Below, piece by piece: positions 1-64,000 of a stretch of DNA of 64,000 nucleotides (position 1 is the first letter of the stretch; every line of letters begins with the position of its first letter). Source of the stretch: Streptomyces sp. HPF1205 (GTDB taxonomy: Bacteria > Actinomycetota > Actinomycetes > Streptomycetales > Streptomycetaceae); contig NZ_JAINVH010000006.1 in the NCBI RefSeq assembly GCF_020400825.1, forward strand, positions 1 through 64,000, read 5' to 3'. The translations under genes were made by a program, and so were the position numbers. The notes under the pieces are model-generated. The model was not told where the DNA came from. It did not search any database and saw only the letters and a program-made list of their open reading frames with translations.

Positions 1-1
1 C

Positions 2-463
2 ATCGACCGCATGGTGCGCGAGGCCGAGGCGCACGCGGAGGAGGACCGCCGCAAGCGCGAGTCGGCCGAGACCCGCAACCAGGCCGAGCAGCTCGTCTAC
101 CAGACCGAGCAGCTCCTGAAGGACAACCCCGACAAGATCCCCGAGGACGTGGCGGCGGAGGTGCGGGGCGCGCTCGGCGAGGTCAAGGAGACCTTGAAGG
201 GCGAGGACGTGGCGGCCATCCGTACGGCTACCGAGCGCGCGCAGGCGGCGGCGCAGAAGGCCGGCGCGGCGATCTACGCCCAGGCCCAGGGCGCGCAGGC
301 GGGTGCCGCGGGTACGGGTGCGGGCGGCGACGGCGGTACGGCGGGTCCGTCCGCAGGACCCGCGGGCGCCTCGGACACGGGCGGCTCCGCGCAGGCCGAC
401 GAGGACGTGGTCGACGCGGAGATCGTCGACGACGAGGACGAGAAGAAGGGCGGCACCGGATGA
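2..463 (+). CDS. dnaK: DnaK (Hsp70) chaperone, C-terminal fragment
   Basis: This is the 3' end of a dnaK gene; the ATPase domain and most of the peptide-binding domain lie left of the window. The visible 153 residues begin at [20 protein letters not shown], the start of the Hsp70 helical lid, followed by helices carrying [18 protein letters not shown]. The tail is Gly/Ala-rich and ends in the acidic [15 protein letters not shown], as actinobacterial DnaK proteins do. Its TGA overlaps the ATG of grpE by four bases, so the two are translationally coupled. DnaK folds client proteins in an ATP cycle driven by DnaJ and GrpE. Neither dnaJ nor hspR follows, so this may be a second dnaK copy rather than the main dnaK-grpE-dnaJ-hspR operon; the upstream part would settle this. 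Confidence 0.93.
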
Positions 464-1119
464 CGGACGCGGACGAGCGGCGTCCGCCGCCCGCGGTCGT
501 GCGCAACCGGCGCCGCGCCGGTCCGGCGGCCCTCCCCGGCCCGGTGCGCCGGGCGGCGGTGGTCGGACCGGCCGCGGACCCGGGAGCGCCGTCCGTCGCG
601 GAGCCGCCGGGGCCCGCCGGCAGGCCGTCGCCGCCGTCCGAGGCGCCCGAGGACGCCGGCGCCGGCGTCGGCGGTGCGCCCGTCGGGGCGGACACCGTCG
701 GTGAGCTGCTGCGCGAGCGTACGGCCGACCTGCAGCGGGTCAAGGCCGAGTACGACAACTACCGCAAGCGGGTGCGCCGCGACCATCTGGCCGTCCGCGA
801 GATCGCCGTCGCGAACGTCCTGACCGGCCTGCTTCCGGTCCTCGACGCGATCGACGCGGCCCGCGGACAGGGCGCGGTGACGGACGGCTTCGCGCTGGTG
901 GCCGACGCGCTGGAGGGCCGCCTGTGCGCCCTGGGACTCGCCGCTTTCGGTACGGAGGGTGACCGGTTCGACCCGTCCCTCCACGAGGCCGTGGCCCACG
1001 TCCCGGCTCCCCCCGGCACTCCCCACCCCGTGTGCGCGAAGGTCCACCGCCCCGGCTACCGCGTCGGCACCCACCTCCTGCGCCCCGCCGAGGTCACGGT
1101 GGCGCAACCGCCGGACTGA
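460..1119 (+). CDS. grpE: GrpE nucleotide-exchange factor
   Basis: GrpE releases ADP from DnaK in the cytoplasm and resets the chaperone cycle. The protein has 219 residues. About 75 N-terminal residues are Pro/Ala/Arg-rich and probably disordered. A long helix follows, with the family pattern [13 protein letters not shown] near residues 95-107 (dimerisation coiled coil). The C-terminal beta domain includes [12 protein letters not shown] and the typical ending [16 protein letters not shown]. The start is fixed by the ATGA overlap with dnaK. A perfect 12-bp terminator-type hairpin lies about 240 bases downstream and no dnaJ follows, so the operon seems to end here. This suggests a secondary dnaK-grpE pair; that is inference. 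Confidence 0.93.
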
Positions 1120-1362
1120 CGCGCCGGGCCCCCCTCGGGCAGAAAATCATCCGATACCTCTTGACATGGGCGATAAGAGGTGGATCGTTGTTATTAGACC
1201 GTAATACCGGAAGAGCGGCGAAGCCGGTGACGACGTCCAGCCGGCGGAACCACTCGGACAGGATGCGGTTCAGGCCCCCGGCAAGCCGGCGCGACACCGA
1301 GGCAGCAGTGACGACTGAGGCTTCAGGACACGCGCAGCACTACCGGGGACTGTGTCGTCTTG

Positions 1363-1402
1363 AAAGCCCTCGTATCCGCCCGACCGCGGTACGAGGGCTT
1401 TT
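1363..1402 (+). terminator. Intrinsic terminator-type hairpin
   Basis: AAAGCCCTCGTA (1363-1374) and TACGAGGGCTTT (1390-1401) form a perfect 12-bp stem with a 15-base loop, ending in a TTTT run. It is the most canonical Rho-independent terminator near the left edge. It could end the dnaK-grpE message or an independent small RNA. Confidence 0.75.
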
Positions 1403-1425
1403 CGGCTGCGCGCCCCGGGGATCCT

Positions 1426-1463
1426 GGAGCGCCAGGCGCCAGGCGCCAGGCGCCAGGCGCTCC
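1426..1463. repeat. 7-bp tandem repeat inside an inverted repeat
   Basis: Four uninterrupted copies of GCGCCAG (1429-1456) are framed by GGAGCGC (1426-1432) and GCGCTCC (1457-1463), which are inverted repeats of each other. Copy number is likely to vary between strains. No function can be assigned. Confidence 0.7.
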
Positions 1464-1537
1464 GGGCCGCTCCGGGGCGCGCCCATTCGCTCCGGGACCG
1501 GCATCCCGTCGAGCCGCCGCCGGCGGCGGGACAGCTC

Positions 1538-1900
1538 TCAGCCGAACGCCGCGAAGGTGCACGCGGTTATCGCAACCCGCGAGTTCACGCCGAGGCCCGA
1601 CAGTGAGAACACGCACTGGGTATAGGCATGCGACGAATTGACCACTGCCAAGAGTGTCGTCGATATGCAGACCGCTTTCGTCGCGGAGGTGAGTTCACCG
1701 AAGTTGTCGAGCACTGTCACGCAGTCCGACCAGCCGCCGTCGGGCGTCACTTGAGACCTTGGCGCGGCGGTGGAAGGAGAGGCCGCGGTGGCCGTGTCGG
1801 CTGATGCGGCCGGCGCCATCGCCAGACCTCCGCCGACGAGGGTGACGGCCGTCAGTACGGCGGCGGCGCCGATGCGGCGGCTGGAGAACGGTTTCCTCAC
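1538..1900 (-). CDS. Small secreted four-cysteine protein, unknown function
   Basis: This protein has 120 residues from a GTG start at 1900, chosen because AAAAGGAG lies six bases upstream; an upstream ATG lacks such a site. A Sec signal peptide is clear: RKPFSSRR at the N terminus, a hydrophobic stretch over residues 10-30 and an ASA cleavage site near residue 35. The mature part has about 85 residues and four cysteines (SDC, AVC, TQC, TAC contexts), suggesting two disulfides outside the cell. The gene is divergent from the chitinase, and the 577-base interval between them carries a DasR-like site. I do not recognise the family. Co-regulation with chitin use is only inference. Confidence 0.75.
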   Translation of the reverse strand: MRKPFSSRRIGAAAVLTAVTLVGGGLAMAPAASADTATAASPSTAAPRSQVTPDGGWSDCVTVLDNFGELTSATKAVCISTTLLAVVNSSHAYTQCVFSLSGLGVNSRVAITACTFAAFG

Positions 1901-2477
1901 GATGTACTCCTTTTCTCGAAGGGGTGCCATGGGCATGGCAATCTCACCCGGGAGTCGGCAGTGGGGCCCCTCGCGACCGGTGAAGGCGGCGGCGTGGGCG
2001 GCGCCCGCGGGCCCTAAGCGGGCCAGGGCGCGACTGCGATTGCGGAACCGGCAGCGGCCACGGCGGAGCGCGCAACACGGCGTGTGGACATGTGACTTCC
2101 CCCGTCGGTCCGAGCATGTTCCTCATCCGGTGCCAGGAGAAAGTAGTTTCACGGGTCCTTTGTTCGTCCTGTGTCCGTCCTTGGGACCGAGGCAGGGCCG
2201 GGCCGGGGTCCGCCAGGTGGCACGACGCGTGCCGATGACGCCAACCGCCGCCCCGGCGAACTCCGCGCCCGGCCCGCTGGTTCCGCGGCCCGAGCGCGTC
2301 GGCGGCTCGACCCGTCGCGCGCATGCGGGGCGGTCCGGTATCGGATTGGTCTAGGCCAACCTCTTGACCCGGGTCGTGCGCGCGGCCACCATCGGAACGA
2401 CCCTGTCGTGTCTATGTCACGCCTGGTCGGGCCGAGGGCGGCCTGCCTGGCCGGCGTCCCGTATCGGGAGGATGCCC
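1901..2477. other. Divergent intergenic region between the secreted protein and the chitinase
   Basis: No credible gene is seen. On the chitinase side it holds the DasR-like operator and, just downstream, a TTGACC (2364-2369) with CACCAT (2387-2392) 17 bases further on, a possible HrdB-type promoter. On the other side is the AAAAGGAG ribosome-binding site of the secreted protein. Confidence 0.6.
2345..2360. promoter_or_regulatory. DasR-responsive element (dre) candidate
   Basis: ATTGGTCTAGGCCAAC is a near-palindrome with TTGG/CCAA arms around a TCTAGG core. It closely matches the dre consensus built on TGGTCTAGACCA, the site of the GlcNAc-responsive GntR-family repressor DasR, which controls chitinase genes in Streptomyces. 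It abuts the candidate -35 box at 2364-2369, a position suited to repression. Confidence 0.8.
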
Positions 2478-4673
2478 ATGCGCGCCACCTTTCGCCCGGC
2501 CGGCCAGTTGAGACGGTTGATGCGTCCGGCCGGAACCACCGCCCCGCGCCCGTACCCGTACGACCGGTACCGGTCGAGGGCGATCGGCCTCACCGCCGTC
2601 GTCGCCCTGCTGGTGGGGGCCCTCGCCGTCGTCCTCAACGGGCCGGCCGCACAGGCCACCCCCGCGGCGAAGACGCAGACGGCCGCCGCCACCAGCGGCG
2701 GCATCAAGGTCGCCTACTACGACCAGTGGAGCATCTACCAGAACGCCTTCTACCCCAAGGCCCTGGACACCGAGGGCCTGGCCGGCAAACTCGACTACCT
2801 GATCTACGACTTCGAGAACATCGACCCGGCCAACCTGACCTGTTTCGAGGCCACCAAGGCCACCGACCCCGACCCGGGCGGCGAGAGCGACCCGAACGCG
2901 GGCGACGGCGCCGGCGACCAGTTCGCCGACTACCAGAAGACCTTCGACGGCAGCATCAGCGTCGACGGCAGCAGCGACACCTGGAACCAGCCGCTGGCGG
3001 GCAACTTCCACCAGCTCCAGGAGCTGAAGAAGAAGTACCCGCACCTGAAGATCCTGCTCTCGCTGGGCGGCTGGACGTACTCCAAGTACTTCTCCGACGT
3101 GGCGGCGACCTCCGCCTCCCGGCAGAAGTTCGTCTCGTCCTGCGTCGACATGTTCATCAAGGGCGACATCCCGGCCTCCGGCGGCTACGGCGGCCCCGGC
3201 ACCGCGGCCGGCATCTTCGACGGCTTCGACATCGACTGGGAGTACCCGGCCTCCCCGGCCGGCCACCTCGGCAACCACTACAGCCCGAACGACACCGCGA
3301 ACTACACGGCCCTGCTGGCCGAGTTCCGCAGCGAGCTCGACGCCCAGGGCGCCGCTGGGGGTACCTCCCAGGCCGGAGGCTCTGGGGGAGGCAAGCGCTA
3401 CACGCTGAGCGCCGCGCTGCCGGGCGGCCAGGACAAGGCCGCCAAGGTCCAGACCGACCGGATCGGCCGGTACCTGGACTTCGCCGACCTGATGACGTAC
3501 GACATGCACGGCGCCTGGGACACCACCGGCCCGACCAACTTCCAGGACCCGCTGTACCCGTCGGCGAGCGACCCGTCGGGCACCATCCCGCCGGGCGGCG
3601 AGAAGTACGACATCGACTCCGTCGTCAAGGGCTACATCAACGGAGACAGCGCCTACGGCATACCCGGCGGCTTCCCCGCCGCCAAGATCAACCTCGGCAT
3701 CCCCTTCTACTACCGCGGCTGGACCGGAGTGCCGGCGGGCGGCGACCACGGCCTCTACCAGAGCGCCACCGGCCCCTCGGCCGGCCACACGCTCAGCGGC
3801 AACGTGCCGGGCGTGGCCATGTACAAGGAACTCACCGGGGTCGTCGACAACCCGTCGGACACCTTCTGGGACCCCACCACCCAGTCCGCCTGGTTCTACG
3901 ACGGCACCAACTTCTACGGTGGCGAGTCCCCCCAGTCCGTCCAGGCCCGCGCCGACTACATCCACTGCAACGCGCTCGGCGGGGCGATGATGTTCTCCCT
4001 GTACGACCTCGACCCCTCCGCCAAGCTCTTCAACGCCGTGGTCGACGACGTCAACGGCTCCGCCGCGACCTGCTCGGGCGGCGGCGGTACGACGGGTGGG
4101 ACGACCTCCGGCGGGACGACGACGGGTGGGACGACCACCGGCGGTACGACCACGGGCGGGACCACGACGGGTGGTACGACCACGGGCGGCACCACGACCG
4201 GCGGTACGACCACCGGAGGCACCACGACGGGCGGCACCACCACCGGAAGCACCACCGGCGGCACCGGAGGCGGCGCCATCGTCGTCAACGGCGACTTCGA
4301 GTCCGGCGCCCTGTCGCCGTGGACCTGCACGGGCGGCACCGGCAGCGTCGTCTCCTCGCCCGTGCACGGCGGCGCCCACGCCCTGGCGGGCGCGGCGAGC
4401 AACAGCGACGACGCCCAGTGCTCGCAGACCGTCACCGTGCAGCCGGGCCACACGTACACCCTGTCCGGCTATGTGCGGGGCTCCTACGTCTACCTCGGCG
4501 TGACCGGCACGGGCACCACCGACACCAGCATCTGGACCCCGGGCACGGGCGGGTCGTACGCCCAGCTCAAGACCGCCTTCACCACCGGGGCGAGCACCAC
4601 GTCCGTGACCGTCTGGGTGCACGGATGGTACGGCCAGGGCACCTACTACGCGGACGACATCGGCGTCGCCTGA
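2478..4673 (+). CDS. Secreted GH18 chitinase with C-terminal carbohydrate-binding module
   Basis: This extracellular endo-type chitinase of 731 residues starts at ATG 2478, with GGGAGG six bases upstream. A long basic N-region leads into a hydrophobic signal segment (about residues 36-55) ending near AQA. The GH18 barrel carries the catalytic DGFDIDWE (residues 248-255, the last Glu being the proton donor), with SLGGWTYS upstream and MTYDMHGAWD downstream, both typical GH18 strands. A Thr/Gly repeat linker spans about residues 535-598. The C-terminal 130 residues (VVNGDFESG...LSPWTC start) resemble CBM4/9- or CBM16-type modules. A palindromic insertion encodes about 13 Gly/Ser/Ala-rich residues near residue 300. 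Expression is probably under DasR. The substrate is chitin by family; the exact mode is unknown. Confidence 0.92.
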   Translation: MRATFRPAGQLRRLMRPAGTTAPRPYPYDRYRSRAIGLTAVVALLVGALAVVLNGPAAQATPAAKTQTAAATSGGIKVAYYDQWSIYQNAFYPKALDTEGLAGKLDYLIYDFENIDPANLTCFEATKATDPDPGGESDPNAGDGAGDQFADYQKTFDGSISVDGSSDTWNQPLAGNFHQLQELKKKYPHLKILLSLGGWTYSKYFSDVAATSASRQKFVSSCVDMFIKGDIPASGGYGGPGTAAGIFDGFDIDWEYPASPAGHLGNHYSPNDTANYTALLAEFRSELDAQGAAGGTSQAGGSGGGKRYTLSAALPGGQDKAAKVQTDRIGRYLDFADLMTYDMHGAWDTTGPTNFQDPLYPSASDPSGTIPPGGEKYDIDSVVKGYINGDSAYGIPGGFPAAKINLGIPFYYRGWTGVPAGGDHGLYQSATGPSAGHTLSGNVPGVAMYKELTGVVDNPSDTFWDPTTQSAWFYDGTNFYGGESPQSVQARADYIHCNALGGAMMFSLYDLDPSAKLFNAVVDDVNGSAATCSGGGGTTGGTTSGGTTTGGTTTGGTTTGGTTTGGTTTGGTTTGGTTTGGTTTGGTTTGSTTGGTGGGAIVVNGDFESGALSPWTCTGGTGSVVSSPVHGGAHALAGAASNSDDAQCSQTVTVQPGHTYTLSGYVRGSYVYLGVTGTGTTDTSIWTPGTGGSYAQLKTAFTTGASTTSVTVWVHGWYGQGTYYADDIGVA
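3353..3392 (+). repeat. Short palindromic element inserted in-frame within the chitinase
   Basis: CTGGGGGTACCTCCCAG, followed by GCCGGAGGCTCTGGGGGAGG, forms overlapping inverted repeats and encodes a Gly/Ser/Ala-rich stretch between two well-formed GH18 segments (FRSELDAQG and KRYTLSAALPGG). Its look resembles short G-run palindromes that I recall as common in Streptomyces intergenic DNA; the loop of the typA terminator at 44166-44194 is similar. It keeps the frame and sits in what is probably a surface loop. Confidence 0.5.
4081..4272 (+). repeat. Tandem 15-bp coding repeat (Thr/Gly linker)
   Basis: About ten repeats of a TTTGG-type pentapeptide unit link the GH18 domain to the carbohydrate-binding module. 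The DNA copies differ mainly at third positions, so the protein pattern is maintained. Such linkers are flexible and protease-resistant; copy number could vary. Confidence 0.8.
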
Positions 4674-4696
4674 CCCGAGGCCCGCGGCGGACGACC

Positions 4697-4731
4697 GGCC
4701 TCCGTGACGTGCCCTCCGCGTCACGGGGGCC
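4697..4731. terminator. Hairpin between convergent chitinase and glycosyltransferase genes
   Basis: GGCCTCCGTGAC (4697-4708) and GTCACGGGGGCC (4720-4731) form a 12-bp stem with one G-T pair and an 11-base loop, between the stop codons of two convergent genes. No T-run follows, as is usual in Streptomyces. It probably serves both directions. Confidence 0.6.
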
Positions 4732-4760
4732 GGCCCCGCGTACGGCGGACGGGCCCGGGC

Positions 4761-5903
4761 CTACAGCTCCAGGAAGTCGAACAGGTCCTCCCAGCGCCGG
4801 ACGATCTTGTCGGTCGTGTAGCGCTTGACGCTGACCGCGGCCCGCTCGCCCATGGTGTCGCGCAGCCGCTGGTCGCCCATGAGCAGGGCGAGCTTCCCGG
4901 CGAAGGCGTGGATGTTGCCGGGAGCGGCCAGGAAGCCGTCCTCGCCGTCGGCGATGATCTCGCGCACGCCCGGGGCCACGTCGAAGGCGACGCACGGCAG
5001 CCCCGTCGCCATCGCTTCGAGCAGGGTGAGCGGGAACCCCTCGGCGCGGGAGGGCAGGGCGAACACCGAGGCGGCGCGCAGGGCGCCCGGCACGTCGTCG
5101 GTGCGGCCCGCCCACTCCACCGAGCCGTCCAGTTCCAGCCGGGCGGCCTGCCGCTTGAGGAGCTTCTCGTCCTCGCCGGCCCCGTGGATCCGCAGCACCC
5201 AGCCGGGGTGGTCCGCGACGGCCACGGCCCAGGCGTCCAGGAGCATGTCGATGCCCTTCTCCTGGGACAGCCGCGCGACCGCGGCCACGGCCTTCTCCGA
5301 GCGCGGCGAGGTGGACCGCGGCACCCAGGGCAGGGCGTTGGGCATGAAGCCGGCGTTGTTCATGCCCTGCCGTGCCCACAGGTCGGCGTCCTCGCGGGTG
5401 AGCGTCAGGAAGCGGTCGCAGTCCTTGTAGTGGCGCTGCACCCGCTCGAAGCGCGAGGACGCCCGGCAGGCCGCGAACGACTCGTGGCTCATGCCGATCA
5501 CCAGCATCCCCGAGGTGTCGGCGAGGTTCACCCATTCCATGGCCCACACCTGGGCGCAGATCACCACCGCGCCCGGGCCGGCGGCGCGGAACAGCGCGGT
5601 CATCCGCGCGGCCTTCTCCCGCATCCCCGCCCGCCGCCGCGACCGCCCGATCCGGGCCGGGACGTTGGCCAGGTCGGTGAGGGTGCGCGGGCTCCACGCC
5701 GGCGGCGGGTGCTCCTCGTACAGGGTCGTCGTGGCGTACGGCAGCCGCTCGGACGTGCGGTGGTCCACGTGGGAGGGGGTGATGCCGATCATGTGCACGC
5801 GGTGGCCGCGCTCGGTGAGGAGCCGGGCCATCTGGCGCGACCAGGTGGTGACGCCGCCCAGTTCGTCCAGGCTGTTGGTGACGATGAAGATGTCGCGGCT
5901 CAC
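4761..5903 (-). CDS. GT4-family glycosyltransferase
   Basis: This is a cytoplasmic retaining glycosyltransferase of 380 residues with the GT-B fold. The N-terminal acceptor domain has ELGGVTTWSRQMARLL (residues 14-29). The C-terminal donor domain has RLSQEKGIDMLLDAW and the GT4 signature EGFPLTLLE (residues 288-296), with the paired glutamates that contact the nucleotide sugar. The GTG start at 5903 overlaps the TGA of the upstream glycerophosphotransferase gene by four bases, so the two are coupled. The context points to glycosylation of a teichoic-acid-like wall polymer; sugar and acceptor cannot be read from sequence. Confidence 0.9.
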   Translation of the reverse strand: MSRDIFIVTNSLDELGGVTTWSRQMARLLTERGHRVHMIGITPSHVDHRTSERLPYATTTLYEEHPPPAWSPRTLTDLANVPARIGRSRRRAGMREKAARMTALFRAAGPGAVVICAQVWAMEWVNLADTSGMLVIGMSHESFAACRASSRFERVQRHYKDCDRFLTLTREDADLWARQGMNNAGFMPNALPWVPRSTSPRSEKAVAAVARLSQEKGIDMLLDAWAVAVADHPGWVLRIHGAGEDEKLLKRQAARLELDGSVEWAGRTDDVPGALRAASVFALPSRAEGFPLTLLEAMATGLPCVAFDVAPGVREIIADGEDGFLAAPGNIHAFAGKLALLMGDQRLRDTMGERAAVSVKRYTTDKIVRRWEDLFDFLEL

Positions 5904-8779
5904 TCGCTGCTCCCCGGACGGAAGAACCTGTCCACGATCTGGCGGGCGGCGTCGCCCTTGTCGTACTCGCCGAACTCCGCCACGAACTGCTTGCGGCGCG
6001 GCGCCCATTCGCTGTCGGCGTCCGGAAGGCCGCCGTCCAGCACGCGGTAGAGCCCCTCGACGTCGCGCACCACCGGGCCGGGGGCGTGCTTGACCAGGTC
6101 GAAGTACGTGCCGCGGTCGTCCTTGACGTACTCGTCGTAGTCGTAGGCGAAGAAGACCATCGGCCGGTCGAGGAGGGCGTAGTCGAACATCACGGACGAG
6201 TAGTCGGTGATCAGCGCGTCGGCGGCCAGGAACAGCGGGGTCACGTCGTGGACGGACGTCACGTCGACGACCCGGCCGCGTACGGACGGCGGGAGCACCA
6301 CCGTGTTGAGGTAGTGGGAGCGCACCAGCAGCGTGCAGCGGTCGCCGTACCGGTCGGCGAACTCGTCGAAGTCCAGCGGCGGTTCGAACTTGGCGACGCC
6401 GCCGGTCGCGGTGCTGCGGAACGTCGGCGCGTACAGCAGGATCCTGCGGTCCTCGGGGATGCCCAGCTCGCGTACGATGCCGGGCCGCACCCGCTGCCCG
6501 CTCAGGCGCTCGGCCTCGCGGGCCGCGACCAGGGCGTCGTTGCGCGGGTAGCCCGAGCGCAGCACCACCTCGTCCCTGAGGCGGAAGGCCGGCACCAGGG
6601 TGCGCGCGTCGTGCTCGGAGCGGATCAGGAAGTGGTCGAACCTGTCCAGGATCCGCTGGTAGTCGGCCTGCTGGTCCTTGGTCCGCACCCGCAGCTGGGG
6701 GCTGTCGAAGCCCATCTTCTTCAGCGCCGAGCCGTGCCAGGTCTGGATGTACGTGGTCTCCGGGCGCTTGGTGAGCTTCAGCGGGAAGCCCTGGTTGTCG
6801 ATCCAGAACTCCGCCTGGGCCAGCGCCCGCAGATAGGGGTACGACCAGCGTTTGACGAGGGTGGCGTCCGGCGGGAAGTCCTCGGGCCGGTCGGCGTAGG
6901 CCCAGATCGCGGTGAACTCCACGCCCTGCCGGCGCATCTCCTCGTAGATCGCCCGCGGACTGTCGCTGTACTGCTTGCCGAGGTGGCTCTCGAAGACCAC
7001 CGTGCCCTTCCTGACCGGCAGCCTGCTGAAGACGTCGTGGTACACGCGGATCTTGCTCTCGCCGGAACGCGCGTACCTGCGGGCGTTCTTGGCCTTGCGC
7101 AGCCCGCCGCGGGCCACCGTCCCGGGCACGCCCCGCAGGGCCCGGTCCAGCCCGGCCCGGCTGCGGCGGCTCACCGCGCCCTGCGCGGCCTGGACGAACG
7201 CCAGATGGCCCCGGCCGGACGTCTCGGCCTCCAGGCGGTCCGCGACCAGCCGGGACAGGCGCGGGCGGATCCGCAGCGGCACCGAGGTGTCCAGCTCGGC
7301 GTCGCCGACGGTGAGCGGCATCGGCATGGCCGCCGTGCCGTCCACGGTCAGCAGCAGCTGGATGTCCCAGACCGGGTCCAGCAGGCCCAGCGGGCGCAGG
7401 GTCCCGCTGATGTCGGCGTCCGCGCTCCACTCCAGGTGGTCGCCGGCGTGCCGCACCTGGACGCCGGGGAAGGCGAACGCCCGCACGCCCTTGCGCCGGG
7501 CGCGCAGCTCCAGGGCCGCCTCCAGCCGCGCGCCCGGGGCGATCCGGCCCAGCGGGTTGACGACGGAACCGGCCAGCGAGATCCCGGTGCCGGTCTGCCG
7601 GTAGCGGTCCAGCTTCGCGCGCAGGGTGAGCTGGTGCAGCGGCCTGGAGTGGTAGCCGAGATCGGTGACGTCGAGGACGGCGCGGGCCCGCTGCTCGTCC
7701 AGATGCTCCTCGCACCAGTAGACCCGGCCGTCCCGCTCGACCAGCGGCACCGACAGCTTCTGCCGGTTGATGAGGGTGTCGATCGCCGGGTTGAGGTTGG
7801 CCCAGTCCTCCTCCATGAGCAGGTAGGCGCAGATCCGGTGGATCGGCTCCAGCCCCTCGTACGCCTCCTGGGAGATCCGTGTCATGTACTCGCGCGCCAT
7901 GCGGGCGAACTGGTGGCGGTAGCCGTCGTCGAGGAACGGCAGGTCGCGCAGGTGCAGTACCAGGTCGTGCTTGAGGAACTTGGTGTCCTTGTGCAGCTTC
8001 AGCCCGTCCAGGCCGCGTTCGCGGAAGATCGCGTCGATCTCGCGGTGGATCCTGACCCGGTGGGCGAAGTTGTCGACCTCGTGGCGGCGGTTGCTGATCG
8101 AGCGCCTGGTGCCGCTGTCGTCCACCATCCAGTTGTAGACGTGGTGGGGGATCAGCGTGATCCGCTCGGCGGCCAGGTAGGCGCGGGCGGAGAACAGCAG
8201 GTCCTCGTAGTGGATGCCGACCGGGAAGAGCAGGTCGTTGCCGAGCAGGAAGTCGCGCCGGTAGCACTTGTTGGTCGACAGGGTGTCGTAGACCAGCAGG
8301 TCGGGCAGTTCCATGATCGACTCGATGGTCCGGGTCGAGGTGTACAGCCACGGGTACCAGTCGACCGCCTTGCCGGTACGCGTCTGCACCCGCTTGGTCA
8401 GCCCGGACACCATCTGGGCGCCACCGGCGCGGGCCGCGTCGAGGAAGTTGCGGCAGGCGTGGCGCTCCAGGGTGTCGTCGCTGTCCAGGAAGACCAGGTA
8501 CTCGCCGCGTGCCTCGGCGATGCCGCGGTTGCGCGGGCCGCCGCAGCCGCCGCTGTTCTCGTCGAGCCGGAACGCCCGCACCCGGTCCGGGTGCCGCTCC
8601 GCCAGGCGCTCGGCCGCCTCGTAGCTGCCGTCGGTGCTGCAGTCGTCGACGATCACCACCTCGACGCCGCGCAGCGACTGCTCCAGCGCCGACCGGACCG
8701 CCGTGGGCAGGCGCTCCGCGTCGTTGTAGACGATGACCACCACGCTCAGGGCAGGTCCCGGCTCCGTGTTCATCCGCAT
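5900..8779 (-). CDS. Bifunctional GT2 glycosyltransferase / CDP-glycerol glycerophosphotransferase (TagF-type)
   Basis: This large fusion has about 959 residues. Residues 10-230 are a GT-A (GT2) domain with VDDCSTDGS and the metal/nucleotide motif DSDD (about residues 99-102). The C-terminal part (about 580-945) is a TagF/TarF-like glycerophosphotransferase with QTWHGSALKKMG (near 680) and ITDYSSVMFDYALLDRP (near 860). A middle region of about 300 residues looks like beta-rich linker domains. By family it would polymerise or transfer glycerol phosphate from CDP-glycerol and add a sugar, making a wall teichoic-acid-type polymer at the inner membrane face. The ATG at 8779 is preferred: TACTGT eight bases upstream could give a near-leaderless message. 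ATG 8773 is an alternative. Confidence 0.88.
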   Translation of the reverse strand: MRMNTEPGPALSVVVIVYNDAERLPTAVRSALEQSLRGVEVVIVDDCSTDGSYEAAERLAERHPDRVRAFRLDENSGGCGGPRNRGIAEARGEYLVFLDSDDTLERHACRNFLDAARAGGAQMVSGLTKRVQTRTGKAVDWYPWLYTSTRTIESIMELPDLLVYDTLSTNKCYRRDFLLGNDLLFPVGIHYEDLLFSARAYLAAERITLIPHHVYNWMVDDSGTRRSISNRRHEVDNFAHRVRIHREIDAIFRERGLDGLKLHKDTKFLKHDLVLHLRDLPFLDDGYRHQFARMAREYMTRISQEAYEGLEPIHRICAYLLMEEDWANLNPAIDTLINRQKLSVPLVERDGRVYWCEEHLDEQRARAVLDVTDLGYHSRPLHQLTLRAKLDRYRQTGTGISLAGSVVNPLGRIAPGARLEAALELRARRKGVRAFAFPGVQVRHAGDHLEWSADADISGTLRPLGLLDPVWDIQLLLTVDGTAAMPMPLTVGDAELDTSVPLRIRPRLSRLVADRLEAETSGRGHLAFVQAAQGAVSRRSRAGLDRALRGVPGTVARGGLRKAKNARRYARSGESKIRVYHDVFSRLPVRKGTVVFESHLGKQYSDSPRAIYEEMRRQGVEFTAIWAYADRPEDFPPDATLVKRWSYPYLRALAQAEFWIDNQGFPLKLTKRPETTYIQTWHGSALKKMGFDSPQLRVRTKDQQADYQRILDRFDHFLIRSEHDARTLVPAFRLRDEVVLRSGYPRNDALVAAREAERLSGQRVRPGIVRELGIPEDRRILLYAPTFRSTATGGVAKFEPPLDFDEFADRYGDRCTLLVRSHYLNTVVLPPSVRGRVVDVTSVHDVTPLFLAADALITDYSSVMFDYALLDRPMVFFAYDYDEYVKDDRGTYFDLVKHAPGPVVRDVEGLYRVLDGGLPDADSEWAPRRKQFVAEFGEYDKGDAARQIVDRFFRPGSSE

Positions 8780-9101
8780 GCCGTCCAACAGTAGGGGGTC
8801 GGTTCCTCGTCTCTGTCATGAAACGTCTCGTACGAGTGACGCGTCCCGGGATGTCGCCCCCGCGTGGCGCGCGAGCACCGTACGCACCCCCGGCGGTCGC
8901 TCGGTTGTCCGCTTCACGCGGTACTGGCGAGGGAAGGGCCGTGGAACCCGCCGGCGGCGTTCCCCCTCTTACCCGTCGGAGACGTCCGCACCCGCCGAGA
9001 ACGCCGAGAACGGCCGGGGCGCCCGGACGCTCGTCCGCTGATCGCGGGATCGCGGGATCGCGGGATCGCGTGACGACAGTCATTTCTTGTTGGGGGGAAC
9101 A
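8780..9101. other. Divergent intergenic region of the wall-polymer locus
   Basis: No gene is supported. The left end has a possible -10 (TACTGT on the minus strand, 8793-8788) for the glycosyltransferase operon. The right end has an 8-bp tandem repeat and a G-rich ribosome-binding site (TGGGGGG, 9091-9097) ahead of the TTG start of the deacetylase. Confidence 0.5.
9040..9070. repeat. 8-bp tandem repeat GATCGCGG
   Basis: Three full copies and one seven-base copy lie about 30 bases upstream of the deacetylase start. They fall in the expected promoter or leader, so copy-number change could alter expression. No protein-binding family is recognised. Confidence 0.7.
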
Positions 9102-11177
9102 TTGCCTGCCACCCGCAGGCGCGTGCTGACCTACGCGCTGTCCGGTGCGGCTGCGCTGGCCACGGGGGGATGCTCGTCGGCCGCCGTCCACGGACACACG
9201 AAGCCGCTCGCCGGTCCCGCGCCGGGTTCGGGATCGGGGGTCGCCGTGACCGCGGCCCCCGGCACCTCGGTGGTGCAGATCGTCGCCCACCCGGACGACG
9301 ACCTGTACTTCATCAACCCGGAGACCTCGCAGTTCCTGCGGGCGGGAGTACCGCTGACCACGGTGTACCTGACCGCGGGCGAGAGCACCGGCCTCGGGCG
9401 CAGAACCTACGCCGTGCGCCACGGCGAGGTCCCGGTGCTGGACCGGGCGCACTTCGCCGCCGAGCGCTTCAACGGGTCCCGCCGCGCGTACGCGCGCATG
9501 GCCACCGGCGACATGGACAGCCCGTGGGACCGCTCCGCGCGGGTGCTGGCCTCCGGCACGGTCGCCGAAGTGGCCGTCCTGCGCGCCGCCCCGCACGTAC
9601 GGCTCGTGGTGCTCGCCATGCTGGAGGCCGGCGACCGGCGCCGCGAGTACCGCGGCCGCAGTCTGGCCGGCCTGGTGGCGGGCACCACCCTCAGCGTTCC
9701 CACCCTGGTGATGCCGGACTCGCCCGTCACCAGCCAGTACGCCTACACCCGCGACAAGGTGCTCGCCGCGCTCGACCACGTGCTCACCGACGCCCGCCCG
9801 ACCCTGGTGTGCACGCTGGACCCCGACCCCGAGCACAAGCGGGGCAGGCACGGCAAGGGCGCGGCCTCCACCGACCACGCCGACCACACCGCGAGCGCGC
9901 AGCTCGCCGTCACGGCCGTCGAGCGCTACCGCCCGCCGGCCGGGTCGCCCGCCCCGGTGCTGCAGTCGTACCGCGGCTACGCCAACCAGCTCTACCCCGC
10001 CAACCTCGACCCGTTCACCCTCGCCGCCAAGACCGCCACGCTGGTCACCTACTCCGGCCACGGCCTGCCCTGCGCGGTGCCCTACGGCTGCGGCGACCAC
10101 CAGGTGGACCTGCTGCGCCTGACCAGGAAGCGTTTCGACTCCACCCAGCACCGCCACCGCGGCGACGTGCACTGGCTGCGGCCGCTGCCCGACGGGCGGC
10201 TGACCGCGTTCACCGTGGCGGGCGGGCAGGTGGTGCAGTGGACGCAGAAGACACCCGGCGCCGCCGCCTGGGCCGACCCGGTGCCGCTGCCCGGCGGCGA
10301 CCTGTTCGGCCACGTGTCCGCGGTGTCCCTGCCCGACGGGCGCGTACGGCTGTTCGCCCTGAGGCACGGCGGCCTGGCCGGTGCCCCCGCCGCGCAGCGG
10401 CGGCAGGTCGTCACCACCGTGCAGGAGGCGCCCGGCGGCCGGTTCGGGCAGTGGCAGGACCTGGGCGGTCCCGACGGCGTCCGCGGCCCGAAGGCGCGGG
10501 AACTCGGTCTGCCGTACGCGGCGGTGGACCGGCTCGGCCGCGTGCACGTCGTCGTCCGCACCTACACCCGCGCCCTGGCCCTGCGCACCTTGTCGGCGAC
10601 CGGCCGGTGGGGCCCCTGGCGGCGGCTGCCCGGACCGGCCGACGTCCAGGACGGGCTGTTCCTGCTGCCGCGCGCCGACGGCAGGACCGAGATCTACGCC
10701 GGCACCCGCACCCACCTGTACCGGTGGACGCTTCCCCCGCACGGCCGCGCCACCGCCGCACGGCTGCCGCTCCCGGTGCCGTCCTGCGCCCCCACCGCGG
10801 TCGAACTGCCCGGCGGCGGGACCCGGCTGTTCCTGCGCCCGGGCGGGTCGGGCACCGTCCACGTGCACGACGAGCGCAAGGGCGGCGTCTGGACGCCGGC
10901 CGCCGCCTACCCGGCCGGCGGGTACGGCCCGGTGGCGGTGGCCGCCCTGGCCGGCGGCGGGCACGTGACGGCCACCCGCAACGACGCGGGCGCGGTCAGC
11001 ACGCGCGCCTGGGCCGCCGGATCCGCCGCGGCGCCCCGGCCGGCCGAGCACGCCGTGCTGCTGACCGGCGTGCCCTCGCTCGCCCGGGACCGGGCCGGCC
11101 GCACCTTCCTGGCCGTCCAGGGCGCGGACGGCATGCTCGGCCTGGTCCGCGCCGACCGGCTGGAGCCCAAGGCATGA
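9102..11177 (+). CDS. Exported PIG-L (LmbE) family deacetylase with C-terminal propeller-like region
   Basis: This has 691 residues from TTG 9102, chosen for the G-rich ribosome-binding site just upstream and because it yields a Tat-type leader (TRRRVLTYALSG) followed by a hydrophobic stretch and a Cys at residue 24, possibly a weak lipobox. The zinc-binding PIG-L motif AHPDDD is at residues 62-67 and a second zinc motif HADHTA lies near residue 265. By family it removes an N-acetyl group from GlcNAc-type substrates. The last 360 residues repeat short beta motifs around Trp and Gly (HWLRPLPDGRLTAF, RFGQWQDLGGP, RWGPWRRLPGP), suggesting a beta-propeller or lectin-like domain. Divergent wall-polymer genes suggest the substrate is a wall glycan; this is inference. 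Confidence 0.85.
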   Translation: MPATRRRVLTYALSGAAALATGGCSSAAVHGHTKPLAGPAPGSGSGVAVTAAPGTSVVQIVAHPDDDLYFINPETSQFLRAGVPLTTVYLTAGESTGLGRRTYAVRHGEVPVLDRAHFAAERFNGSRRAYARMATGDMDSPWDRSARVLASGTVAEVAVLRAAPHVRLVVLAMLEAGDRRREYRGRSLAGLVAGTTLSVPTLVMPDSPVTSQYAYTRDKVLAALDHVLTDARPTLVCTLDPDPEHKRGRHGKGAASTDHADHTASAQLAVTAVERYRPPAGSPAPVLQSYRGYANQLYPANLDPFTLAAKTATLVTYSGHGLPCAVPYGCGDHQVDLLRLTRKRFDSTQHRHRGDVHWLRPLPDGRLTAFTVAGGQVVQWTQKTPGAAAWADPVPLPGGDLFGHVSAVSLPDGRVRLFALRHGGLAGAPAAQRRQVVTTVQEAPGGRFGQWQDLGGPDGVRGPKARELGLPYAAVDRLGRVHVVVRTYTRALALRTLSATGRWGPWRRLPGPADVQDGLFLLPRADGRTEIYAGTRTHLYRWTLPPHGRATAARLPLPVPSCAPTAVELPGGGTRLFLRPGGSGTVHVHDERKGGVWTPAAAYPAGGYGPVAVAALAGGGHVTATRNDAGAVSTRAWAAGSAAAPRPAEHAVLLTGVPSLARDRAGRTFLAVQGADGMLGLVRADRLEPKA

Positions 11178-11515
11178 CCCGGCGGCCCCCCCACTCCCGG
11201 GGCCGTATCGCGAGCGGCGGCCCCGGCCCCCCGGGCCAATCCCGTCCGGCAGACGCCCTTCGCGCGGCTGCCGGGCGAAGGGCCGTGCTTCGGCGGGGGA
11301 GCCGTCGCCCACCGCGCCGCAGCCCGCGGCCCCGGCGCGGGGGGAGCGGCGGCGGTGCGGGGGCGAGTGGCGGCGGTGACGGTGTGTGGTCCGATCGGCC
11401 CATCGCGCGGCGGCACCGGTTGCGGTGACCGGAAAGCCCGCTTTGACTCGTGGGGCAGGCGCGGCACGCCGCTGAGGCGGCGGGGCGGCGGGCACCCGGT
11501 GAGAGGAGCGATGTG
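11178..11515. other. Gene-free interval before the ferritin-like gene
   Basis: No coding signal is seen. A 9-bp hairpin (11255-11283) may end the deacetylase message. The GAGGAG at 11503-11508 serves the next gene. Confidence 0.5.
11255..11283 (+). terminator. Hairpin downstream of the deacetylase gene
   Basis: GCCCTTCGC (11255-11263) and GCGAAGGGC (11275-11283) pair perfectly around an 11-base loop. No T-run follows. It is a plausible terminator but could be chance in this GC-rich DNA. Confidence 0.45.
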
Positions 11516-12313
11516 GTGTTGTCGGCGCGCACCCTGTTCACGGAGATTCTCGACGACGACAGGTCCTTCAGGCTCTTCTGCTCGATCGCCGCCGGCGGCG
11601 AGGCGCAGGGCGGCTGGGAGAACGGCCGCATCGCGGCGCTCGTCCCCGCGTCGCAGCGGGCCATGGCCCCCAAGATCGCCCGGCACGGCACGGACGAGGA
11701 CAAGCACGGCCGCATCTTCACCGCCCTGCTGCGCAAGCGCGGGCTCGACGCGGTACCCGTGCCGCCCGACACGGACTACACCATGCTGCTGGAGCGCGGC
11801 GGAATCGGCCTCGCGCACTCCCGCCTGAAGCGGGACGAGCCGCTGACCGAGGCCGACATCGTCACCTACCTGGCCCACAGCAGGGTCACGGAGCAGCGCG
11901 CCTCGGAGCAGATGCGCCTGCTCCTCAAGCACTTCGAAGACCATCCGGAGGTCGGCAAGGCGGTCCGGGCGATCTCGCGCGACGAGGACAACCACCTCGC
12001 GTACTGCCACGAGGAGTTGCTGCGCCTGTCCGCGATCGGCCACGCCGACACCATCCGGCGCATCCTGCGGGAGGCCGCGCACGCGGAGATCCGCATCTAC
12101 CGCGACGTCAGCCTGGCCGTGATGGCGCACATGGGCCGCATCCTGGGCTGGTCCGCGCCCAGAGCCCTGGCCCTGCGGCTCGGCATCCACGCGGTGTACC
12201 TCTACGAGCGGTGCGGCGGCTGGCGGCGGATGGTCACCCTGACGATGCCCGAGCGCCGCAACGCGATGGGCGGGCCGGCCCAGGAGGACGACGCGGCCCT
12301 GGAACCGGCGTAA
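11516..12313 (+). CDS. Ferritin-like domain protein
   Basis: This has about 265 residues. GTG 11516 follows GAGGAG by seven bases; GTG 11513 is an alternative. It is almost wholly helical, with carboxylate/histidine patterns DEDKHGRIFTALL and DEDNHLAYCHEELL that look like the two halves of a ferritin-like di-iron site, and a further HAEIRIYRD helix. Known relatives bind iron or oxidise substrates at a di-iron centre; the substrate here is unknown. It stands alone between the deacetylase and a convergent LysR gene. No export signal is present, so it should be cytoplasmic. Confidence 0.7.
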   Translation: MLSARTLFTEILDDDRSFRLFCSIAAGGEAQGGWENGRIAALVPASQRAMAPKIARHGTDEDKHGRIFTALLRKRGLDAVPVPPDTDYTMLLERGGIGLAHSRLKRDEPLTEADIVTYLAHSRVTEQRASEQMRLLLKHFEDHPEVGKAVRAISRDEDNHLAYCHEELLRLSAIGHADTIRRILREAAHAEIRIYRDVSLAVMAHMGRILGWSAPRALALRLGIHAVYLYERCGGWRRMVTLTMPERRNAMGGPAQEDDAALEPA

Positions 12314-12349
12314 CCCCCGCGGCCCCCGGAGCAGTCCCCGCGGCCCCGA

Positions 12350-13264
12350 TCAGTCCCCCGCGCACACCCGGCGGCACGCCTCCACGTAATCGCGCGTCAA
12401 GGGGCCGGCGGCCGTACGCGGCCAGGCGAGCGCGAAGCGGCTGGGGGACAGGCCGCGCACCGGGCGGGCCGTGACACCGCCGAGCGAGACCAGCGGGACG
12501 TTGCCCGAGGCGACCAGGACCACGCCGAGGCCGGCGGCGAGCGCCTCGTACGTCTCCTCCGTGCTCGCGACCTCGGCCCCGATCGCCGGCGGGCGCCCGC
12601 CGCGGGCGTCGAGGGCGAGCCAGTAGTCCCGCAGCGGCCCCGCGGCGGCGGGAAGCGCCAGGAACGGCTCGTCCATCAGGTCGGCGAAGTCCACGGCGGA
12701 CCCGGGCGGGGTGCGGACGGCGATCGGGTGGTCCTCCCGCAGGGCGACCAGCCGGGGCTCCTCGGCGACGACCACGTGGTCGTACCGCTCCTGGCCCGGC
12801 AGCGGCAGCCACACGAAGGCGACGTCGCTCGTGCCGTCCGCGAGCCCGGCGGTCGGGTCGTCCCAGCCGACCTGGCGCAGCAGCGGTGTGGCCTCGGGGT
12901 GGGCGGCGCAGAAGCGCGAGCGGACCGCGGGCAGCAGCCCGCCCCGGCCCGGGCTCGTACTCATACCGACCACCAGCGTGGCGCGCTGCGCTGCCTTCGC
13001 GCGCTCCACCGCCGCCCGGCCCGCGTCCCACTCGGCCAGGACGCGGCGGGCGTACGGCAGCAGTTGCTCGCCGGCCGCGGTGAGGGCGACGCCCTGGCGG
13101 CCGCGGTCGAACAGTTCGGCCCCGAGCTGCTTCTCCAGCGCCCTGACCTGCTTGCTCAGCGCGGGCTGGGAGACGAACAGCCGCTCCGCCGCCCGGGTGA
13201 AGTGCAACTCCTCGGCGACGGCGACGAAGTAGCGCAGATCCCTGCCGTGGACATCCATAACCAT
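12350..13264 (-). CDS. LysR-family transcriptional regulator
   Basis: The 304-residue protein has an N-terminal winged helix (about residues 8-66: LRYFVAVAEELHFTRAAERL, then SQPALSKQVRALE), classic for LysR, and a periplasmic-binding-like effector domain over residues 95-295. The start is ATG 13264 or ATG 13258 two codons later. It is divergent from a short-chain dehydrogenase gene 124 bases away, which LysR proteins typically control. The effector is unknown. Confidence 0.92.
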   Translation of the reverse strand: MVMDVHGRDLRYFVAVAEELHFTRAAERLFVSQPALSKQVRALEKQLGAELFDRGRQGVALTAAGEQLLPYARRVLAEWDAGRAAVERAKAAQRATLVVGMSTSPGRGGLLPAVRSRFCAAHPEATPLLRQVGWDDPTAGLADGTSDVAFVWLPLPGQERYDHVVVAEEPRLVALREDHPIAVRTPPGSAVDFADLMDEPFLALPAAAGPLRDYWLALDARGGRPPAIGAEVASTEETYEALAAGLGVVLVASGNVPLVSLGGVTARPVRGLSPSRFALAWPRTAAGPLTRDYVEACRRVCAGD

Positions 13265-13388
13265 CGGCTATCACGAAGGGTCTTGGACGGGCAAGGCGCG
13301 CCCCGGGCACGCTTGATCACAGCAACGGCAGGACAACGCGGAGCACGCGGGACACACGCGAAACACCCGCGGGACAACGGGAGTGGAC

Positions 13389-14216
13389 ATGAACAAGGTC
13401 TGGCTGGTCACCGGCGCGGGCAGCGGTTTCGGACGGGCGATCACGCAGGCCGCGGTCGCGGCCGGTGACGTGGTGGCCGCCGCGGCCCGGCGGCCGGAGA
13501 CCCTGGACGACCTGGTGGCGGCGCACCCCGACCAGGTGGACGCGGTGCGGCTGGACGTCACCGACGTCAAGGCGGCCGAACGCGCGGTCAGGGACGTGAT
13601 CGCGCGCCACGGCCGGATCGACGTCCTGGTCAACAACGCGGGCCGCACGCACGTCGGCGCCTTCGAGGAGACCACGGACGAGGAGCTGCGCTCCCTGTTC
13701 GACGTGCACGTCTTCGGCCCGGCCGCGCTGGTGCGCGCGGTGCTGCCGCACATGCGGGCCCGCCGTTCGGGCGCGATCGTGCAGATGAGCAGCATGGGCG
13801 GGCAGATGTCCTTCGCCGGCTTCTCCGCCTACAGCGGCACCAAGTTCGCGCTGGAGGGCATGACCGAGGCGCTGGCCGACGAGGTCGGCCCGCTGGGCAT
13901 CAAGACGCTGATCGTGGAACCGGGCGCCTTCCGCACCTCGCTGATGGCCAAGGGCAGCGCGAGCGCGGAGCTGCCCGACTACGAGGCCACGGTCGGCGCC
14001 ACCCGCAAGATGGCCGCGGAGGTCGGGGGCAAGGAGCCCGGCGATCCCGCCAAGGCCGCCGCCCTCGTCCTGGCCGCCCTCGAAGCCGAGGACACCCCCC
14101 TGCACCTCCCGATGGGCGACGACGGCGTGACCGCCGTCCTGTCCCACCTGGACGAGGTCCGGGCGCAGATCGCCCCCTGGGAGGACCGGGCACGGGCGAC
14201 GGCCTTCGGCGAGTGA
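13389..14216 (+). CDS. Short-chain dehydrogenase/reductase (SDR)
   Basis: This cytoplasmic NAD(P)-dependent oxidoreductase has 275 residues. It has the Rossmann motif TGAGSGFG (residues 8-15), NNAG near 85, and the catalytic Ser with YSGTK (YxxxK) near 150. ATG 13389 is preceded by GGGAG at a spacing of five; a GTG six bases upstream is in frame but worse placed. It is divergent from the LysR gene and therefore its likely target. The substrate is unknown. Confidence 0.9.
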   Translation: MNKVWLVTGAGSGFGRAITQAAVAAGDVVAAAARRPETLDDLVAAHPDQVDAVRLDVTDVKAAERAVRDVIARHGRIDVLVNNAGRTHVGAFEETTDEELRSLFDVHVFGPAALVRAVLPHMRARRSGAIVQMSSMGGQMSFAGFSAYSGTKFALEGMTEALADEVGPLGIKTLIVEPGAFRTSLMAKGSASAELPDYEATVGATRKMAAEVGGKEPGDPAKAAALVLAALEAEDTPLHLPMGDDGVTAVLSHLDEVRAQIAPWEDRARATAFGE

Positions 14217-14314
14217 CGGCCTTCGACGGGTGACGGCCTTCGGTGAGTGACGGCTTTCGACGGGTGGCGGCCCGGGCCGTCACGGCCCCGGATGTGACCG
14301 CCGGGCGTCGCCGC

Positions 14315-15346
14315 TCAGCCCAGGCGCACGGCGGCCCAGGCCGCCCGCGCCCGCGGGTGGTCGGGGCCGAAGTGCTCGGTCCACGCGGAGGCCACCGCGT
14401 GCATCTCGTGCGGGGAGCCGTGGACGAGGGCCAGCAGGGTGCGGGTGCGCAGGATCCGGTGGTGGATCGGGGCCAGCCGCGGCCCGGCCTCCTCCAGGGC
14501 GCGCAGCGCCTCGGCCTCCGCGTCGGCGAGCCGGCCCAGTCCGTACAGCGCCTCGGCCCGCACCAGCGAGCGCGAGCCCGGCTGGGCGGCCGAGAACGCG
14601 GGCAGCCACTCGGCCTCGGCCAGCGCCTCCTCGTGCCGGCCCTGGCCGACCAGCCCGGTGAGCAGGTTCAGCCGCAGCCCCTGGGCGAAGTCGCTGTGCC
14701 CGCCGAGCAACTGCTCGGCCTCGGCCAGGGATCCGCGCGCCCAGCGCTCGGCCTCGACGGGCATACCGCACTCCGCGTACGAGAACGCGAGGCCGTTGGC
14801 GACCGCGAGCCGCACCACCGCCGCGTTCGGATCGCCCCGCTCGGCCAGGGAGGCGGCGATCGCGGCCAGCGCCGTGCCCTCGGCCTGCGCCTGCGCGAAG
14901 CGGCCGAGCAGGGCCAGGTGCTGCGCGCGGTTCACCCGGCTCACGAGCACGTACGGATGGTCCGTGCCCAGCTCCCGGGCGGCAGCCGGAAGCACCGCCT
15001 CGCTCACGTCGATCGCCTCGCGCACCCGGCCGGCCTGTGAGAGCACCTTGGCGAGCTGCATGTGGGAGCGGTGCCGCGGCATCGCGAACCCCGCGTCGGC
15101 GTACGCCTTCGCGCCGTAGGCATGGACCAGCGCCCGCGCCTCGGCCTCCCCCTCGGCCAGCCGCCCCGCCGCGATCAGCGCGTCCACCACGTCGGCGCGC
15201 GCCTCCAGCGTCCGCGGGTGGACCCCGCCGTGCTCGCGGCGTGCCTGCTCGGCGACCGCGGCGAACACCCCCAGCGCCTCCTCCGCCCGGTCCAGCGCGA
15301 GCAGGTGCCGCCCGTACTCCAGGTCCCCGCCGGCCTGCGCCGCCAT
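14315..15346 (-). CDS. Tetratricopeptide-repeat protein
   Basis: The 343 residues are built from Ala/Leu-rich helical hairpins with TPR-like spacing (for example ALGVFAAVAEQARREHG and EAIDVSEAVLPAAARELG). Several repeats resemble the kinesin-light-chain type common in actinomycetes (HPRTLEARADVVDAL). No catalytic domain, signal peptide or membrane segment is seen. TPR proteins usually mediate protein contacts; the partner is unknown. It is divergent from the DUF4190 gene. Confidence 0.8.
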   Translation of the reverse strand: MAAQAGGDLEYGRHLLALDRAEEALGVFAAVAEQARREHGGVHPRTLEARADVVDALIAAGRLAEGEAEARALVHAYGAKAYADAGFAMPRHRSHMQLAKVLSQAGRVREAIDVSEAVLPAAARELGTDHPYVLVSRVNRAQHLALLGRFAQAQAEGTALAAIAASLAERGDPNAAVVRLAVANGLAFSYAECGMPVEAERWARGSLAEAEQLLGGHSDFAQGLRLNLLTGLVGQGRHEEALAEAEWLPAFSAAQPGSRSLVRAEALYGLGRLADAEAEALRALEEAGPRLAPIHHRILRTRTLLALVHGSPHEMHAVASAWTEHFGPDHPRARAAWAAVRLG

Positions 15347-15511
15347 TCCTGCCTCCCCGTTCGCGAAAGTGCGCCCCGGCGGGAAAACCTACCGGCCGCG
15401 CGGGGCCCGGCGGTCCCCGGCGGGACGAGTTGCGCCCGGCCGCCCCCGGGGCAGGGCCGGGGCGCCCGGACGCCCTGGTGGGCGCCTTCCTGGCCGCGGA
15501 CCGCGGGATCG

Positions 15512-15526
15512 TAAACTCCTGCGGTG
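15512..15526 (+). promoter_or_regulatory. -10 box of a probable leaderless promoter
   Basis: TAAACT (15512-15517, pattern TAnnnT) lies six bases upstream of the GTG at 15524, and there is no ribosome-binding site. This spacing puts the transcription start on the G of the start codon, as in leaderless messages common in Streptomyces. A weak -35 (TTCCTG) may lie near 15487. Confidence 0.55.
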
Positions 15527-16450
15527 GACATACCGCCGCCGCCTCCGCCGCCGTCCCCCGAGGACGCCCCGCCACCCGGGCCGGCTCCGTTCGGACCGCC
15601 GCCTCCGCCCCCGCCGCCTGCGCCCGCCCCGTCGCCGTACGCCGCGCCCTCGGCGTACGAGACCCCGGCCGCGTACGGCGGCCCCCCGCCCCCGCCCCCG
15701 TACCAGGGCTACCCGCAGGGCCCTTACGGGCAGCAACCCCCTTACGGGCAGGGCGGCTACCCCGGTTACGGCTACCCGCCGCCCCACCCCGGAGCGCCGC
15801 AGGGCTGGTACGCCGCCGAGCGGACCACCAACGGGTTCGCCATCGCCTCCCTCATCATGTCCTTCACCTGCATACCGCTGCTGGGCATCGTCCTCGGCGT
15901 CGTGGGTCTGCGGCAGGTCAAGCGGCGCCCGCAGCGCGGCCGGGGGCTGGCCGTCGCGGGCGTCGTGCTCAACTCGCTGGGCACGGCGGTCCTCGCGCTG
16001 ATCGTCACGCTCGGGGTGATGGGCGTCTTCGACGACGGCAACACGCGGGTGCGGGACCTCGCGGTGGGCGACTGCTTCAACACCGTCGACCACTCGCTGT
16101 CCGACTACGCGGGCGGGGGCGCCCGTTCGACCACCGTCGACGTGGTGCCCTGCGGCGACGACCACGACGCCGAGACCTACGCGGTGTTCACCGTCGGCTC
16201 CGACTTCGGCTCCGGCTACCCCGGCGTCGACCGGATCTCGCGGCTCGCCGACAGCAAGTGCGCCTCGTACGCGCACGACTACCTCGACGGCGACGAGGTG
16301 CCGGACGGCGTCGACGTCTACTACTACCTGCCGCCCAAGGCGGGCTGGGACCGCGGCGACCGCGACGTGACCTGCTTCTTCGGCGGCGCCTCGGGCAAGC
16401 TCACCGGATCGGTGAAGGGGGGCCACGACTCCTCGGGCGTCGGCGTCTGA
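15524..16450 (+). CDS. Proline-rich DUF4190 membrane protein with C-terminal septum-formation-like domain
   Basis: The 308-residue protein begins with a Pro/Gly/Tyr-rich cytoplasmic tail (residues 1-100, poly-Pro runs and YGQQPPYGQGGYPGYGYP). Two membrane helices follow (about 108-132 and 145-172), with the DUF4190 pattern TNGFAIASLIMSF and GLRQVKRRPQRGRGLAVAGV. The extracellular part (180-308) has paired cysteines in VGDCFNTVD, VVPCGDDHDAETYAV and DVTCFFG, as in Septum_form-type domains. The role is unknown; relatives are envelope proteins. Confidence 0.82.
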   Translation: MDIPPPPPPPSPEDAPPPGPAPFGPPPPPPPPAPAPSPYAAPSAYETPAAYGGPPPPPPYQGYPQGPYGQQPPYGQGGYPGYGYPPPHPGAPQGWYAAERTTNGFAIASLIMSFTCIPLLGIVLGVVGLRQVKRRPQRGRGLAVAGVVLNSLGTAVLALIVTLGVMGVFDDGNTRVRDLAVGDCFNTVDHSLSDYAGGGARSTTVDVVPCGDDHDAETYAVFTVGSDFGSGYPGVDRISRLADSKCASYAHDYLDGDEVPDGVDVYYYLPPKAGWDRGDRDVTCFFGGASGKLTGSVKGGHDSSGVGV

Positions 16451-16510
16451 CACCCGCCCCCCGGGCGCCGCGCGGAGGGTGACGCTCGGGGGGGAGCTTG
16501 CGGACGGGTA

Positions 16511-16550
16511 CCCAGGGTTGCGAAGCTGTCGCTGACAGTCAACCCCTGGG
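16511..16550. promoter_or_regulatory. Nested inverted repeat upstream of the GntR gene (operator candidate)
   Basis: CCCAGGGTTG (16511-16520) faces CAACCCCTGGG (16540-16550) with one unpaired base; inside it CTGTC (16526-16530) faces GACAG (16534-16538). The whole dyad ends eight bases before the GTG start and overlaps the ribosome-binding site, a good place for autorepression by the GntR protein. It could also fold in RNA. Confidence 0.5.
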
Positions 16551-16558
16551 AGGGGCAC

Positions 16559-17311
16559 GTGGCCTTCGGTGAGCAGCCCGCCTACCTTCGCGTGGCCGGT
16601 GACCTGCGGCAGAAGATCCTCGACGGCACCTTGCCGCCGCACGCGCGGCTGCCGTCACAGGCGAGGATCCGGGCGGAGTACGGCGTCTCCGACACGGTCG
16701 CGCTGGAAGCCCGCAAGGTCCTGATGGCCGAGGGCTACGTCGAGGGCAGGTCGGGTTCTGGGACGTACGTGCGCGAGCGGCCGCGGCGCCGGCGCATCAT
16801 CCGCAGCGGCTACCGGCCGACCGGCCTGTCCTCGCCGTACCGGCAGGAGCAGGCCGACGAGGGCAGCAAGGGCACGTGGGAGTCCCGCAGCGTGCAGGAC
16901 GTGGCCTCGGCGGACGTCGCCGAGCGGCTCGGCATCGAGCCCGGCGACCGCGTCATGCGCACTCGCTACCTCTTCCGCACCGAGGGCGAGCCGTCGATGC
17001 TGTCCACCTCCTGGGAGCCGCTGGCCATCACCGCCCGCACCCCGGTGATGCTGCCCGAGGAGGGGCCGGTCGCCGGGCAGGGCGTGGTGCCCAGGATGGC
17101 GGCGATCGACGTCGTCGTGGACCACATGGCCGAGGAGGTCGGGGCGCGGCCCGGGCTCGCCGAGGAGACGGCGGCGCTCGGCGGAGTGCCGGGACACCTC
17201 GTCATCGAGATCCGGCGGACCTACTTCGCCAGCGGCCGCCCGGTGGAGACGGCCGACGTGGTGATCCCGGCGGAGCGGTACCGGGCGGTGTACCACCTGC
17301 CCGTGCGGTGA
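16559..17311 (+). CDS. GntR-family (HutC/UTRA) transcriptional regulator
   Basis: The 250-residue protein has an N-terminal GntR winged helix (residues 8-75, LRQKILDGTLPPHARLPSQARI and SGSGTYVRERP wing) and a UTRA effector domain (about 95-245) with the family ending RRTYFASGRPVETADVVIPAERYRAVYHL. GTG 16559 follows GGGAGGGG closely. HutC-type members sense small molecules and repress neighbouring genes. No catabolic or transporter gene adjoins, so the target may be itself (dyad upstream) or distant genes. Confidence 0.92.
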   Translation: MAFGEQPAYLRVAGDLRQKILDGTLPPHARLPSQARIRAEYGVSDTVALEARKVLMAEGYVEGRSGSGTYVRERPRRRRIIRSGYRPTGLSSPYRQEQADEGSKGTWESRSVQDVASADVAERLGIEPGDRVMRTRYLFRTEGEPSMLSTSWEPLAITARTPVMLPEEGPVAGQGVVPRMAAIDVVVDHMAEEVGARPGLAEETAALGGVPGHLVIEIRRTYFASGRPVETADVVIPAERYRAVYHLPVR

Positions 17312-17390
17312 TCCTTGTCGCGCCCCGTGCGTCGGCGGCGTCCGGCGCCCCGGCGGTGTCCGGAATACGCCGACGGCGGTAGGCCGCGGC

Positions 17391-17440
17391 GGCCCCCGAT
17401 AGGCGCCGGCCCCCGATAGGCGCCGGCCCCCGATAGGCGG
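17391..17440. repeat. 17-bp direct repeat, three copies
   Basis: GGCCCCCGATAGGCGCC occurs at 17391-17407 and 17408-17424 without gap, and a third copy differing at its end follows (17425-17440). It fills the space between the GntR stop and the next promoter. Such head-to-tail repeats suggest slippage; no function is known. Confidence 0.75.
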
Positions 17441-17450
17441 CGGGGGCCGG
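17423..17450 (+). terminator. GC-rich hairpin at the end of the 17-bp repeats
   Basis: CCGGCCCCC (17423-17431) and GGGGGCCGG (17442-17450) form a 9-bp stem with a 10-base loop, 112 bases after the GntR stop. It may terminate the GntR message. It is partly made from the third repeat copy. Confidence 0.4.
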
Positions 17451-17561
17451 CCGGGCGGTCCCGGACGGCCGATCGGCTTCTGGTCGCACGGGTGGCCGGA
17501 ACCGTACCTCTTCGTGTCATCGCGTACCCGCGCGGTGAACCTCGGGCGTAGGGTCGGGCAT

Positions 17562-18008
17562 ATGCGCATCGCCGTTTCCTCGGACATGGACGAACCGGTC
17601 GCCCGTCAAGTCGTCGACGACCTGCGGCGCCGCGGGCACACCGTCCTCACCTTCGGGGCCCTGCGCCCGGGTGACAGGGCCGACTGGGCCTGGAGTGCCG
17701 GGGCGGCGGCGCGGGCCGTGGCCGAGGGGGCCGCGGACCAGGCGGTCGTCTGCTGCTGGACGGGTACGGGCGCGTCCATCGCGGCCAACAAGGTGCCCGG
17801 GGTGCGTGCCGCGCTGTGCGCCGACGCCTACACCGCGGACGGCGCCCGCAAGTGGAACGACGCGAACGCGCTGGCACTCAGCCTGCGCGCCACCTCCGGG
17901 CCGGTGCTGGGGGAGATCCTGGACGCCTGGTTCGCGGGCGAGCCCAGCGCGGACGCGGAGGACCGGGACAACGTGGCGCGGCTGAGCGCGCTGGAGGGGA
18001 CGTCGTGA
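17562..18008 (+). CDS. RpiB/LacAB-family sugar-phosphate isomerase
   Basis: This small cytoplasmic isomerase has 148 residues. The motif CCWTGTGASIAANKVPG (about residues 71-87) matches the RpiB active-site Cys/GTG loop, and ARKWNDANALALSLR matches the conserved family segment. The start SSDMDE replaces the more usual SDHAG, so the substrate may not be ribose 5-phosphate. ATG 17562 has no ribosome-binding site, but a TAGGGT (17549-17554) lies seven bases upstream, suggesting a leaderless message. Its stop overlaps the start of the next small gene (GTGA). Confidence 0.8.
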   Translation: MRIAVSSDMDEPVARQVVDDLRRRGHTVLTFGALRPGDRADWAWSAGAAARAVAEGAADQAVVCCWTGTGASIAANKVPGVRAALCADAYTADGARKWNDANALALSLRATSGPVLGEILDAWFAGEPSADAEDRDNVARLSALEGTS

Positions 18009-18184
18009 CGTCGGAGCTGGTCTGGCTGTTGATACGCCAGGACGACGACGCAGAGAATCGCTACCGGGTGGGGCGTTACGCGACCAGGGCCGAGGCCGAG
18101 CGGGTCGCGGACGTGCTGGACCGGGAGCGGCGGAAGATGTACGTGATCGAGCGGGCGCCGCGGGGTGCGCAGGCGCAGACATGA
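18005..18184 (+). CDS. Small protein, SPOR-like fold guess
   Basis: This 59-residue protein is translationally coupled (GTGA) to the isomerase gene. It reads ELVWLLIRQDDD, then RVGRYATRAEAERVADVLD, then KMYVIERA: strand, charged helix, strand. That pattern is like a minimal SPOR-type or RNA-recognition-like fold, but no signature residue supports a function. No signal peptide is present. The conserved coupling suggests it works with, or is co-expressed with, the isomerase. Confidence 0.65.
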   Translation: MTSELVWLLIRQDDDAENRYRVGRYATRAEAERVADVLDRERRKMYVIERAPRGAQAQT

Positions 18185-18196
18185 GGGCGTGACGAC

Positions 18197-18634
18197 GTGA
18201 GGACGGGGACGGGCACGGGTACGGGGGCCGGGGTGGGCGCGGTGGGGACGGGGCTGGTGGTCGGCGGTGCGCTGATCGGCGGCGGACGGCTGCTGGCCGC
18301 GCGCCGCACCGCGCCCGCCGCCCTCGCCGGGCGCTGGGAACTGCCCGGCGGCAAGGTGGAGCCGGGCGAGTCCGCGCCCACCGCGCTGGTGCGCGAGTTG
18401 CGGGAGGAGCTCGGCGTGACCGTCCGCCCCCGCCTGCGGATCCCGGGCGAATGGGCGCTCCCGGGCGGGCGGGTGCTGCACGTCTGGACCGCCGAACTCC
18501 TCGCCGGCGAACCGCGTCCGCTGCAGGACCACGACGTGGTGCGCTGGCTCGGCCCGGAGGAGGCCCTCGTCCTCGACTGGCTGGAACCGGACCGGCCGGC
18601 CGTCGGGTGGGCGGTGCGCCACCTGCGCGGCTGA
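18197..18634 (+). CDS. Nudix hydrolase (MutT-type)
   Basis: The 145-residue protein carries the full Nudix box GKVEPGESAPTALVRELREE followed by LGV (about residues 51-74), the metal-binding motif of nucleoside-diphosphate-X hydrolases. The N-terminal 30 residues are Gly/Thr-rich and the true start could be the in-frame GTG at 18251. Its (8-oxo)dGTP or other substrate cannot be told. It is the third gene of a short run with the isomerase and the 59-residue protein. Confidence 0.85.
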   Translation: MRTGTGTGTGAGVGAVGTGLVVGGALIGGGRLLAARRTAPAALAGRWELPGGKVEPGESAPTALVRELREELGVTVRPRLRIPGEWALPGGRVLHVWTAELLAGEPRPLQDHDVVRWLGPEEALVLDWLEPDRPAVGWAVRHLRG

Positions 18635-18812
18635 GCGCGCGCTTCCCCGTCTCCGCGGGGCCTTCACGGCCGGGGGTCCGCCTTCCGGCCCGGCCTCTTC
18701 CCTGTCCGGGCGCCCGCCCTCCCGCAAGGCCCTCCGCCCGCCCTTCCCGTCGCCCGCGTATCCCGCCGTCCGGCCGGTACGACAGGGGAGAAGGGCGGCA
18801 AACCGGGTAAGG

Positions 18813-21308
18813 GTGAACAAAGGGGCCCGGAACCCGGTCAGGGATGTGCAGGGGATGAGTGGAAGCGGTGATCCGGCGGGGGAGGCGAGAGCGGGGGAGG
18901 GGCAGGCGCGGCCGACGCCGACCGGGGCGCTGCTGGACACGTTGCGCCTCGCCGTCGTGATGCTCGACACCTCGGGGCGGGTACTGCTGTGGAGCCCCCT
19001 GGCGGAGGACGTGCTGGGGTGGTCGGGCGAGCACATCGTGGGCCGCCGCGTCGGGGGGCTGCTCGGAGCGCCGGAGGAGGGCGGCGAGATCCTCGCCGAG
19101 CTGCTGAGGACGGGCCGCTGGCAGGGGATCGTGTCGCCGCGCCACCGCGACGGGTACACCGTCCAGGTGGAGGCCAGGGCCAGCCTGCTGGTCGACGGGG
19201 ACGGCCGCCCCTTCGTACTGGCCTCGATGGTGGAGACCAGCCGGCTGCGGACCCTGGAGCACGACCTGGCCGCGCTGGACTCGCTCTTCGACTCCTCCCC
19301 GCTGGGCGTCGCGATCTTCGACACCGAGCTGCGCTACGTCCGGGTCAACCCCGCTCTCGCCGCGATGAACGGCAAGACGGTCGGCGAGCACCTGGGCCGT
19401 ACCGTCGCCGACGTGCTCGACCCGGAGACGGCCGAGCGGGTCGCCCCGCTGCAGCGGGACGTCCTGGCCACCGGGCGGCCGGTCGTCGACCTGGAGACCC
19501 GCGGACCGCACGGCCGCGGCCACCGCTCGCTGTCGTACCACCGGCTGGTGGACCGGGCCGGGCGGGTGCTGGGCATCAGCGCCACCGTCATCGACGTCAC
19601 GGAACGGGTGGAGGCCGCCGGGCGGGCCGAGCGCGCCCGGCAGCGGCTGGCGCTGCTCAACGACCTCGGCTCGCGCGTCGCCGGCGTGCTCGACGTGCGC
19701 CGCGCCGCGGAGACACTGGCCGGCGCCCTGGTCCCGGCGTTCGGCGACTACGCGGGAGTGATCCTGCACGCCGGCGTGGCCGAGGGCGGCGACCTGCCCA
19801 CCGGCTCGTACGGCGAGCACACCCCGATGCGCCTGGCGGGGGCCGCGGCGGTGCGGTGGACCCCGGCGGTCGAGCGGATGCTGAGGGCCGGGCAGCCCGT
19901 CGACTTCACGGTCGGGTCCGTGTTCGCCGGCGTGCTGGCCGCCGGCCGGCCGCGGGTGCTCTCCTCCGAGCGGGAGCTGCGGGAGGCCACGTACCCCGAC
20001 GACCCGAGGGTCCGCGCCGCGCTGGAACTCGGCGTGACATCGATGCTGGTGGTGCCGCTGCGGGCGCGCGGTGTGGTGCTCGGGCTGCTGGCGGTCGCCC
20101 GGGCCGACCCGCGCGAGCCGTTCGACGGCGACGACCTGGCGCTGGGCACGGAGGTCGCCGACCGCGGCGGCGCCGCGCTGGACAACGCGCGGCTGTACGT
20201 ACGCGAGCGCGAGGGTGCCCTCATGCTCCAGCGCAGCCTGCTGCCGCAGACGCTGCCCGGCATGCCCGGCGTCGAGGTCGCCTTCCGGTACCTGCCCGGC
20301 AGCAGCGGCGCCGCGGTCGGCGGCGACTGGTTCGACGTCATCCCGCTGGCCGGTGGCCGGATCGCGTTCGTGGTCGGCGACGTGATGGGCCACGGGCTGC
20401 GGGCCGCGGCCACGATGGGCCGGCTGCGCACCGCCGTGCGCACCCTCGCGGGACTCGACATGCCGCCCGACGAACTCCTGCGCCGCGTCAACGACCTCGG
20501 CGACGACCTCGCCCAGAGCCAGGCCGAGGGCTGGATGGCCACCGCCGTCTACGCGGTGTACGACCCCTCGACCCGCCGCTGCGCCCTGGCCCGGGCCGGG
20601 CACCTGCCGCCGGTGCTGGTCGAGGGCCGCGGCGGCCCCGGCGGCTGCCGCGCCGAACCGGTCGAGCTGCCCAGCGGGGTGCCGCTCGGGGTGGGCGGGG
20701 TGCGGTTCGAGAGCGTGGAACTCGACATCGAGGACGGAGCGGTGCTGGTCCTCTACACCGACGGGCTGGTCGAGTCCCGGCTGGGCGACATCGGCACCGG
20801 CATGGACCGGATGTGCCGGACCCTGTCCCGCGGGGTCGACTCGCTGGAGGACGCCTGCGACGAACTGCTGGCCATGGTGGAACCCGGCCGCGAACCCGAC
20901 GACGTGGCACTGCTGATGGCCCGCTTGGGCGGACTGCCCGCCGGGTCCACCGCGCACTGGACGTTCCCCGCCGAGGCCGGCTCGGTCCGGCTGGCCCGCC
21001 GCAGCGTCGCCCACACCTTGCGCACCTGGGACCTGGAGCCCCTGCGCGACATCACCATGCTGCTGGTCAGCGAGCTGGTCACCAACTCGCTGCGGTACGC
21101 CCACGGACCCATCGGCGTACGGATGGTGCGCGGCAGCTCCCTGCTCGTGGAGGTCTCCGACCCGCTGCCCGACCCGCCGCGCGAACGGGTCGCGGGCGAG
21201 GAGGACGAGGGCGGCCGCGGCCTGCAACTGGTGGCCCGCGCCTCACGCCGGTGGGGGACCCGCCACGGGCCGCTGGGCAAGACCGTCTGGTTCGAACTGC
21301 CCCTGTGA
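18813..21308 (+). CDS. PAS-PAS-GAF-PP2C phosphatase with C-terminal HATPase domain (SpoIIE/RsbU-RsbW type)
   Basis: This 831-residue signalling protein has two PAS domains (about residues 40-135 and 155-265), a GAF domain (280-450), a SpoIIE-type PP2C phosphatase (470-690; VGGDWFDVIPLAGG and VVGDVMGHGLRAA hold metal-binding acidic residues, and YTDGLVESR lies near 650) and an RsbW-like ATPase (705-831; LLVSELVTNSLRYAHG is the N-box, DEGGRGLQLV the G-box). Such proteins both dephosphorylate an anti-anti-sigma factor and phosphorylate or bind partners, controlling alternative sigma factors. No membrane segment is seen. GTG 18813 is used; ATG 18855 would also fit. The next gene is a paralogue. 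Confidence 0.85.
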   Translation: MNKGARNPVRDVQGMSGSGDPAGEARAGEGQARPTPTGALLDTLRLAVVMLDTSGRVLLWSPLAEDVLGWSGEHIVGRRVGGLLGAPEEGGEILAELLRTGRWQGIVSPRHRDGYTVQVEARASLLVDGDGRPFVLASMVETSRLRTLEHDLAALDSLFDSSPLGVAIFDTELRYVRVNPALAAMNGKTVGEHLGRTVADVLDPETAERVAPLQRDVLATGRPVVDLETRGPHGRGHRSLSYHRLVDRAGRVLGISATVIDVTERVEAAGRAERARQRLALLNDLGSRVAGVLDVRRAAETLAGALVPAFGDYAGVILHAGVAEGGDLPTGSYGEHTPMRLAGAAAVRWTPAVERMLRAGQPVDFTVGSVFAGVLAAGRPRVLSSERELREATYPDDPRVRAALELGVTSMLVVPLRARGVVLGLLAVARADPREPFDGDDLALGTEVADRGGAALDNARLYVREREGALMLQRSLLPQTLPGMPGVEVAFRYLPGSSGAAVGGDWFDVIPLAGGRIAFVVGDVMGHGLRAAATMGRLRTAVRTLAGLDMPPDELLRRVNDLGDDLAQSQAEGWMATAVYAVYDPSTRRCALARAGHLPPVLVEGRGGPGGCRAEPVELPSGVPLGVGGVRFESVELDIEDGAVLVLYTDGLVESRLGDIGTGMDRMCRTLSRGVDSLEDACDELLAMVEPGREPDDVALLMARLGGLPAGSTAHWTFPAEAGSVRLARRSVAHTLRTWDLEPLRDITMLLVSELVTNSLRYAHGPIGVRMVRGSSLLVEVSDPLPDPPRERVAGEEDEGGRGLQLVARASRRWGTRHGPLGKTVWFELPL

Positions 21309-21607
21309 CCGCCGCTCCCGGCCCACGGCCCGCCCGGGCGCGGTGCCGGCACCCGGCCGCGCGCCCCCTGCCGCCGGGAGCGCGCGCCCACCCGGCCGCC
21401 TCCCACCGGACGATGGTTCGACCGTGCCCGGCAGGGTATGCCGAAGGGGCGGGAGCGACGGGGTGCCCGTGGTGGCCGGGGGAAGGTCCCCGCACCCCGG
21501 GAGCCGAGATGATGCTGTGATCGACAAGACCGTGTGCTGGACGGTCTTCATGCTGAATACTCGGCTCCAACCGGTCCATGTGTGCTGAGCTGGAGGGGTC
21601 GGGCAAG

Positions 21608-24178
21608 GTGAGCGACATGCCAGCGGGGGCGGTTCCGCCCGGGTCCGCGTCCGAGGACGACGCGGAGGCGAACAGGCGCGCCCCGGTGTGGCAGTCGAGC
21701 CCGCCCGGCTCCCTCTACGACTACATACGCGTCGCCTCCTTCTCGCTGGACAGCGAGGGCCGCATCGACCAGTGGAGCCGCCGCGCCGCCGAGTTCTTCG
21801 GCGTCCCCGCCGAGAAGGCGCTCGGCCAGGACCCGGTGACCGCCTTCGCCCCGCCGGACGTGCAGGAACGCGGCCACGAGCGGCTGCGCGACATCCTCGG
21901 CGGGAGCGAGTGGACCGGCCTGGTGCCGTATCACGACGCCGCCGGCACGCACGGCTTGGCCGAGGTGTACGTGATGCCCGCCGACCAGGGCGCCCTGTGC
22001 ATCGCCGTCGACGTCGCCACGCTCCGGCAGATCGAGACGGACCTGGCTGCCTCCCAGGCGGTGTTCGGGCAGTCCCCGATGGGCTTCGTGCTGTTCGACA
22101 CCGAGCTGCGGCTGATCCGGGTCAACGACCGGTTCGCCACCGTCTTCGGCCGGCCCGCCGAGCAGCACCGCGGCCGCGGCCCGCACGACTTCCTGTCCCG
22201 GGTGGAGGCCGACCGGCTCAGCGCCGCGCTGCGCCAGGTGATGGAGACCGGCGAACCCGTCCTGGACATGCCCCTGATCGGCACCGTCCCCGGCGACCCG
22301 GCCCGGCGCCGCTGGTCGATGTCGCTGTACCGGCTGCACAGCGGCGCCGGGCGGCCGATCGGGGTCGCCGGCCTGGCCATGGACGTCACCGGCCGCCAGC
22401 GCGCCGAGCGCGAGGCCGCGCACGCCCGCCGCAACCTGCAGCTGCTCAACGAGGCCGGCTCCCGTATCGGCACCTCGCTGGACCTGGAGACCACCGCCAG
22501 GGAACTGCTCGACGTCGCCGTACCGCACTTCTGCGACCTGGCCTCCGTCGACCTCTACCAGGCGCTGCTGTCGGGCGAGGAGGACCTGACCGCGACCACC
22601 GACGGCAGCGGCCAGGTGCGCCGGGTGGCGTTCGCCAGCGCGGTGTCCGACGCGCCCGTGGCGATGGCCGGCGACGACGACGTGTCGCCCGCGGACGGCC
22701 CGGTGAAGGTCGGCGCGGTCCACCGCTACCGCTTCAGCTCGGCCGGCGCCCGCGCGCTGCGCACCGCCCAGCCGCAGGTCCTCGACAGCGACAGCCTCGA
22801 CACGGACCTGGCCGGCACCCTGGTGCAGTCCACCCTCGTGGTGCCGATGGTCGCCCGCGACACCGTACTGGGCCTCGTGCAGTTCTCCCGGGCCAAGGGC
22901 AGCGAGCCGTTCGTCGAGCGGGACCGGATGCTCGCCGAGGAACTCGCCGCGCGCGCCGCCGTCTTCATCGACAACGCCCGCCTGTACCGTCGCGAGCACG
23001 AGCGCGCCCTGATACTCCAGCGCAGCCTGCTGCCGCCCGACGACCCCGAGGCGGCCGGCCTGGACATCGCGTGCCGCTACCTGCCCGGCAGCATGGAGAC
23101 CGAGGTCGGCGGCGACTGGTTCGACGTCATCGAACTGCCCGGCCACCGCACCGCCCTCGTGGTCGGCGACGTGATGGGCCGCGGCCTGCGGGCCGCCGTC
23201 GCCATGGGCGAACTGCGCACGGCGGTGCGCACGCTGGCCATGCTCGACCTCGAACCCGCCGAGGTGCTGGGCGCGCTCGACGAGGTCGTCGGCGGCCTCG
23301 GCGCGCCCGGCCGCACCCGCCGCGCGGCCAAGGACGCCGGCGACGACCTGTCCGAGGTCTACCTCGCCACATGCGTGTACGCGGTGTACGACGCCGTGAC
23401 CCGCCGCTGCACCATCGCCAACGCCGGCCACCTCCCGCCGGTCGTGGTCGAACCCGGCGAGACGCCGCTCCTGCTGGAACTGCCCCGCGGCGTCCCCCTG
23501 GGCGTCGGCGGCGAGCCCTTCGAGGAGATCGAGGTCCAGCTCACCGACGGCGCCCTGCTGGCCCTCTACACCGACGGCCTGGTCGAGTCCCGCAGCCACC
23601 CGCTGGACGAGGGCCTGGACGCCTTCCGCGCCTCCCTGGCCGGCCCCGACCGCCCCCTTGAGGACGTCTGCGACCACGTCCTGGCCACCCTCGACACCGC
23701 CCACGGCGAGGACGACATCGCCCTGCTGATGGCCCGCATACGGGGCCTGACCGACGAGAAGATCGGCGACTGGACCCTGGAACCCCAGCCCACCTCGGTC
23801 GCCAAGGCCCGCGAACTGGCCCGCGGCCAACTGCTGGCCTGGGGCCTGGACAGCCTGGTCGACACCACGGAACTCCTGGTCAGCGAGCTGGTCACCAACG
23901 CGCTGCGGCACGGCTACGGCGACATCCGGCTGCGCCTGCTGCTCGACCGCACCCTGGTGTGCGAGGTCTGGGACAGCGCCCTGCTCCAGCCGCGCCGCCG
24001 CCGCGCCCGCGACACCGACGAGGGCGGCCGCGGCCTGCAGCTCGTGGCCATGCTCAGCCAGTCCTGGGGCAGCCGCCGCACCCACCGCGGCAAGACCGTC
24101 TGGTTCGAACTCGCTCTGCGCGGCGGCCAGTCCGCCAAGGCCGGGCCCTCGGTGGACGACCTGCTCAGCATGTTCTGA
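21608..24178 (+). CDS. Second PAS-PAS-GAF-PP2C-HATPase signalling protein
   Basis: This 856-residue paralogue of the preceding gene has the same domain order: PAS (about residues 35-130, SFSLDSEGRIDQWSRRAAEF), PAS (150-265), GAF (275-465), PP2C (about 480-700; VGGDWFDVIELPGH, VVGDVMGRGLRAA, YTDGLVESR) and HATPase (715-850; LLVSELVTNALRHGYG, DEGGRGLQLV). GTG 21608 is chosen because GGAGGGG lies nine bases upstream; an ATG at 21578 precedes that site. The loop between the phosphatase motifs has about ten extra residues (APGRTRRAAKD). Ligands of the sensor domains are unknown. Confidence 0.85.
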   Translation: MSDMPAGAVPPGSASEDDAEANRRAPVWQSSPPGSLYDYIRVASFSLDSEGRIDQWSRRAAEFFGVPAEKALGQDPVTAFAPPDVQERGHERLRDILGGSEWTGLVPYHDAAGTHGLAEVYVMPADQGALCIAVDVATLRQIETDLAASQAVFGQSPMGFVLFDTELRLIRVNDRFATVFGRPAEQHRGRGPHDFLSRVEADRLSAALRQVMETGEPVLDMPLIGTVPGDPARRRWSMSLYRLHSGAGRPIGVAGLAMDVTGRQRAEREAAHARRNLQLLNEAGSRIGTSLDLETTARELLDVAVPHFCDLASVDLYQALLSGEEDLTATTDGSGQVRRVAFASAVSDAPVAMAGDDDVSPADGPVKVGAVHRYRFSSAGARALRTAQPQVLDSDSLDTDLAGTLVQSTLVVPMVARDTVLGLVQFSRAKGSEPFVERDRMLAEELAARAAVFIDNARLYRREHERALILQRSLLPPDDPEAAGLDIACRYLPGSMETEVGGDWFDVIELPGHRTALVVGDVMGRGLRAAVAMGELRTAVRTLAMLDLEPAEVLGALDEVVGGLGAPGRTRRAAKDAGDDLSEVYLATCVYAVYDAVTRRCTIANAGHLPPVVVEPGETPLLLELPRGVPLGVGGEPFEEIEVQLTDGALLALYTDGLVESRSHPLDEGLDAFRASLAGPDRPLEDVCDHVLATLDTAHGEDDIALLMARIRGLTDEKIGDWTLEPQPTSVAKARELARGQLLAWGLDSLVDTTELLVSELVTNALRHGYGDIRLRLLLDRTLVCEVWDSALLQPRRRRARDTDEGGRGLQLVAMLSQSWGSRRTHRGKTVWFELALRGGQSAKAGPSVDDLLSMF

Positions 24179-24908
24179 CGGCCACGCGGACCGTCACGCG
24201 GGCCGCCGCACGGACGCCACGGACGCCCCAGGCCGCCGCACGGACGCCCTGGACCGCCGCCCGGACCGCCGGACCACCCTCCCCCGACCGCCATGCGGAC
24301 CCCTTGCACCACCGCCCGGCCGTCCCGGCACCGAACCGGCCGCCGGCGCTCGATCCCGGCACCCTGCCGCGGCCGTCGGCCACCCCACCACGGGTCGCGC
24401 CCGCCTCATGCCCGCGGCACGCCCATGACCCGATCGAGCTCGCGGCCGAGGACGCCCGCCACGTGGGGGACCGTTCGCCCGTTCCCGCACGAAGGCGGGC
24501 ACGAGAGCGGATCCGGCCGGCTCGCGGGCGGTGACGCGGCCGGCCTGGCGGGTCGGGCGCGTGGCGCCGGGACCGGTGATCCGGGCCGAGCCGGGTGCTC
24601 CGGCCAGGGAGAGCGCGGGCACGAGCACACCGCCGTCTCGGCCATTCGGGGCGCTTCGTGCGGCCGGCCCCCCCTCGGACGGGCTCGACGGCGCCGCCGG
24701 CCGGGACGACGCACTCGTCCGCGCGGATGCGGGGCGGGCGTGGGGCACGTCCGGGTCGGGCGCGGGCCCCGGGCGGGCAGGCGGGTGGCGGCCGGGCCCC
24801 ACTCCGCTCGCGCCGCGCGCGAACCCTGCTTACGCTCCGGAAAAGGGCACCCTCGAAACCGTCGAAACCCTCGAATTCCTCGAAGCCCTGGAAAAGCGGA
24901 GGCGGCAC
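24179..24908. other. Long gene-free interval (730 bases)
   Basis: No frame on either strand shows protein-like composition; frames that stay open are Arg/Pro/Ala-rich shadows. The left end has an 18-bp direct repeat starting GGCCGCCGCACGG at 24201 and 24231, and the right end has a 9-base tandem repeat just before the next gene. Nothing else was recognised. Confidence 0.5.
24852..24896 (+). repeat. 9-base tandem repeat in the leader of the TPM gene
   Basis: Five consecutive nonamers, CTCGAAACC, GTCGAAACC, CTCGAATTC, CTCGAAGCC and CTGGAAAAG, end two bases before the GGAGG ribosome-binding site at 24898. The TCGAA core recurs every nine bases. It is AT-richer than the flanks and may bind a regulator or affect the leader RNA. 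Confidence 0.6.
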
Positions 24909-26999
24909 GTGGGAAGGACACACCGGGCGGTCCCCGCGGTGTTCGCCGTCCTCGCCGCTCTCGGAATGTGCGCCGCGCAGCCGCAGGCGGGCGGCGGCGG
25001 GCCCGACCCCGTGGCGCTCACCCGCACGGGCCGCGTCACCGACCAGGTGGGCGCCCTGGGCGACCGCGCCCCCCAGGTGCGTGCCGCCCTCGACGCCCTG
25101 TACGCCCACCACCACCTGCAGCTCTTCGTGGCGTACGTGAGCGGGTTCGCCGGGCGCAGCCCGCAGGACTGGGCGAACGCCACCGCCGTGCGCAGCGGCC
25201 TGGGCCGCAGGGACGTCCTGCTGGCCGTGGCGACCCACGACCGCCGCTGGGCGGTCTCCGCCGACCAGGACGCGGGTCTGACCCAGACCCAGATCGCCGA
25301 GGTGAGCGACATCGCCGTCGAGCCCGCCCTGCGGGAGAACGACTGGGCCGGTGCCGCCATCGGGGCCGCGGACGGGTACGCCGCCGTGCTCGACGGCAAG
25401 CCGGTCCAGCCGCCGGACGTCGTCCCGGGCGTCCCCGACCCCGGCCGCGCCTCCGCCACCTCGAACGGCTCCGCCGACCTGTGGATCCCCGTCGTCGCCG
25501 TACTCGCCGCCGCGGGCGTGGGCTCGTACGCCTGGCGCAGACGCCGTACGGAGGCGGGATCCGCCGCCGCCCGGGTGCCCGCCGGCCGCCGGTACGGGCG
25601 GGGCCGGGGCGCCGGACGGGCCCTGCCGGTCACCCCCTTGCCGGAGCTGGACTCGCAGGCCCGGCTGCTGCTGGTGGAGACCGACGACGCGGTGCGCACC
25701 AGCCGGGAGGACGTCGGCCTGGCGGCGGCGCAGTGCGGCGGGACCGCCGCGGCGCCCTTCGCGGAGGCGGTGGAGTACGCCGCGAGCGAGCTGACCGCCG
25801 CCTTCCGGCTGCGGCAGGGGCTCGACGACGCCTTCCCGGAGGACGACGGGACGCGCCGTCAGATGCTGGACGAGATCCTGTCCCGCTGCACCCAGGCCAA
25901 CCGGCGGCTGGACGCGGAGTCGGAGGCCTTCGACCGGATGCGCGCCCTGGAGGCCGGCGCCGGGGACGTCTTGGAACTGGCCGAGGCCCGGGCCGTCGCG
26001 CTGCCCGGCCGTGTCGCCGCGGCCGGGCAGGCACTGGCCACCCTGGCCGCCCGGTACGCGCCGGCCGCGCTCGGCCCGCTCACCGGCCACCCGGCCGAGG
26101 CCCGGGACCGCCTGGACTTCGCCCGGTCCTGCCTGGACCGGGCGCACGCGGCCCTGCGCACCGACCGCGGCCGGGCCGCGGCCTTCCTGCGTGCCGCCGA
26201 GGGCGGCCTGGTCCAGGCCGCGGCGCTGGCCGACTCGGTCCTGCGGCGCGAGCGCGAGCTGCGGGCGGCCGAGGAGGCGCTGCGGGAGGCGGCGGGACAG
26301 GCACCGCAAGAGGTGGGGGAGCAGGCCGCGGCCGGGCGGTACGACCCGCTGGGCGCCCTGCGCAGCGTCACCGAGGCGGCGGTGGGGATGGAGGAGGAGG
26401 CGCCGGCCGGCCCCGGCGAGGCGGGGGTGGCGGTGCGGCGCGCCCCGACCCTGCTCGGCTGGGCGCTGCTCACCGCGTCGAGCGAGGTCGCGGCGGCCCG
26501 GGACGTGGTCACCGCGCACCGGGGCGGCATCGGCTGCCGGGCCCGTACCCGGCTCAGCGAGTCCGAACGCCTCCTGCTGCGGGCCGAGGCGCTCGCCGCC
26601 GCCGACCCGGCCGCCGCCCGTGAGCACGCCGCCGCCGCGGACCGTCTCGCCCGCGACGCCCAGCTCCTCGCCCTGGACGACCTGGCCGGCTACGGGGCCC
26701 CGGGAACCACCGGCCGCGCGGGATTCACCGGCGAGGCGGCGGGCAGACGGGCGGACGAGGGGATGGACGGCGCCGTCCTCGGCGGGATCCTGCTCGGCGG
26801 CGTCCCCGGCGGGGGCGGCACCCGTGGCGGTCGTGCCGGCTCGGGCGGTTCGGGTGGATTCGGCGGCTCCGCCGGGTTCGGCGGGTTCGGCGGCGACTCG
26901 GGCGGGCTGGGCGGGTTCGACGGCTACGGCGCCCCGGGGAGCTTCGGCGGCGGCCGGACACGCGACCGGATGGGCGGAGGCGGTGGTCATCAGCGGTGA
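24909..26999 (+). CDS. TPM-domain membrane protein
   Basis: This has 696 residues from GTG 24909, six bases after GGAGG. A signal peptide (residues 1-22) leads to an extracytoplasmic TPM domain (about 32-165; GRVTDQVGALGDRAPQVRAAL and a long QLFVAYVSGF strand). One membrane helix follows (about 192-213, LWIPVVAVLAAAGVGSY then Arg-rich), then a long Ala/Glu/Arg-rich helical cytoplasmic region and a Gly/Ser/Phe-rich tail from about residue 630. TPM domains occur in envelope-stress and photosystem-repair proteins. The next gene is pspA, so a joint role in membrane maintenance is likely. Confidence 0.85.
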   Translation: MGRTHRAVPAVFAVLAALGMCAAQPQAGGGGPDPVALTRTGRVTDQVGALGDRAPQVRAALDALYAHHHLQLFVAYVSGFAGRSPQDWANATAVRSGLGRRDVLLAVATHDRRWAVSADQDAGLTQTQIAEVSDIAVEPALRENDWAGAAIGAADGYAAVLDGKPVQPPDVVPGVPDPGRASATSNGSADLWIPVVAVLAAAGVGSYAWRRRRTEAGSAAARVPAGRRYGRGRGAGRALPVTPLPELDSQARLLLVETDDAVRTSREDVGLAAAQCGGTAAAPFAEAVEYAASELTAAFRLRQGLDDAFPEDDGTRRQMLDEILSRCTQANRRLDAESEAFDRMRALEAGAGDVLELAEARAVALPGRVAAAGQALATLAARYAPAALGPLTGHPAEARDRLDFARSCLDRAHAALRTDRGRAAAFLRAAEGGLVQAAALADSVLRRERELRAAEEALREAAGQAPQEVGEQAAAGRYDPLGALRSVTEAAVGMEEEAPAGPGEAGVAVRRAPTLLGWALLTASSEVAAARDVVTAHRGGIGCRARTRLSESERLLLRAEALAAADPAAAREHAAAADRLARDAQLLALDDLAGYGAPGTTGRAGFTGEAAGRRADEGMDGAVLGGILLGGVPGGGGTRGGRAGSGGSGGFGGSAGFGGFGGDSGGLGGFDGYGAPGSFGGGRTRDRMGGGGGHQR

Positions 27000-27119
27000 G
27001 CGGCGGGCGCGCCCGTACGCGTACGAGCGGCCGGCCCCGCGCCCGCGGCCGTGCCAGGGGCGGCACCCGCGCCCGCGGCCCCAGACGTACCGGAACCGGA
27101 AGACGCATCAGGAGTCCGT

Positions 27120-27842
27120 ATGAGCAAGCAGATGATCCTCGGCCGGGTGTCCCGGCTCGGCCGGGCGGACGTCGAGGGGGTGCTCGACCAGGCCGAGGAC
27201 CCGTACAAGATGGCCGACGAGCTGATCCGGGTGTACAGCGACACGATCCGCGAGGCCGACGAGGCGCTGGAGGCCGCGATCCACGACCGGCGGATGCTGG
27301 AGCAGGACCGTGCCGAGGACCTGGCTGCGGCCGCGGAATGGGGCGTCAAGGCGCGGACGGCCAGTCGCCGGGCGGACGCCCTGCGGCGCGCGGGTCAGGC
27401 TGCCGAGGCCGGGCGGTTCGACACCCTGGCGCGCTTCGCCCTGAGCCGCGAACTGCAGTGCGAGCACGACGCCATCGAGGCCGAGCCGGTCATCGCGGTG
27501 CGGACCGGCACGGCCGACAGGCTCAAGACGGGCCTGGACCGGATGAGGTTCCGCCTCACCCAACTCCAGAACCGCCGCGACGAGTTGGTCACCCGCTCGC
27601 GCGGTGTGCCGGGCCACGCCCCCAAGGCCGACGCGATCCGCGCGGTCGACCTGCTCGACCCCACCGGCGACCTCGGCCGGTTCGAGGACAAGGTCCGCCG
27701 CGAGGAGGCGCGCGCCTCCGGCACCGAGCAGCTCGCCCCCTCGGCGCTCGACGGCCGCTTCGAGTCCCTGGACCCGTTCGCCGACGAGGCCGAGGTCGAC
27801 GCCCGCCTCTCCCGTCTGAAGTCCGCCTCGCATTCCGCCTGA
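27120..27842 (+). CDS. pspA: PspA/IM30-family phage-shock protein
   Basis: This 240-residue, largely coiled-coil protein starts at ATG 27120 with GGAG five bases upstream. The N terminus (MSKQMILGRVSRLGRADVEG) and ADELIRVYSDTIREADEALE fit the PspA/Vipp1 family, although it is shorter and more Arg/Ala-rich than the E. coli protein. PspA binds the inner face of the membrane and stabilises it under stress. It lies 120 bases downstream of the TPM gene, probably in one operon, and converges on sdhB. Confidence 0.82.
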   Translation: MSKQMILGRVSRLGRADVEGVLDQAEDPYKMADELIRVYSDTIREADEALEAAIHDRRMLEQDRAEDLAAAAEWGVKARTASRRADALRRAGQAAEAGRFDTLARFALSRELQCEHDAIEAEPVIAVRTGTADRLKTGLDRMRFRLTQLQNRRDELVTRSRGVPGHAPKADAIRAVDLLDPTGDLGRFEDKVRREEARASGTEQLAPSALDGRFESLDPFADEAEVDARLSRLKSASHSA

Positions 27843-27872
27843 CGCCGCGCCCGCCCGCCGCCGCGCCCGGCG

Positions 27873-27922
27873 GCGCGGGCCGGGCCGGCGGCCCCCGCCC
27901 GCGCCGCCGGCCCGGCCCGCGC
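27873..27922. terminator. 20-bp perfect hairpin between pspA and sdhB
   Basis: Two 20-base arms (27873-27892 and 27903-27922, both built of GC with the core GGGCCGGGCC) pair perfectly around a 10-base loop between convergent stop codons; the right arm reaches the sdhB stop. It is the strongest stem in the window and likely terminates both operons. Confidence 0.75.
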
Positions 27923-28692
27923 TACTGGCCGCGGCGTTTGATCCTGTTGCCGAGCCAGACCAGCGGGTCGTACTTGCGGTCGGCGACCCGCTCCTTCATG
28001 GGGATCAGCGCGTTGTCGGTGATCTTGATGTGTTCCGGGCAGACCTCGGTGCAGCACTTGGTGATGTTGCACAGGCCCAGGCCGTGGTCGTCCTGGGCGG
28101 AGGCCGCGCGGTCGATACCGGAGTCGGCGGCGGCGTCCAGGGGGTGCATGTCGAGTTCGGCGACGCGCATGAGGAAGCGGGGGCCGGCGTAGGCCTCCTT
28201 GTTCTCCTCGTGGTCACGCACGACATGGCAGACGTTCTGGCACAGGTAGCACTCGATGCACTTGCGGAACTCCTGGGAGCGCTCGACGTCGACCTGGGCC
28301 ATCCGGTACTCGCCGGGGGCCACGCCCTTCGGGGGGACGAAGGCCGGGACCTCGCGGGCCTTGGTGTAGTTGAACGAGACGTCGGTGACCAGGTCGCGGA
28401 CGACCGGGAAGGTGCGCATCGGGGTGACGGTGATCGTCTCGTCGCGGGAGAAGACCGACATGCGGGTCATGCACATCAGGCGGGGCCGGCCGTTGACCTC
28501 CGCGCTGCACGAGCCGCACTTGCCCGCCTTGCAGTTCCAGCGCACCGCCAGGTCCGGCGCCTGCGTGGCCTGGAGGCGGTGGATGATGTCGAGCACGACC
28601 TCGCCGTCGTTCACCTCGACCTCGTAGTCCCGCAGGCCGCCGCCGTCCGTGTCACCGCGCCACACCTTGAAGTGGGCCGTGTAGGAAGTCAC
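27922..28692 (-). CDS. sdhB: Succinate dehydrogenase / fumarate reductase iron-sulfur subunit
   Basis: The 256-residue electron-transfer subunit sits at the cytoplasmic face of the membrane. The [2Fe-2S] ligands are C54, C59, C62 and C74 (CKAGKCGSC motif). The ferredoxin-like part has C145, C148, C151 and C155 (CIECYLCQNVC) and C208, C214 and C218 (CNITKCCTEVCPEHI) for the remaining clusters. GTG 28692 overlaps the sdhA stop by four bases. It passes electrons from the flavin of SdhA to the membrane subunit. Confidence 0.95.
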   Translation of the reverse strand: MTSYTAHFKVWRGDTDGGGLRDYEVEVNDGEVVLDIIHRLQATQAPDLAVRWNCKAGKCGSCSAEVNGRPRLMCMTRMSVFSRDETITVTPMRTFPVVRDLVTDVSFNYTKAREVPAFVPPKGVAPGEYRMAQVDVERSQEFRKCIECYLCQNVCHVVRDHEENKEAYAGPRFLMRVAELDMHPLDAAADSGIDRAASAQDDHGLGLCNITKCCTEVCPEHIKITDNALIPMKERVADRKYDPLVWLGNRIKRRGQ

Positions 28693-30776
28693 GCGTCGAG
28701 CTCCTCGTCCGTCAGGTATTTGAGCAGTTCGTCCCGTTCGAAGAGGGCGAGCAGATCGGCCCGGATGGGGTCCATCGGCCGGGGCCGTACGACCACCCGG
28801 TCACCGGAGGAGCCGGACGCGCCGGACGAGCCGTCGGCTCCGGCGGGCGACCCGGCCGGCGGGACCTCGGACGATCCCGCACCGCCGGCCGGATCGGCGG
28901 CCGCGACGACCGCCTCGGCCGCCGCGGCGACCGCGGACCCGGCCGTGACCGGGTCCGCCGCGCCGTCGGCGAGCGAGCACACCAGGTTGACCTTGCGCCA
29001 CGTCCGGTCCATCCCCGGGTAGTCGTCGCGCGTGTGCCCGCCCCGGCTCTCCGTCCGGGTCAGTGCCGCCTTCGCCACGCACTCGCTGACCAGCAGCATG
29101 TTCCGCAGGTCGATCGCCAGGTGCCAGCCGGGGTTGAACTGCCGGTGCCCCTCGACGCCCGCGCGCGCCGCGCGCTCGCGCAGCCCCGCCAGCCGCTCCA
29201 GCGCCTGCCGCATCTCCGGGCCGCGCCGGATGATCCCCACCAGGTCGTTCATCACCTGCTGGAGCTCCTGGTGCACGGTGTACGGGTTCTCGGGCGGGCC
29301 GCCCGCGTCCTCGCCCGCGGCGGCCCCGCCGGGGACGGCCGCCGCCGCGAACGGCCGCAGCGCCTCCTCGGCCGCCGCCTCGATCTCCGCCTCGCCGGCC
29401 GCCGGCCGCGCCCCGCCGTCGAGCCCGGCGGCGTACCGCGCCGCGTACAGCCCCGCCCGGCGGCCGAAGACCAGCAGGTCGGACAGCGAGTTCCCGCCCA
29501 GCCGGTTGGAGCCGTGCATGCCGCCCGCGACCTCTCCGGCCGCGTACAGCCCCGGCACACCGCGCGCGGCGGCCGTGTCGGGCTCCACGTCGACCCCGCC
29601 CATCATGTAGTGGCAGGTCGGCCCGACCTCCATCGGCTCGGCGGTGATGTCGACGTCGGCGAGTTCCTTGAACTGGTGGTGCATCGACGGCAGCCGCCGC
29701 TGGATCTCCTCGGCCGGCAGCCGTGTGGACACGTCCAGGTAGACGCCGCCGTGCGGGGTGCCGCGGCCCGCCTTGACCTCGGAGTTGATGGCGCGGGCCA
29801 CCTCGTCGCGGGGCAGCAGCTCAGGGGGACGGCGGTGGTGGTCCGGGTCGGTGTACCAGCCGTCGGCCTCCTCCTCGGTCTGCGCGTACTTCTCCTTGAA
29901 CACGTCCGGCACGTAGTCGAACATGAACCGCTTGCCGTCGCTGTTGCGCAGCACCCCGCCGTCGCCGCGTACCGACTCGGTGACCAGGATCCCCTTGACC
30001 GACGGCGGCCAGACCATCCCCGTGGGGTGGAACTGGATGAACTCCATGTTGATCAGCGGGGCCCCGGCCAGCAGCGCCAGCGCGTGCCCGTCGCCGGTGT
30101 ACTCCCAGGAGTTCGAGGTGACCTTGAAGGACTTGCCGATGCCGCCGGTGGCCAGCACCACCGCGGGCGCGTCGATGACGAACAGCCGGCCGGACTCGCG
30201 CACGTACCCGAACACCCCGGCCACGCGGCCGTCGGCGGACTTCAGGATCCGGGTGACCGTGCACTCCTGGAAGACCTTCAGCCGGGACTCGTAGTCCCCG
30301 CTCTCCGCGAAGTCCTCCTGCTGCAGCGAGACGATCTTCTGCTGGAGGGTGCGGATGAGCTCCAGGCCGGTGCGGTCGCCGACGTGCGCGAGGCGCGGGT
30401 ACTCGTGGCCGCCGAAGTTGCGCTGCGAGATCTTGCCCTCGGGCGTGCGGTCGAACAGCGCGCCCCAGGTCTCCAGCTCCCACACCCGGTCCGGCGCCTC
30501 CTTGGCGTGCAGTTCCGCCATCCGCCACTGGTTGAGGAACTTGCCGCCGCGCATCGTGTCCCGGAAGTGCACCTGCCAGTTGTCGTTGGCGTTGACGTTG
30601 CCCATGCTGGCCGCGATGCCGCCCTCGGCCATCACCGTGTGCGCCTTGCCGAACAGCGACTTGCAGATCACCGCCACGCGCATGCCCTGCTCGCGCGCCT
30701 CGATCGCCGCGCGCAGGCCGGCGCCGCCGGCGCCCACGACCACCACGTCGTAGGCATGCCGTTCCACATTCGTCAT
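28689..30776 (-). CDS. sdhA: Succinate dehydrogenase / fumarate reductase flavoprotein subunit
   Basis: This 695-residue flavoprotein oxidises succinate to fumarate. The FAD-binding VVVVGAGGAGLRAAIEA is at residues 10-26; the active-site region includes EFIQFHPTGMVWPP and the capping-domain TCHYMMGGVDVEPDT; SNRLGGNSLSDLLVFGRRAG is the C-terminal FAD contact. An unusual stretch of about 57 Ala/Gly/Ser/Pro-rich residues (about 603-659) separates VNLVCSL from the C-terminal DRVVVRPRPMDPIRADLLALF. Such a low-complexity insertion is not usual in the family and probably forms a loop. It lies in an operon between sdhC (one base apart) and sdhB (overlap). Confidence 0.95.
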   Translation of the reverse strand: MTNVERHAYDVVVVGAGGAGLRAAIEAREQGMRVAVICKSLFGKAHTVMAEGGIAASMGNVNANDNWQVHFRDTMRGGKFLNQWRMAELHAKEAPDRVWELETWGALFDRTPEGKISQRNFGGHEYPRLAHVGDRTGLELIRTLQQKIVSLQQEDFAESGDYESRLKVFQECTVTRILKSADGRVAGVFGYVRESGRLFVIDAPAVVLATGGIGKSFKVTSNSWEYTGDGHALALLAGAPLINMEFIQFHPTGMVWPPSVKGILVTESVRGDGGVLRNSDGKRFMFDYVPDVFKEKYAQTEEEADGWYTDPDHHRRPPELLPRDEVARAINSEVKAGRGTPHGGVYLDVSTRLPAEEIQRRLPSMHHQFKELADVDITAEPMEVGPTCHYMMGGVDVEPDTAAARGVPGLYAAGEVAGGMHGSNRLGGNSLSDLLVFGRRAGLYAARYAAGLDGGARPAAGEAEIEAAAEEALRPFAAAAVPGGAAAGEDAGGPPENPYTVHQELQQVMNDLVGIIRRGPEMRQALERLAGLRERAARAGVEGHRQFNPGWHLAIDLRNMLLVSECVAKAALTRTESRGGHTRDDYPGMDRTWRKVNLVCSLADGAADPVTAGSAVAAAAEAVVAAADPAGGAGSSEVPPAGSPAGADGSSGASGSSGDRVVVRPRPMDPIRADLLALFERDELLKYLTDEELDA

Positions 30777-30777
30777 C

Positions 30778-31620
30778 TCAGAAGAACCTCGGATCGTCGA
30801 AAGCGCCGCTGGCCACCAGGTACACGTACAGGTCCGCGATCCCCACGCTGATCAGCGACGACCAGGCCAGCAGCATGTGGCGGCGGTTGAGCACCCCGAC
30901 CCAGTTCCACATCCGGTAGCGGACCGGGTGCTTGGAAAAGTGCCGGAGCTTGCCGCCGACGATGTGCCGGCAGGAGTGGCAGGACAGGGTGTACAGCCAG
31001 ATCAGCGTGATGTTCGCCAGCAGGACCAGGGTGCCCAGGCCCATGTGGCCCCACCGGCCGGCGGAGTCGCGGAAGCCGAGCGCGGTGTCGTAGGTGAGGA
31101 TGCCCGCGACGACCAGCGCGACGTAGAAGAAGTACCGGTGGATGTTCTGCAGGATCAGCGGGAAGCGGGTCTCGCCGGTGTACTTCGCGTGCGGCTCGGC
31201 GACCGCGCAGGCCGGCGGCGAGGCCCAGAAGCCGCGGTAGTACGCCTTGCGGTAGTAGTAGCAGGTCAGCCGGAAGCCGAGCGGGAAGATCAGCACCAGC
31301 AGCGCGGGTGACAGCCCCCACCAGGGGCCGAACAGGTGCCAGTCGGCGCCGCCCTTCATGTCGGTGCAGTTCGAGGCGAGGCACGGCGAGTAGAAGGGCG
31401 AGACGTACGGGGCGGCGTAGTAGTTGCCGTTCGCGAACGCCCGCCAGGTCGAGTAGCCGACGAAGGCGGCCAGCCCCAGCGCGGTGACCAGCGGTGGCAC
31501 CCACCACCGGTCGGTCCGCAGGTGCGGGGCGGAGATCGCGGCCCGTCCCGGGGCGCGGATGCCCCGGCTCTGCGGCTGCGTCGGCGGGGAGGTGGGGGTG
31601 GGGGTGGTTCCGGTGGCCAA
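30778..31620 (-). CDS. sdhC: Succinate dehydrogenase membrane-anchor (cytochrome b-type) subunit
   Basis: The 280-residue integral membrane protein has about five helices (WVPPLVTALGLAAFVGYSTW; LSPALLVLIFPLGFRL; YFFYVALVVAGILTYD; LGTLVLLANITLIWLYTLSC; LLAWSSLISVGIADLYVYLV). Histidines in NIHRYFF, SCHSCRH and LRHFSKHP are candidate haem ligands. TTG 31620 is chosen because GGAG lies six bases upstream; the frame is open further but gives an Arg/Pro-rich, implausible extension. It delivers electrons to menaquinone. It is the first gene of the operon sdhC-sdhA-sdhB. Confidence 0.88.
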   Translation of the reverse strand: MATGTTPTPTSPPTQPQSRGIRAPGRAAISAPHLRTDRWWVPPLVTALGLAAFVGYSTWRAFANGNYYAAPYVSPFYSPCLASNCTDMKGGADWHLFGPWWGLSPALLVLIFPLGFRLTCYYYRKAYYRGFWASPPACAVAEPHAKYTGETRFPLILQNIHRYFFYVALVVAGILTYDTALGFRDSAGRWGHMGLGTLVLLANITLIWLYTLSCHSCRHIVGGKLRHFSKHPVRYRMWNWVGVLNRRHMLLAWSSLISVGIADLYVYLVASGAFDDPRFF

Positions 31621-31824
31621 AGAAGACTCCGAACGAGCGGGGATGGGGGCGCGAGGCCGGTACGTGGGGCTCCCCGGCGTGAAGCCGCGGGGGAGGGCGC
31701 GCCGATCGCGGGGACCGACGGGCCGGGTGTACGGGGCCGCGCGCGTTCCTGGGGAGGTTTCCGCGGCGCGTACGGGGCCGCGCACGCGGGGCGTGCGGGG
31801 CGTACCCGCCGCCGGGGGCGCGCG

Positions 31825-32112
31825 TCAGGGCGCGTGCCGGTACGGCGAGCCCAGCCCCTCGTCCTCCGCGTCCGCCCACAGCCGCCGGTCGTACGGCGCC
31901 TCCGGGATCGTCACCATCTCGACCACGCGCCCGTTCGCGGCGGCCGGCGCCGCGGCGCACAGCAGCTCCAGGCTTTCGCGCAGGTGGCCCGCGTCGGTCC
32001 GGACCCGGCGCATGTCGAGGCTGTCCCCCGCGTGCTCGTCCAGCCGGGCCACGCAGCGCATCAGGTCGTCGAGCCTGCGCTGTACGGAGGTCAGGTCGTC
32101 TTGCATGGCCAT
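31825..32112 (-). CDS. Small acidic helical protein upstream of sdhC
   Basis: The 95-residue protein has an N-terminal amphipathic helix (LTSVQRRLDDLMRCVARLDEHAGD) and a second helix (MRRVRTDAGHLRESLELLC), then an acidic tail (DAEDEGLGSPYRHAP). It contains two cysteines and no signal peptide. It is in the same orientation as sdhCAB with a 204-base gap, so may be the first gene of that operon or separate. I do not recognise a characterised family. ATG 32112 or 32106 may be the start. Confidence 0.65.
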   Translation of the reverse strand: MAMQDDLTSVQRRLDDLMRCVARLDEHAGDSLDMRRVRTDAGHLRESLELLCAAAPAAANGRVVEMVTIPEAPYDRRLWADAEDEGLGSPYRHAP

Positions 32113-32546
32113 TCGGTGCTGCCCTCACCATCTGCGGCGTGCGACGGGTGTCGTGACATGACGTGGTGACGTCGAGTGGTGACATCACGTGATGACGTGG
32201 TGGTGCGGTGGTGACGTGGTGGTGCGGTCGGAAGGAAAGGGTGTGGCGGGTGCCGCGGATGCGAGTGTTGCGCGTCACACCGTGTCTTGTGAAGACGGCT
32301 GCACGGAATACCACCCCAGGTGGTAGCGGCATTCGGCCGGGGTGGGCCGGACGGGTGGTCCGGTCGGGTGCGGGCGGCGGGTCGGCGGGCCGGAGCGGCG
32401 CCCGTGGGATGCGATGAGCCGTGGAAATCACCCGAAAAACGGCACATCACATGGGATGACCACGCCGACGGCGCCCCGCCCCGGGCCGCGCCCGGCGGGT
32501 GCCGAGGCGACTGAGGGCCGGCGAGGCCGCGGAGGTGTTTCGACGT
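32113..32546. other. Divergent promoter region upstream of the sdh genes
   Basis: No gene is supported in these 434 bases. The part near the sdh side is filled with TGACGTGGTG-type near-repeats and one perfect palindrome. The right part runs into the leader of the peptide-binding lipoprotein. Confidence 0.5.
32183..32227. repeat. Palindrome and direct repeats upstream of the sdh operon
   Basis: CATCACGTGATG (32183-32194) is a perfect 12-bp palindrome. It overlaps the first of two copies of TGACGTGGTGGTGCGG (32193-32208 and 32212-32227). They lie 70-115 bases upstream of the 95-residue gene. An operator role is possible. The sequence does not match the Rex-type TTGTGAA/TTCACAA site expected for redox control. 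Confidence 0.55.
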
Positions 32547-34430
32547 ATGGATGCGAAGCCTGTTTCCGGGGCGCGCGCGGCCGGGCGGGGACACGGGCGG
32601 GGGTACGGGTGGGTGGACGGGCCGGGGGTCGGGGCCGGGCACACGCGGCGGCCCGCGGGCGGACCCGGCCCTCGCGGGCGGCTCGCCGTACGCGCCGCGG
32701 CCGTCGTCACGGCGGCCGTCACCGCCGGTACGGCCCTCGCCGCCTGCTCCTCCGGCACCCCCCACGCGGCGGGCACGGCCGGCACGGACGTGGCGACCGT
32801 CGCGCGGGCCGGGGTCCGCGACGGCGGCACCCTGCGCTGGGCCGTCGACGCGATGCCGCGCACGCTCAACGCCTACCAGGCCGACGCCGACTCCGGCACC
32901 GAGACCGTGGCCGGTGCCGTGCTCCCCTCGATGTTCCGGCTCGACGCCCACGGCAACCCGCGCACCGACCCCGACTTCGTGACCAGCGCGAAGGTGACCG
33001 CGCAGGAGCCGCGGCAGGTGGTCACGTACAAGCTGAACCCGAAGGCCAGGTGGAGCGACGGGCGGGCGCTCGGCGCGGCCGACTTCGCCGCCCAATGGAA
33101 AGCGCTGAACGGCAAGAACACCGCGTACTGGACCTCGCGCAACGCCGGCTACGACCGGATCTCCGACGTCCGCCAGGGCGCCGGCCGCACCGAGGTCCGC
33201 GTCACCTTCGCCACGCCCTACGCCGACTGGAAATCGCTGTTCAGCCCGCTCTACCCGAAGTCCGTCACATCCGACCCGGACGTCTTCAACGACGGCTCCC
33301 GCACCGAACTGCCCGCGGCGGCGGGCCCCTTCGCCCTCAAGGCGGTCGACGCCAAGGCCGGTACGGTCACGCTGGTGCGCAACCCCTCGTGGTGGGGGGC
33401 GCGCGCCAAACTGGACGCGCTGGTGCTCACCGCCGTACCGCGCGGCAAGCGGGTCGCGGCGCTCGCGGCCGGGACGCTCGATCTGGCCGAGATCGAACCC
33501 GGGTCCCTGGCCGCGGCCCGCCGCACCCGCGGGGTCGGCGTACGCAAGGCCCCCGACGCGGCCTACGCGCAGCTCGCCATCAACGGCAGTACGGGCCCGC
33601 TCGCCGACGAGCGGGTGCGGCACGCCGTGGCCCGCGCCATCGACCGCAAGGCCATCGCCAAGGCGGTGCTCGCCCCGCTCGGGCTGCCCCCCACCGCGCT
33701 GGGCAACCACCTGGTCCTGCCCTCCCAGGACGGCTACGCCGACCACTCCTCGGCGCTCGGCACGGGCGGCCTCGCCCAGGCCAAGGCGCTGCTCGCCGAC
33801 GCCGGGTGGCAGCGGCCGGCCGTGAAGGAGGGCGAGAAGGCGGCCGCGGGACCGGGCCGTACCGCCGTCTCCGGCGCGGTCACCGTCGTCGAGCCCGCCG
33901 ACGCGGTGCTGAAGAAGGGCAAGGAGCTCTCGCTGCGGTTCGTGCTCCCGGCGAACTCGCCCACCCTGGACGACGTGGGCAACCGGATCGCCCGGATGCT
34001 GTCCGGGATCGGGGTGCGCACGGAGCTGAGGCGGGTGGACGACACCAGTTTCTTCCAGGACCACGTGGCCTCCGGCGACTTCGACCTGGCCCTGTACTCC
34101 TGGCCCGGCACCCCCTTCCCGGCCACGGACGACGCCCCCATCTTCGCCAAGCCGGTACCGGCACCCGACGGCTCCCTGGCCGTCGCCGAGAACTACACCC
34201 GCGTCGGCACCGACCAGATCGACCAGCTCCTGGCCCGCGCGGGCACCGAACTCGACCCGGCCGAGTCCCGCGCCCTGACCGCCCAGGCCGACTCCCGCAT
34301 CTGGGCCGCCGCGGCCTCCATCCCCCTCTACCAGCGCCCCGAGGTCGTCGCCCTGCGCACCACGGTGGTGAACGCGGGCGCCTTCGGCTTCGAGACCCCG
34401 GTGTTCCAGAACATCGGCTTCCGCAAGTAG
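32547..34430 (+). CDS. Family-5 peptide-binding lipoprotein, orphan
   Basis: This has 627 residues from ATG 32547 (GGAGGTG about ten bases upstream; a GTG 22 codons later is an alternative that would shorten a long N-region). The lipobox TALAAC puts the lipid Cys at residue 67. The mature protein has the SBP_bac_5 pattern: GGTLRWAVDAMPRTLNAY, KARWSDGRALGAADFAAQW, and YAQLAINGSTGPLADERVRHAVARAID. It binds peptides or similar solutes outside the membrane for an ABC importer. No permease or ATPase gene adjoins, so it must share a transporter encoded elsewhere or act as a sensor. Confidence 0.87.
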   Translation: MDAKPVSGARAAGRGHGRGYGWVDGPGVGAGHTRRPAGGPGPRGRLAVRAAAVVTAAVTAGTALAACSSGTPHAAGTAGTDVATVARAGVRDGGTLRWAVDAMPRTLNAYQADADSGTETVAGAVLPSMFRLDAHGNPRTDPDFVTSAKVTAQEPRQVVTYKLNPKARWSDGRALGAADFAAQWKALNGKNTAYWTSRNAGYDRISDVRQGAGRTEVRVTFATPYADWKSLFSPLYPKSVTSDPDVFNDGSRTELPAAAGPFALKAVDAKAGTVTLVRNPSWWGARAKLDALVLTAVPRGKRVAALAAGTLDLAEIEPGSLAAARRTRGVGVRKAPDAAYAQLAINGSTGPLADERVRHAVARAIDRKAIAKAVLAPLGLPPTALGNHLVLPSQDGYADHSSALGTGGLAQAKALLADAGWQRPAVKEGEKAAAGPGRTAVSGAVTVVEPADAVLKKGKELSLRFVLPANSPTLDDVGNRIARMLSGIGVRTELRRVDDTSFFQDHVASGDFDLALYSWPGTPFPATDDAPIFAKPVPAPDGSLAVAENYTRVGTDQIDQLLARAGTELDPAESRALTAQADSRIWAAAASIPLYQRPEVVALRTTVVNAGAFGFETPVFQNIGFRK

Positions 34431-34573
34431 CGCGCTGAGTTCCCCGGAGTGGCGCGGCGGCCGGCCGCGGGCGGGAAGGCCCCCGCCCGCGGTCGGCCGC
34501 TTTCACCGTTTTCACCGCTTTCACCCGGGCGGGTGACAGCAGCCGAATTGGTACCGGGTTCCGGACCTGCCTG

Positions 34574-34579
34574 TATAGC
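34574..34579 (+). promoter_or_regulatory. -10-like TATAGC ahead of the first toxin gene
   Basis: TATAGCGT begins at 34574, nine bases before the ATG at 34589. The same octamer TATAGCGT occurs at 38423, just before the start of the second toxin gene. Its position suggests a shared -10 region and a leaderless or nearly leaderless message for both modules. Confidence 0.5.
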
Positions 34580-34588
34580 GTCAATGCT

Positions 34589-34945
34589 ATGGCTTGGGGT
34601 ACCGTGGAACTCGAACCGGAGGTGGCGCAATGGCTCGCTGCTCTCGACGACAAGCGCTGGGCGCAGGCGCTGATGCATCTGGACCTGCTGGAGGAGCGCG
34701 GTGTGCTGCTCGGCGATCCGTATACGCGTCAGCTGGACGGCAAGCTGCGGGAGCTGCGTTTCTACTGCGGCGAGCAGCGTGTCCGTGTGACGTATTGGAT
34801 CGCTGCCGGACGGCGCATCATCATGCTGACCGTGTTCACCAAGACGCGGATGCGCGAGGTGGATGAGATCGAGCGCGCCCGGCGGGCGTTGGAGCGGTGC
34901 AGGGGCGAAGGACACACCACGGACGAGGACGAGGAGGCGGTGTGA
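34589..34945 (+). CDS. HigB/RelE-type toxin (phage Gp49-like)
   Basis: The 118-residue protein has a RelE/HigB-like fold: ELEPEVAQWLAAL helix, the strand segment GKLRELRFYCGEQRVRVTYW and IIMLTVFTKTRMREVDEIERA. Members cleave mRNA on the ribosome. The stop overlaps the GTG of the HTH antitoxin gene by four bases, the usual toxin-first (HigBA) order. It is clearly homologous to the toxin at 38432. Codon use is less GC-biased than that of neighbours, suggesting transfer. Confidence 0.87.
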   Translation: MAWGTVELEPEVAQWLAALDDKRWAQALMHLDLLEERGVLLGDPYTRQLDGKLRELRFYCGEQRVRVTYWIAAGRRIIMLTVFTKTRMREVDEIERARRALERCRGEGHTTDEDEEAV

Positions 34946-35250
34946 GCGAGGCAGAGGGCAGGCCGAGCCTGGCGGACGCGCGCCGGGCGCGGCGCATGAC
35001 GCCGGAGATCGCAGAGGAGTACGCCGCCGCGCGGCTTCGGTTCGAGCTGGGTGAGGCGGTGAGGAAGCGGCGGCTGGAACTCCACCTGTCGCAGAGCGCG
35101 CTCGGAACGCGGGCCGGCCTGACACAGTCGGCCGTGGCGCGCTTCGAGGCCGGGGGTACGGTTCCGACCATCCCCGTGCTGGAGCGATTGGCGCGGGCCC
35201 TGGAACTGGAGCTGCGGGTGCAGTTCGTACCCTACGCCGCCTCCGCGTGA
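34942..35250 (+). CDS. HigA/XRE-type antitoxin
   Basis: The 102-residue protein has an XRE helix-turn-helix over residues 36-90 (LGEAVRKRRLELHLSQSALG, then TQSAVARFEAGGTVPTIPVL). The N-terminal 30 residues probably wrap the toxin. GTG 34942 overlaps the toxin stop (GTGA), with GAGGAGG just upstream. It would neutralise the toxin and repress the shared promoter. Confidence 0.87.
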   Translation: MSEAEGRPSLADARRARRMTPEIAEEYAAARLRFELGEAVRKRRLELHLSQSALGTRAGLTQSAVARFEAGGTVPTIPVLERLARALELELRVQFVPYAASA

Positions 35251-35294
35251 CCGGGCGCCGGCTCCGCGTCCTGCTATGAAGCCGGGGCGCGCGG

Positions 35295-36527
35295 CTACGG
35301 GCGCAGGCGGTTCTCCGCGACGGCGATCCGGTGGAGGCCGGGGGTCAGCTCGCGGGCCCGGGCGAGGAGGTCCTGCGCCTTCCCGGGCCGGCGGAGAAGA
35401 GACAGCGCCATCGCGCGAGTGGCCAGCGCGGCGGCACGGCCGAGGGCGTCGGGGGCGACGCGGGCGGCACCGGCCGCGAGGCGCTGGGCGCGGGCCATGT
35501 CTCCCCGCAGGAGCGCCTCCATCGCGGTCAGGTCGGACAGCCCGCCGGGAACCGGCCGGCTCTGCAACGCGGTCCGGACCGCGCCGATCTGGGGGAGTAC
35601 GACCTCGGGCGCCCACAGTCCGGCGGCGGCGCCGTCCGCGAGCGTCAACGCGTACAGCCGCAGCGCCGCGGCCTTGAGCTCTGCCGCCTCGCTGTCCGCG
35701 TACAGCTCCATCGCCTGGTGTGCGGCCTCGTCAAGGCGGCCTTCCGCCCAGGCCAGTACGGCGGTCACGGCCCGGCGGCGCTGCCCCGCGTACGGCGCGG
35801 CGGCGTCCAGTGCCCGCCGCGCCTCATCGAGCCGGCCCGCGCTCATCGCGCGGACCGCGGCCAAGCTCGCCGGATCGAAGACCCATTCCGCCAGCCGCGG
35901 TGTGCCGTCGTTCCGATGCGGCCGGAACAGCAGCGACCACGCGGAGGTCGCGCCCCGCGGGTTCAGTACGAGCAGCATCACCGTGAAAGCGGCACACCCG
36001 TACCCCGCGAGCCGGAGTCCGTCCCCGCCCGACGCGATCAGCACGGCCGAGACGCCCACGAGGACCAGCAGGCGGGCCGCGGTCGTCAGCCGCATCCAGC
36101 GGGGCAGACCGGGCCGGTCGAGGAAGGCCAGATGCGGTACGAGCAGCAGCACGGGTACCGGCCGCAGGGTCACCATGACCCCGCGCACAACGGCGGACCC
36201 CAGCCTGGGCCCCACGCCCACCGACAGTGTCAGCAGTCCCGTTCCCGCCGGCTGGGCCAGCGCCACGAACAGCAGCGTGGACAGATTCAATCCGAGCGCG
36301 AATCCGCCCAGGAACCACCACGGCCCGTTGCCGCCGTCGGGGAACCCGTTCACGGCGGCGGCCACGCCGGCAGCCCCGGCCACCACGAGGGGAACCCAGC
36401 GTGTCGCCCGCCCGCCGCCCGCCGGGACGATCACCCCGGGTGGCAGCAGCGGCGGCACGGGCGGCGTGTCGCCACCCGCCGCCGGCTCTTGTCCCGCGGG
36501 CCCGTTCGCATCCTCTGACGTGTGCAC
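35295..36527 (-). CDS. Membrane protein with C-terminal TPR-like helical repeats
   Basis: This has 410 residues from GTG 36527 (AGGA about nine bases upstream). The N-terminal 40 residues are Pro/Gly-rich. About six hydrophobic segments follow (for example WVPLVVAGAAGVAAAVNG, WWFLGGFALGLNLSTLLFV, LLVLVGVSAVLIAS). The C-terminal 180 residues are Ala/Leu/Arg-rich helical pairs (AVRAMSAGRLDEARRALDAA, ALLRGDMARAQRLAAGAARV) with TPR-like spacing. No catalytic motif was seen. The function is unknown; the layout resembles actinobacterial M50-family-like or TPR membrane proteins but the HExxH motif is absent. Confidence 0.7.
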   Translation of the reverse strand: MHTSEDANGPAGQEPAAGGDTPPVPPLLPPGVIVPAGGGRATRWVPLVVAGAAGVAAAVNGFPDGGNGPWWFLGGFALGLNLSTLLFVALAQPAGTGLLTLSVGVGPRLGSAVVRGVMVTLRPVPVLLLVPHLAFLDRPGLPRWMRLTTAARLLVLVGVSAVLIASGGDGLRLAGYGCAAFTVMLLVLNPRGATSAWSLLFRPHRNDGTPRLAEWVFDPASLAAVRAMSAGRLDEARRALDAAAPYAGQRRRAVTAVLAWAEGRLDEAAHQAMELYADSEAAELKAAALRLYALTLADGAAAGLWAPEVVLPQIGAVRTALQSRPVPGGLSDLTAMEALLRGDMARAQRLAAGAARVAPDALGRAAALATRAMALSLLRRPGKAQDLLARARELTPGLHRIAVAENRLRP

Positions 36528-36624
36528 GGCACCGGATCCTGACAGAGCCCGGGCGGTGCGGCCAAACACGTCCCGCCCCGCCCGCACCCCGACTCCCCGC
36601 CGTGCCACGCCATTTGGGGGCGCG

Positions 36625-36828
36625 TCAGCCCGCGAGCGTCCCGTTCCCGACCGCGGTGACGAACGCGGCCCAGTCAGCCGCCGGGAAGACCAGGACGGGC
36701 CCCTCGGGGTCCTTGGAGTCGCGGACGGGTATGAGCCCGGGGACGCCGTCGGCGACTTCGAGGCATTCGCCGCCTTGGCCACCGCTGTAGCTGGACTTGC
36801 GCCAAGTTGCCTGTTGCAGGTCGGTCAT
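36625..36828 (-). CDS. DUF397 protein
   Basis: The 67-residue protein is a complete DUF397: WRKSSYSGGQGGECLEVAD, VRDSKDPEGPVLVFPAADWAAFV. These small proteins are abundant in Streptomyces and are paired with XRE/DUF5753 regulators. Its ATG overlaps the stop of that regulator gene (ATGA). Family members modulate the DNA-binding partner in development and antibiotic control, in the manner of the whiJ/abaA-type clusters. Confidence 0.93.
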   Translation of the reverse strand: MTDLQQATWRKSSYSGGQGGECLEVADGVPGLIPVRDSKDPEGPVLVFPAADWAAFVTAVGNGTLAG

Positions 36829-37649
36829 GTCGCTAGGTCCTTCAGCGCAGATCGGATGAGGTCTAGAGACCTGTCCCGCGGCAAGGCGGCGGCCACCAGA
36901 AGATCGTAGGCCACCCGCGTGGATTCCACGTCCGCTTGGCGTTGAACGATATTGCCGGTGAACAGAGCCTCTACGTACAGCACATCATCGCGGTCCGCGT
37001 AGCTCCAGAGGGTGAACGAGCCATCTGTGGCCGCATGAGCGCCCGTCGCGAACGGGAGAACCTGGATCACGACGTTCTTGTGCTCGGCCATGTCGAGCAG
37101 GTGCTCCAACTGGCCGAGCATGACGGCCTTCCCTCCGATGGGCCGCTTGAGCACTGCTTCGTCCAGCACCGTCCAGAAGAGCGGTGGAGCAGCGCGGGTG
37201 AGGATCGACTGCCGGTTCCGCCGTGCCGCGACGTCGGCCTCGATTCTTTCAGCGCTCTCCCGTGGCCGCGCCTCGCGCATCAGCGCCCGCGCGTAATCCT
37301 CGGTCTGCAACAACCCGTGCACCACCTGGGACTGGTACGTGCAGATCCGCGTCGCGCGCGCCTCCTCCCGCGCCGCGCCCTGCCACCACGCCGGAAACGC
37401 CTCCATGTGCACCCGGCTCAGAATGCGTTCGAACTGCCCGCCCGTCTCCAGGGCCTGGTCCACCTCCCTCGTGAACGCCTCGGACGGGGTCCGCCGTCCC
37501 GCCTCCACGTTGTAGAGCTGCTGGAAGCTGTACGAGGTCTGGGCGGCGAGCTCGCGGACCGACAATCCCCGCCGCTCGCGGGCCTGCTGGAGTTCCTCGC
37601 CGTAGTACGTCAGCCAGGACATCCTGGGCTGGGCGTCATCCGTCCCCAT
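36825..37649 (-). CDS. XRE-family regulator with DUF5753 domain
   Basis: The 274-residue protein has an N-terminal helix-turn-helix (residues 15-70, ELQQARERRGLSVRELAAQT and QLYNVEAGRRTPSEAFTREV) and the DUF5753 domain (about 95-265; QSQVVHGLLQTEDYARALM, VLDEAVLKRPIGG, VIQVLPFATGAHAATDGSFTL). With DUF397 and the divergent ATPase it forms the whiJ-like three-gene module of actinomycetes. A perfect 8-bp inverted repeat in the divergent promoter is its likely operator. Confidence 0.93.
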   Translation of the reverse strand: MGTDDAQPRMSWLTYYGEELQQARERRGLSVRELAAQTSYSFQQLYNVEAGRRTPSEAFTREVDQALETGGQFERILSRVHMEAFPAWWQGAAREEARATRICTYQSQVVHGLLQTEDYARALMREARPRESAERIEADVAARRNRQSILTRAAPPLFWTVLDEAVLKRPIGGKAVMLGQLEHLLDMAEHKNVVIQVLPFATGAHAATDGSFTLWSYADRDDVLYVEALFTGNIVQRQADVESTRVAYDLLVAAALPRDRSLDLIRSALKDLAT

Positions 37650-37664
37650 CTGTGCTCATTTCCG

Positions 37665-37688
37665 CGTGTTCAACCGCAAGTGAACACG
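37665..37688. promoter_or_regulatory. Operator candidate for the XRE/DUF5753 regulator
   Basis: CGTGTTCA (37665-37672) and TGAACACG (37681-37688) are perfect inverted arms separated by eight bases. The site starts 16 bases upstream of the XRE ATG and 85 bases before the divergent ATPase gene, suited to autoregulation and possibly control of both genes. Confidence 0.6.
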
Positions 37689-37772
37689 CCCGTGCTCTGT
37701 CACTCACCGTCCATCGGGGTCAGCCTATGAGTAACCAGTGACACTCGGTAGCGGATTGTGAAAGGTCGGACC

Positions 37773-38210
37773 ATGGGGACCCCACTGCCAACGACAAGCG
37801 AACCTGCGTCCCCGGTGGTGAAACGGTGGCCCGCCATAGGGCGCGCGGTGGCCCGCGCCCGGCGCGACCTGGCCGCCGTACTGTCCGGCTGGGACCTGAC
37901 CGCGCTGACGGATCCCGCGACCCTCGTGCTGAGCGAGCTGATGACCAACAGCGTCCGCCACGGGAGGGTGCCGGGGCGGGAGATCGAGACCAGGTACGAA
38001 CGGGTGGCGGACGGCCTGCGCCTGGAGGTCCACGACGCGAACCCGGTGTGGCCGCTGATGGGCAAGCCGGCGGAGGGCGACGAGGCGGGTCGCGGCCTCC
38101 TGATCGTCGACACCCTCACCAGGGGCCAGTGGGGTGTCGCCGACCGCACCGGCGTCGGGAAAAGGGTGTGGGCGTCGATCACCGCGGATCAGGACGAGGA
38201 GACTGCGTGA
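37773..38210 (+). CDS. RsbW-like ATP-binding (HATPase_c_2) protein
   Basis: This has 145 residues from ATG 37773, with AAGG seven bases upstream. N-box LVLSELMTNSVRHGRVPGR and G-box DEAGRGLLIVDTLTRGQWGV identify the GHKL ATPase fold of anti-sigma factor kinases. No sensor domain or phosphorylatable His is present. It is divergent from the XRE/DUF397 pair and completes the regulatory trio. It probably binds or phosphorylates a small regulatory partner; which one is unknown. Confidence 0.88.
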   Translation: MGTPLPTTSEPASPVVKRWPAIGRAVARARRDLAAVLSGWDLTALTDPATLVLSELMTNSVRHGRVPGREIETRYERVADGLRLEVHDANPVWPLMGKPAEGDEAGRGLLIVDTLTRGQWGVADRTGVGKRVWASITADQDEETA

Positions 38211-38431
38211 GCGGGGCGCAGGATGGACCAGGTCTTGCGGAGGCTCGGCACAACGCCCATTCAGCGCCCCGATGGTGCCATGTCTGGAACCGACTGCGCT
38301 GCGGTGCACCACGGGTCCACGGACTTGCTTTTCGCAGGTCAGCGAGGCCTTTCCTGGAGTGCTCCCCGATGGGATCGAGCTTGAGTGCGGCTCTCCGGAA
38401 CTTGAGTATGTCGGCGACGACATATAGCGTG

Positions 38432-38821
38432 ATGTGCGTGAAGCCGCTGTTCGGTATCGAGCTCGAACCCGAGGTGCGTGACTGGCTGGAGGCGTTGCCG
38501 GCGAAGCATTTTCTCAAGGTTGATGAGTACGTCGGTCTGCTCGCGGAGCATGCCACCGCCCTGGGCGAACCCTACGCCCGTCACCTTGGCGACGGCGTTC
38601 GCGAGTTGCGCCCCACGCTGGACGGCGCGGACATACGGATCACGTACTGGCTCACGCCGGACCGCACCGCGGTGTTGCTGACGGTCTTCCGCAAAACCCG
38701 CATGCGCGAAGACATCGAGGTCGAGCGCGCCAAGCGGGCGAAGAAGACATGTGAGGCCGAGCACGGTCCGGCGCACGATGAGTTCGTCCGCAGCGTCCAG
38801 GAAGGTGAGATCGAACGATGA
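38432..38821 (+). CDS. Second HigB/RelE-type toxin
   Basis: The 129-residue protein is homologous to the toxin at 34589: IELEPEVRDWLEALP, DGVRELRPTLDGADIRITYW, LLTVFRKTRMREDIEVERA. ATG 38432 is preceded by TATAGCGT at 38423, as in the other module; GTG 38429 or 38438 are possible starts. Its last codons overlap the antitoxin ATG (ATGA). It probably cleaves mRNA. The acidic tail after residue 108 is longer than in the first module. Confidence 0.85.
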   Translation: MCVKPLFGIELEPEVRDWLEALPAKHFLKVDEYVGLLAEHATALGEPYARHLGDGVRELRPTLDGADIRITYWLTPDRTAVLLTVFRKTRMREDIEVERAKRAKKTCEAEHGPAHDEFVRSVQEGEIER

Positions 38822-39159
38822 GTCACAGCCGGTACAGGACATTGCGTGAGCGCAAGCTCGCCGAGGGTTTCACCGAGCCCACCGAGGTCGCCGAGGCACG
38901 CCGCGAGATTCGCATGTCCATGGCCCTGGCCAAGGCCGTCTACGACCGCCGCACGGAACTCGGCCTCACCCAGGGCGAACTCGCCGAGCGGGCCGGACTC
39001 ACCCAAGCGAAAATCTCCCGTATCGAGGGCTCGGACACCGTCCCCACCCTTCCGCTCCTGGCCAGACTCGCCGAAGCCCTCGACGCCACCCTCAACATTG
39101 CCTTGGACGATGGCGACACCCGTGTCACCTTCACCGCCCACCGTCAGGAAGCAGCCTGA
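38818..39159 (+). CDS. Second HigA/XRE-type antitoxin
   Basis: The 113-residue protein has an XRE domain over residues 36-92 (ALAKAVYDRRTELGLTQGEL and TQAKISRIEGSDTVPTLPLL). The start is fixed by the ATGA overlap with the toxin. The DNA for residues 63-98 is repeated, with about nine-tenths identity by eye, at 40759-40869. The end of this gene abuts the truncated ATP-grasp gene, so it marks one side of a rearrangement. Confidence 0.87.
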   Translation: MSHSRYRTLRERKLAEGFTEPTEVAEARREIRMSMALAKAVYDRRTELGLTQGELAERAGLTQAKISRIEGSDTVPTLPLLARLAEALDATLNIALDDGDTRVTFTAHRQEAA

Positions 39160-39193
39160 GTCGAATCCCCGCAGTCGCGAGCGCTGAGGTTGA

Positions 39194-39640
39194 CGGTGGC
39201 TGCGCGACGGCCGCCGGAACGGCGTTCCCACCCATCTGGTCGACCCGGAAGAAAACGACGACTCGGTGCGGCTGACCGCTCACCTGTTCCAGGAATGGAT
39301 ACCCAAGGCGTACGAGGTACGCCTGACAGCCGTCGGCCGTAAGTTGTTCGCGGCCGAGATCCATGCCGGCTCGGAAGCAGCCAAGGTCGACTGGCGAAGC
39401 GACTACGACGCCTTGGAATACGAGGTCGCCGCAGTACCGGACCCGGTGCGCCGAGCTGTCCTGGGCTGGATGCGGCACTTCGGGTTGACTTTCGGTGCCT
39501 TCGACTTCGCCGTAACGCCTGAGGGTGAGTGGGTGTTCTTCGAGTGCAACCCCTCCGGGGAATGGTCGTGGATACAGCAGAGGACGAACCTGCCCATCGC
39601 CGCTGCCGTCGCCGCACTGCTCATGGGAGAAGCATCATGA
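39194..39640 (+). pseudogene. 5'-truncated ATP-grasp ligase of a graspetide (RiPP) locus
   Basis: Only the C-terminal half of an ATP-grasp peptide ligase remains (about 148 residues). The frame opens after a TGA at 39191; recognisable sequence begins near PTHLVDPEENDDSVRLTAHL and continues with FQEWIPKAYEVRLTAVG, KLFAAEIHAGSEAAKVDWR and the ATP-grasp metal/ATP motif FFECNPSGEW. The N-terminal pre-ATP and central domains, about 170-200 residues, are absent, and the antitoxin gene ends 34 bases upstream. The stop overlaps the methyltransferase ATG, preserving the original operon. Without its N-terminal half it should not ligate a peptide. A short product from GTG 39266 could still be made and couple translation of the methyltransferase. 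Confidence 0.82.
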
Positions 39641-40719
39641 CTGAGACCGTGGAGGAGCGGGCCCGGGTACTGCGCCAGCGGCTTGCGGCGGAGCTGGAGG
39701 AGCGGGGCAGTCTCGTGGCCGCTTGGCGAAAGCCGTTCGAGGAGGTGCCGCGGCACGTCTTCGTGCCGGAGGTGTGGGCCGGGCCGGACAGGCTCGTCAC
39801 CGCCGCCGACCCGGAGTGGCTGGAGCTGGTGTACGCCGATGACGTGCTCGTCACGCAGCTCACGGAAGGGGTCGCGACATCGTCTTCGACGGCTCCCGGG
39901 CTGATGGCCGCCATGCTGGGCGCTCTGGACGTACAAGAAGGGCACCGCGTGCTGGAGGTCGCCACCGGCACGGGGTACAACGCCGCGCTGCTCGCCGCGT
40001 TCGTCGGGGCCGGCAACGTGACGTCGGTCGAGGTGGATCCGCGGTTGGCGCGGCTGGCCGCAGAACGGCTGCGAGGCGCCGGGTATCCGGTCACCGTCGT
40101 CACCGGGGACGGCAGGGCCGGGCATCCGGCCGGCGCACCGTACGACCGGCTCATCGCGACCTGCGGCCTTCCCGCCGTGCCCCGGGACTGGATTGCGCAG
40201 GTACGTCCAGGGGGGATCATCGTCTGCCCCATCGGCTCGGGCACGGTGCGGCTCATTTTGAGCGCGGGCGGCGAAGCGCGCGGGCACTTCCTGCCGACGC
40301 CGTCGTACTTCATGGGCGTACGGGCCAACAAGGACGACACTGGTTCCGCCCGCTACCCCGGCGAGCCCGGGGACCCCGTCGAGGGCACCTCCAGCCTGGC
40401 TGCCGAGGCGCTGTTCTGCACGGACGCGTTCCTCTTTCTGCTCTCCCTCGCGCTGCCGGGCTTGGTGCTCGCCTCCGAGACGGACGAGGACGGGAATCTC
40501 ACCGGCGCTCGGTTATGGACAGCCGAGGGCTCCTGGGCGCATGCCGAGGGGCACGCGGTCCGCCAGTCCGGCCCGCGGCGACTGTGGTCGGTGGCGGAAC
40601 GGGTCCACGAGCTGTACGAGGGCCAGGGACGCCCCGAGCGGCAACGTTTCGGACTGAGGGTCACCGCGGAGGGCCAGGAGCTGTGGCTGGACGAGCCCGG
40701 CAACGTAGTGGGGCTGTGA
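39637..40719 (+). CDS. PIMT-like methyltransferase of ATP-grasp peptide maturation systems
   Basis: The 360-residue protein is related to protein-L-isoaspartate O-methyltransferase, with the SAM motif VLEVATGTGYNAALLA (about residues 106-121), and a long C-terminal extension typical of the methyltransferase that partners graspetide ligases. In characterised actinobacterial graspetides such enzymes methylate an Asp side chain, leading to aspartimide. The ATGA overlap with the truncated ligase confirms the original operon. Codon 293 is TTA (40513-40515), the only in-frame TTA I found in the window, so translation may depend on the bldA tRNA. The gene looks intact although its ligase is broken. 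Confidence 0.87.
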   Translation: MTETVEERARVLRQRLAAELEERGSLVAAWRKPFEEVPRHVFVPEVWAGPDRLVTAADPEWLELVYADDVLVTQLTEGVATSSSTAPGLMAAMLGALDVQEGHRVLEVATGTGYNAALLAAFVGAGNVTSVEVDPRLARLAAERLRGAGYPVTVVTGDGRAGHPAGAPYDRLIATCGLPAVPRDWIAQVRPGGIIVCPIGSGTVRLILSAGGEARGHFLPTPSYFMGVRANKDDTGSARYPGEPGDPVEGTSSLAAEALFCTDAFLFLLSLALPGLVLASETDEDGNLTGARLWTAEGSWAHAEGHAVRQSGPRRLWSVAERVHELYEGQGRPERQRFGLRVTAEGQELWLDEPGNVVGL

Positions 40720-40758
40720 TTTCCGGGGGAGGCGCGGCGGCGAAGCTCGGGGCCGCGC

Positions 40759-40869
40759 CAAGCGGCGCAAATCTCCCGTATCGAGGGCTCGGGCATCGTC
40801 CCCACTCCTCCGCTCCTGGCCACACTCGCCGAAGCCCTCGACGCCACCCTCGACATCGCCCTGGACGGG
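40759..40869 (+). pseudogene. Antitoxin gene fragment (second copy)
   Basis: In one frame this reads QAAQISRIEG, then SGIVPTPPLLATLAEALDAT and LDIALDG, nearly identical to residues 63-98 of the antitoxin at 38818. The DNA matches closely over about 110 bases with one extra codon. No N-terminal half or toxin precedes it. It is a remnant of a duplicated or recombined HigBA-type module and, with the intact copy, brackets the graspetide remnants. Confidence 0.8.
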
Positions 40870-40942
40870 CGAGGTCGATCCCCGGCGGGCTTGTGCCCCG
40901 CACCGGACTCCGGTGACGGGTACCAGCCCGCCGGGCACGGCC

Positions 40943-41866
40943 TCACAGCGGGCGGGTGAACATCTTCCGGTTGGCGAAGTTGCGGTAGCCGGCGCGCTGG
41001 AACGCCTTGGCCATGCCGATGTTGCCCGCGTCGCAGTCCCCGCGGATCTCGCCGAAGCCCGCTTCGACCAGCACGTGCGTACCCCGGGCGACCACGGCTG
41101 TGGCGTAGCCCCGGCCCCGGCCGGCCCTCGCGACCGCGACCAGGCCGATCACCGCCGAGGTGACCGTACGCGCCGGCATGCTGAGCGCCACGGGCGTGTC
41201 CGCCGGGTCGTAGCCGATCTCGAACCAGCCGGGCCGGTGGTCCATCTCCAGCATGTCGGCCACGTTGCGTTCGGCAGCGCCGCGCAGGCCGTGCTCGGCG
41301 ATCTCGGCCTGGAAGATCGAATCCGCGGTGTCGGTGAACGTGTCGGCCAGCAGCTCCACGAACGGCTCCTCGCCCAGGTCGGCCAGGGAGCGCCAGTGCA
41401 GCCGCTCGTCCTGGGCCGGCATCGGGTCGCCCGCGGTCCATGCGAATCGGCGGCCGTCGCGGGCGACGGTGAAACCGGCGTCGGCGAGCAGCGTCTCGCG
41501 CAGCCGCGGATCCCGTTGGAACTGGGGGGCCTGGGCCGGCGTGTCCAGCACGTGTCCCTGGACCTTCGCGCCGAGTTCGCGGGCCTGCTGGGCGGCGTAC
41601 GCCAACAGCGCCCGGCCGGTGTCCGGGCCGCCCGGTTCCAGCAGCACGATGTCCGTCGGAACGTTTCTTCCGGGGATCGTCCACAGCACCACGTTGCCCG
41701 CCACCCTGCCGTCGTGCTCGGCCACCAGACACCACTCGGGCCGGGTGCACCCGCTCTCCAGCAGACTCGTCAGGTAGGCGGCGGTGGCGGCATTGCGTTC
41801 ACCGTCGTCCGCGAAGGCCGTCAGCGCGGGCAGCTCGTCGGGCCGGGCGGTACGGATTGTCAGCAT
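40943..41866 (-). CDS. GNAT-family N-acetyltransferase, two-domain
   Basis: The 307-residue protein has a C-terminal GNAT domain: the acetyl-CoA-binding segment AVARAGRGRGYATAVVARG (near residues 240-258) and GDCDAGNIGMAKAFQRAGYRN near the end. The N-terminal half (MLTIRTARPDELPALTAFAD, AGNVVLWTIPG) looks like a second, degenerate GNAT fold. Tandem GNAT proteins acetylate small molecules or antibiotics; the substrate is unknown. It points toward the antitoxin fragment and away from typA. Confidence 0.87.
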   Translation of the reverse strand: MLTIRTARPDELPALTAFADDGERNAATAAYLTSLLESGCTRPEWCLVAEHDGRVAGNVVLWTIPGRNVPTDIVLLEPGGPDTGRALLAYAAQQARELGAKVQGHVLDTPAQAPQFQRDPRLRETLLADAGFTVARDGRRFAWTAGDPMPAQDERLHWRSLADLGEEPFVELLADTFTDTADSIFQAEIAEHGLRGAAERNVADMLEMDHRPGWFEIGYDPADTPVALSMPARTVTSAVIGLVAVARAGRGRGYATAVVARGTHVLVEAGFGEIRGDCDAGNIGMAKAFQRAGYRNFANRKMFTRPL

Positions 41867-42238
41867 GGTCGGCTTCCTTCCTCATCGCTCTCCGCAGAAC
41901 AGGCAGGGTACGTAGGGGGAGGAGGAAGCAGGGGAAGGGGTGCGGGTCAACGCCGGCCAGGCACAGGCGAGCAGGACCGCCGCCTGCTTGCCCCGCGTGA
42001 GCCAAGGACCGGTACGGCTCACCGCCCCTCCGGTTCGTCACCCGGAGTGCATCGGTGCGTATCGTCGGTTACGCGGTGGCCCGCGCGCCGCCCGTACCGC
42101 CTCGTTCGGTGCGAGAGCGGGCCCCGCGCCGCGCCCCGTACCATGGGGGGCAAGGCCGTGGCGGGAGGTTGCCCGGCGGGCGAGCGCTCACGAGGGGCGC
42201 GACGCCGACCCACGAAACCCCGGGAGAAGCGCCGCAGC
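41867..42238. other. Divergent interval between the acetyltransferase and typA
   Basis: No gene is seen in 372 bases. It must contain both promoters. A purine-rich stretch (GGGGGAGGAGGAAG near 41915) does not fit the ribosome-binding site of either gene. No clear -35/-10 pair was identified. Confidence 0.45.
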
Positions 42239-44106
<1,868 letters not shown>

Positions 44107-44107
<1 letters not shown>

Positions 44108-44123
44108 CGCCCCTTCGGGGCGC
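44107..44123 (+). terminator. Tight hairpin overlapping the typA stop
   Basis: GCGCCCC (44107-44113) and GGGGCGC (44117-44123) form a perfect 7-bp stem with a TTC loop, beginning at the last base of the TAG. It may protect the 3' end or help terminate. Confidence 0.5.
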
Positions 44124-44154
44124 GGTGACCGGGCGGGGTTCGCCCGGAGGACCC

Positions 44155-44205
44155 AGGGGCGCGGGGTCCCCCAGAGCTTGATGCCTGGGGGGACCCCGCG
44201 CTCCT
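44155..44205 (+). terminator. Main typA terminator
   Basis: Arms 44155-44172 and 44188-44205 (cores GCGGGGTCCCCC and GGGGGACCCCGC) form a stem of about 18 bp with one G-T pair and a 15-base loop, then CTGTTT. It is strong and separates typA from the peptide transporter operon. Confidence 0.75.
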
Positions 44206-44571
44206 GTTTCGCGGCCCTGACGGGCCGCACTCTGTCCGAATAACGGACACCCACTCCGTCATTTCGGCGTTAGAAACCTCACACTGTCCGTTTGCTTCCG
44301 GTCTGTATACGTTCCAAATTGTCCGGATTTGGACCGTCTTTGACGGGGTCGCCGTAACCGGAGCGAGACCAAAGGGGTCAAAGGCACCTCCGGGTGTGCC
44401 CGATAGTGGGACGAGTTGAGCTCGGGTCAATGGGTCACGCCCGCCGCACAGGCGATCGCGCCGACTCACGAGCACGGGACGGCCAGGCCGCTGTCAGGGG
44501 TGTCAGCGCCGCCGAGCCGGTCCCTCACACGTCGAGACACATATCGAAGTGACTCCTGAGGAGGCAAACCC
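44206..44571 (+). promoter_or_regulatory. Leader and promoter region of the first peptide-transporter operon
   Basis: This stretch of about 360 bases has no gene and is AT-richer than its surroundings over 44230-44345. TGTCCG occurs three times: as the perfect dyad TGTCCGAATAACGGACA (44233-44249), at 44285-44290, and at 44320-44325 in GTCCGGATTTGGAC. These are candidate operator half-sites. The GAGGAGG ahead of the ATG at 44572 is the ribosome-binding site. Confidence 0.5.
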
Positions 44572-46218
44572 ATGCGTGGTGCCAAGAGCGCCAAGTGGGT
44601 CGTAGGCGCGGCAGTGGTCGCCCTGGCGGCGACGGCCTGTGGTGCCGGAGGTTCGGACACCAAGGCGGGCGGATCGGACGACGGCGTCGTCCGGGCGTGG
44701 TGGGGCGACCCCCAGAACCCGCTGGAGCCGGCGAACACCAATGAGGTGCAGGGCGGCAAGGTCCTGGACATGATCTTCATGGACCTCAAGGAGTACGACC
44801 CGAAGACGGGCAAGGCCGACCTGGCCGCCGCCCAGTCCATCACCACTCCCGACCAGCAGAACTTCACCATCAAGCTCAAGCCGGGCCTGAAGTTCTCCGA
44901 CGGCACCCCGGTGACCGCGTCCTCCTTCGTGGACGCCTGGAACTACGGGGCCCTGGTCACCAACAAGCAGCTGAACTCGTACTTCTTCGCGGACATCGAG
45001 GGCTACGACGCCGTCCACCCGGAGGCCGAGGGCGCCGCCCCGACCGCCAAGACGATGTCCGGCCTGAAGGTCGTCGACGACACCACCTTCACGGTCAAGC
45101 TGAAGCAGAAGTTCTCCACCTGGCCGGACCGGCTCGGCTACAAGGCGTTCGCGCCGGTGCCGAAGTCGTTCTTCACCGACCACGCCGGCTACCTCGACAA
45201 GCCGGTCGGCGACGGCCCGTACAAGATCGTGTCGTACACCAAGGGCAGCAGCATGAAGCTGGTCCCGAACCCGTACTACACCGGTGCGAGCAAGCCGAAG
45301 AACAAGGGCGTGCTGCTCAAGGTCTACACCGACAGCGCCACCGCGTACGCCGACCTGCAGGCGGGCAACCTGGACGTCCTGGACGACATCCCGGCCGAGG
45401 ACCTGACGCACGTCAAGGCGGACATGAACGGCCGCTACCTCAACCAGCCGGCCGGCATCCTCCAGACCATCTCGTTCCCGCTGAACAAGAAGTCCTGGAA
45501 CGCGCCGGGCATGGAGAAGGTCCGCCTCGGCCTGTCGATGGCGATCGACCGCAAGACCATCACGCAGAAGATCTTCCAGGGCACCCGCACCCCGGCCGCC
45601 GACCTCACCTCGCCGGTGCTGGGCGCGGCCGGCGGCTACGACCCGGGCATCGCCGGCCAGGCCGTCGCGTACGACCCGGCCAAGGCCAGGGAGCTCATCA
45701 AGGCGGGCGGCGGCATCCCCGGCGGCCACATGACCATCGGCTACAACGCCGACTCCGGCTCCCACAAGCAGTGGGTGGACGCGGTCTGCAACAGCATCAA
45801 CAACGTGCTGGGCGACAACAAGGCCTGCGTGGGCGCCCCCACCGGCACCTTCGCCGACTTCCGCAACCAGATCACCAAGGGTGAGATGACCCAGCCGTTC
45901 CGTTCCGGCTGGCAGATGGACTACCCGCTGATCGACGACTTCCTGACGCCGCTGTACGCCACCGGCGGCAGCTCGAACGACTCGCACTACAGCAACCCGC
46001 AGTTCGACCGGCTGATCAGCCAGGCGAACGCGGAGCCGGACACCGCCAAGGCGACCGCGCTGTACAAGCAGGCCGAGTCGCTCCTGTTCAAGGACATGCC
46101 GGTCATCCCGCTGTGGTACCAGAACGGCGGCGCCGCCTGGTCCTCCCGGGTGTCCAACGTGACGGAGAACGCCTTCAGCTACCCCGTCTTCACCGACATC
46201 ACGGTCACCAACGGCTGA
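44572..46218 (+). CDS. Oligopeptide-binding lipoprotein (family 5), operon 1
   Basis: The 548-residue extracellular peptide-binding protein is anchored by a lipid on C23 (lipobox LAATAC). Family features: NPLEPANTNEVQGGKVLDMI, LKPGLKFSDGTPVTASSFVD, and VRLGLSMAIDRKTI. GAGGAGG lies seven bases before the ATG. It is the first gene of a five-gene ABC importer operon. The paralogue at 55900 shares most motifs. A terminator-type hairpin follows the stop, which would make this component more abundant than the permeases. Peptides may serve as food or as signals, as for the BldK importers. Confidence 0.93.
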   Translation: MRGAKSAKWVVGAAVVALAATACGAGGSDTKAGGSDDGVVRAWWGDPQNPLEPANTNEVQGGKVLDMIFMDLKEYDPKTGKADLAAAQSITTPDQQNFTIKLKPGLKFSDGTPVTASSFVDAWNYGALVTNKQLNSYFFADIEGYDAVHPEAEGAAPTAKTMSGLKVVDDTTFTVKLKQKFSTWPDRLGYKAFAPVPKSFFTDHAGYLDKPVGDGPYKIVSYTKGSSMKLVPNPYYTGASKPKNKGVLLKVYTDSATAYADLQAGNLDVLDDIPAEDLTHVKADMNGRYLNQPAGILQTISFPLNKKSWNAPGMEKVRLGLSMAIDRKTITQKIFQGTRTPAADLTSPVLGAAGGYDPGIAGQAVAYDPAKARELIKAGGGIPGGHMTIGYNADSGSHKQWVDAVCNSINNVLGDNKACVGAPTGTFADFRNQITKGEMTQPFRSGWQMDYPLIDDFLTPLYATGGSSNDSHYSNPQFDRLISQANAEPDTAKATALYKQAESLLFKDMPVIPLWYQNGGAAWSSRVSNVTENAFSYPVFTDITVTNG

Positions 46219-46234
46219 CCTGATGCCGCGGACG

Positions 46235-46265
46235 CCGGCCGGGGGGCAACCCCCCGGCCGGTTTT
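46235..46265 (+). terminator. Intercistronic terminator/attenuator after the binding-protein gene
   Basis: CCGGCCGGGGGG (46235-46246) and CCCCCCGGCCGG (46250-46261) form a perfect 12-bp stem with a CAA loop followed by TTTT. It is the most canonical Rho-independent structure in the window yet lies inside an operon, 16 bases after the stop and 28 before the permease start. Confidence 0.8.
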
Positions 46266-46293
46266 CCGCCTGATCTTCGACCCTGGAGGGCAG

Positions 46294-47217
46294 ATGGGGC
46301 GCTACGTCATCAGGCGACTGCTCCAGATGGTTCCGGTCTTCATCGGCACCACCTTTTTGATCTTCGTAATGGTCTACGCGCTCGGCGACCCGGTGGCCGC
46401 CATGTTCGGCGACCGCGCGCCGGACCCCGCCACGGCGGCGCAGATCAGGCACGCCCTGTATCTCGACCACCCGCTGCCGCTGCAGTACCTGCACTACATG
46501 GGGCAGATCTTCACCGGCGACTTCGGTACGTCGGCCACCGGGCAGCCGGTCACCCAGCTCATGGGTACCGCGTTCCCGGTGACCCTGCGGCTGACCCTCG
46601 TCGCGTTCGCCATCGAGGCCGTGGCCGGCATAGGTCTCGGCCTGCTGGCCGGCATGCGCCGCGGCCGGTTCGCCGACTCCGCCGTACTGGCGTTCACGCT
46701 GCTGGTGGTGGCCGTCCCGACGTTCGTCACCGGCTACCTGCTGCAGTACTTCGCCGGCGTCAAGTGGCACCTGGCCAACCCGGCGGTCGCCGACGGCGCC
46801 CCCTTCGGCGACCTGATCCTGCCCGGCGTGGTGCTGGCCGGCGTCTCGCTGGCGTACGTGGCCCGGCTCACGCGCACCGCCGTCGCCGAGAACTCCCGCG
46901 CGGACTACCTGCGCACGGCCGTCGCCAAGGGCCTGCCCCGGCGCCGGGTGGTCACCGTGCACCTGCTGCGCAACTCGCTGATACCCGTGGTCACCTTCCT
47001 CGGCACCGACATCGGCGGCCTCATGGCCGGCGCGGTCGTCACCGAGCGGATCTTCAACATCCACGGCGTCGGCTACCAGCTCTACCAGGGCATCCTGCGG
47101 CAGAACCCGCCGACCGTGGTCGGCTTCGTCACCATCCTGGTGCTGATCTTCCTGGCCGCGAACCTGCTCGTCGACCTGCTCTACGCGGTCCTGGACCCGA
47201 GGATCCGGTATGCCTGA
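46294..47217 (+). CDS. Peptide ABC transporter permease (OppB/DppB type), operon 1
   Basis: The 307-residue inner-membrane permease has about six helices. It starts MGRYVIRRLLQMVPVFIGTT, typical of the DppB family, and has the EAA loop that contacts the ATPases (RADYLRTAVAKGLPRRRVVT). The first large loop holds GDPVAAMFGDRAPDPATAA. It overlaps the next permease gene by eight bases and is made with it. The ribosome-binding site is GGAGGG. Confidence 0.93.
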   Translation: MGRYVIRRLLQMVPVFIGTTFLIFVMVYALGDPVAAMFGDRAPDPATAAQIRHALYLDHPLPLQYLHYMGQIFTGDFGTSATGQPVTQLMGTAFPVTLRLTLVAFAIEAVAGIGLGLLAGMRRGRFADSAVLAFTLLVVAVPTFVTGYLLQYFAGVKWHLANPAVADGAPFGDLILPGVVLAGVSLAYVARLTRTAVAENSRADYLRTAVAKGLPRRRVVTVHLLRNSLIPVVTFLGTDIGGLMAGAVVTERIFNIHGVGYQLYQGILRQNPPTVVGFVTILVLIFLAANLLVDLLYAVLDPRIRYA

Positions 47218-48142
47218 CATGACCGACTCCCAGAGCCTGGTGGACGCCGTGCCGACCACCGCGGCCGGCCCCGTCGACCCCGCCGTGTCCCGCGACAGGC
47301 CGCGCAGCCTGTGGAACGACGCCTGGCACGACCTCAGCCGCAAGCCGATGTTCTACATCTCCGGCGCGCTGATCGTCTTCCTGGTGCTCATCGCGATCTG
47401 GCCCAAGCTGGTCGCGAGCGGGGACCCGCTGGCCTGCGACCTGTCCAAGTCCCAGCTGGGACCGACCGGCGGCCACCCCTTCGGCTTCGACCAGCAGGGC
47501 TGCGACGTGTTCACCAGGACCGTGTACGGGGCCCGCGCCTCGGTGTCGGTCGGCATCTTCTCCACCGTCGGCGTCACCGTGCTCGGCTCGCTGCTCGGCG
47601 GCCTGGCCGGCTACTTCGGCGGCTGGCTGGACGCCATCCTGTCCCGGGTCAGCGACATCTTCTTCGGCATCCCGATCCTGCTCGGCGGCGTCGTCTTCCT
47701 GTCCGTGGTCAAGGGCGGCAGCGTCACCACCGTGTCGCTGTTCATGATCCTGCTGGGCTGGCCGCAGATCGCGCGCATCGCCCGCGGCGCGGTGATCACC
47801 GCCAAGCAGCAGGACTACGTGCAGGCCGCCCGCGCCCTGGGCGCCGGCCACACCCGGCTGCTGCTGCGGCACATCGCGCCCAACGCGCTCGCGCCGGTGA
47901 TCGTGGTCGCCACCATCGCCCTGGGCACGTACATCTCGCTGGAGGCGACGCTGTCCTACCTCGGCGTCGGCCTCAAGCCGCCGGCCGTCTCGTGGGGCAT
48001 CGACATCTCCGCGGCGTCCAACCAGATCAACAACGCCCCGCACATGCTGCTGTGGCCGGCCGGCGCGCTGAGCGTCACCGTACTGGCGTTCATCCTGCTC
48101 GGCGACGCGGTCCGCGACGCCCTCGACCCGAAGCTGCGCTAG
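47210..48142 (+). CDS. Peptide ABC transporter permease (OppC/DppC type), operon 1
   Basis: The 310-residue permease has an N-terminal cytoplasmic tail, a first helix (MFYISGALIVFLVLIAIWP), the family segment HPFGFDQQGCDVFTRTVYGA in the first outer loop, and five more helices with the EAA loop QDYVQAARALGAGHTRLLLR. It pairs with the preceding DppB-type permease as the channel. Confidence 0.93.
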   Translation: MPDMTDSQSLVDAVPTTAAGPVDPAVSRDRPRSLWNDAWHDLSRKPMFYISGALIVFLVLIAIWPKLVASGDPLACDLSKSQLGPTGGHPFGFDQQGCDVFTRTVYGARASVSVGIFSTVGVTVLGSLLGGLAGYFGGWLDAILSRVSDIFFGIPILLGGVVFLSVVKGGSVTTVSLFMILLGWPQIARIARGAVITAKQQDYVQAARALGAGHTRLLLRHIAPNALAPVIVVATIALGTYISLEATLSYLGVGLKPPAVSWGIDISAASNQINNAPHMLLWPAGALSVTVLAFILLGDAVRDALDPKLR

Positions 48143-48152
48143 GAGGGCGTAC

Positions 48153-49170
<1,018 letters not shown>

Positions 49171-49187
<17 letters not shown>

Positions 49188-50232
49188 CGCCGGCGCCGTG
49201 CGGGACGGCGAACCGATCCTCCAGGTGCGCAACCTGGTCAAGCACTTCCCGCTGACCCGCGGCATCGTCTTCAAGAAGCACGTCGGCGCGGTCAAGGCCG
49301 TGGACGGCGTCTCCTTCGACCTCCACCGGGGCGAGACGCTGGGCATCGTCGGCGAGTCCGGCTGCGGCAAGTCCACCGTCGCCAAGTTGCTGATGAACCT
49401 GGAGCAGGCCACCTCCGGCGAGGTGTTCTACAAGGGCCAGGACATCACCCGGCTGTCCGGCAAGGCCCTCAAGGCCGTCCGCCGGAACATCCAGATGGTC
49501 TTCCAGGACCCGTACACCTCGCTCAACCCGAGGATGACGGTCGGCGACATCATCGGGGAGCCCTTCGACATCCACCCCGAGGCGGCGCCCAAGGGCTCGC
49601 GGCGGGCCCGCGTGCAGGAGCTGCTCGATGTCGTCGGCCTCAACCCCGAGTACATCAACCGCTATCCGCACCAGTTCTCCGGCGGCCAGCGCCAGCGCAT
49701 CGGCATCGCCCGCGGCCTCGCGCTCAACCCGGAGATCATCATCTGCGACGAGCCGGTGTCCGCGCTGGACGTCTCGGTGCAGGCGCAGGTGGTCAACCTG
49801 ATGGAGAAGCTGCAGGACGAGTTCGGGCTGTCGTACGTCTTCATCGCGCACGACCTGTCGATCGTGCGGCACATCTCCGACCGGGTGGGCGTGATGTACC
49901 TGGGCCGGATCGCGGAGATCGGCACCGACACCGAGATCTACGAGCACCCGACCCACCCGTACACCCAGGCGCTGCTGTCGGCGGTGCCGGTGCCGGACCC
50001 CGAGGCGCGTGAGGCGAGGGAGCACATCATCCTCAGCGGTGACGTGCCGTCCCCGGCCAACCCGCCCTCCGGCTGCCGGTTCCGTACGCGCTGCTGGAAG
50101 GCGCAGGCGCGGTGCGCCGAGGAGACGCCGCTGCTGGCCGTCCCCTCCGTCTACGCGGGCAGCGGCACCCCGGCCGCCCACGAGTCGGCGTGCCACTTCG
50201 CGGCCGAGCGGGACGTGGTGGGCGCGGCCTGA
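49171..50232 (+). CDS. Peptide ABC transporter ATPase (OppF/DppF type), operon 1
   Basis: The 353-residue partner ATPase has Walker A GESGCGKS at residues 61-68, signature FSGGQRQR and Walker [33 protein letters not shown] near the start marks the OppF type. The C-terminal tail has Cys residues in [15 protein letters not shown] and SACHF, again a likely iron-sulfur site. It is the last gene of the operon; a strong hairpin follows. Confidence 0.94.
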
Positions 50233-50255
50233 CCGCCCGTCGCCGTATGGCGTAT

Positions 50256-50299
50256 GCCGTAAGGGGCGCTCTCCATGGAGGGCGCCCCTTACGGCTTTT
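50256..50299 (+). terminator. Terminator of peptide-transporter operon 1
   Basis: GCCGTAAGGGGCGC (50256-50269) and GCGCCCCTTACGGC (50282-50295) pair perfectly over 14 bp, followed by TTTT. It probably also ends the convergent epimerase gene. Confidence 0.85.
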
Positions 50300-50374
50300 C
50301 TGTCGGTGTCTCGGCGTCTCGGCCTGTCGGTGTCTCGGCGTCTCGGCGTCCGGCCTGTCCGGCGTCCCGGCCGG

Positions 50375-51262
50375 TCAGACCGCGAAGTAGTGCCCCTTGT
50401 CCAGGTCCTCCAGCAGGCCCGGGCCGGTCGGCCGCCAGTCCAGGAGCTCGCGGGTCAGCGCGGCCGAGGCCGGCTGGTCGACGGACAGGACCGTACCGAG
50501 GAAGCCGAAGTCCTCCGCCGGGCGGTAGACCGCCGGCACGCCGAGGTGCCGGCCGATCACCTCGGCCATGTCGCGGATCGCCACACCCTCGTCGCCGACC
50601 GCGTGCAGCATCGTTCCCGCCGGGGCCCGCTCGACGGCGAGGCGGAACAGCCGCCCGGCGTCGGACACGTGGACCGCGGGCCAGCGGTTGGAGCCGTCGC
50701 CCACGTAACCGGCCGACCCCTTGTCCCGGGCGTCGGCGACGAGCCAGGACACGAAGCCCTTGTCCCCTTCGCCGTGCACGGTCCTGGGCAGGCCCACGAC
50801 GGACGAGCGGACGCCGCGCGCGGCCATGTCCAGCACCGCCGCGGCGTTCGCGGCCCGGCCCGCGATGGGGGAGCCGGCCGGGTACCGCGGCCGGTCCCGC
50901 TCGGTCGCCACCTCGCCCGGGACCGCGGGCGTACCGGAGGCGATGACCAGCGGCTTCCCCGTGCCCTCCAGCGCGGCGCCGAAGGCCGCGATCGCGCGGG
51001 CGTCGGTCTGCACCGAGGCCTCGAACCGGGAGAAGTCGTGGACGAAGGCGAGGTGGACGACCGCGTCGCACTCGGTCGCGCCGGTCCGCAGGGTGTCCAT
51101 GTCGTCGAGGCCGCCGCGCAGCACCCGCGCGCCCCTGGCGGCGGCGACCTCGGCCGAGGAGTCGGACCTGGCCAGCGCGAGAACCTGGTGGCCGGCGCCG
51201 ATGAGCTCGGGCACGACGGCCGATCCGACCCAGCCGGACGCGCCTGTGACGAATATCCGCAT
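50375..51262 (-). CDS. NAD(P)-dependent epimerase/dehydratase-type extended SDR
   Basis: This has 295 residues from ATG 51262, with GGGAGG five bases upstream. The Rossmann motif TGASGWVGS (residues 6-14) and the atypical-SDR pattern (CDAVVHLAFVHD, SGTPAVPGE) place it among NAD(P)-binding, isomerase- or reductase-like proteins. The YxxxK catalytic pair is not obvious, which is usual in the atypical group. It is divergent from a TetR gene; two palindromes between them make it the probable target. Confidence 0.87.
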   Translation of the reverse strand: MRIFVTGASGWVGSAVVPELIGAGHQVLALARSDSSAEVAAARGARVLRGGLDDMDTLRTGATECDAVVHLAFVHDFSRFEASVQTDARAIAAFGAALEGTGKPLVIASGTPAVPGEVATERDRPRYPAGSPIAGRAANAAAVLDMAARGVRSSVVGLPRTVHGEGDKGFVSWLVADARDKGSAGYVGDGSNRWPAVHVSDAGRLFRLAVERAPAGTMLHAVGDEGVAIRDMAEVIGRHLGVPAVYRPAEDFGFLGTVLSVDQPASAALTRELLDWRPTGPGLLEDLDKGHYFAV

Positions 51263-51274
51263 GGGAACCTCCCT

Positions 51275-51326
51275 GATGTCAGTAACTGTCATCAGAGTAG
51301 CACGAGTGATGCCAGGGACTGTCATC
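51275..51326. promoter_or_regulatory. Two operator copies for the first TetR regulator
   Basis: GATGTCAGTAACTGTCATC (51275-51293) and GATGCCAGGGACTGTCATC (51308-51326) are 19-bp imperfect palindromes of the same design, with centres 33 bp apart (about three helical turns). They lie between the divergent start codons and cover both candidate promoters. Confidence 0.75.
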
Positions 51327-51329
51327 ACG

Positions 51330-51335
51330 TATGAT
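51330..51335 (+). promoter_or_regulatory. -10 box of the first TetR gene
   Basis: TATGAT lies six bases before the ATG at 51342, so the message would be leaderless. The second operator copy ends three bases upstream of it. Confidence 0.5.
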
Positions 51336-51341
51336 CGGCCC

Positions 51342-52025
51342 ATGGGGAGATGGGAGCCGAACGCGCGAGGACGCCTGGCGGAGGCGGCCATGAGGCTGTA
51401 CGCCGAGCAGGGATTCGAGCGGACCACGGTCGCCGAGATCGCCGAGGCGGCGGGGCTGACCGAGCGGACCTTCTTCCGTCACTTCGCCGACAAGCGCGAA
51501 GTCCTGTTCTACGGAACGGAGATGGCGCTGGACATGCTCACCCGCGCCATCAGGCAGGCCCCGGCCTCGGCGTCCCCGATGGACGCGGTGGGTGCCGCGC
51601 TGGAGTCGTTCGGCGCCTTCTTCGAGGAGGACCCGGAGCGCGTCCGGCGCCGGGAGGCCGTCGTCTCCACCAGCACGGAGATGCGCGAACGCGAGCTGGT
51701 CAAGCTGGACGCCTTCGCCTCGGCGATGGCCGGGGCGCTGCGGGAGCGCGGCACCCCCGAGCCGACCGCCGTCCTGGCCGCGGAGGCGGGCATGGCGGCT
51801 TTCAAGGTCGCCTACGCCCGCTGGGTGGCTGCCGCGCCCGGTGCCGCGCCCGCCGCCGCGTCCGGCGACTCGGGCGCGGCGGGGGAGGCGGAGAGCCGGG
51901 ACGGCGCGGGCGGCGCGGGCGGAACGGATGGTGCGCCAAGCGGTGGCGAGCGGGATCTGCCGGGCCTCTTCCGCGCCTCGCTGGCCCGGATGGGGCAGAT
52001 CCTGGCGGACCGCGCGTCGGCGTAG
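51342..52025 (+). CDS. TetR-family regulator
   Basis: The 227-residue protein has an N-terminal TetR helix-turn-helix (residues 10-55, AAMRLYAEQGFERTTVAEIA and GLTERTFFRHFADKREVLF). The C-terminal ligand domain carries an Ala/Gly/Ser-rich insertion near residues 165-200 that is probably disordered. It is divergent from the extended SDR gene and should repress it and itself through the two 19-bp sites. The ligand is unknown. Confidence 0.9.
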   Translation: MGRWEPNARGRLAEAAMRLYAEQGFERTTVAEIAEAAGLTERTFFRHFADKREVLFYGTEMALDMLTRAIRQAPASASPMDAVGAALESFGAFFEEDPERVRRREAVVSTSTEMRERELVKLDAFASAMAGALRERGTPEPTAVLAAEAGMAAFKVAYARWVAAAPGAAPAAASGDSGAAGEAESRDGAGGAGGTDGAPSGGERDLPGLFRASLARMGQILADRASA

Positions 52026-52082
52026 CGGCGCGCGCCCCCTTCGAGCCGCCGCCGCCAACGCCGGCCACGCGGTTCGGGCCGC

Positions 52083-52871
52083 TTACGCCGCCTTCAAGGT
52101 GCCGCCGTCGATGACGTGGTCGGCGCCATGGATGTTGGCGGCCCGCTCCGAGAGCAGGAAGGCGACCAGGTCGGCGACCTCCTCGGGTTCGGAGACACGG
52201 CCCGAGGCGATGCCGAACTGTGCCGGGATGCCCGTGAGGAGGTCGGCGTGGGGGACGCCGAAGGCCTCGGCGACCCTGCCGCCGAAACCGTTCGGGTCGG
52301 TCCACAGCGGGCTCGCGACCACGCCCGGCGAGACGGTGTTGACGCGCACCCCGCGCGGCGCCAGTTCCTCGCTCAGCCGCTTGCCGAACATGGTCAGCGC
52401 CGCCTTGGCCTCGGCGTAGCCGACCGGCGAACCCGTGGACACGCGGGCGTTGATGGACGAGATGTTGACGATCGCGCCCTTGCGTTCCAGCAGGCTGGGC
52501 AGCGCCGCCTTCGTCGTCCATACCGCGCTGAACAGGTTGAGGTCGAAGACCGCCTGCCACTGCTCGTCGGAGGTGCCCAGGAAGCCGCCCAGGGACAGCC
52601 GGTCCGGGTCGCCCGCGCCCACGTTGTTGACGAGGAAGTCGATCCCGCCGACCGCCTCGACGGCCCGCTCGACGACCTGCGTCGCGCCCTCGCGGGTGCT
52701 GAGGTCGACCGCCACGGTCGCGGCCGCGGCCTTCTCCAGTTCGGGGGTGACGGTACGGGCGGCGCCCACCACCCTGACGCCCTCCGCGGCCAGGGTCCGT
52801 GCGACGGCGAGTCCGATGCCGCGGCTCGCGCCGGTGACGAGGGCGGTCTTTCCATTGAGTGCGAGGTCCAT
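52083..52871 (-). CDS. Short-chain dehydrogenase/reductase
   Basis: This 262-residue classical SDR has TGASRGIG (residues 14-21), NNVG in place of NNAG near 91, a catalytic Ser in NISSINARVS and the Tyr/Lys pair in GYAEAKAAL. The C terminus AANIHGADHVIDGGTLKAA is typical. GAAAGG lies six bases before the ATG. It is downstream of a TetR gene on the same strand but separated by a terminator, with its own operator-containing promoter. The substrate is unknown. Confidence 0.92.
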   Translation of the reverse strand: MDLALNGKTALVTGASRGIGLAVARTLAAEGVRVVGAARTVTPELEKAAAATVAVDLSTREGATQVVERAVEAVGGIDFLVNNVGAGDPDRLSLGGFLGTSDEQWQAVFDLNLFSAVWTTKAALPSLLERKGAIVNISSINARVSTGSPVGYAEAKAALTMFGKRLSEELAPRGVRVNTVSPGVVASPLWTDPNGFGGRVAEAFGVPHADLLTGIPAQFGIASGRVSEPEEVADLVAFLLSERAANIHGADHVIDGGTLKAA

Positions 52872-52883
52872 GACGACCCTTTC

Positions 52884-52899
52884 TTGAACTCTAGGTCAA
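52884..52899 (-). promoter_or_regulatory. Operator of the second TetR regulator at the SDR gene
   Basis: TTGAACTCTAGGTCAA is nearly the same as the palindrome ahead of the TetR gene itself (TTGACCCTGAGGTCAA at 53537). On the minus strand it contains TAGAGT, a possible -10 box of the SDR promoter, 13 bases before the start codon region. Confidence 0.7.
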
Positions 52900-52912
52900 A
52901 AACTTGGGTACG

Positions 52913-52933
52913 AAAAAGGCCCCGGTCGGGGCC
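52913..52933 (-). terminator. Terminator of the second TetR gene
   Basis: On the minus strand GGCCCC, a four-base loop, GGGGCC and then TTTTT follow the TetR stop by eight bases. It is short but canonical, and isolates the SDR gene from TetR transcription. Confidence 0.7.
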
Positions 52934-52941
52934 CGGTTACG

Positions 52942-53517
52942 TCACAGGCAGGCCAGTGCGGTGTCGATGATCCCGTAGAGGTCCGCCCGGTCGAGGGTCT
53001 TGGTCATGACGCGCAGGCCCGCGATGGTGTTCATCAAGAAGCGCGCCTGCGCCTTGGCGTCGACGCCGGGAGCGACGTCGCCGTCCCGCCGGCCCCGCTC
53101 GATGCGGGCCGTCAGCAGCTCGATGGTGCGCTCCTCCATGCGGCGGACCGCTCGGGTGGCCTCCTCGTCCTGCCCGCCGAGCTCCAGCGCCGTGTTGACG
53201 GCGAGGCAGCCGCGCCTGACCGGCCCGTCCAGGTCCGCGTCCACGAGCAGGACGAGGTAGGCGCGGATGCGCTCCCTGGCCGTGCCGGGCCGGTCGAGGC
53301 ACTCCTCGGTCAGCTCGGCGCCGGCGCGGCTGTAGTGGTCCAGTGCCTTGCCGAACAGTTCGCGCTTGGAGCCGAAGGCGTTGTAGAGGCTGCCCTTGGC
53401 CACGCCGGTGGCCTCCGCGAGGTCGGCGGGGGATGTGCCGGCGTAGCCGTTCGTCCAGAACGCCTCCATCGCCCGCGCGACCACCGTGTCCGCTTCGAAG
53501 TTCCTCGGCCTGCCCAT
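52942..53517 (-). CDS. TetR/AcrR-family regulator
   Basis: The 191-residue protein has a helix-turn-helix at residues 10-55 (AMEAFWTNGYAGTSPADLAE, GVAKGSLYNAFGSKRELF) and a C-terminal domain with RRGCLAVNTALELG, a pattern seen in regulators of reactive-compound and multidrug responses. A 17-bp-spaced promoter upstream gives a leaderless message. It probably represses itself and the downstream SDR gene through shared TTGACC/GGTCAA palindromes. Confidence 0.92.
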   Translation of the reverse strand: MGRPRNFEADTVVARAMEAFWTNGYAGTSPADLAEATGVAKGSLYNAFGSKRELFGKALDHYSRAGAELTEECLDRPGTARERIRAYLVLLVDADLDGPVRRGCLAVNTALELGGQDEEATRAVRRMEERTIELLTARIERGRRDGDVAPGVDAKAQARFLMNTIAGLRVMTKTLDRADLYGIIDTALACL

Positions 53518-53523
53518 GTACGT

Positions 53524-53552
53524 ACCGTACGAGTATTTGACCCTGAGGTCAA
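53524..53552 (-). promoter_or_regulatory. Leaderless promoter and operator of the second TetR gene
   Basis: On the minus strand TTGACC (53552-53547), a 17-base spacer and TACGGT (53529-53524) form a good promoter, with six bases to the ATG at 53517. The palindrome TTGACCCTGAGGTCAA (53537-53552) covers the -35 box. Confidence 0.75.
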
Positions 53553-53562
53553 GAAGGTGTGA

Positions 53563-54441
53563 TCACGAGCACGGACCGGCGTCGTGCCGGGCCGTGCTCC
53601 GCGGCCTCGCCCAGGAGGCCAGCAGGCGCAGCGCGGTCTCCGACGGCGAGCCCTTCTCGACGGTGTGCGCCACCAGCGCCTGGTCCGGGTCGTCGGCCAG
53701 CCGCAGCGTCTCGAAGGCGAGTTCCAGCTCGCCGACGACCGGGTGGCGGTAGACGTACCGGCCGTGGGTCTTGTCCTTGAGCCGGTGCTGCGCCCACAGG
53801 GTGCGGAACTGCGGGCTGGCGGCCTGGAGCTCGGCGATCAGCTCGACGGTCCGCGGGTCGTCCGGATGGCGGGCCGCGTCGAGCCGCAGGTAGGCGGCCA
53901 CGGCGGCGGCCTTTCCCGGCCAGTCGGCGTACAGGCCGCGCATCCCCTCGTCGAGGAACACCAGCCGGGCCATGTTGCGCTCGCGCGGCGGCAGCGCCCC
54001 GAAGTCGGTTATCAGGGCCGCCGCGAGCGGGTTCCAGGCGACCACGTCGGTGTTGCGGCCGAGCACGAACGACGGAACCTCGGACTGCTCCAGCAGCCGC
54101 CGCAGCCCCGGACGCACTGTGCAGGGCGTCGGCTTCCCGCCCTCCGCGGTCTCCGGCCAGGGCCGGGCCAGCCGGTACAGGTGCGAGCGCTCCACCGGGT
54201 CCAGCCGCAGGGCGCGGGCGACCGCGTCCAGCACCTCCTCGGAGAAGTGCAGCGTACGGCCCTGCTCCAGGCGCACGTAGTGGTCGACGCTCACCCCGGC
54301 CAGCCGGGCCAGCTCCTCGCGGCGCAGCCCCGGCACACGGCGGCGCCCCCCGCAGTCGCGCAGCCCCAGTTCCTCCGGTCGCAGGCGTGCCCGGCGCGAT
54401 CGCAGGAACTCCCCCAGTTCGGCGCGTCGGTCCAGTGTCAT
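53563..54441 (-). CDS. XRE-family regulator with MmyB-like ligand-binding domain
   Basis: The 292-residue protein begins ELGEFLRSRRARLRPEELGL, then RRVPGLRREELARLAGVSVD and HYVRLEQGR, the characteristic helix-turn-helix of this group. Residues 105-285 form the PAS-like MmyB domain (VPSFVLGRNTDVVAWNPLA, FLDEGMRGLYADWPG, RYVYRHPVVGELEL), which in relatives binds a fatty acid or other lipid. Such regulators usually control a nearby SDR or transporter gene. It faces the TetR/SDR pair in the same orientation with 45 bases between. Confidence 0.92.
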   Translation of the reverse strand: MTLDRRAELGEFLRSRRARLRPEELGLRDCGGRRRVPGLRREELARLAGVSVDHYVRLEQGRTLHFSEEVLDAVARALRLDPVERSHLYRLARPWPETAEGGKPTPCTVRPGLRRLLEQSEVPSFVLGRNTDVVAWNPLAAALITDFGALPPRERNMARLVFLDEGMRGLYADWPGKAAAVAAYLRLDAARHPDDPRTVELIAELQAASPQFRTLWAQHRLKDKTHGRYVYRHPVVGELELAFETLRLADDPDQALVAHTVEKGSPSETALRLLASWARPRSTARHDAGPCS

Positions 54442-54784
54442 GCCGCCAGTATTCCGGGCGCCGGGCGCACCCTGCCATGCCCAGCCTGGTCATGCCGTGC
54501 CCAGGCACGGGCCGCCTCTGGCTGAGCACGGCGGCGCGGAGCATGGTTGGTGCGCCGGGACGTCCTCGACGGGGGACGGGGACGTCCCCGGCCCGGCTTT
54601 CCGTACCCGGTGCGCGAAGGGGGACCGATGAGGCGCTGCGGCGGTCGGGCGCGGACCGGATCGGCCTGCGCCAGGTGCGCCGGCCGGAGACCGGCGACCC
54701 CCTGGAGCACGGTCGGCAGGCTCCGCGGGTGGTGCCCGCGCACGCCGCCGCTGCGCCGGCGCACCGGCGGGTGAGGGCGCGGGC
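54442..54784. other. Gene-free interval of 343 bases
   Basis: No convincing coding frame is present. A short frame around 54583-54630 reads GDVPGPAFRTRCAKGDR, which recalls the tail of OppF-type ATPases, but it is too short to count as a pseudogene. Confidence 0.45.
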
Positions 54785-55594
54785 TCAGACGGTGCCGTCC
54801 TCCCACCACCAGGACTGGGCGCCGTACGCGTACTCGACCCGGCTGTCCATGTGCTGCCAGGAGTGGGAGTACGACTCCAGGCCGGAGAAGCCGCTGCGCT
54901 CGCCGATCTCGTAGAGGGTCTTGGTGGCGACCCCGGACACCACGATGTCGGCGGCGATGCCGTACTGGTGCTGGGAGTTGGTCGCGTAGCCGTAGATGCT
55001 CGTGTTGTAGGCGACGCTGCGGAAGCCGGAGTTGACGGTCACCGGCTTGCCGCCGGCCTTCTTGCGGACCGCCTCCAGCTTGTACATCAGGCGGCGGACG
55101 TTCGCCTTGACGGTGGCCGAGCCGACCTTCCCGCCGGAGAAGCCCGAGCCGTCGTGGCTCCAGAACTCCGACCAGTCGAAGTGCGCGGTCGAACCGTCGC
55201 TCTTCTCCAGGGAGTTGAGCACCGACTGGGTCTGCGGGCCGACGACGCCGTCCGCGCTCAGTCCGTACGCGGCCTGGAAGCGCTTGACGGCGGCGGCCGT
55301 ACCGGGCCCGAAGTCGCCGTCGACGGCGACGTAGGAGTGCGAGGCGGAGTCGGCGGCCCAGCCGGCCACCCGTATCTGCAGTTCCGTCACCGCCGCCCCG
55401 CTCGACCCCTGCTGCAGGGTGCCGCCCCAGCCGTACGCGGCGGCCGGCCCGGCCAGCGCGAGGCCGGAGACGGCGGCCAGCCCGGCGCCGGTCAGCGCGC
55501 CGGCGCCGTAGCGCAGCAGGGAGCGGCGGTCCAGGCGGGCCGGCACGGGCGTCAGGGGCGTCAGGGGCGAAGGGGTGTCGCTCACGTCACTCAT
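54785..55594 (-). CDS. Secreted zinc D-Ala-D-Ala carboxypeptidase (M15A) with peptidoglycan-binding domain
   Basis: This has 269 residues from ATG 55594 (GAGG seven bases upstream). The twin-arginine leader DRRSLLRYGAGALTGAGLAA predicts Tat export. A peptidoglycan-binding domain (about residues 60-120; VDGDFGPGTAAAVKRFQAAY) is followed by the M15A catalytic domain with zinc ligands in SQHQYGIAADIV (His and Asp) and SWQHMD (His). The organisation equals that of the Streptomyces albus G carboxypeptidase. It trims the terminal D-Ala of wall pentapeptides. Confidence 0.9.
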   Translation of the reverse strand: MSDVSDTPSPLTPLTPVPARLDRRSLLRYGAGALTGAGLAAVSGLALAGPAAAYGWGGTLQQGSSGAAVTELQIRVAGWAADSASHSYVAVDGDFGPGTAAAVKRFQAAYGLSADGVVGPQTQSVLNSLEKSDGSTAHFDWSEFWSHDGSGFSGGKVGSATVKANVRRLMYKLEAVRKKAGGKPVTVNSGFRSVAYNTSIYGYATNSQHQYGIAADIVVSGVATKTLYEIGERSGFSGLESYSHSWQHMDSRVEYAYGAQSWWWEDGTV

Positions 55595-55899
55595 GAGGGT
55601 TCCTCGAAGGGTTCGCGGGCGGGCTGCTCTCCGGCCGCGGCGCGGCCGTCCCCATTCTTGACGCGGTCCGGTCAGTTCATGCATCGCGCGTAGATGAACT
55701 TCCGGCGGAGGCGGCGCAGCGACGTGGCGACGTGGCGACGTGGCGACGTGGCGGCGCGGTGGCGCGGTGGCGCGGTGGCGCGGTGGCGCCGGGCCGCGCG
55801 AGGGGCGACACGGTGACCGGTAAATGACCGCTTGCCGTATTTGACGGGTTATGTGGTTTACGTTCGTGCTGCTCCCTGAACGGAACGAGGAGGCACCCG
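55595..55899. other. Divergent interval between the carboxypeptidase and transporter operon 2
   Basis: No gene is present. It holds the inverted repeat AGTTCAT (55674-55680) / ATGAACT (55694-55700), the compound 8-bp repeat, and an AT-richer tract (about 55820-55865, TTGCCG, TTGACG and TTTACG) that probably contains the promoter of operon 2. Confidence 0.5.
55721..55784. repeat. Compound 8-bp tandem repeat
   Basis: Four perfect copies of GACGTGGC (55721-55752) are followed directly by four perfect copies of GGCGCGGT (55753-55784). The switch from one unit to the other keeps the 8-bp phase. It lies about 40 bases upstream of the likely promoter of operon 2. Confidence 0.85.
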
Positions 55900-57528
55900 A
55901 TGCGCGCAGCCATGCGCTTGAAGTGGGCCGTCGCCGCCGCGGCGATCGCGCTGGCCGCGGTGGGCTGCGGCGGCGGCAGCAGCGGCGGCGGCAGCGACGG
56001 GGTGGTCAGGGCCTCCTGGGGCGACCCGCAGAACCCGCTGGAGCCGGCCGACACCAACGAGGTGCAGGGCGGCAAGGTGCTCGACATGATCTTCCGCGGC
56101 CTGAAGAAGTACAACCCCAAGACCGCCGCCGCCGAGAACATGATCGCCCAGTCGATCACCACCACCGACTCGCAGAACTTCGACATCAAGCTGAAGCCGG
56201 GCTGGACCTTCTCCAACGGCGAGCCGGTCAACGCCGACTCCTTCATCAACGCCTGGAACTACGGCGCCGCGCTGAAGAACGCCCAGCTCGACGCCAGCTT
56301 CTTCAGCTTCATCGCCGGGTACGACAAGGTCCACCCGGACACCCCCGGCGCCCAGCCCACCGCCCAGACGCTGTCCGGCCTGACCAAGGTGAACGACCTG
56401 GAGTTCCTGGTCCGGCTCAACCAGAAGTTCTCGCTGTTCCCCGACACCCTCGGGTACAACGCGTACTACCCGCTGCCCAAGTCGTTCTTCACCGACCACG
56501 CCGCCTGGCTGGCCAAGCCGGTCGGCAACGGCCCGTACCTGATCTCCTCGTACACCAAGGGCACCGGGATGAACCTGGTGAAGTGGAACGGCTACAAGGG
56601 GCCGGACGCCGCCGTCAACAAGGGCGTCGACCTGCGGGTCTACACCGACAGCAACACCGCGTACACCGACCTGCAGGCGGGCAACCTCGACCTGGTCGAC
56701 GACATCCCGGCCAACCAGCTCAGGAACGTCAAGGCCGACCTCGGCAGCCGGTACATCAACGAGCCGGCCGGCATCATCCAGACCATCGCCTTCCCGCTGT
56801 ACAGCCCGCGCTGGTCGTCGGCGAACTCCGCGAAGGTCCGGCAGGGCCTGTCGATGGCGATCAACCGGGACCAGATCACCAAGCAGATCTTCCAGGACAC
56901 CCGCACCCCGGCCAGCGACTGGACCTCGCCCGTGCTGGGCGACGCGGGCGGCTTCAAGAAGGGCCTGTGCGGGACCGAGTGCACCTACGACCCGGCCAAG
57001 GCCAAGGCGATGATCCAGCAGGCCGGCGGCCTCCCCGGCGGCTCGATCACCCTCTCGTACAACGCCGACACCGGCTCGCACAAGGAATGGATCGACGCGG
57101 TCTGCAACAGCATCAACAACGCCCTGGGCAACAACCGCGCCTGCGTCGGCGCCCCGGTCGGCACCTTCGCCGACTTCCGCAACAAGATCACCAACAAGCA
57201 GCTCAACAGCCCGTTCCGGGCCGGCTGGCAGATGGACTACCCGCTGATCCAGGACTTCCTGGAGCCGCAGTACTACACGAACGCCTCCTCCAACGACTCG
57301 CACTACAACAGCCCCGCCTTCGACAAGCTGGTCAACGAGGCCAATGCCGAGAGCTCCACCTCAGCGGCCGTCGCGAAGTTCCAGCAGGCCGAGATGGAGC
57401 TGGTCAAGGACATGCCGGCGATCCCGCTGTGGTACCAGAACGGCAGCGCCGGCTACTCCTCGAACATCAGCAACGTGACGCTGAACCCCTTCAGCGTCCC
57501 GGTCTACAACGAGATCAAGGTCGGCTGA
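55900..57528 (+). CDS. Oligopeptide-binding lipoprotein (family 5), operon 2
   Basis: The 542-residue paralogue of the protein at 44572 has lipid Cys C23 (lipobox AAVGC) followed by a Gly/Ser-rich spacer. Shared blocks include NPLEPADTNEVQGGKVLDMI and VRQGLSMAINRDQI. Differences cluster in the ligand-binding lobes, and GLCGTEC adds a probable disulfide absent from the first copy. GAGGAGG precedes ATG 55900 by six bases. No hairpin follows its stop, unlike operon 1. Confidence 0.93.
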   Translation: MRAAMRLKWAVAAAAIALAAVGCGGGSSGGGSDGVVRASWGDPQNPLEPADTNEVQGGKVLDMIFRGLKKYNPKTAAAENMIAQSITTTDSQNFDIKLKPGWTFSNGEPVNADSFINAWNYGAALKNAQLDASFFSFIAGYDKVHPDTPGAQPTAQTLSGLTKVNDLEFLVRLNQKFSLFPDTLGYNAYYPLPKSFFTDHAAWLAKPVGNGPYLISSYTKGTGMNLVKWNGYKGPDAAVNKGVDLRVYTDSNTAYTDLQAGNLDLVDDIPANQLRNVKADLGSRYINEPAGIIQTIAFPLYSPRWSSANSAKVRQGLSMAINRDQITKQIFQDTRTPASDWTSPVLGDAGGFKKGLCGTECTYDPAKAKAMIQQAGGLPGGSITLSYNADTGSHKEWIDAVCNSINNALGNNRACVGAPVGTFADFRNKITNKQLNSPFRAGWQMDYPLIQDFLEPQYYTNASSNDSHYNSPAFDKLVNEANAESSTSAAVAKFQQAEMELVKDMPAIPLWYQNGSAGYSSNISNVTLNPFSVPVYNEIKVG

Positions 57529-57549
57529 CACCCGCCGGAGGGCCCCCTG

Positions 57550-58473
57550 ATGGGACGCTACGTGATCCGGCGGCTGCTCCAGATGATCCCGGTGTTCATC
57601 GGCAGCACCTTCCTGATCTTCTTCATGGTCTACGCCCTCGGCGATCCCGTCGCCGCCCTCTTCGGCGACCGCGCGCCCGACCCGGCCACGGCCGCGCGGA
57701 TCCGGGCCGACCTGCACCTCAACGACTCGCTGGGCGAGCAGTACCTCATCTACATGCGCAACATCTTCACCGGCGACTTCGGCACGGCCTTCAACGGGCA
57801 GTCCGTCACCAGCCTGATGGCGAGCGCCTTCCCGGTGACCATCAGGCTGACGATCGTGGCGATCGTCTTCGAGATCATCATCGGCATCACGCTGGGGGTT
57901 CTCACCGGGATGCGGCGCGGCCGGCCGGTGGACACCGGGGTGCTGCTGCTGAGCCTCATCGTGATCTCGGTGCCGACGTTCGTCACCGGCTACGTGCTGC
58001 AGTACCTGTTCGGCGTGCAGTGGAAGCTGACCAGCCCCTCGGTGTCGCCGAGCGCACCCCTCAACGAGCTGATCCTGCCCGGCCTGGTGCTGGCCCTGGT
58101 GTCGCTGGCCTACGTCACCCGGCTGACCCGTACCTCGATCGCCGAGAACACCCGGGCCGACTACGTGCGCACCGCCGTCGCCAAGGGCCTGCCCCGGCAC
58201 CGGGTGATCACCCGGCACCTGCTGCGCAACTCGCTGATCCCCGTGGTGACCTTCATCGGCACCGATATCGGCGCCCTGATGGGAGGCGCCATCGTCACCG
58301 AGCGGATCTTCAACATCCACGGCGTCGGCTACCAGCTCTACCAGGGAATCCTGCGCAACAACGCGCCGACCGTGGTCGGCTTCGTGACCATCCTGGTGCT
58401 GGTCTTCCTGATCGCGAACCTGCTCGTCGACCTGCTCTACGCGGTCCTGGACCCGAGGATCCGTTATGCCTGA
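57550..58473 (+). CDS. Peptide ABC transporter permease (OppB/DppB type), operon 2
   Basis: This 307-residue permease is closely similar to the one at 46294 (same start MGRYVIRRLLQM, same EAA loop RADYVRTAVAKGLPRHRVIT). It differs mostly in the first outer loop and in the stretch before the fourth helix (FGVQWKLTSPSVSPSAPLNE). It overlaps the next gene by eight bases, as in operon 1. Confidence 0.93.
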   Translation: MGRYVIRRLLQMIPVFIGSTFLIFFMVYALGDPVAALFGDRAPDPATAARIRADLHLNDSLGEQYLIYMRNIFTGDFGTAFNGQSVTSLMASAFPVTIRLTIVAIVFEIIIGITLGVLTGMRRGRPVDTGVLLLSLIVISVPTFVTGYVLQYLFGVQWKLTSPSVSPSAPLNELILPGLVLALVSLAYVTRLTRTSIAENTRADYVRTAVAKGLPRHRVITRHLLRNSLIPVVTFIGTDIGALMGGAIVTERIFNIHGVGYQLYQGILRNNAPTVVGFVTILVLVFLIANLLVDLLYAVLDPRIRYA

Positions 58474-59467
58474 CGGGAAAGACCCCCTTGAGCCGCTCGA
58501 CCCCAAACAGGCGGTGGCGCCGGCCGGCGGCTACGGCGGCGGCTTCGACCTGGCCGCCGCCGACGCGCAGACCCTGGAACGCGAGCCGGGTCACGAGCAG
58601 GAGCCCGGCGGCCCGCTGGCCAAGCCGCGCAGCCTGTGGTCGGACGCCTGGCACGACCTGCGGCGCAACCCGGTCTTCATCGTCTCCGCGCTGATCATCC
58701 TGTTCCTGCTGTTCATCGTCATCTGGCCGCAGGCGATCACCACCCAGGACCCGCTCAGGGCCAACCTCGCCAAGTCCCAGGCCGGCCCGTCCTCCGGGCA
58801 CCCCTTCGGCTTCGACAACCAGGGCCGTGACGTCTACACGCGGGTGGTGTACGGGGCCCGGGCCTCGGTCAGCGTCGGCGTGGCCGCCACCGTGGGCGTG
58901 GTCCTCGTCGGCAGCCTGCTGGGCGCGCTCGCCGGCTTCTTCGCCGGCTGGTGGGACGCGGTCCTGTCCCGGATCAGCGACGTGTTCTTCGGCATCCCGG
59001 TGATCCTCGGCGGCCTGGTGTTCCTGTCGGTGATCACCAACAGCACCATCTGGCCGGTGGTCGGCTTCATGGTGCTGCTGGGCTGGCCGCAGGTCGCCCG
59101 TATCGCCCGCGGCTCGGTGATCACGGCCCGGCAGAACGACTACGTGCAGGCCGCGCGCGCCCTGGGCGCCGGCAACACCCGCATGCTGGTGCGGCACATC
59201 GCGCCCAACGCGGTCGCGCCCGTCATCGTCGTCGGCACCATCGCCCTGGGCACGTACATCGCGCTGGAGGCCACCTTGTCCTACCTGGGGGTGGGGCTGC
59301 GGCCGCCGACCGTCTCCTGGGGCATCGACATCTCCGACGCCTCCACCTCGATCCGCGACGCGCCGCACATGCTGCTGTGGCCGGCCGGCGCGCTCAGCCT
59401 GACCGTACTGGCGTTCATCATGCTCGGCGACGCCGTGCGCGACGCCCTCGACCCCAAGCTGCGCTGA
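58466..59467 (+). CDS. Peptide ABC transporter permease (OppC/DppC type), operon 2
   Basis: The 333-residue permease has a longer N-terminal tail (about 65 residues, with a GGYGGGF stretch) than the operon 1 counterpart. The membrane part has HPFGFDNQGRDVYTRVVYGA and the EAA loop NDYVQAARALGAGNTRMLVR. It forms the channel with the preceding permease. Confidence 0.93.
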   Translation: MPDGKDPLEPLDPKQAVAPAGGYGGGFDLAAADAQTLEREPGHEQEPGGPLAKPRSLWSDAWHDLRRNPVFIVSALIILFLLFIVIWPQAITTQDPLRANLAKSQAGPSSGHPFGFDNQGRDVYTRVVYGARASVSVGVAATVGVVLVGSLLGALAGFFAGWWDAVLSRISDVFFGIPVILGGLVFLSVITNSTIWPVVGFMVLLGWPQVARIARGSVITARQNDYVQAARALGAGNTRMLVRHIAPNAVAPVIVVGTIALGTYIALEATLSYLGVGLRPPTVSWGIDISDASTSIRDAPHMLLWPAGALSLTVLAFIMLGDAVRDALDPKLR

Positions 59468-60504
59468 GGAGACCGGACCGATGGGCACGAGCCTGGAGAG
59501 GGAACCCGCGTCCGAGGGGGCGGGGGAGGGGCCGCTGCTGGAAGTGCGCGACCTGCACGTGGAGTTCCGCACCCGCGACGGCGTCGCCAAGGCCGTCAAC
59601 GGCGTCGACTACGCCGTCGGCGCGGGCGAGACGCTGGCGGTGCTCGGCGAGTCGGGCTCGGGCAAGTCGGTCACCGCGCAGGCCGTGATGGGCATCCTGG
59701 ACAGCCCGCCCGGCTTCGTCACCCGCGGCGAGGTGCTCTTCCGCGGCCAGGACCTGCTGAAGATGTCCGCCGAGGAGCGGCGCAAGGTGCGCGGCGCCAG
59801 GATGGCGATGATCTTCCAGGACGCGCTGTCCGCGCTCAACCCGGTCCTCACCGTCGGCGAACAGCTCGGCGAGATGTTCCGGGTGCACCGCGGGGCGTCC
59901 CGCAAACAGGCCCGCGAGAAGGCCGTCGAGCTGATGGAACGCGTCCGCATCCCCGCGGCCCGCGAGCGGGTGCGCAGCTACCCGCACCAGTTCTCCGGCG
60001 GCATGCGCCAGCGCGTCATGATCGCGATGGCGCTCGCGCTGGAGCCGGACCTGATCATCGCGGACGAGCCGACCACCGCGCTGGACGTGACCGTGCAGGC
60101 CCAGGTGATGGAGCTGCTGGCGGAGTTGCAGCGCGAGTACCACATGGGCCTGATCCTCATCACCCACGACCTCGGCGTGGTCGCGGACGTCGCCGACAGG
60201 ATCGCGGTGATGTACGCGGGCCGGATCGTGGAGACCTCGCCGGTCCACGACATCTACCGGGCGCCCGCCCACCCGTACACCAGGGGCCTGCTGGACTCGA
60301 TCCCGCGGCTGGACCGCAAGGGCCGCGAGCTGTACGCGATCAAGGGCCTGCCACCGAGCCTGCTGCACATCCCGCCCGGGTGCCCCTTCCACCCCCGCTG
60401 CCCGCAGATGCGCGGGCGCGAGGTGTGCCGCACCGACCTGCCGCCGCTGTACCGCGTGTCCGCCGGCCGGGCCAGCGCCTGCCACTTCTGGAAGGAGACC
60501 CTCG

Positions 60505-61593
<1,089 letters not shown>

Positions 61594-61698
61594 GCGCGGC
61601 GCGGGCGGGCGGGTCCGGGAACGGAGGGGCTCGGCGGCCCCGGGTACGGACGAGCGGCGGCCCCGGGCGCGGACGGACCCGGCCCCGGACACGCCGAT

Positions 61699-61736
61699 GG
61701 CCGCATCCCGGGAAAAGGGGTGTCCGGGATGCGGCC
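61699..61736. terminator. Shared terminator between convergent transporter operons
   Basis: GGCCGCATCCCGG (61699-61711) and CCGGGATGCGGCC (61724-61736) pair perfectly over 13 bp with a 12-base loop. It lies between the convergent stops at 61593 and 61768. Confidence 0.8.
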
Positions 61737-61767
61737 TGGCGCCGAGCGGAAGCGGTCCGAGCCCGGG

Positions 61768-62880
<1,113 letters not shown>

Positions 62881-62901
62881 TGGTTTTCCCTCGACTCCTG
62901 G

Positions 62902-63975
62902 TCAGCGCAGCCGCGGCTTGATCTGCTCGGTGAAGATGGTCTGCTTCTGCTCGGCCGTCAGGTGGCACGCGGAACCGCGGCCCGCGGGCAGCGCCGGCCG
63001 CTCGGCGCTGCACCGGTCGCCACCCACCTCGCCGGTGAACTCGCACCGCGGGTGGAACGGGCAGCCGGACGGCGGGTTGAGCAGGCTCGGCGGGGAGCCG
63101 GGTATGGGCGCCAGCGGCACATTGACGTCCGCCGACAGCCGCGGGATGGAGCCCAGCAGGCCCCAGGCGTACGGGTGCTCGGGCGTCTTGAGGATGTCCC
63201 GCACGGTGCCGCGCTCCACGGCCCGGCCCGCGTACATCACCACCACGTCGTCGGCGGTGTTGGCGATCACGCCGAGGTCGTGGGTGATGAGGATGATCGC
63301 GGTGCCGGTCTCCTGCTGCAGGTCCTTGAGCAGGTCCAGGATCTGCGCCTGCACGGTCACGTCCAGCGCGGTGGTCGGCTCGTCCGCGATCAGCAGTTCG
63401 GGATCGCAGACCAGGGCCAGCGCGATCATCGCGCGCTGCCGCATACCGCCGGAGAACTGGTGCGGGAAGTCGTCCACGCGGGTCTCCGGCTGCGGGATGC
63501 CGACCTTGGCCAGCATCTCGATCGCCCGCTGCCGGGCCTCCCGCTTGGAGGCCCCGGTGTGCTTCATGAACGGCTCGGCGATCTGCCGCCCGACGGTGTA
63601 GTACGGCGACAGGGCGGTCAGCGAGTCCTGGAAGACCATGGCCATCTTGTTGCCGCGCAGCTTCTCCAGCTGCCGCTGGGTGGCGCCGGTCAGCTCCTGG
63701 CCGTCCAGCATGATCTCGCCGGTGATCGTGGTGTTGCGCGGGTTGTGCAGGCCCAGGATCGCCAGGTTCGTCACGGACTTGCCGGAGCCGGACTCGCCGA
63801 CGATGCCGAGCGTCTGGCCGCGCTCCAGGTCGAACGACAGACCGTCGACGGCTTTGACGACGCCGTCCTCGGTCGCGAACCGCACGTACAGGTCGCGTAC
63901 GGACAGGAACGGGCCGCCGCCTGCCTGGGAACCGCCAGGCGCGGAGGCGGGGTCCGGCTTGGTCAGGGTGGTCAC
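62902..63975 (-). CDS. Peptide ABC transporter ATPase (DppD type), third transporter
   Basis: This 357-residue ATPase starts at GTG 63975. Walker A GESGSGKS at residues 60-67, signature FSGGMRQR and Walker [13 protein letters not shown]. The Cys tail ([10 protein letters not shown], then DRC and SACHL) is present. The start is only 25 bases from the window edge; binding-protein and permease genes are expected beyond it. Twenty-one bases separate it from the following ATPase gene. Confidence 0.94.
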   Translation of the reverse strand: MTTLTKPDPASAPGGSQAGGGPFLSVRDLYVRFATEDGVVKAVDGLSFDLERGQTLGIVGESGSGKSVTNLAILGLHNPRNTTITGEIMLDGQELTGATQRQLEKLRGNKMAMVFQDSLTALSPYYTVGRQIAEPFMKHTGASKREARQRAIEMLAKVGIPQPETRVDDFPHQFSGGMRQRAMIALALVCDPELLIADEPTTALDVTVQAQILDLLKDLQQETGTAIILITHDLGVIANTADDVVVMYAGRAVERGTVRDILKTPEHPYAWGLLGSIPRLSADVNVPLAPIPGSPPSLLNPPSGCPFHPRCEFTGEVGGDRCSAERPALPAGRGSACHLTAEQKQTIFTEQIKPRLR

Positions 63976-64000
63976 TTTCGGGCTCTCCTCGGGTCCGGAA

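Follow-up and report, generated by a model that had tools for sequence, protein, structure and literature searches.

A probably recent truncation of a graspetide operon that leaves its methyltransferase gene intact in Streptomyces sp. HPF1205

Introduction

Why does a complete peptide methyltransferase gene persist behind a ligase gene that has lost half of its length? This question is raised by a locus in Streptomyces sp. HPF1205, which we analysed within a window of 64,000 nucleotides. In characterised graspimiditides, a precursor peptide is first crosslinked by the ligase, and this crosslinked peptide is the substrate from which the methyltransferase produces an aspartimide (PMC13001092; PMC10787088). 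A sequence-only reading of the window described a broken graspetide locus that is either decaying or has kept its methyltransferase for another use, such as protein repair or the modification of a precursor encoded elsewhere. We conclude, with a probability of about 0.8, that the locus is a recently decapitated group-13 graspetide (graspimiditide) operon, whose methyltransferase, TgmC, probably has no substrate.

Results and discussion

The ligase gene retains only its 3′ part. TIGR04187 (GRASP_SAV_5884) matches the forward-strand frame at 39194-39640 only at profile positions 171-311 of 312 (E 1.7e-55), and the profile search scores this match at 188 bits against a cutoff of 350 bits for the full protein. 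The C-terminal DFAVTPEGEWVFFECNPSG block is still present but the N-terminal half is gone, as the sequence-only reading had claimed, and the full-length ATP-grasp ligase of a group-13 graspetide locus is therefore lacking. Without its N-terminal half, the fragment should be inactive in ligation. The earlier description of a broken ligase thus holds, whereas its left edge at 39160 does not, since DNA alignment with the closest intact orthologues (G070 and G078) places the remnant, tgmB′, at 39203-39640 on the forward strand. The open frame begins at 39194, shortly upstream of the first homology at about 39203.

Directly 3′ of the remnant, and overlapping it by 4 nt (ATGA), lies tgmC (39637-40719, forward strand), with a Shine-Dalgarno-like GGGAGAA preceding its ATG. 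The gene encodes a full-length RiPP-type, PIMT-like O-methyltransferase (PAMT) of 360 amino acids with a C-terminal extension, which matches TIGR04188 over positions 1-362 of 363 (E 5.8e-95, with a score of 318.7 bits that falls under the curated cutoff of 380) and PF01135 (E 6e-31). These matches bear out the earlier view of a complete methyltransferase that still overlaps the ligase remnant. The position of a TIGR04188 methyltransferase directly behind the ligase is that of group-13 graspetide loci, and in the tree TgmC falls in a clade with orthologues from intact operons (bootstrap 94). The methyltransferase family, the gene order, the ligase family and the overlap of the ligase and methyltransferase genes are all shared with group-13 graspetides or graspimiditides such as fuscimiditide, amycolimiditide, albusimiditide and SsfA (PMC13001092; PMC10787088). 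Unlike in those loci, the precursor and the N-terminal half of the ligase are missing here, so that no product is expected.

The PIMT domain of TgmC would also fit a general isoaspartate repair enzyme, and two characterised graspimiditide methyltransferases do accept isoAsp in their peptides (PMC13001092). However, a canonical PIMT has no RiPP-type C-terminal extension, and TgmC, which spans TIGR04188 fully, belongs to the family that carries one. Characterised members of this family are highly specific for their modified or folded substrate (PMC13001092), and we regard a repair role as highly improbable.

Among 395 genomes of the family, the closest orthologues are found in G070 and G078, both of which carry a whole tgmA-tgmB-tgmC operon. 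The remnant is 74% and 68% identical to their ligases, and TgmC is 59% and 57% identical to their methyltransferases, respectively. In G070 (locus L189), TgmA is encoded at 4528-4743, TgmB at 4740-5717 and TgmC at 5714-6814, with successive genes overlapping by 4 nt. The precursors of both genomes are small and carry TNWDS.NDDT.DPY near their end. The comparison with relatives that the sequence-only reading had proposed thus shows the short ligase to be a loss rather than a standard form.

This loss is not confined to the window. Pairing ligases and methyltransferases by hand across the genus, we count 40 full-length TgmB proteins, 32 of which have a full methyltransferase behind them, and 6 of 38 tgmB-tgmC pairs that combine a ligase fragment with a full methyltransferase. 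The broken pairs are those of the window, G019 (C83 and C220), G034 (C1:1888298), G008 (C1:4325365) and G005 (C2:5511378). The first ligase profile position kept differs among the six fragments (about 169, 247, 223, 266 and 280, with one fragment internally deleted), and given these differing breakpoints the six broken loci look like independent losses rather than instances of a short enzyme form. The 40 full-length proteins likewise speak against a short ligase as the standard form of the family, and together with the intact relatives these counts sustain the earlier description of a broken, decaying graspetide locus. We also note that in G002 two tgmB-tgmC pairs (C1:6411994-6414020 and 6448057-6450083), separated by 36 kb, have identical scores, which suggests a recent duplication.

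The missing parts were sought throughout the genome of HPF1205 itself, a draft assembly of 8.4 Mb in 187 contigs that is 99% complete. No match to the TgmA family TIGR04186 exceeds the cutoff of 25 bits in the assembly (best 16.1 bits), and TgmA of G070 as a query finds nothing similar in the genome (best E 1.4). The precursor gene that a group-13 operon has upstream was thus found neither next to the locus nor elsewhere in the assembly, consistent with the earlier remark that none is seen. The N-terminal half of the ligase was not found anywhere in the assembly either. As no precursor was found, TgmC is probably an enzyme without a substrate. The earlier suggestion that it modifies a precursor encoded elsewhere appears unlikely for the same reason, and because characterised graspimiditide methyltransferases leave linear precursors unmodified (PMC13001092). 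This genome-wide search, which the sequence-only reading had called for, returned as the sole other ATP-grasp protein of the TIGR04187 family a distant full-length ligase on another contig (C102, 86 bits). Action of TgmC in trans with that ligase is unsupported, given its distance and its different context. The C102 ligase (L196, G000:C102:62000-70500) has no adjacent TgmC; nearby, the same strand carries a frame for a subtilisin-like protease.

To date the break we took the ligase fragment as a clock, because a ligase shortened by half should be inactive. We relied on codon-position counts and relative-rate tests, the nearest TgmC orthologues at 57-59% identity being too diverged for synonymous rates. 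The remnant aligns with G070 over 148 codons without a gap. All 11 invariant columns are preserved in the remnant, as are 19 of the 20 columns conserved at 90%. In the maximum-likelihood tree its distance to the outgroup L106 is 1.01, compared with 1.01 and 1.07 for the functional orthologues, and the picture is similar elsewhere. Tajima tests of the remnant detect no excess of changes relative to G078 with any of nine outgroups, and an excess relative to G070 with two of nine. We also simulated neutral evolution under assumed parameters for indels and substitutions. At 0.05 and 0.1 substitutions per site, the remnant stays open with a chance of 0.11 and 0.03, respectively, and the chance that TgmC stays intact without selection is 40% at 0.01 and 18% at 0.02. 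Since the remnant is open, keeps its invariant residues and evolves like the functional copies, the break looks recent, unless selection acts on the ligase fragment itself, a possibility that no evidence supports.

TgmC, for its part, keeps 44 of 46 conserved columns. Because the ligase fragment is as well preserved, the intactness of TgmC mainly points to a recent break. Recency can thus explain the intact methyltransferase without special retention, an argument that is permissive and not a proof. Two observations count against recent decay. The first is the excess of changes that the remnant shows relative to G070 with two outgroups, and the second concerns TgmC. The distance of TgmC to the outgroup in the same kind of tree is longer than that of its orthologues (1.44 versus 1.23 and 1.28), its own branch measures 0.54 versus 0.19 and 0.24, and Tajima tests find a weak excess of changes, significant with two of nine outgroups and located mostly in the methyltransferase domain. 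Recency leaves this lengthened branch unexplained, and a changed function could account for it.

The lengthened branch would fit a TgmC that has been kept as a stand-alone aspartyl methyltransferase of peptides or proteins, either pamtide-like or acting on a host protein, and expressed by read-through from the upstream higBA operon. The complete gene with its own Shine-Dalgarno-like sequence and conserved columns is consistent with such a role, as is the recurrence of broken ligases beside intact methyltransferases. PAMTs also act as the primary modification enzymes in pamtide clusters (1,539 proteins), and of 9,408 PAMTs, 3,653 lack an assigned partner (PMC10787088). Like pamtide and imiditide loci, the present locus holds a PAMT without a functional partner ligase. 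In contrast to them, it has no recognised adjacent precursor gene, and its ligase fragment marks descent from a graspetide operon. No small Asp-containing precursor of the pamtide type was recognised beside the methyltransferase when the list of open reading frames was inspected by eye, and the upstream slot is occupied by the ligase remnant. The equal preservation of this remnant, which is expected to be dead, shows that preservation is not specific to TgmC, so that the earlier proposal of a methyltransferase kept for another use is not supported. Moreover, where genes are ordered A-B-C, 5′ losses can recur without selection. We consider a stand-alone role unlikely. The broader idea that a graspetide methyltransferase, once released by ligase loss, turned into a stand-alone enzyme that modifies Asp and is controlled by the toxin-antitoxin module, and that this is a recurrent route to pamtide-like or protein-modifying PAMTs, seems less likely still.

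The recently broken operon that we favour matters little as a single locus. The recurrence of intact tgmC behind broken tgmB (6 of 38 pairs) makes a modest general point, as genome mining that hooks on the methyltransferase may gather dead graspetide loci among the unassigned PAMTs. Such loci would be distinguishable by ligase 3′ fragments directly upstream of the methyltransferase.

The break in tgmB adjoins an intact putative HigBA-type toxin-antitoxin module at 38432-39159, which consists of a HigB/Gp49-type toxin gene (38432-38821, forward strand; PF05973, E 1e-13) and an HTH antitoxin gene (38818-39159, forward strand; PF01381/PF13560) that overlap by 4 nt. Overlapping toxin and HTH antitoxin genes are shared with HigBA-like (Gp49/HTH) modules, whereas the present putative module differs in adjoining a truncated graspetide operon. 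The module with its upstream edge (38402-39159, 758 bp) is 86% identical in G007 and 77-78% identical in G030, and in G007 the module and the graspetide loci lie on separate contigs. No similarity to relatives was found for the junction between the antitoxin stop and the first TgmB homology (39160-39202). Behind tgmC, a degenerate antitoxin 3′ end (40765-40867, forward strand) forms a 103-nt direct repeat of 39007-39109 with 91% identity. The sequence-only reading of the locus names neither the upstream pair nor this antitoxin remnant.

The 103-nt repeat flanks the ligase remnant, and in a draft of 187 contigs an intact locus might have been misjoined at repeated antitoxin sequence. However, the two copies of the repeat share only 91% identity, the match stops about 90 nt short of the junction, and an assembly that is 99% complete yielded the missing parts nowhere else. 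The locus also lies inside a 295.8-kb contig, which speaks against a misjoin and rejects truncation of the ligase at a contig edge. An assembly artefact is thus very unlikely.

We propose that a deletion or replacement recently removed tgmA, along with the N-terminal half of tgmB, from a tgmA-tgmB-tgmC operon, and that the left edge of this event lies directly behind the toxin-antitoxin module. In intact homologous operons, TgmB is established to crosslink the precursor TgmA through ester or amide bonds; TgmC then methylates a single Asp in the crosslinked core, and the core collapses to an aspartimide. This is the chemistry expected of intact graspimiditide loci. Here, with neither precursor nor crosslinking, the most likely outcome is no product and an idle methyltransferase, which may persist because too little time has elapsed for its decay.

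The surroundings of the locus are themselves variable. A stretch of about 7.7 kb (34433-42116) lies between a conserved solute-binding-protein-like gene, ending at about 34432, and typA, whose homology starts at about 42117. These two genes are neighbours in 10 relatives (L235-L244), in which the flanks are 77-93% identical and the interior has no homology. By this comparison, the stretch is a lineage-specific segment, and the chromosomal site that holds it is variable. Upstream of typA, seven of the relatives have gaps of 29-283 bp, and the remaining three carry different inserts, 1.4-5.3 kb long. The locus looks like ordinary gene decay, since breaks of this kind recur in related species, and adds another decayed RiPP locus at a variable place in the chromosome. 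As to how the segment arrived, tRNA-targeted integration is rejected by the lack of a tRNA in 28-48 kb, and short repeats at the segment ends by a best end match of 9-11 nt. Rfam has no matches in 34000-42500, and promoter and terminator scans, which are weak for high-GC actinobacteria, found nothing.

Other genes of the segment deserve a brief description. A second Gp49-type toxin/HTH antitoxin pair lies at its left end (34592-35250, forward strand) and shares 45% and 47% identity with the pair at 38432-39159, which brings the antitoxin-like sequences in the segment to three, counting the remnant at 40765. Genes for DUF397, HTH-DUF5753 and histidine-kinase-like ATPase proteins stand side by side at 36625-38210, and we take them to resemble the whiJ/abaA-like regulatory trio of Streptomyces. 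Similar ATPase and/or DUF5753 genes are also found near the graspetide loci L193, L195, L199 and L203.

Follow-up and report, generated by a model that had tools for sequence, protein, structure and literature searches.

Organization of the locus

The window analysed here, a stretch of 64,000 nucleotides from Streptomyces sp. HPF1205, contains a gene for a TetR-family repressor that is followed in tandem, 70 bp downstream, by a gene for a short-chain dehydrogenase/reductase (SDR). A candidate operator lies ahead of each gene, and a terminator-like hairpin is found between them (Table 1). Family membership of the repressor is indicated by matches to TetR_N (47.3 bits, cut-off 24) and to the broad family TetR_C_13 (49 bits, cut-off 27). 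A structure model made from the single sequence is all-helical, with nine helices and a mean pLDDT of 70.6; it places Cys104 in the helix spanning residues 99-112, with low confidence around this residue. The enzyme is a classical SDR by its domain match, the TGxxxGxG motif and the catalytic N-S-Y-K residues. At least 40 of the 41 SDRs aligned retain N112, S139, Y152 and K156; two loci (L051 and L058, see below) are excluded from this count.

Table 1. Genes and candidate regulatory elements at the TetR-SDR locus (positions within the window)
Feature	Position	Strand	Basis and remarks
Short-chain dehydrogenase/reductase (SDR) gene	52083..52871	minus	262 aa; Asn112/Ser139/Tyr152/Lys156 kept
SDR operator, TTGAAC-TCTA-GGTCAA (minus strand TTGACCTAGAGTTCAA)	52884..52899		pattern match, one mismatch; kept in homologues with the same asymmetry
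Terminator-like hairpin, 7-bp GC-rich stem and T tail (TTTTT)	52917..52934	minus	scan; 3' of the TetR gene
TetR-family repressor gene	52942..53517	minus	191 aa; TetR_N and TetR_C_13; Cys104 in an RGC motif
-10 element TACGGT of the TetR gene	53524..53529	minus	ATG follows after 6 nt; transcript predicted to be leaderless
TetR operator, perfect TTGACC-N4-GGTCAA (TTGACC-CTGA-GGTCAA)	53537..53552		pattern match; conserved in homologues
-35 element TTGACC of the TetR gene	53547..53552	minus	fits the NTGACC consensus (PMC4895711)
MmyB-like (MLTR_LBD) regulator gene	53563..54441	minus	domain match; directly upstream of the TetR gene

Homologous loci

Protein searches at the thresholds used yielded 53 homologous TetR genes, drawn from nine loci, 38 of 394 family genomes and 10 of 394 class genomes (4 of the latter already among the 38). 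Forty-seven loci (L016-L062), including the window's own (L025), were read, and six lower-scoring matches from family genomes were left out. The counts given below come from related loci selected for the similarity of their TetR, and thus measure conservation rather than independent events; the shuffled controls ignore kinship. All 47 TetR upstream sequences differ from one another, and the named hosts include Amycolatopsis, Glycomyces, Labedaea, Kribbella and Sinomonas.

An SDR gene is located directly downstream of the TetR gene, in tandem, in 43 of the 47 loci. The four exceptions are heterogeneous: the TetR of L024 is only 35% identical and its operator has 4 mismatches, L046 and L062 have operators with 3 and 2 mismatches, respectively, and L056 retains a perfect operator despite having no SDR. 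Among the remaining loci, the SDR of L058 is distant (31%) and that of L051 aligns in two pieces; the SDR start was extrapolated in these two and falls off a start codon in both. The arrangement recurs in related bacteria and looks real, if of an ordinary kind. The sequence-only reading of this DNA as a two-gene TetR-SDR switch appears well supported at this level, with conservation in most of the 47 loci.

No TetR match at E 1e-40 was found in the 34 other genus genomes that were searched, so the pair appears to be patchily distributed within the genus and may have been acquired. SDR homologues that are 52-54% identical occur in five of these 34 genomes. They were rejected as examples of the same module since they are not accompanied by the matching operator pair; in two of the five, the TetR encoded close by is a more remote one (38-42%).

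Predicted promoter and operator of the TetR gene

Read on the minus strand, the upstream region of the TetR gene consists of the -35 word, a spacer of 17 nt, the -10 word and a further 6 nt before the ATG at 53517. A scan of the locus for E. coli sigma-70 promoters found none, and the actinobacterial consensus was used in its place. Promoters of S. coelicolor carry NTGACC at -35 and TANNNT at -10, about 21% of its mRNAs are leaderless, and the leaderless genes named include TetR regulators (PMC4895711). The earlier description of the two elements as consensus-like is appropriate with respect to this consensus, but not to the sigma-70 model.

In leaderless genes of bacteria, TANNNT is located about 12 bp upstream of the start (PMC3160421). 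At 42 of the 47 loci read (all except L024, L046, L050, L061 and L062) the motif ends 6-7 nt ahead of the start codon of the TetR gene, compared with 2.1% of shuffled sequences. A match of at least 4 nt to the Shine-Dalgarno core is present in 3 of 47 TetR leaders vs 41 of 43 SDR leaders. The TetR gene of the window itself combines a -10 element at the distance typical of leaderless genes with the lack of a Shine-Dalgarno sequence. A start without a leader had been proposed from the single sequence and is borne out as a layout by the comparison; this predicted layout seems correct, yet ordinary for the group.

The palindrome TTGACC/GGTCAA, which was said to overlap this promoter and to be perfect, is indeed exact and covers the -35 element together with the 5' part of the spacer. 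With its NTGACC and TANNNT elements and its predicted lack of a leader, the gene resembles the leaderless TetR-family genes of Streptomyces excerpted from PMC4895711; it differs from the description given there in that an operator overlaps the -35 element, with the left half of the operator doubling as the -35 word. Since the usual -35 word is itself TTGACC (PMC4895711), only the right half of the palindrome and the site ahead of the SDR gene argue for an operator. The operator has no mismatch in 22 loci, 1 in 13, 2 in 8, 3 in 3 and 4 in 1; thus, 35 of 47 loci have 0-1 mismatches. A conserved inverted repeat over the gene's own promoter, as expected for autoregulation, is found with no more than two mismatches in 43 of 47 loci, or 42 of 46 once the window is set aside, vs 0.13% of base shuffles. 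The recognition stretch of the protein, GSLY(N/H), is kept in 46 of 47 loci, and the single exception, L024, is also the locus with the worst operator match.

Intergenic region and second candidate operator

The second site is found directly upstream of AAGAAAGGG, the ribosome site (Shine-Dalgarno region) of the SDR gene. It had been called the SDR gene's own copy of the operator. The site is present, but it is an imperfect copy, with one mismatch and an asymmetry at position 12 that is kept among the homologues. Matches with no more than three mismatches occur in 40 of 43 loci (39 of 42 without the window; about 3.1% when shuffled), with 1 mismatch in 13 loci, 2 in 12, 3 in 15 and 4 in 3. Located with the symmetric pattern, 35 of 43 SDR sites have T at position 12 (GTTCAA, not GGTCAA), compared with 5 of 47 TetR sites; the count for the SDR sites is 36 of 43 when the locating pattern already holds the T. 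When the SDR sites are located with this T-holding pattern, their self-complementarity falls short of that of the corresponding TetR site in 36 of the 43 loci, matches it in 6 and exceeds it in 1. The simplest reading is that the SDR operator would be bound more weakly than the TetR operator. The kept asymmetry presents a small, testable puzzle on graded repression.

The hairpin downstream of the TetR gene was the one match of a terminator scan over 3.5 kb, where 0.7 are expected, and this is not significant by itself. Hairpins with a T-rich tail are present in 22 of 43 homologous intergenic regions, however, vs 4.5% of base shuffles. Such hairpins are real but not general among these regions, and the earlier view of a terminator isolating the TetR gene from the SDR gene is overstated and, as a general feature, unsupported. 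In the window, no promoter belonging to the SDR gene itself is recognisable. A conserved promoter of the SDR gene was sought among the 43 loci and none was found: TANNNT occurs in at most 6 of 43 at any one place, and in 6 of 43 in the centre of the operator (positions 7-12). The claim that all parts of the circuit can be read from the sequence was, to this extent, an overstatement.

The lack of a conserved -10 element upstream of the SDR gene, the restriction of terminator-like hairpins to about half of the regions, and the position of the SDR operator between hairpin and ribosome site would all suit a single TetR-SDR transcript initiated at the TetR promoter. The hairpin would then terminate transcription only in part, and the second operator would be a roadblock to read-through polymerase instead of the means of shutting a separate SDR promoter. 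We regard this as rather unlikely, given that the hairpins exceed chance where they are present, and that a 7-bp GC-rich stem followed by TTTTT should stop many transcripts at this point. Streptomyces promoters can also lack a clear -10, which is present at 80.4% of S. coelicolor start sites (PMC4895711). A more elaborate version is a conserved, graded two-operator circuit without an SDR promoter, in which a strong symmetric site controls the leaderless repressor gene, while the selectively weakened T12 site, placed after a leaky terminator and ahead of the SDR ribosome site, serves as a roadblock. Production of the enzyme would then increase earlier than that of the repressor, but this version appears improbable to us. 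Separate blocking of the two genes through the two operators is the reading followed below.

Occurrence of the operator in the window and the genome

The window contains six sites with no more than two mismatches to the operator, whereas its shuffled versions have a mean of 1.0 and none of 100 reached six. Only the two sites of Table 1 have 0 or 1 mismatch, and the TetR site is the sole exact match in the 8.4-Mb genome. A wider regulon was sought in this genome allowing one and three mismatches. With 0-1 mismatches there was no genome-wide excess of the operator (15 per strand vs 20 for a reversed control pattern). A longer pattern derived from the conserved core ranked the two local sites first genome-wide, and showed no genome-wide excess either (10 and 12 vs 13 and 16 for the reversed control). 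Thus, the claim of operators is confined to the two local sites, and nothing points to a regulon beyond them. A TTGACC-N2-GGTCAA signal reported in PMC545781 was considered as a counterpart and rejected, as it represents an FNR-like site found in other bacteria and differs in its spacing.

The invariant cysteine and candidate inducers

Cys104 is invariant in the 47 loci, whereas Cys73 and Cys190 are not conserved. Among proteins of solved structure the best relative of the repressor is CifR (E 7e-27), next comes an unnamed TetR (2i10), and NemR is found at E 7e-10. Cys104 aligns with a CifR cysteine that is Cys in 6nsn and Ser in PDB 6nsm. By this alignment with CifR, the repressor has a conserved cysteine at the position in the C-terminal domain that is typical of sensors of the CifR/NemR type.

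CifR of Pseudomonas aeruginosa is an epoxide-responsive TetR repressor of cif that is released from DNA by epoxides (PMC8244358), and a reference title cited in the same paper gives it two binding sites. CifR controls an adjacent gene for a detoxification-type enzyme (PMC8244358), as is predicted here. The two systems differ in that cifR and cif are divergent and cif encodes an epoxide hydrolase, while the genes here are in tandem and the enzyme is an SDR, in the window as well as in 43 of 47 loci; the repressor is thus not a CifR orthologue with a divergent Cif-type epoxide hydrolase. The recognition stretch is also different (PPSLYAAF in CifR, KGSLYNAF here), so the operator need not match that of CifR. 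NemR and AltR share with the present system autorepression through an inverted repeat, one key cysteine and stress-tolerance neighbours (PMC13178969), features that are predicted here. NemR is a distant match and is described as co-cistronic with nemA, and the AltR operator, CAATCTAC-N6-GTAGATTG, is unlike TTGACC-N4-GGTCAA (PMC13178969). DitR (PMC9342713) was tried as a further comparison and set aside on account of its different operator and 15.9% identity to NemR. Among the literature matches listed, no description of this TetR-SDR pair or its operator was recognised, which is weak evidence of absence.

Release of AltR by thiosulfinates requires Cys100, and AltR represses itself through its inverted repeat (PMC13178969). 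Together, these comparisons suggest that the repressor is likely a thiol-based electrophile sensor acting through Cys104. Induction by reactive aldehydes or quinones is plausible because Cys104 is invariant and because of the kinship to CifR.

Small ligands are commonly bound by TetR regulators. A ligand bound non-covalently, such as a substrate or product of the SDR (e.g., a keto metabolite), might therefore be sensed in place of electrophiles, and Cys104 may be structural. The best NCBIfam match of the repressor, the ScbR group, is in line with this, although the match is sub-threshold (55 bits vs a cut-off of 150). The presence of Cys104 in 47 of 47 loci, its alignment with the cysteine that is replaced by serine in 6nsm and the dependence of AltR induction on Cys100 point the other way. 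We hold the non-covalent alternative to be a real contender but the less probable one, and retain the thiol-based sensor.

Proposed regulation

The gene pair, both sites and their conservation, the predicted leaderless layout and the invariant cysteine are all read from the sequence. On this basis, we propose with good confidence a two-gene stress switch in which TetR blocks its own gene and the SDR gene through the two operators, is released via Cys104 or its pocket, and is restored as the SDR converts the inducer. A TetR dimer would bind TTGACC-N4-GGTCAA over its own -35 element and spacer and block its own leaderless promoter, and would block expression of the SDR at the presumably weaker, asymmetric site just before the ribosome site. 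The probable trigger is a reactive small molecule or an oxidant that reacts with Cys104 or occupies the C-terminal pocket, whereupon the repressor would leave the DNA. From the alignment of Cys104 with a CifR cysteine and the precedent of AltR, release through Cys104 would be expected for a reactive compound, itself a substrate of the SDR. Repression would return once the SDR has reduced or oxidised the inducing compound. As its operator is readable across actinomycetes, this compact pair of repressor and enzyme lends itself readily to inducer screens and to trials as a small leaderless sensor in high-GC hosts.

Neighbouring genes

The switch had also been described as self-contained, which is only partly right: the MmyB-like gene, on the same strand, stops 10 bp short of the TetR -35 element, and no terminator was found by the scan between this gene and the TetR gene. 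The MmyB-like gene is probably not part of the module, but could read through into it. MmyB-like genes often adjoin SDR genes (PMC3406030), and from this and its position the regulator might be imagined to exert the main control over the two genes, through either read-through or binding, with TetR in a secondary role. This seems very unlikely, since a relative was seen near only two of the 47 loci, the window's own and L059, where it is divergent (38 of the loci were covered with just 1.5 kb of flank), and loci lacking such a relative retain the TetR-SDR pair together with both operators.

The closest relative of the MmyB-like gene in the genus is in genome G015 (73%) and contains one in-frame TGA. 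It lies in a 19-kb stretch of G015 that matches the DNA of the window only over the region of the MmyB-like gene and in one short, distant piece. Neither gene of the pair has a match in G015 (thresholds E 1e-40 for TetR and E 1e-70 for the SDR).

Further along the window, a second regulator gene at about 51340-52025 (plus strand), TetR/AcrR-like by eye, is convergent with the SDR gene. It is divergent from a gene of the NAD-dependent epimerase family (50375-51427, minus strand), and the two are a possible further regulator-oxidoreductase pair. The product of the gene at 54785-55684 (minus strand) combines a peptidoglycan-binding domain with a peptidase M15 domain.
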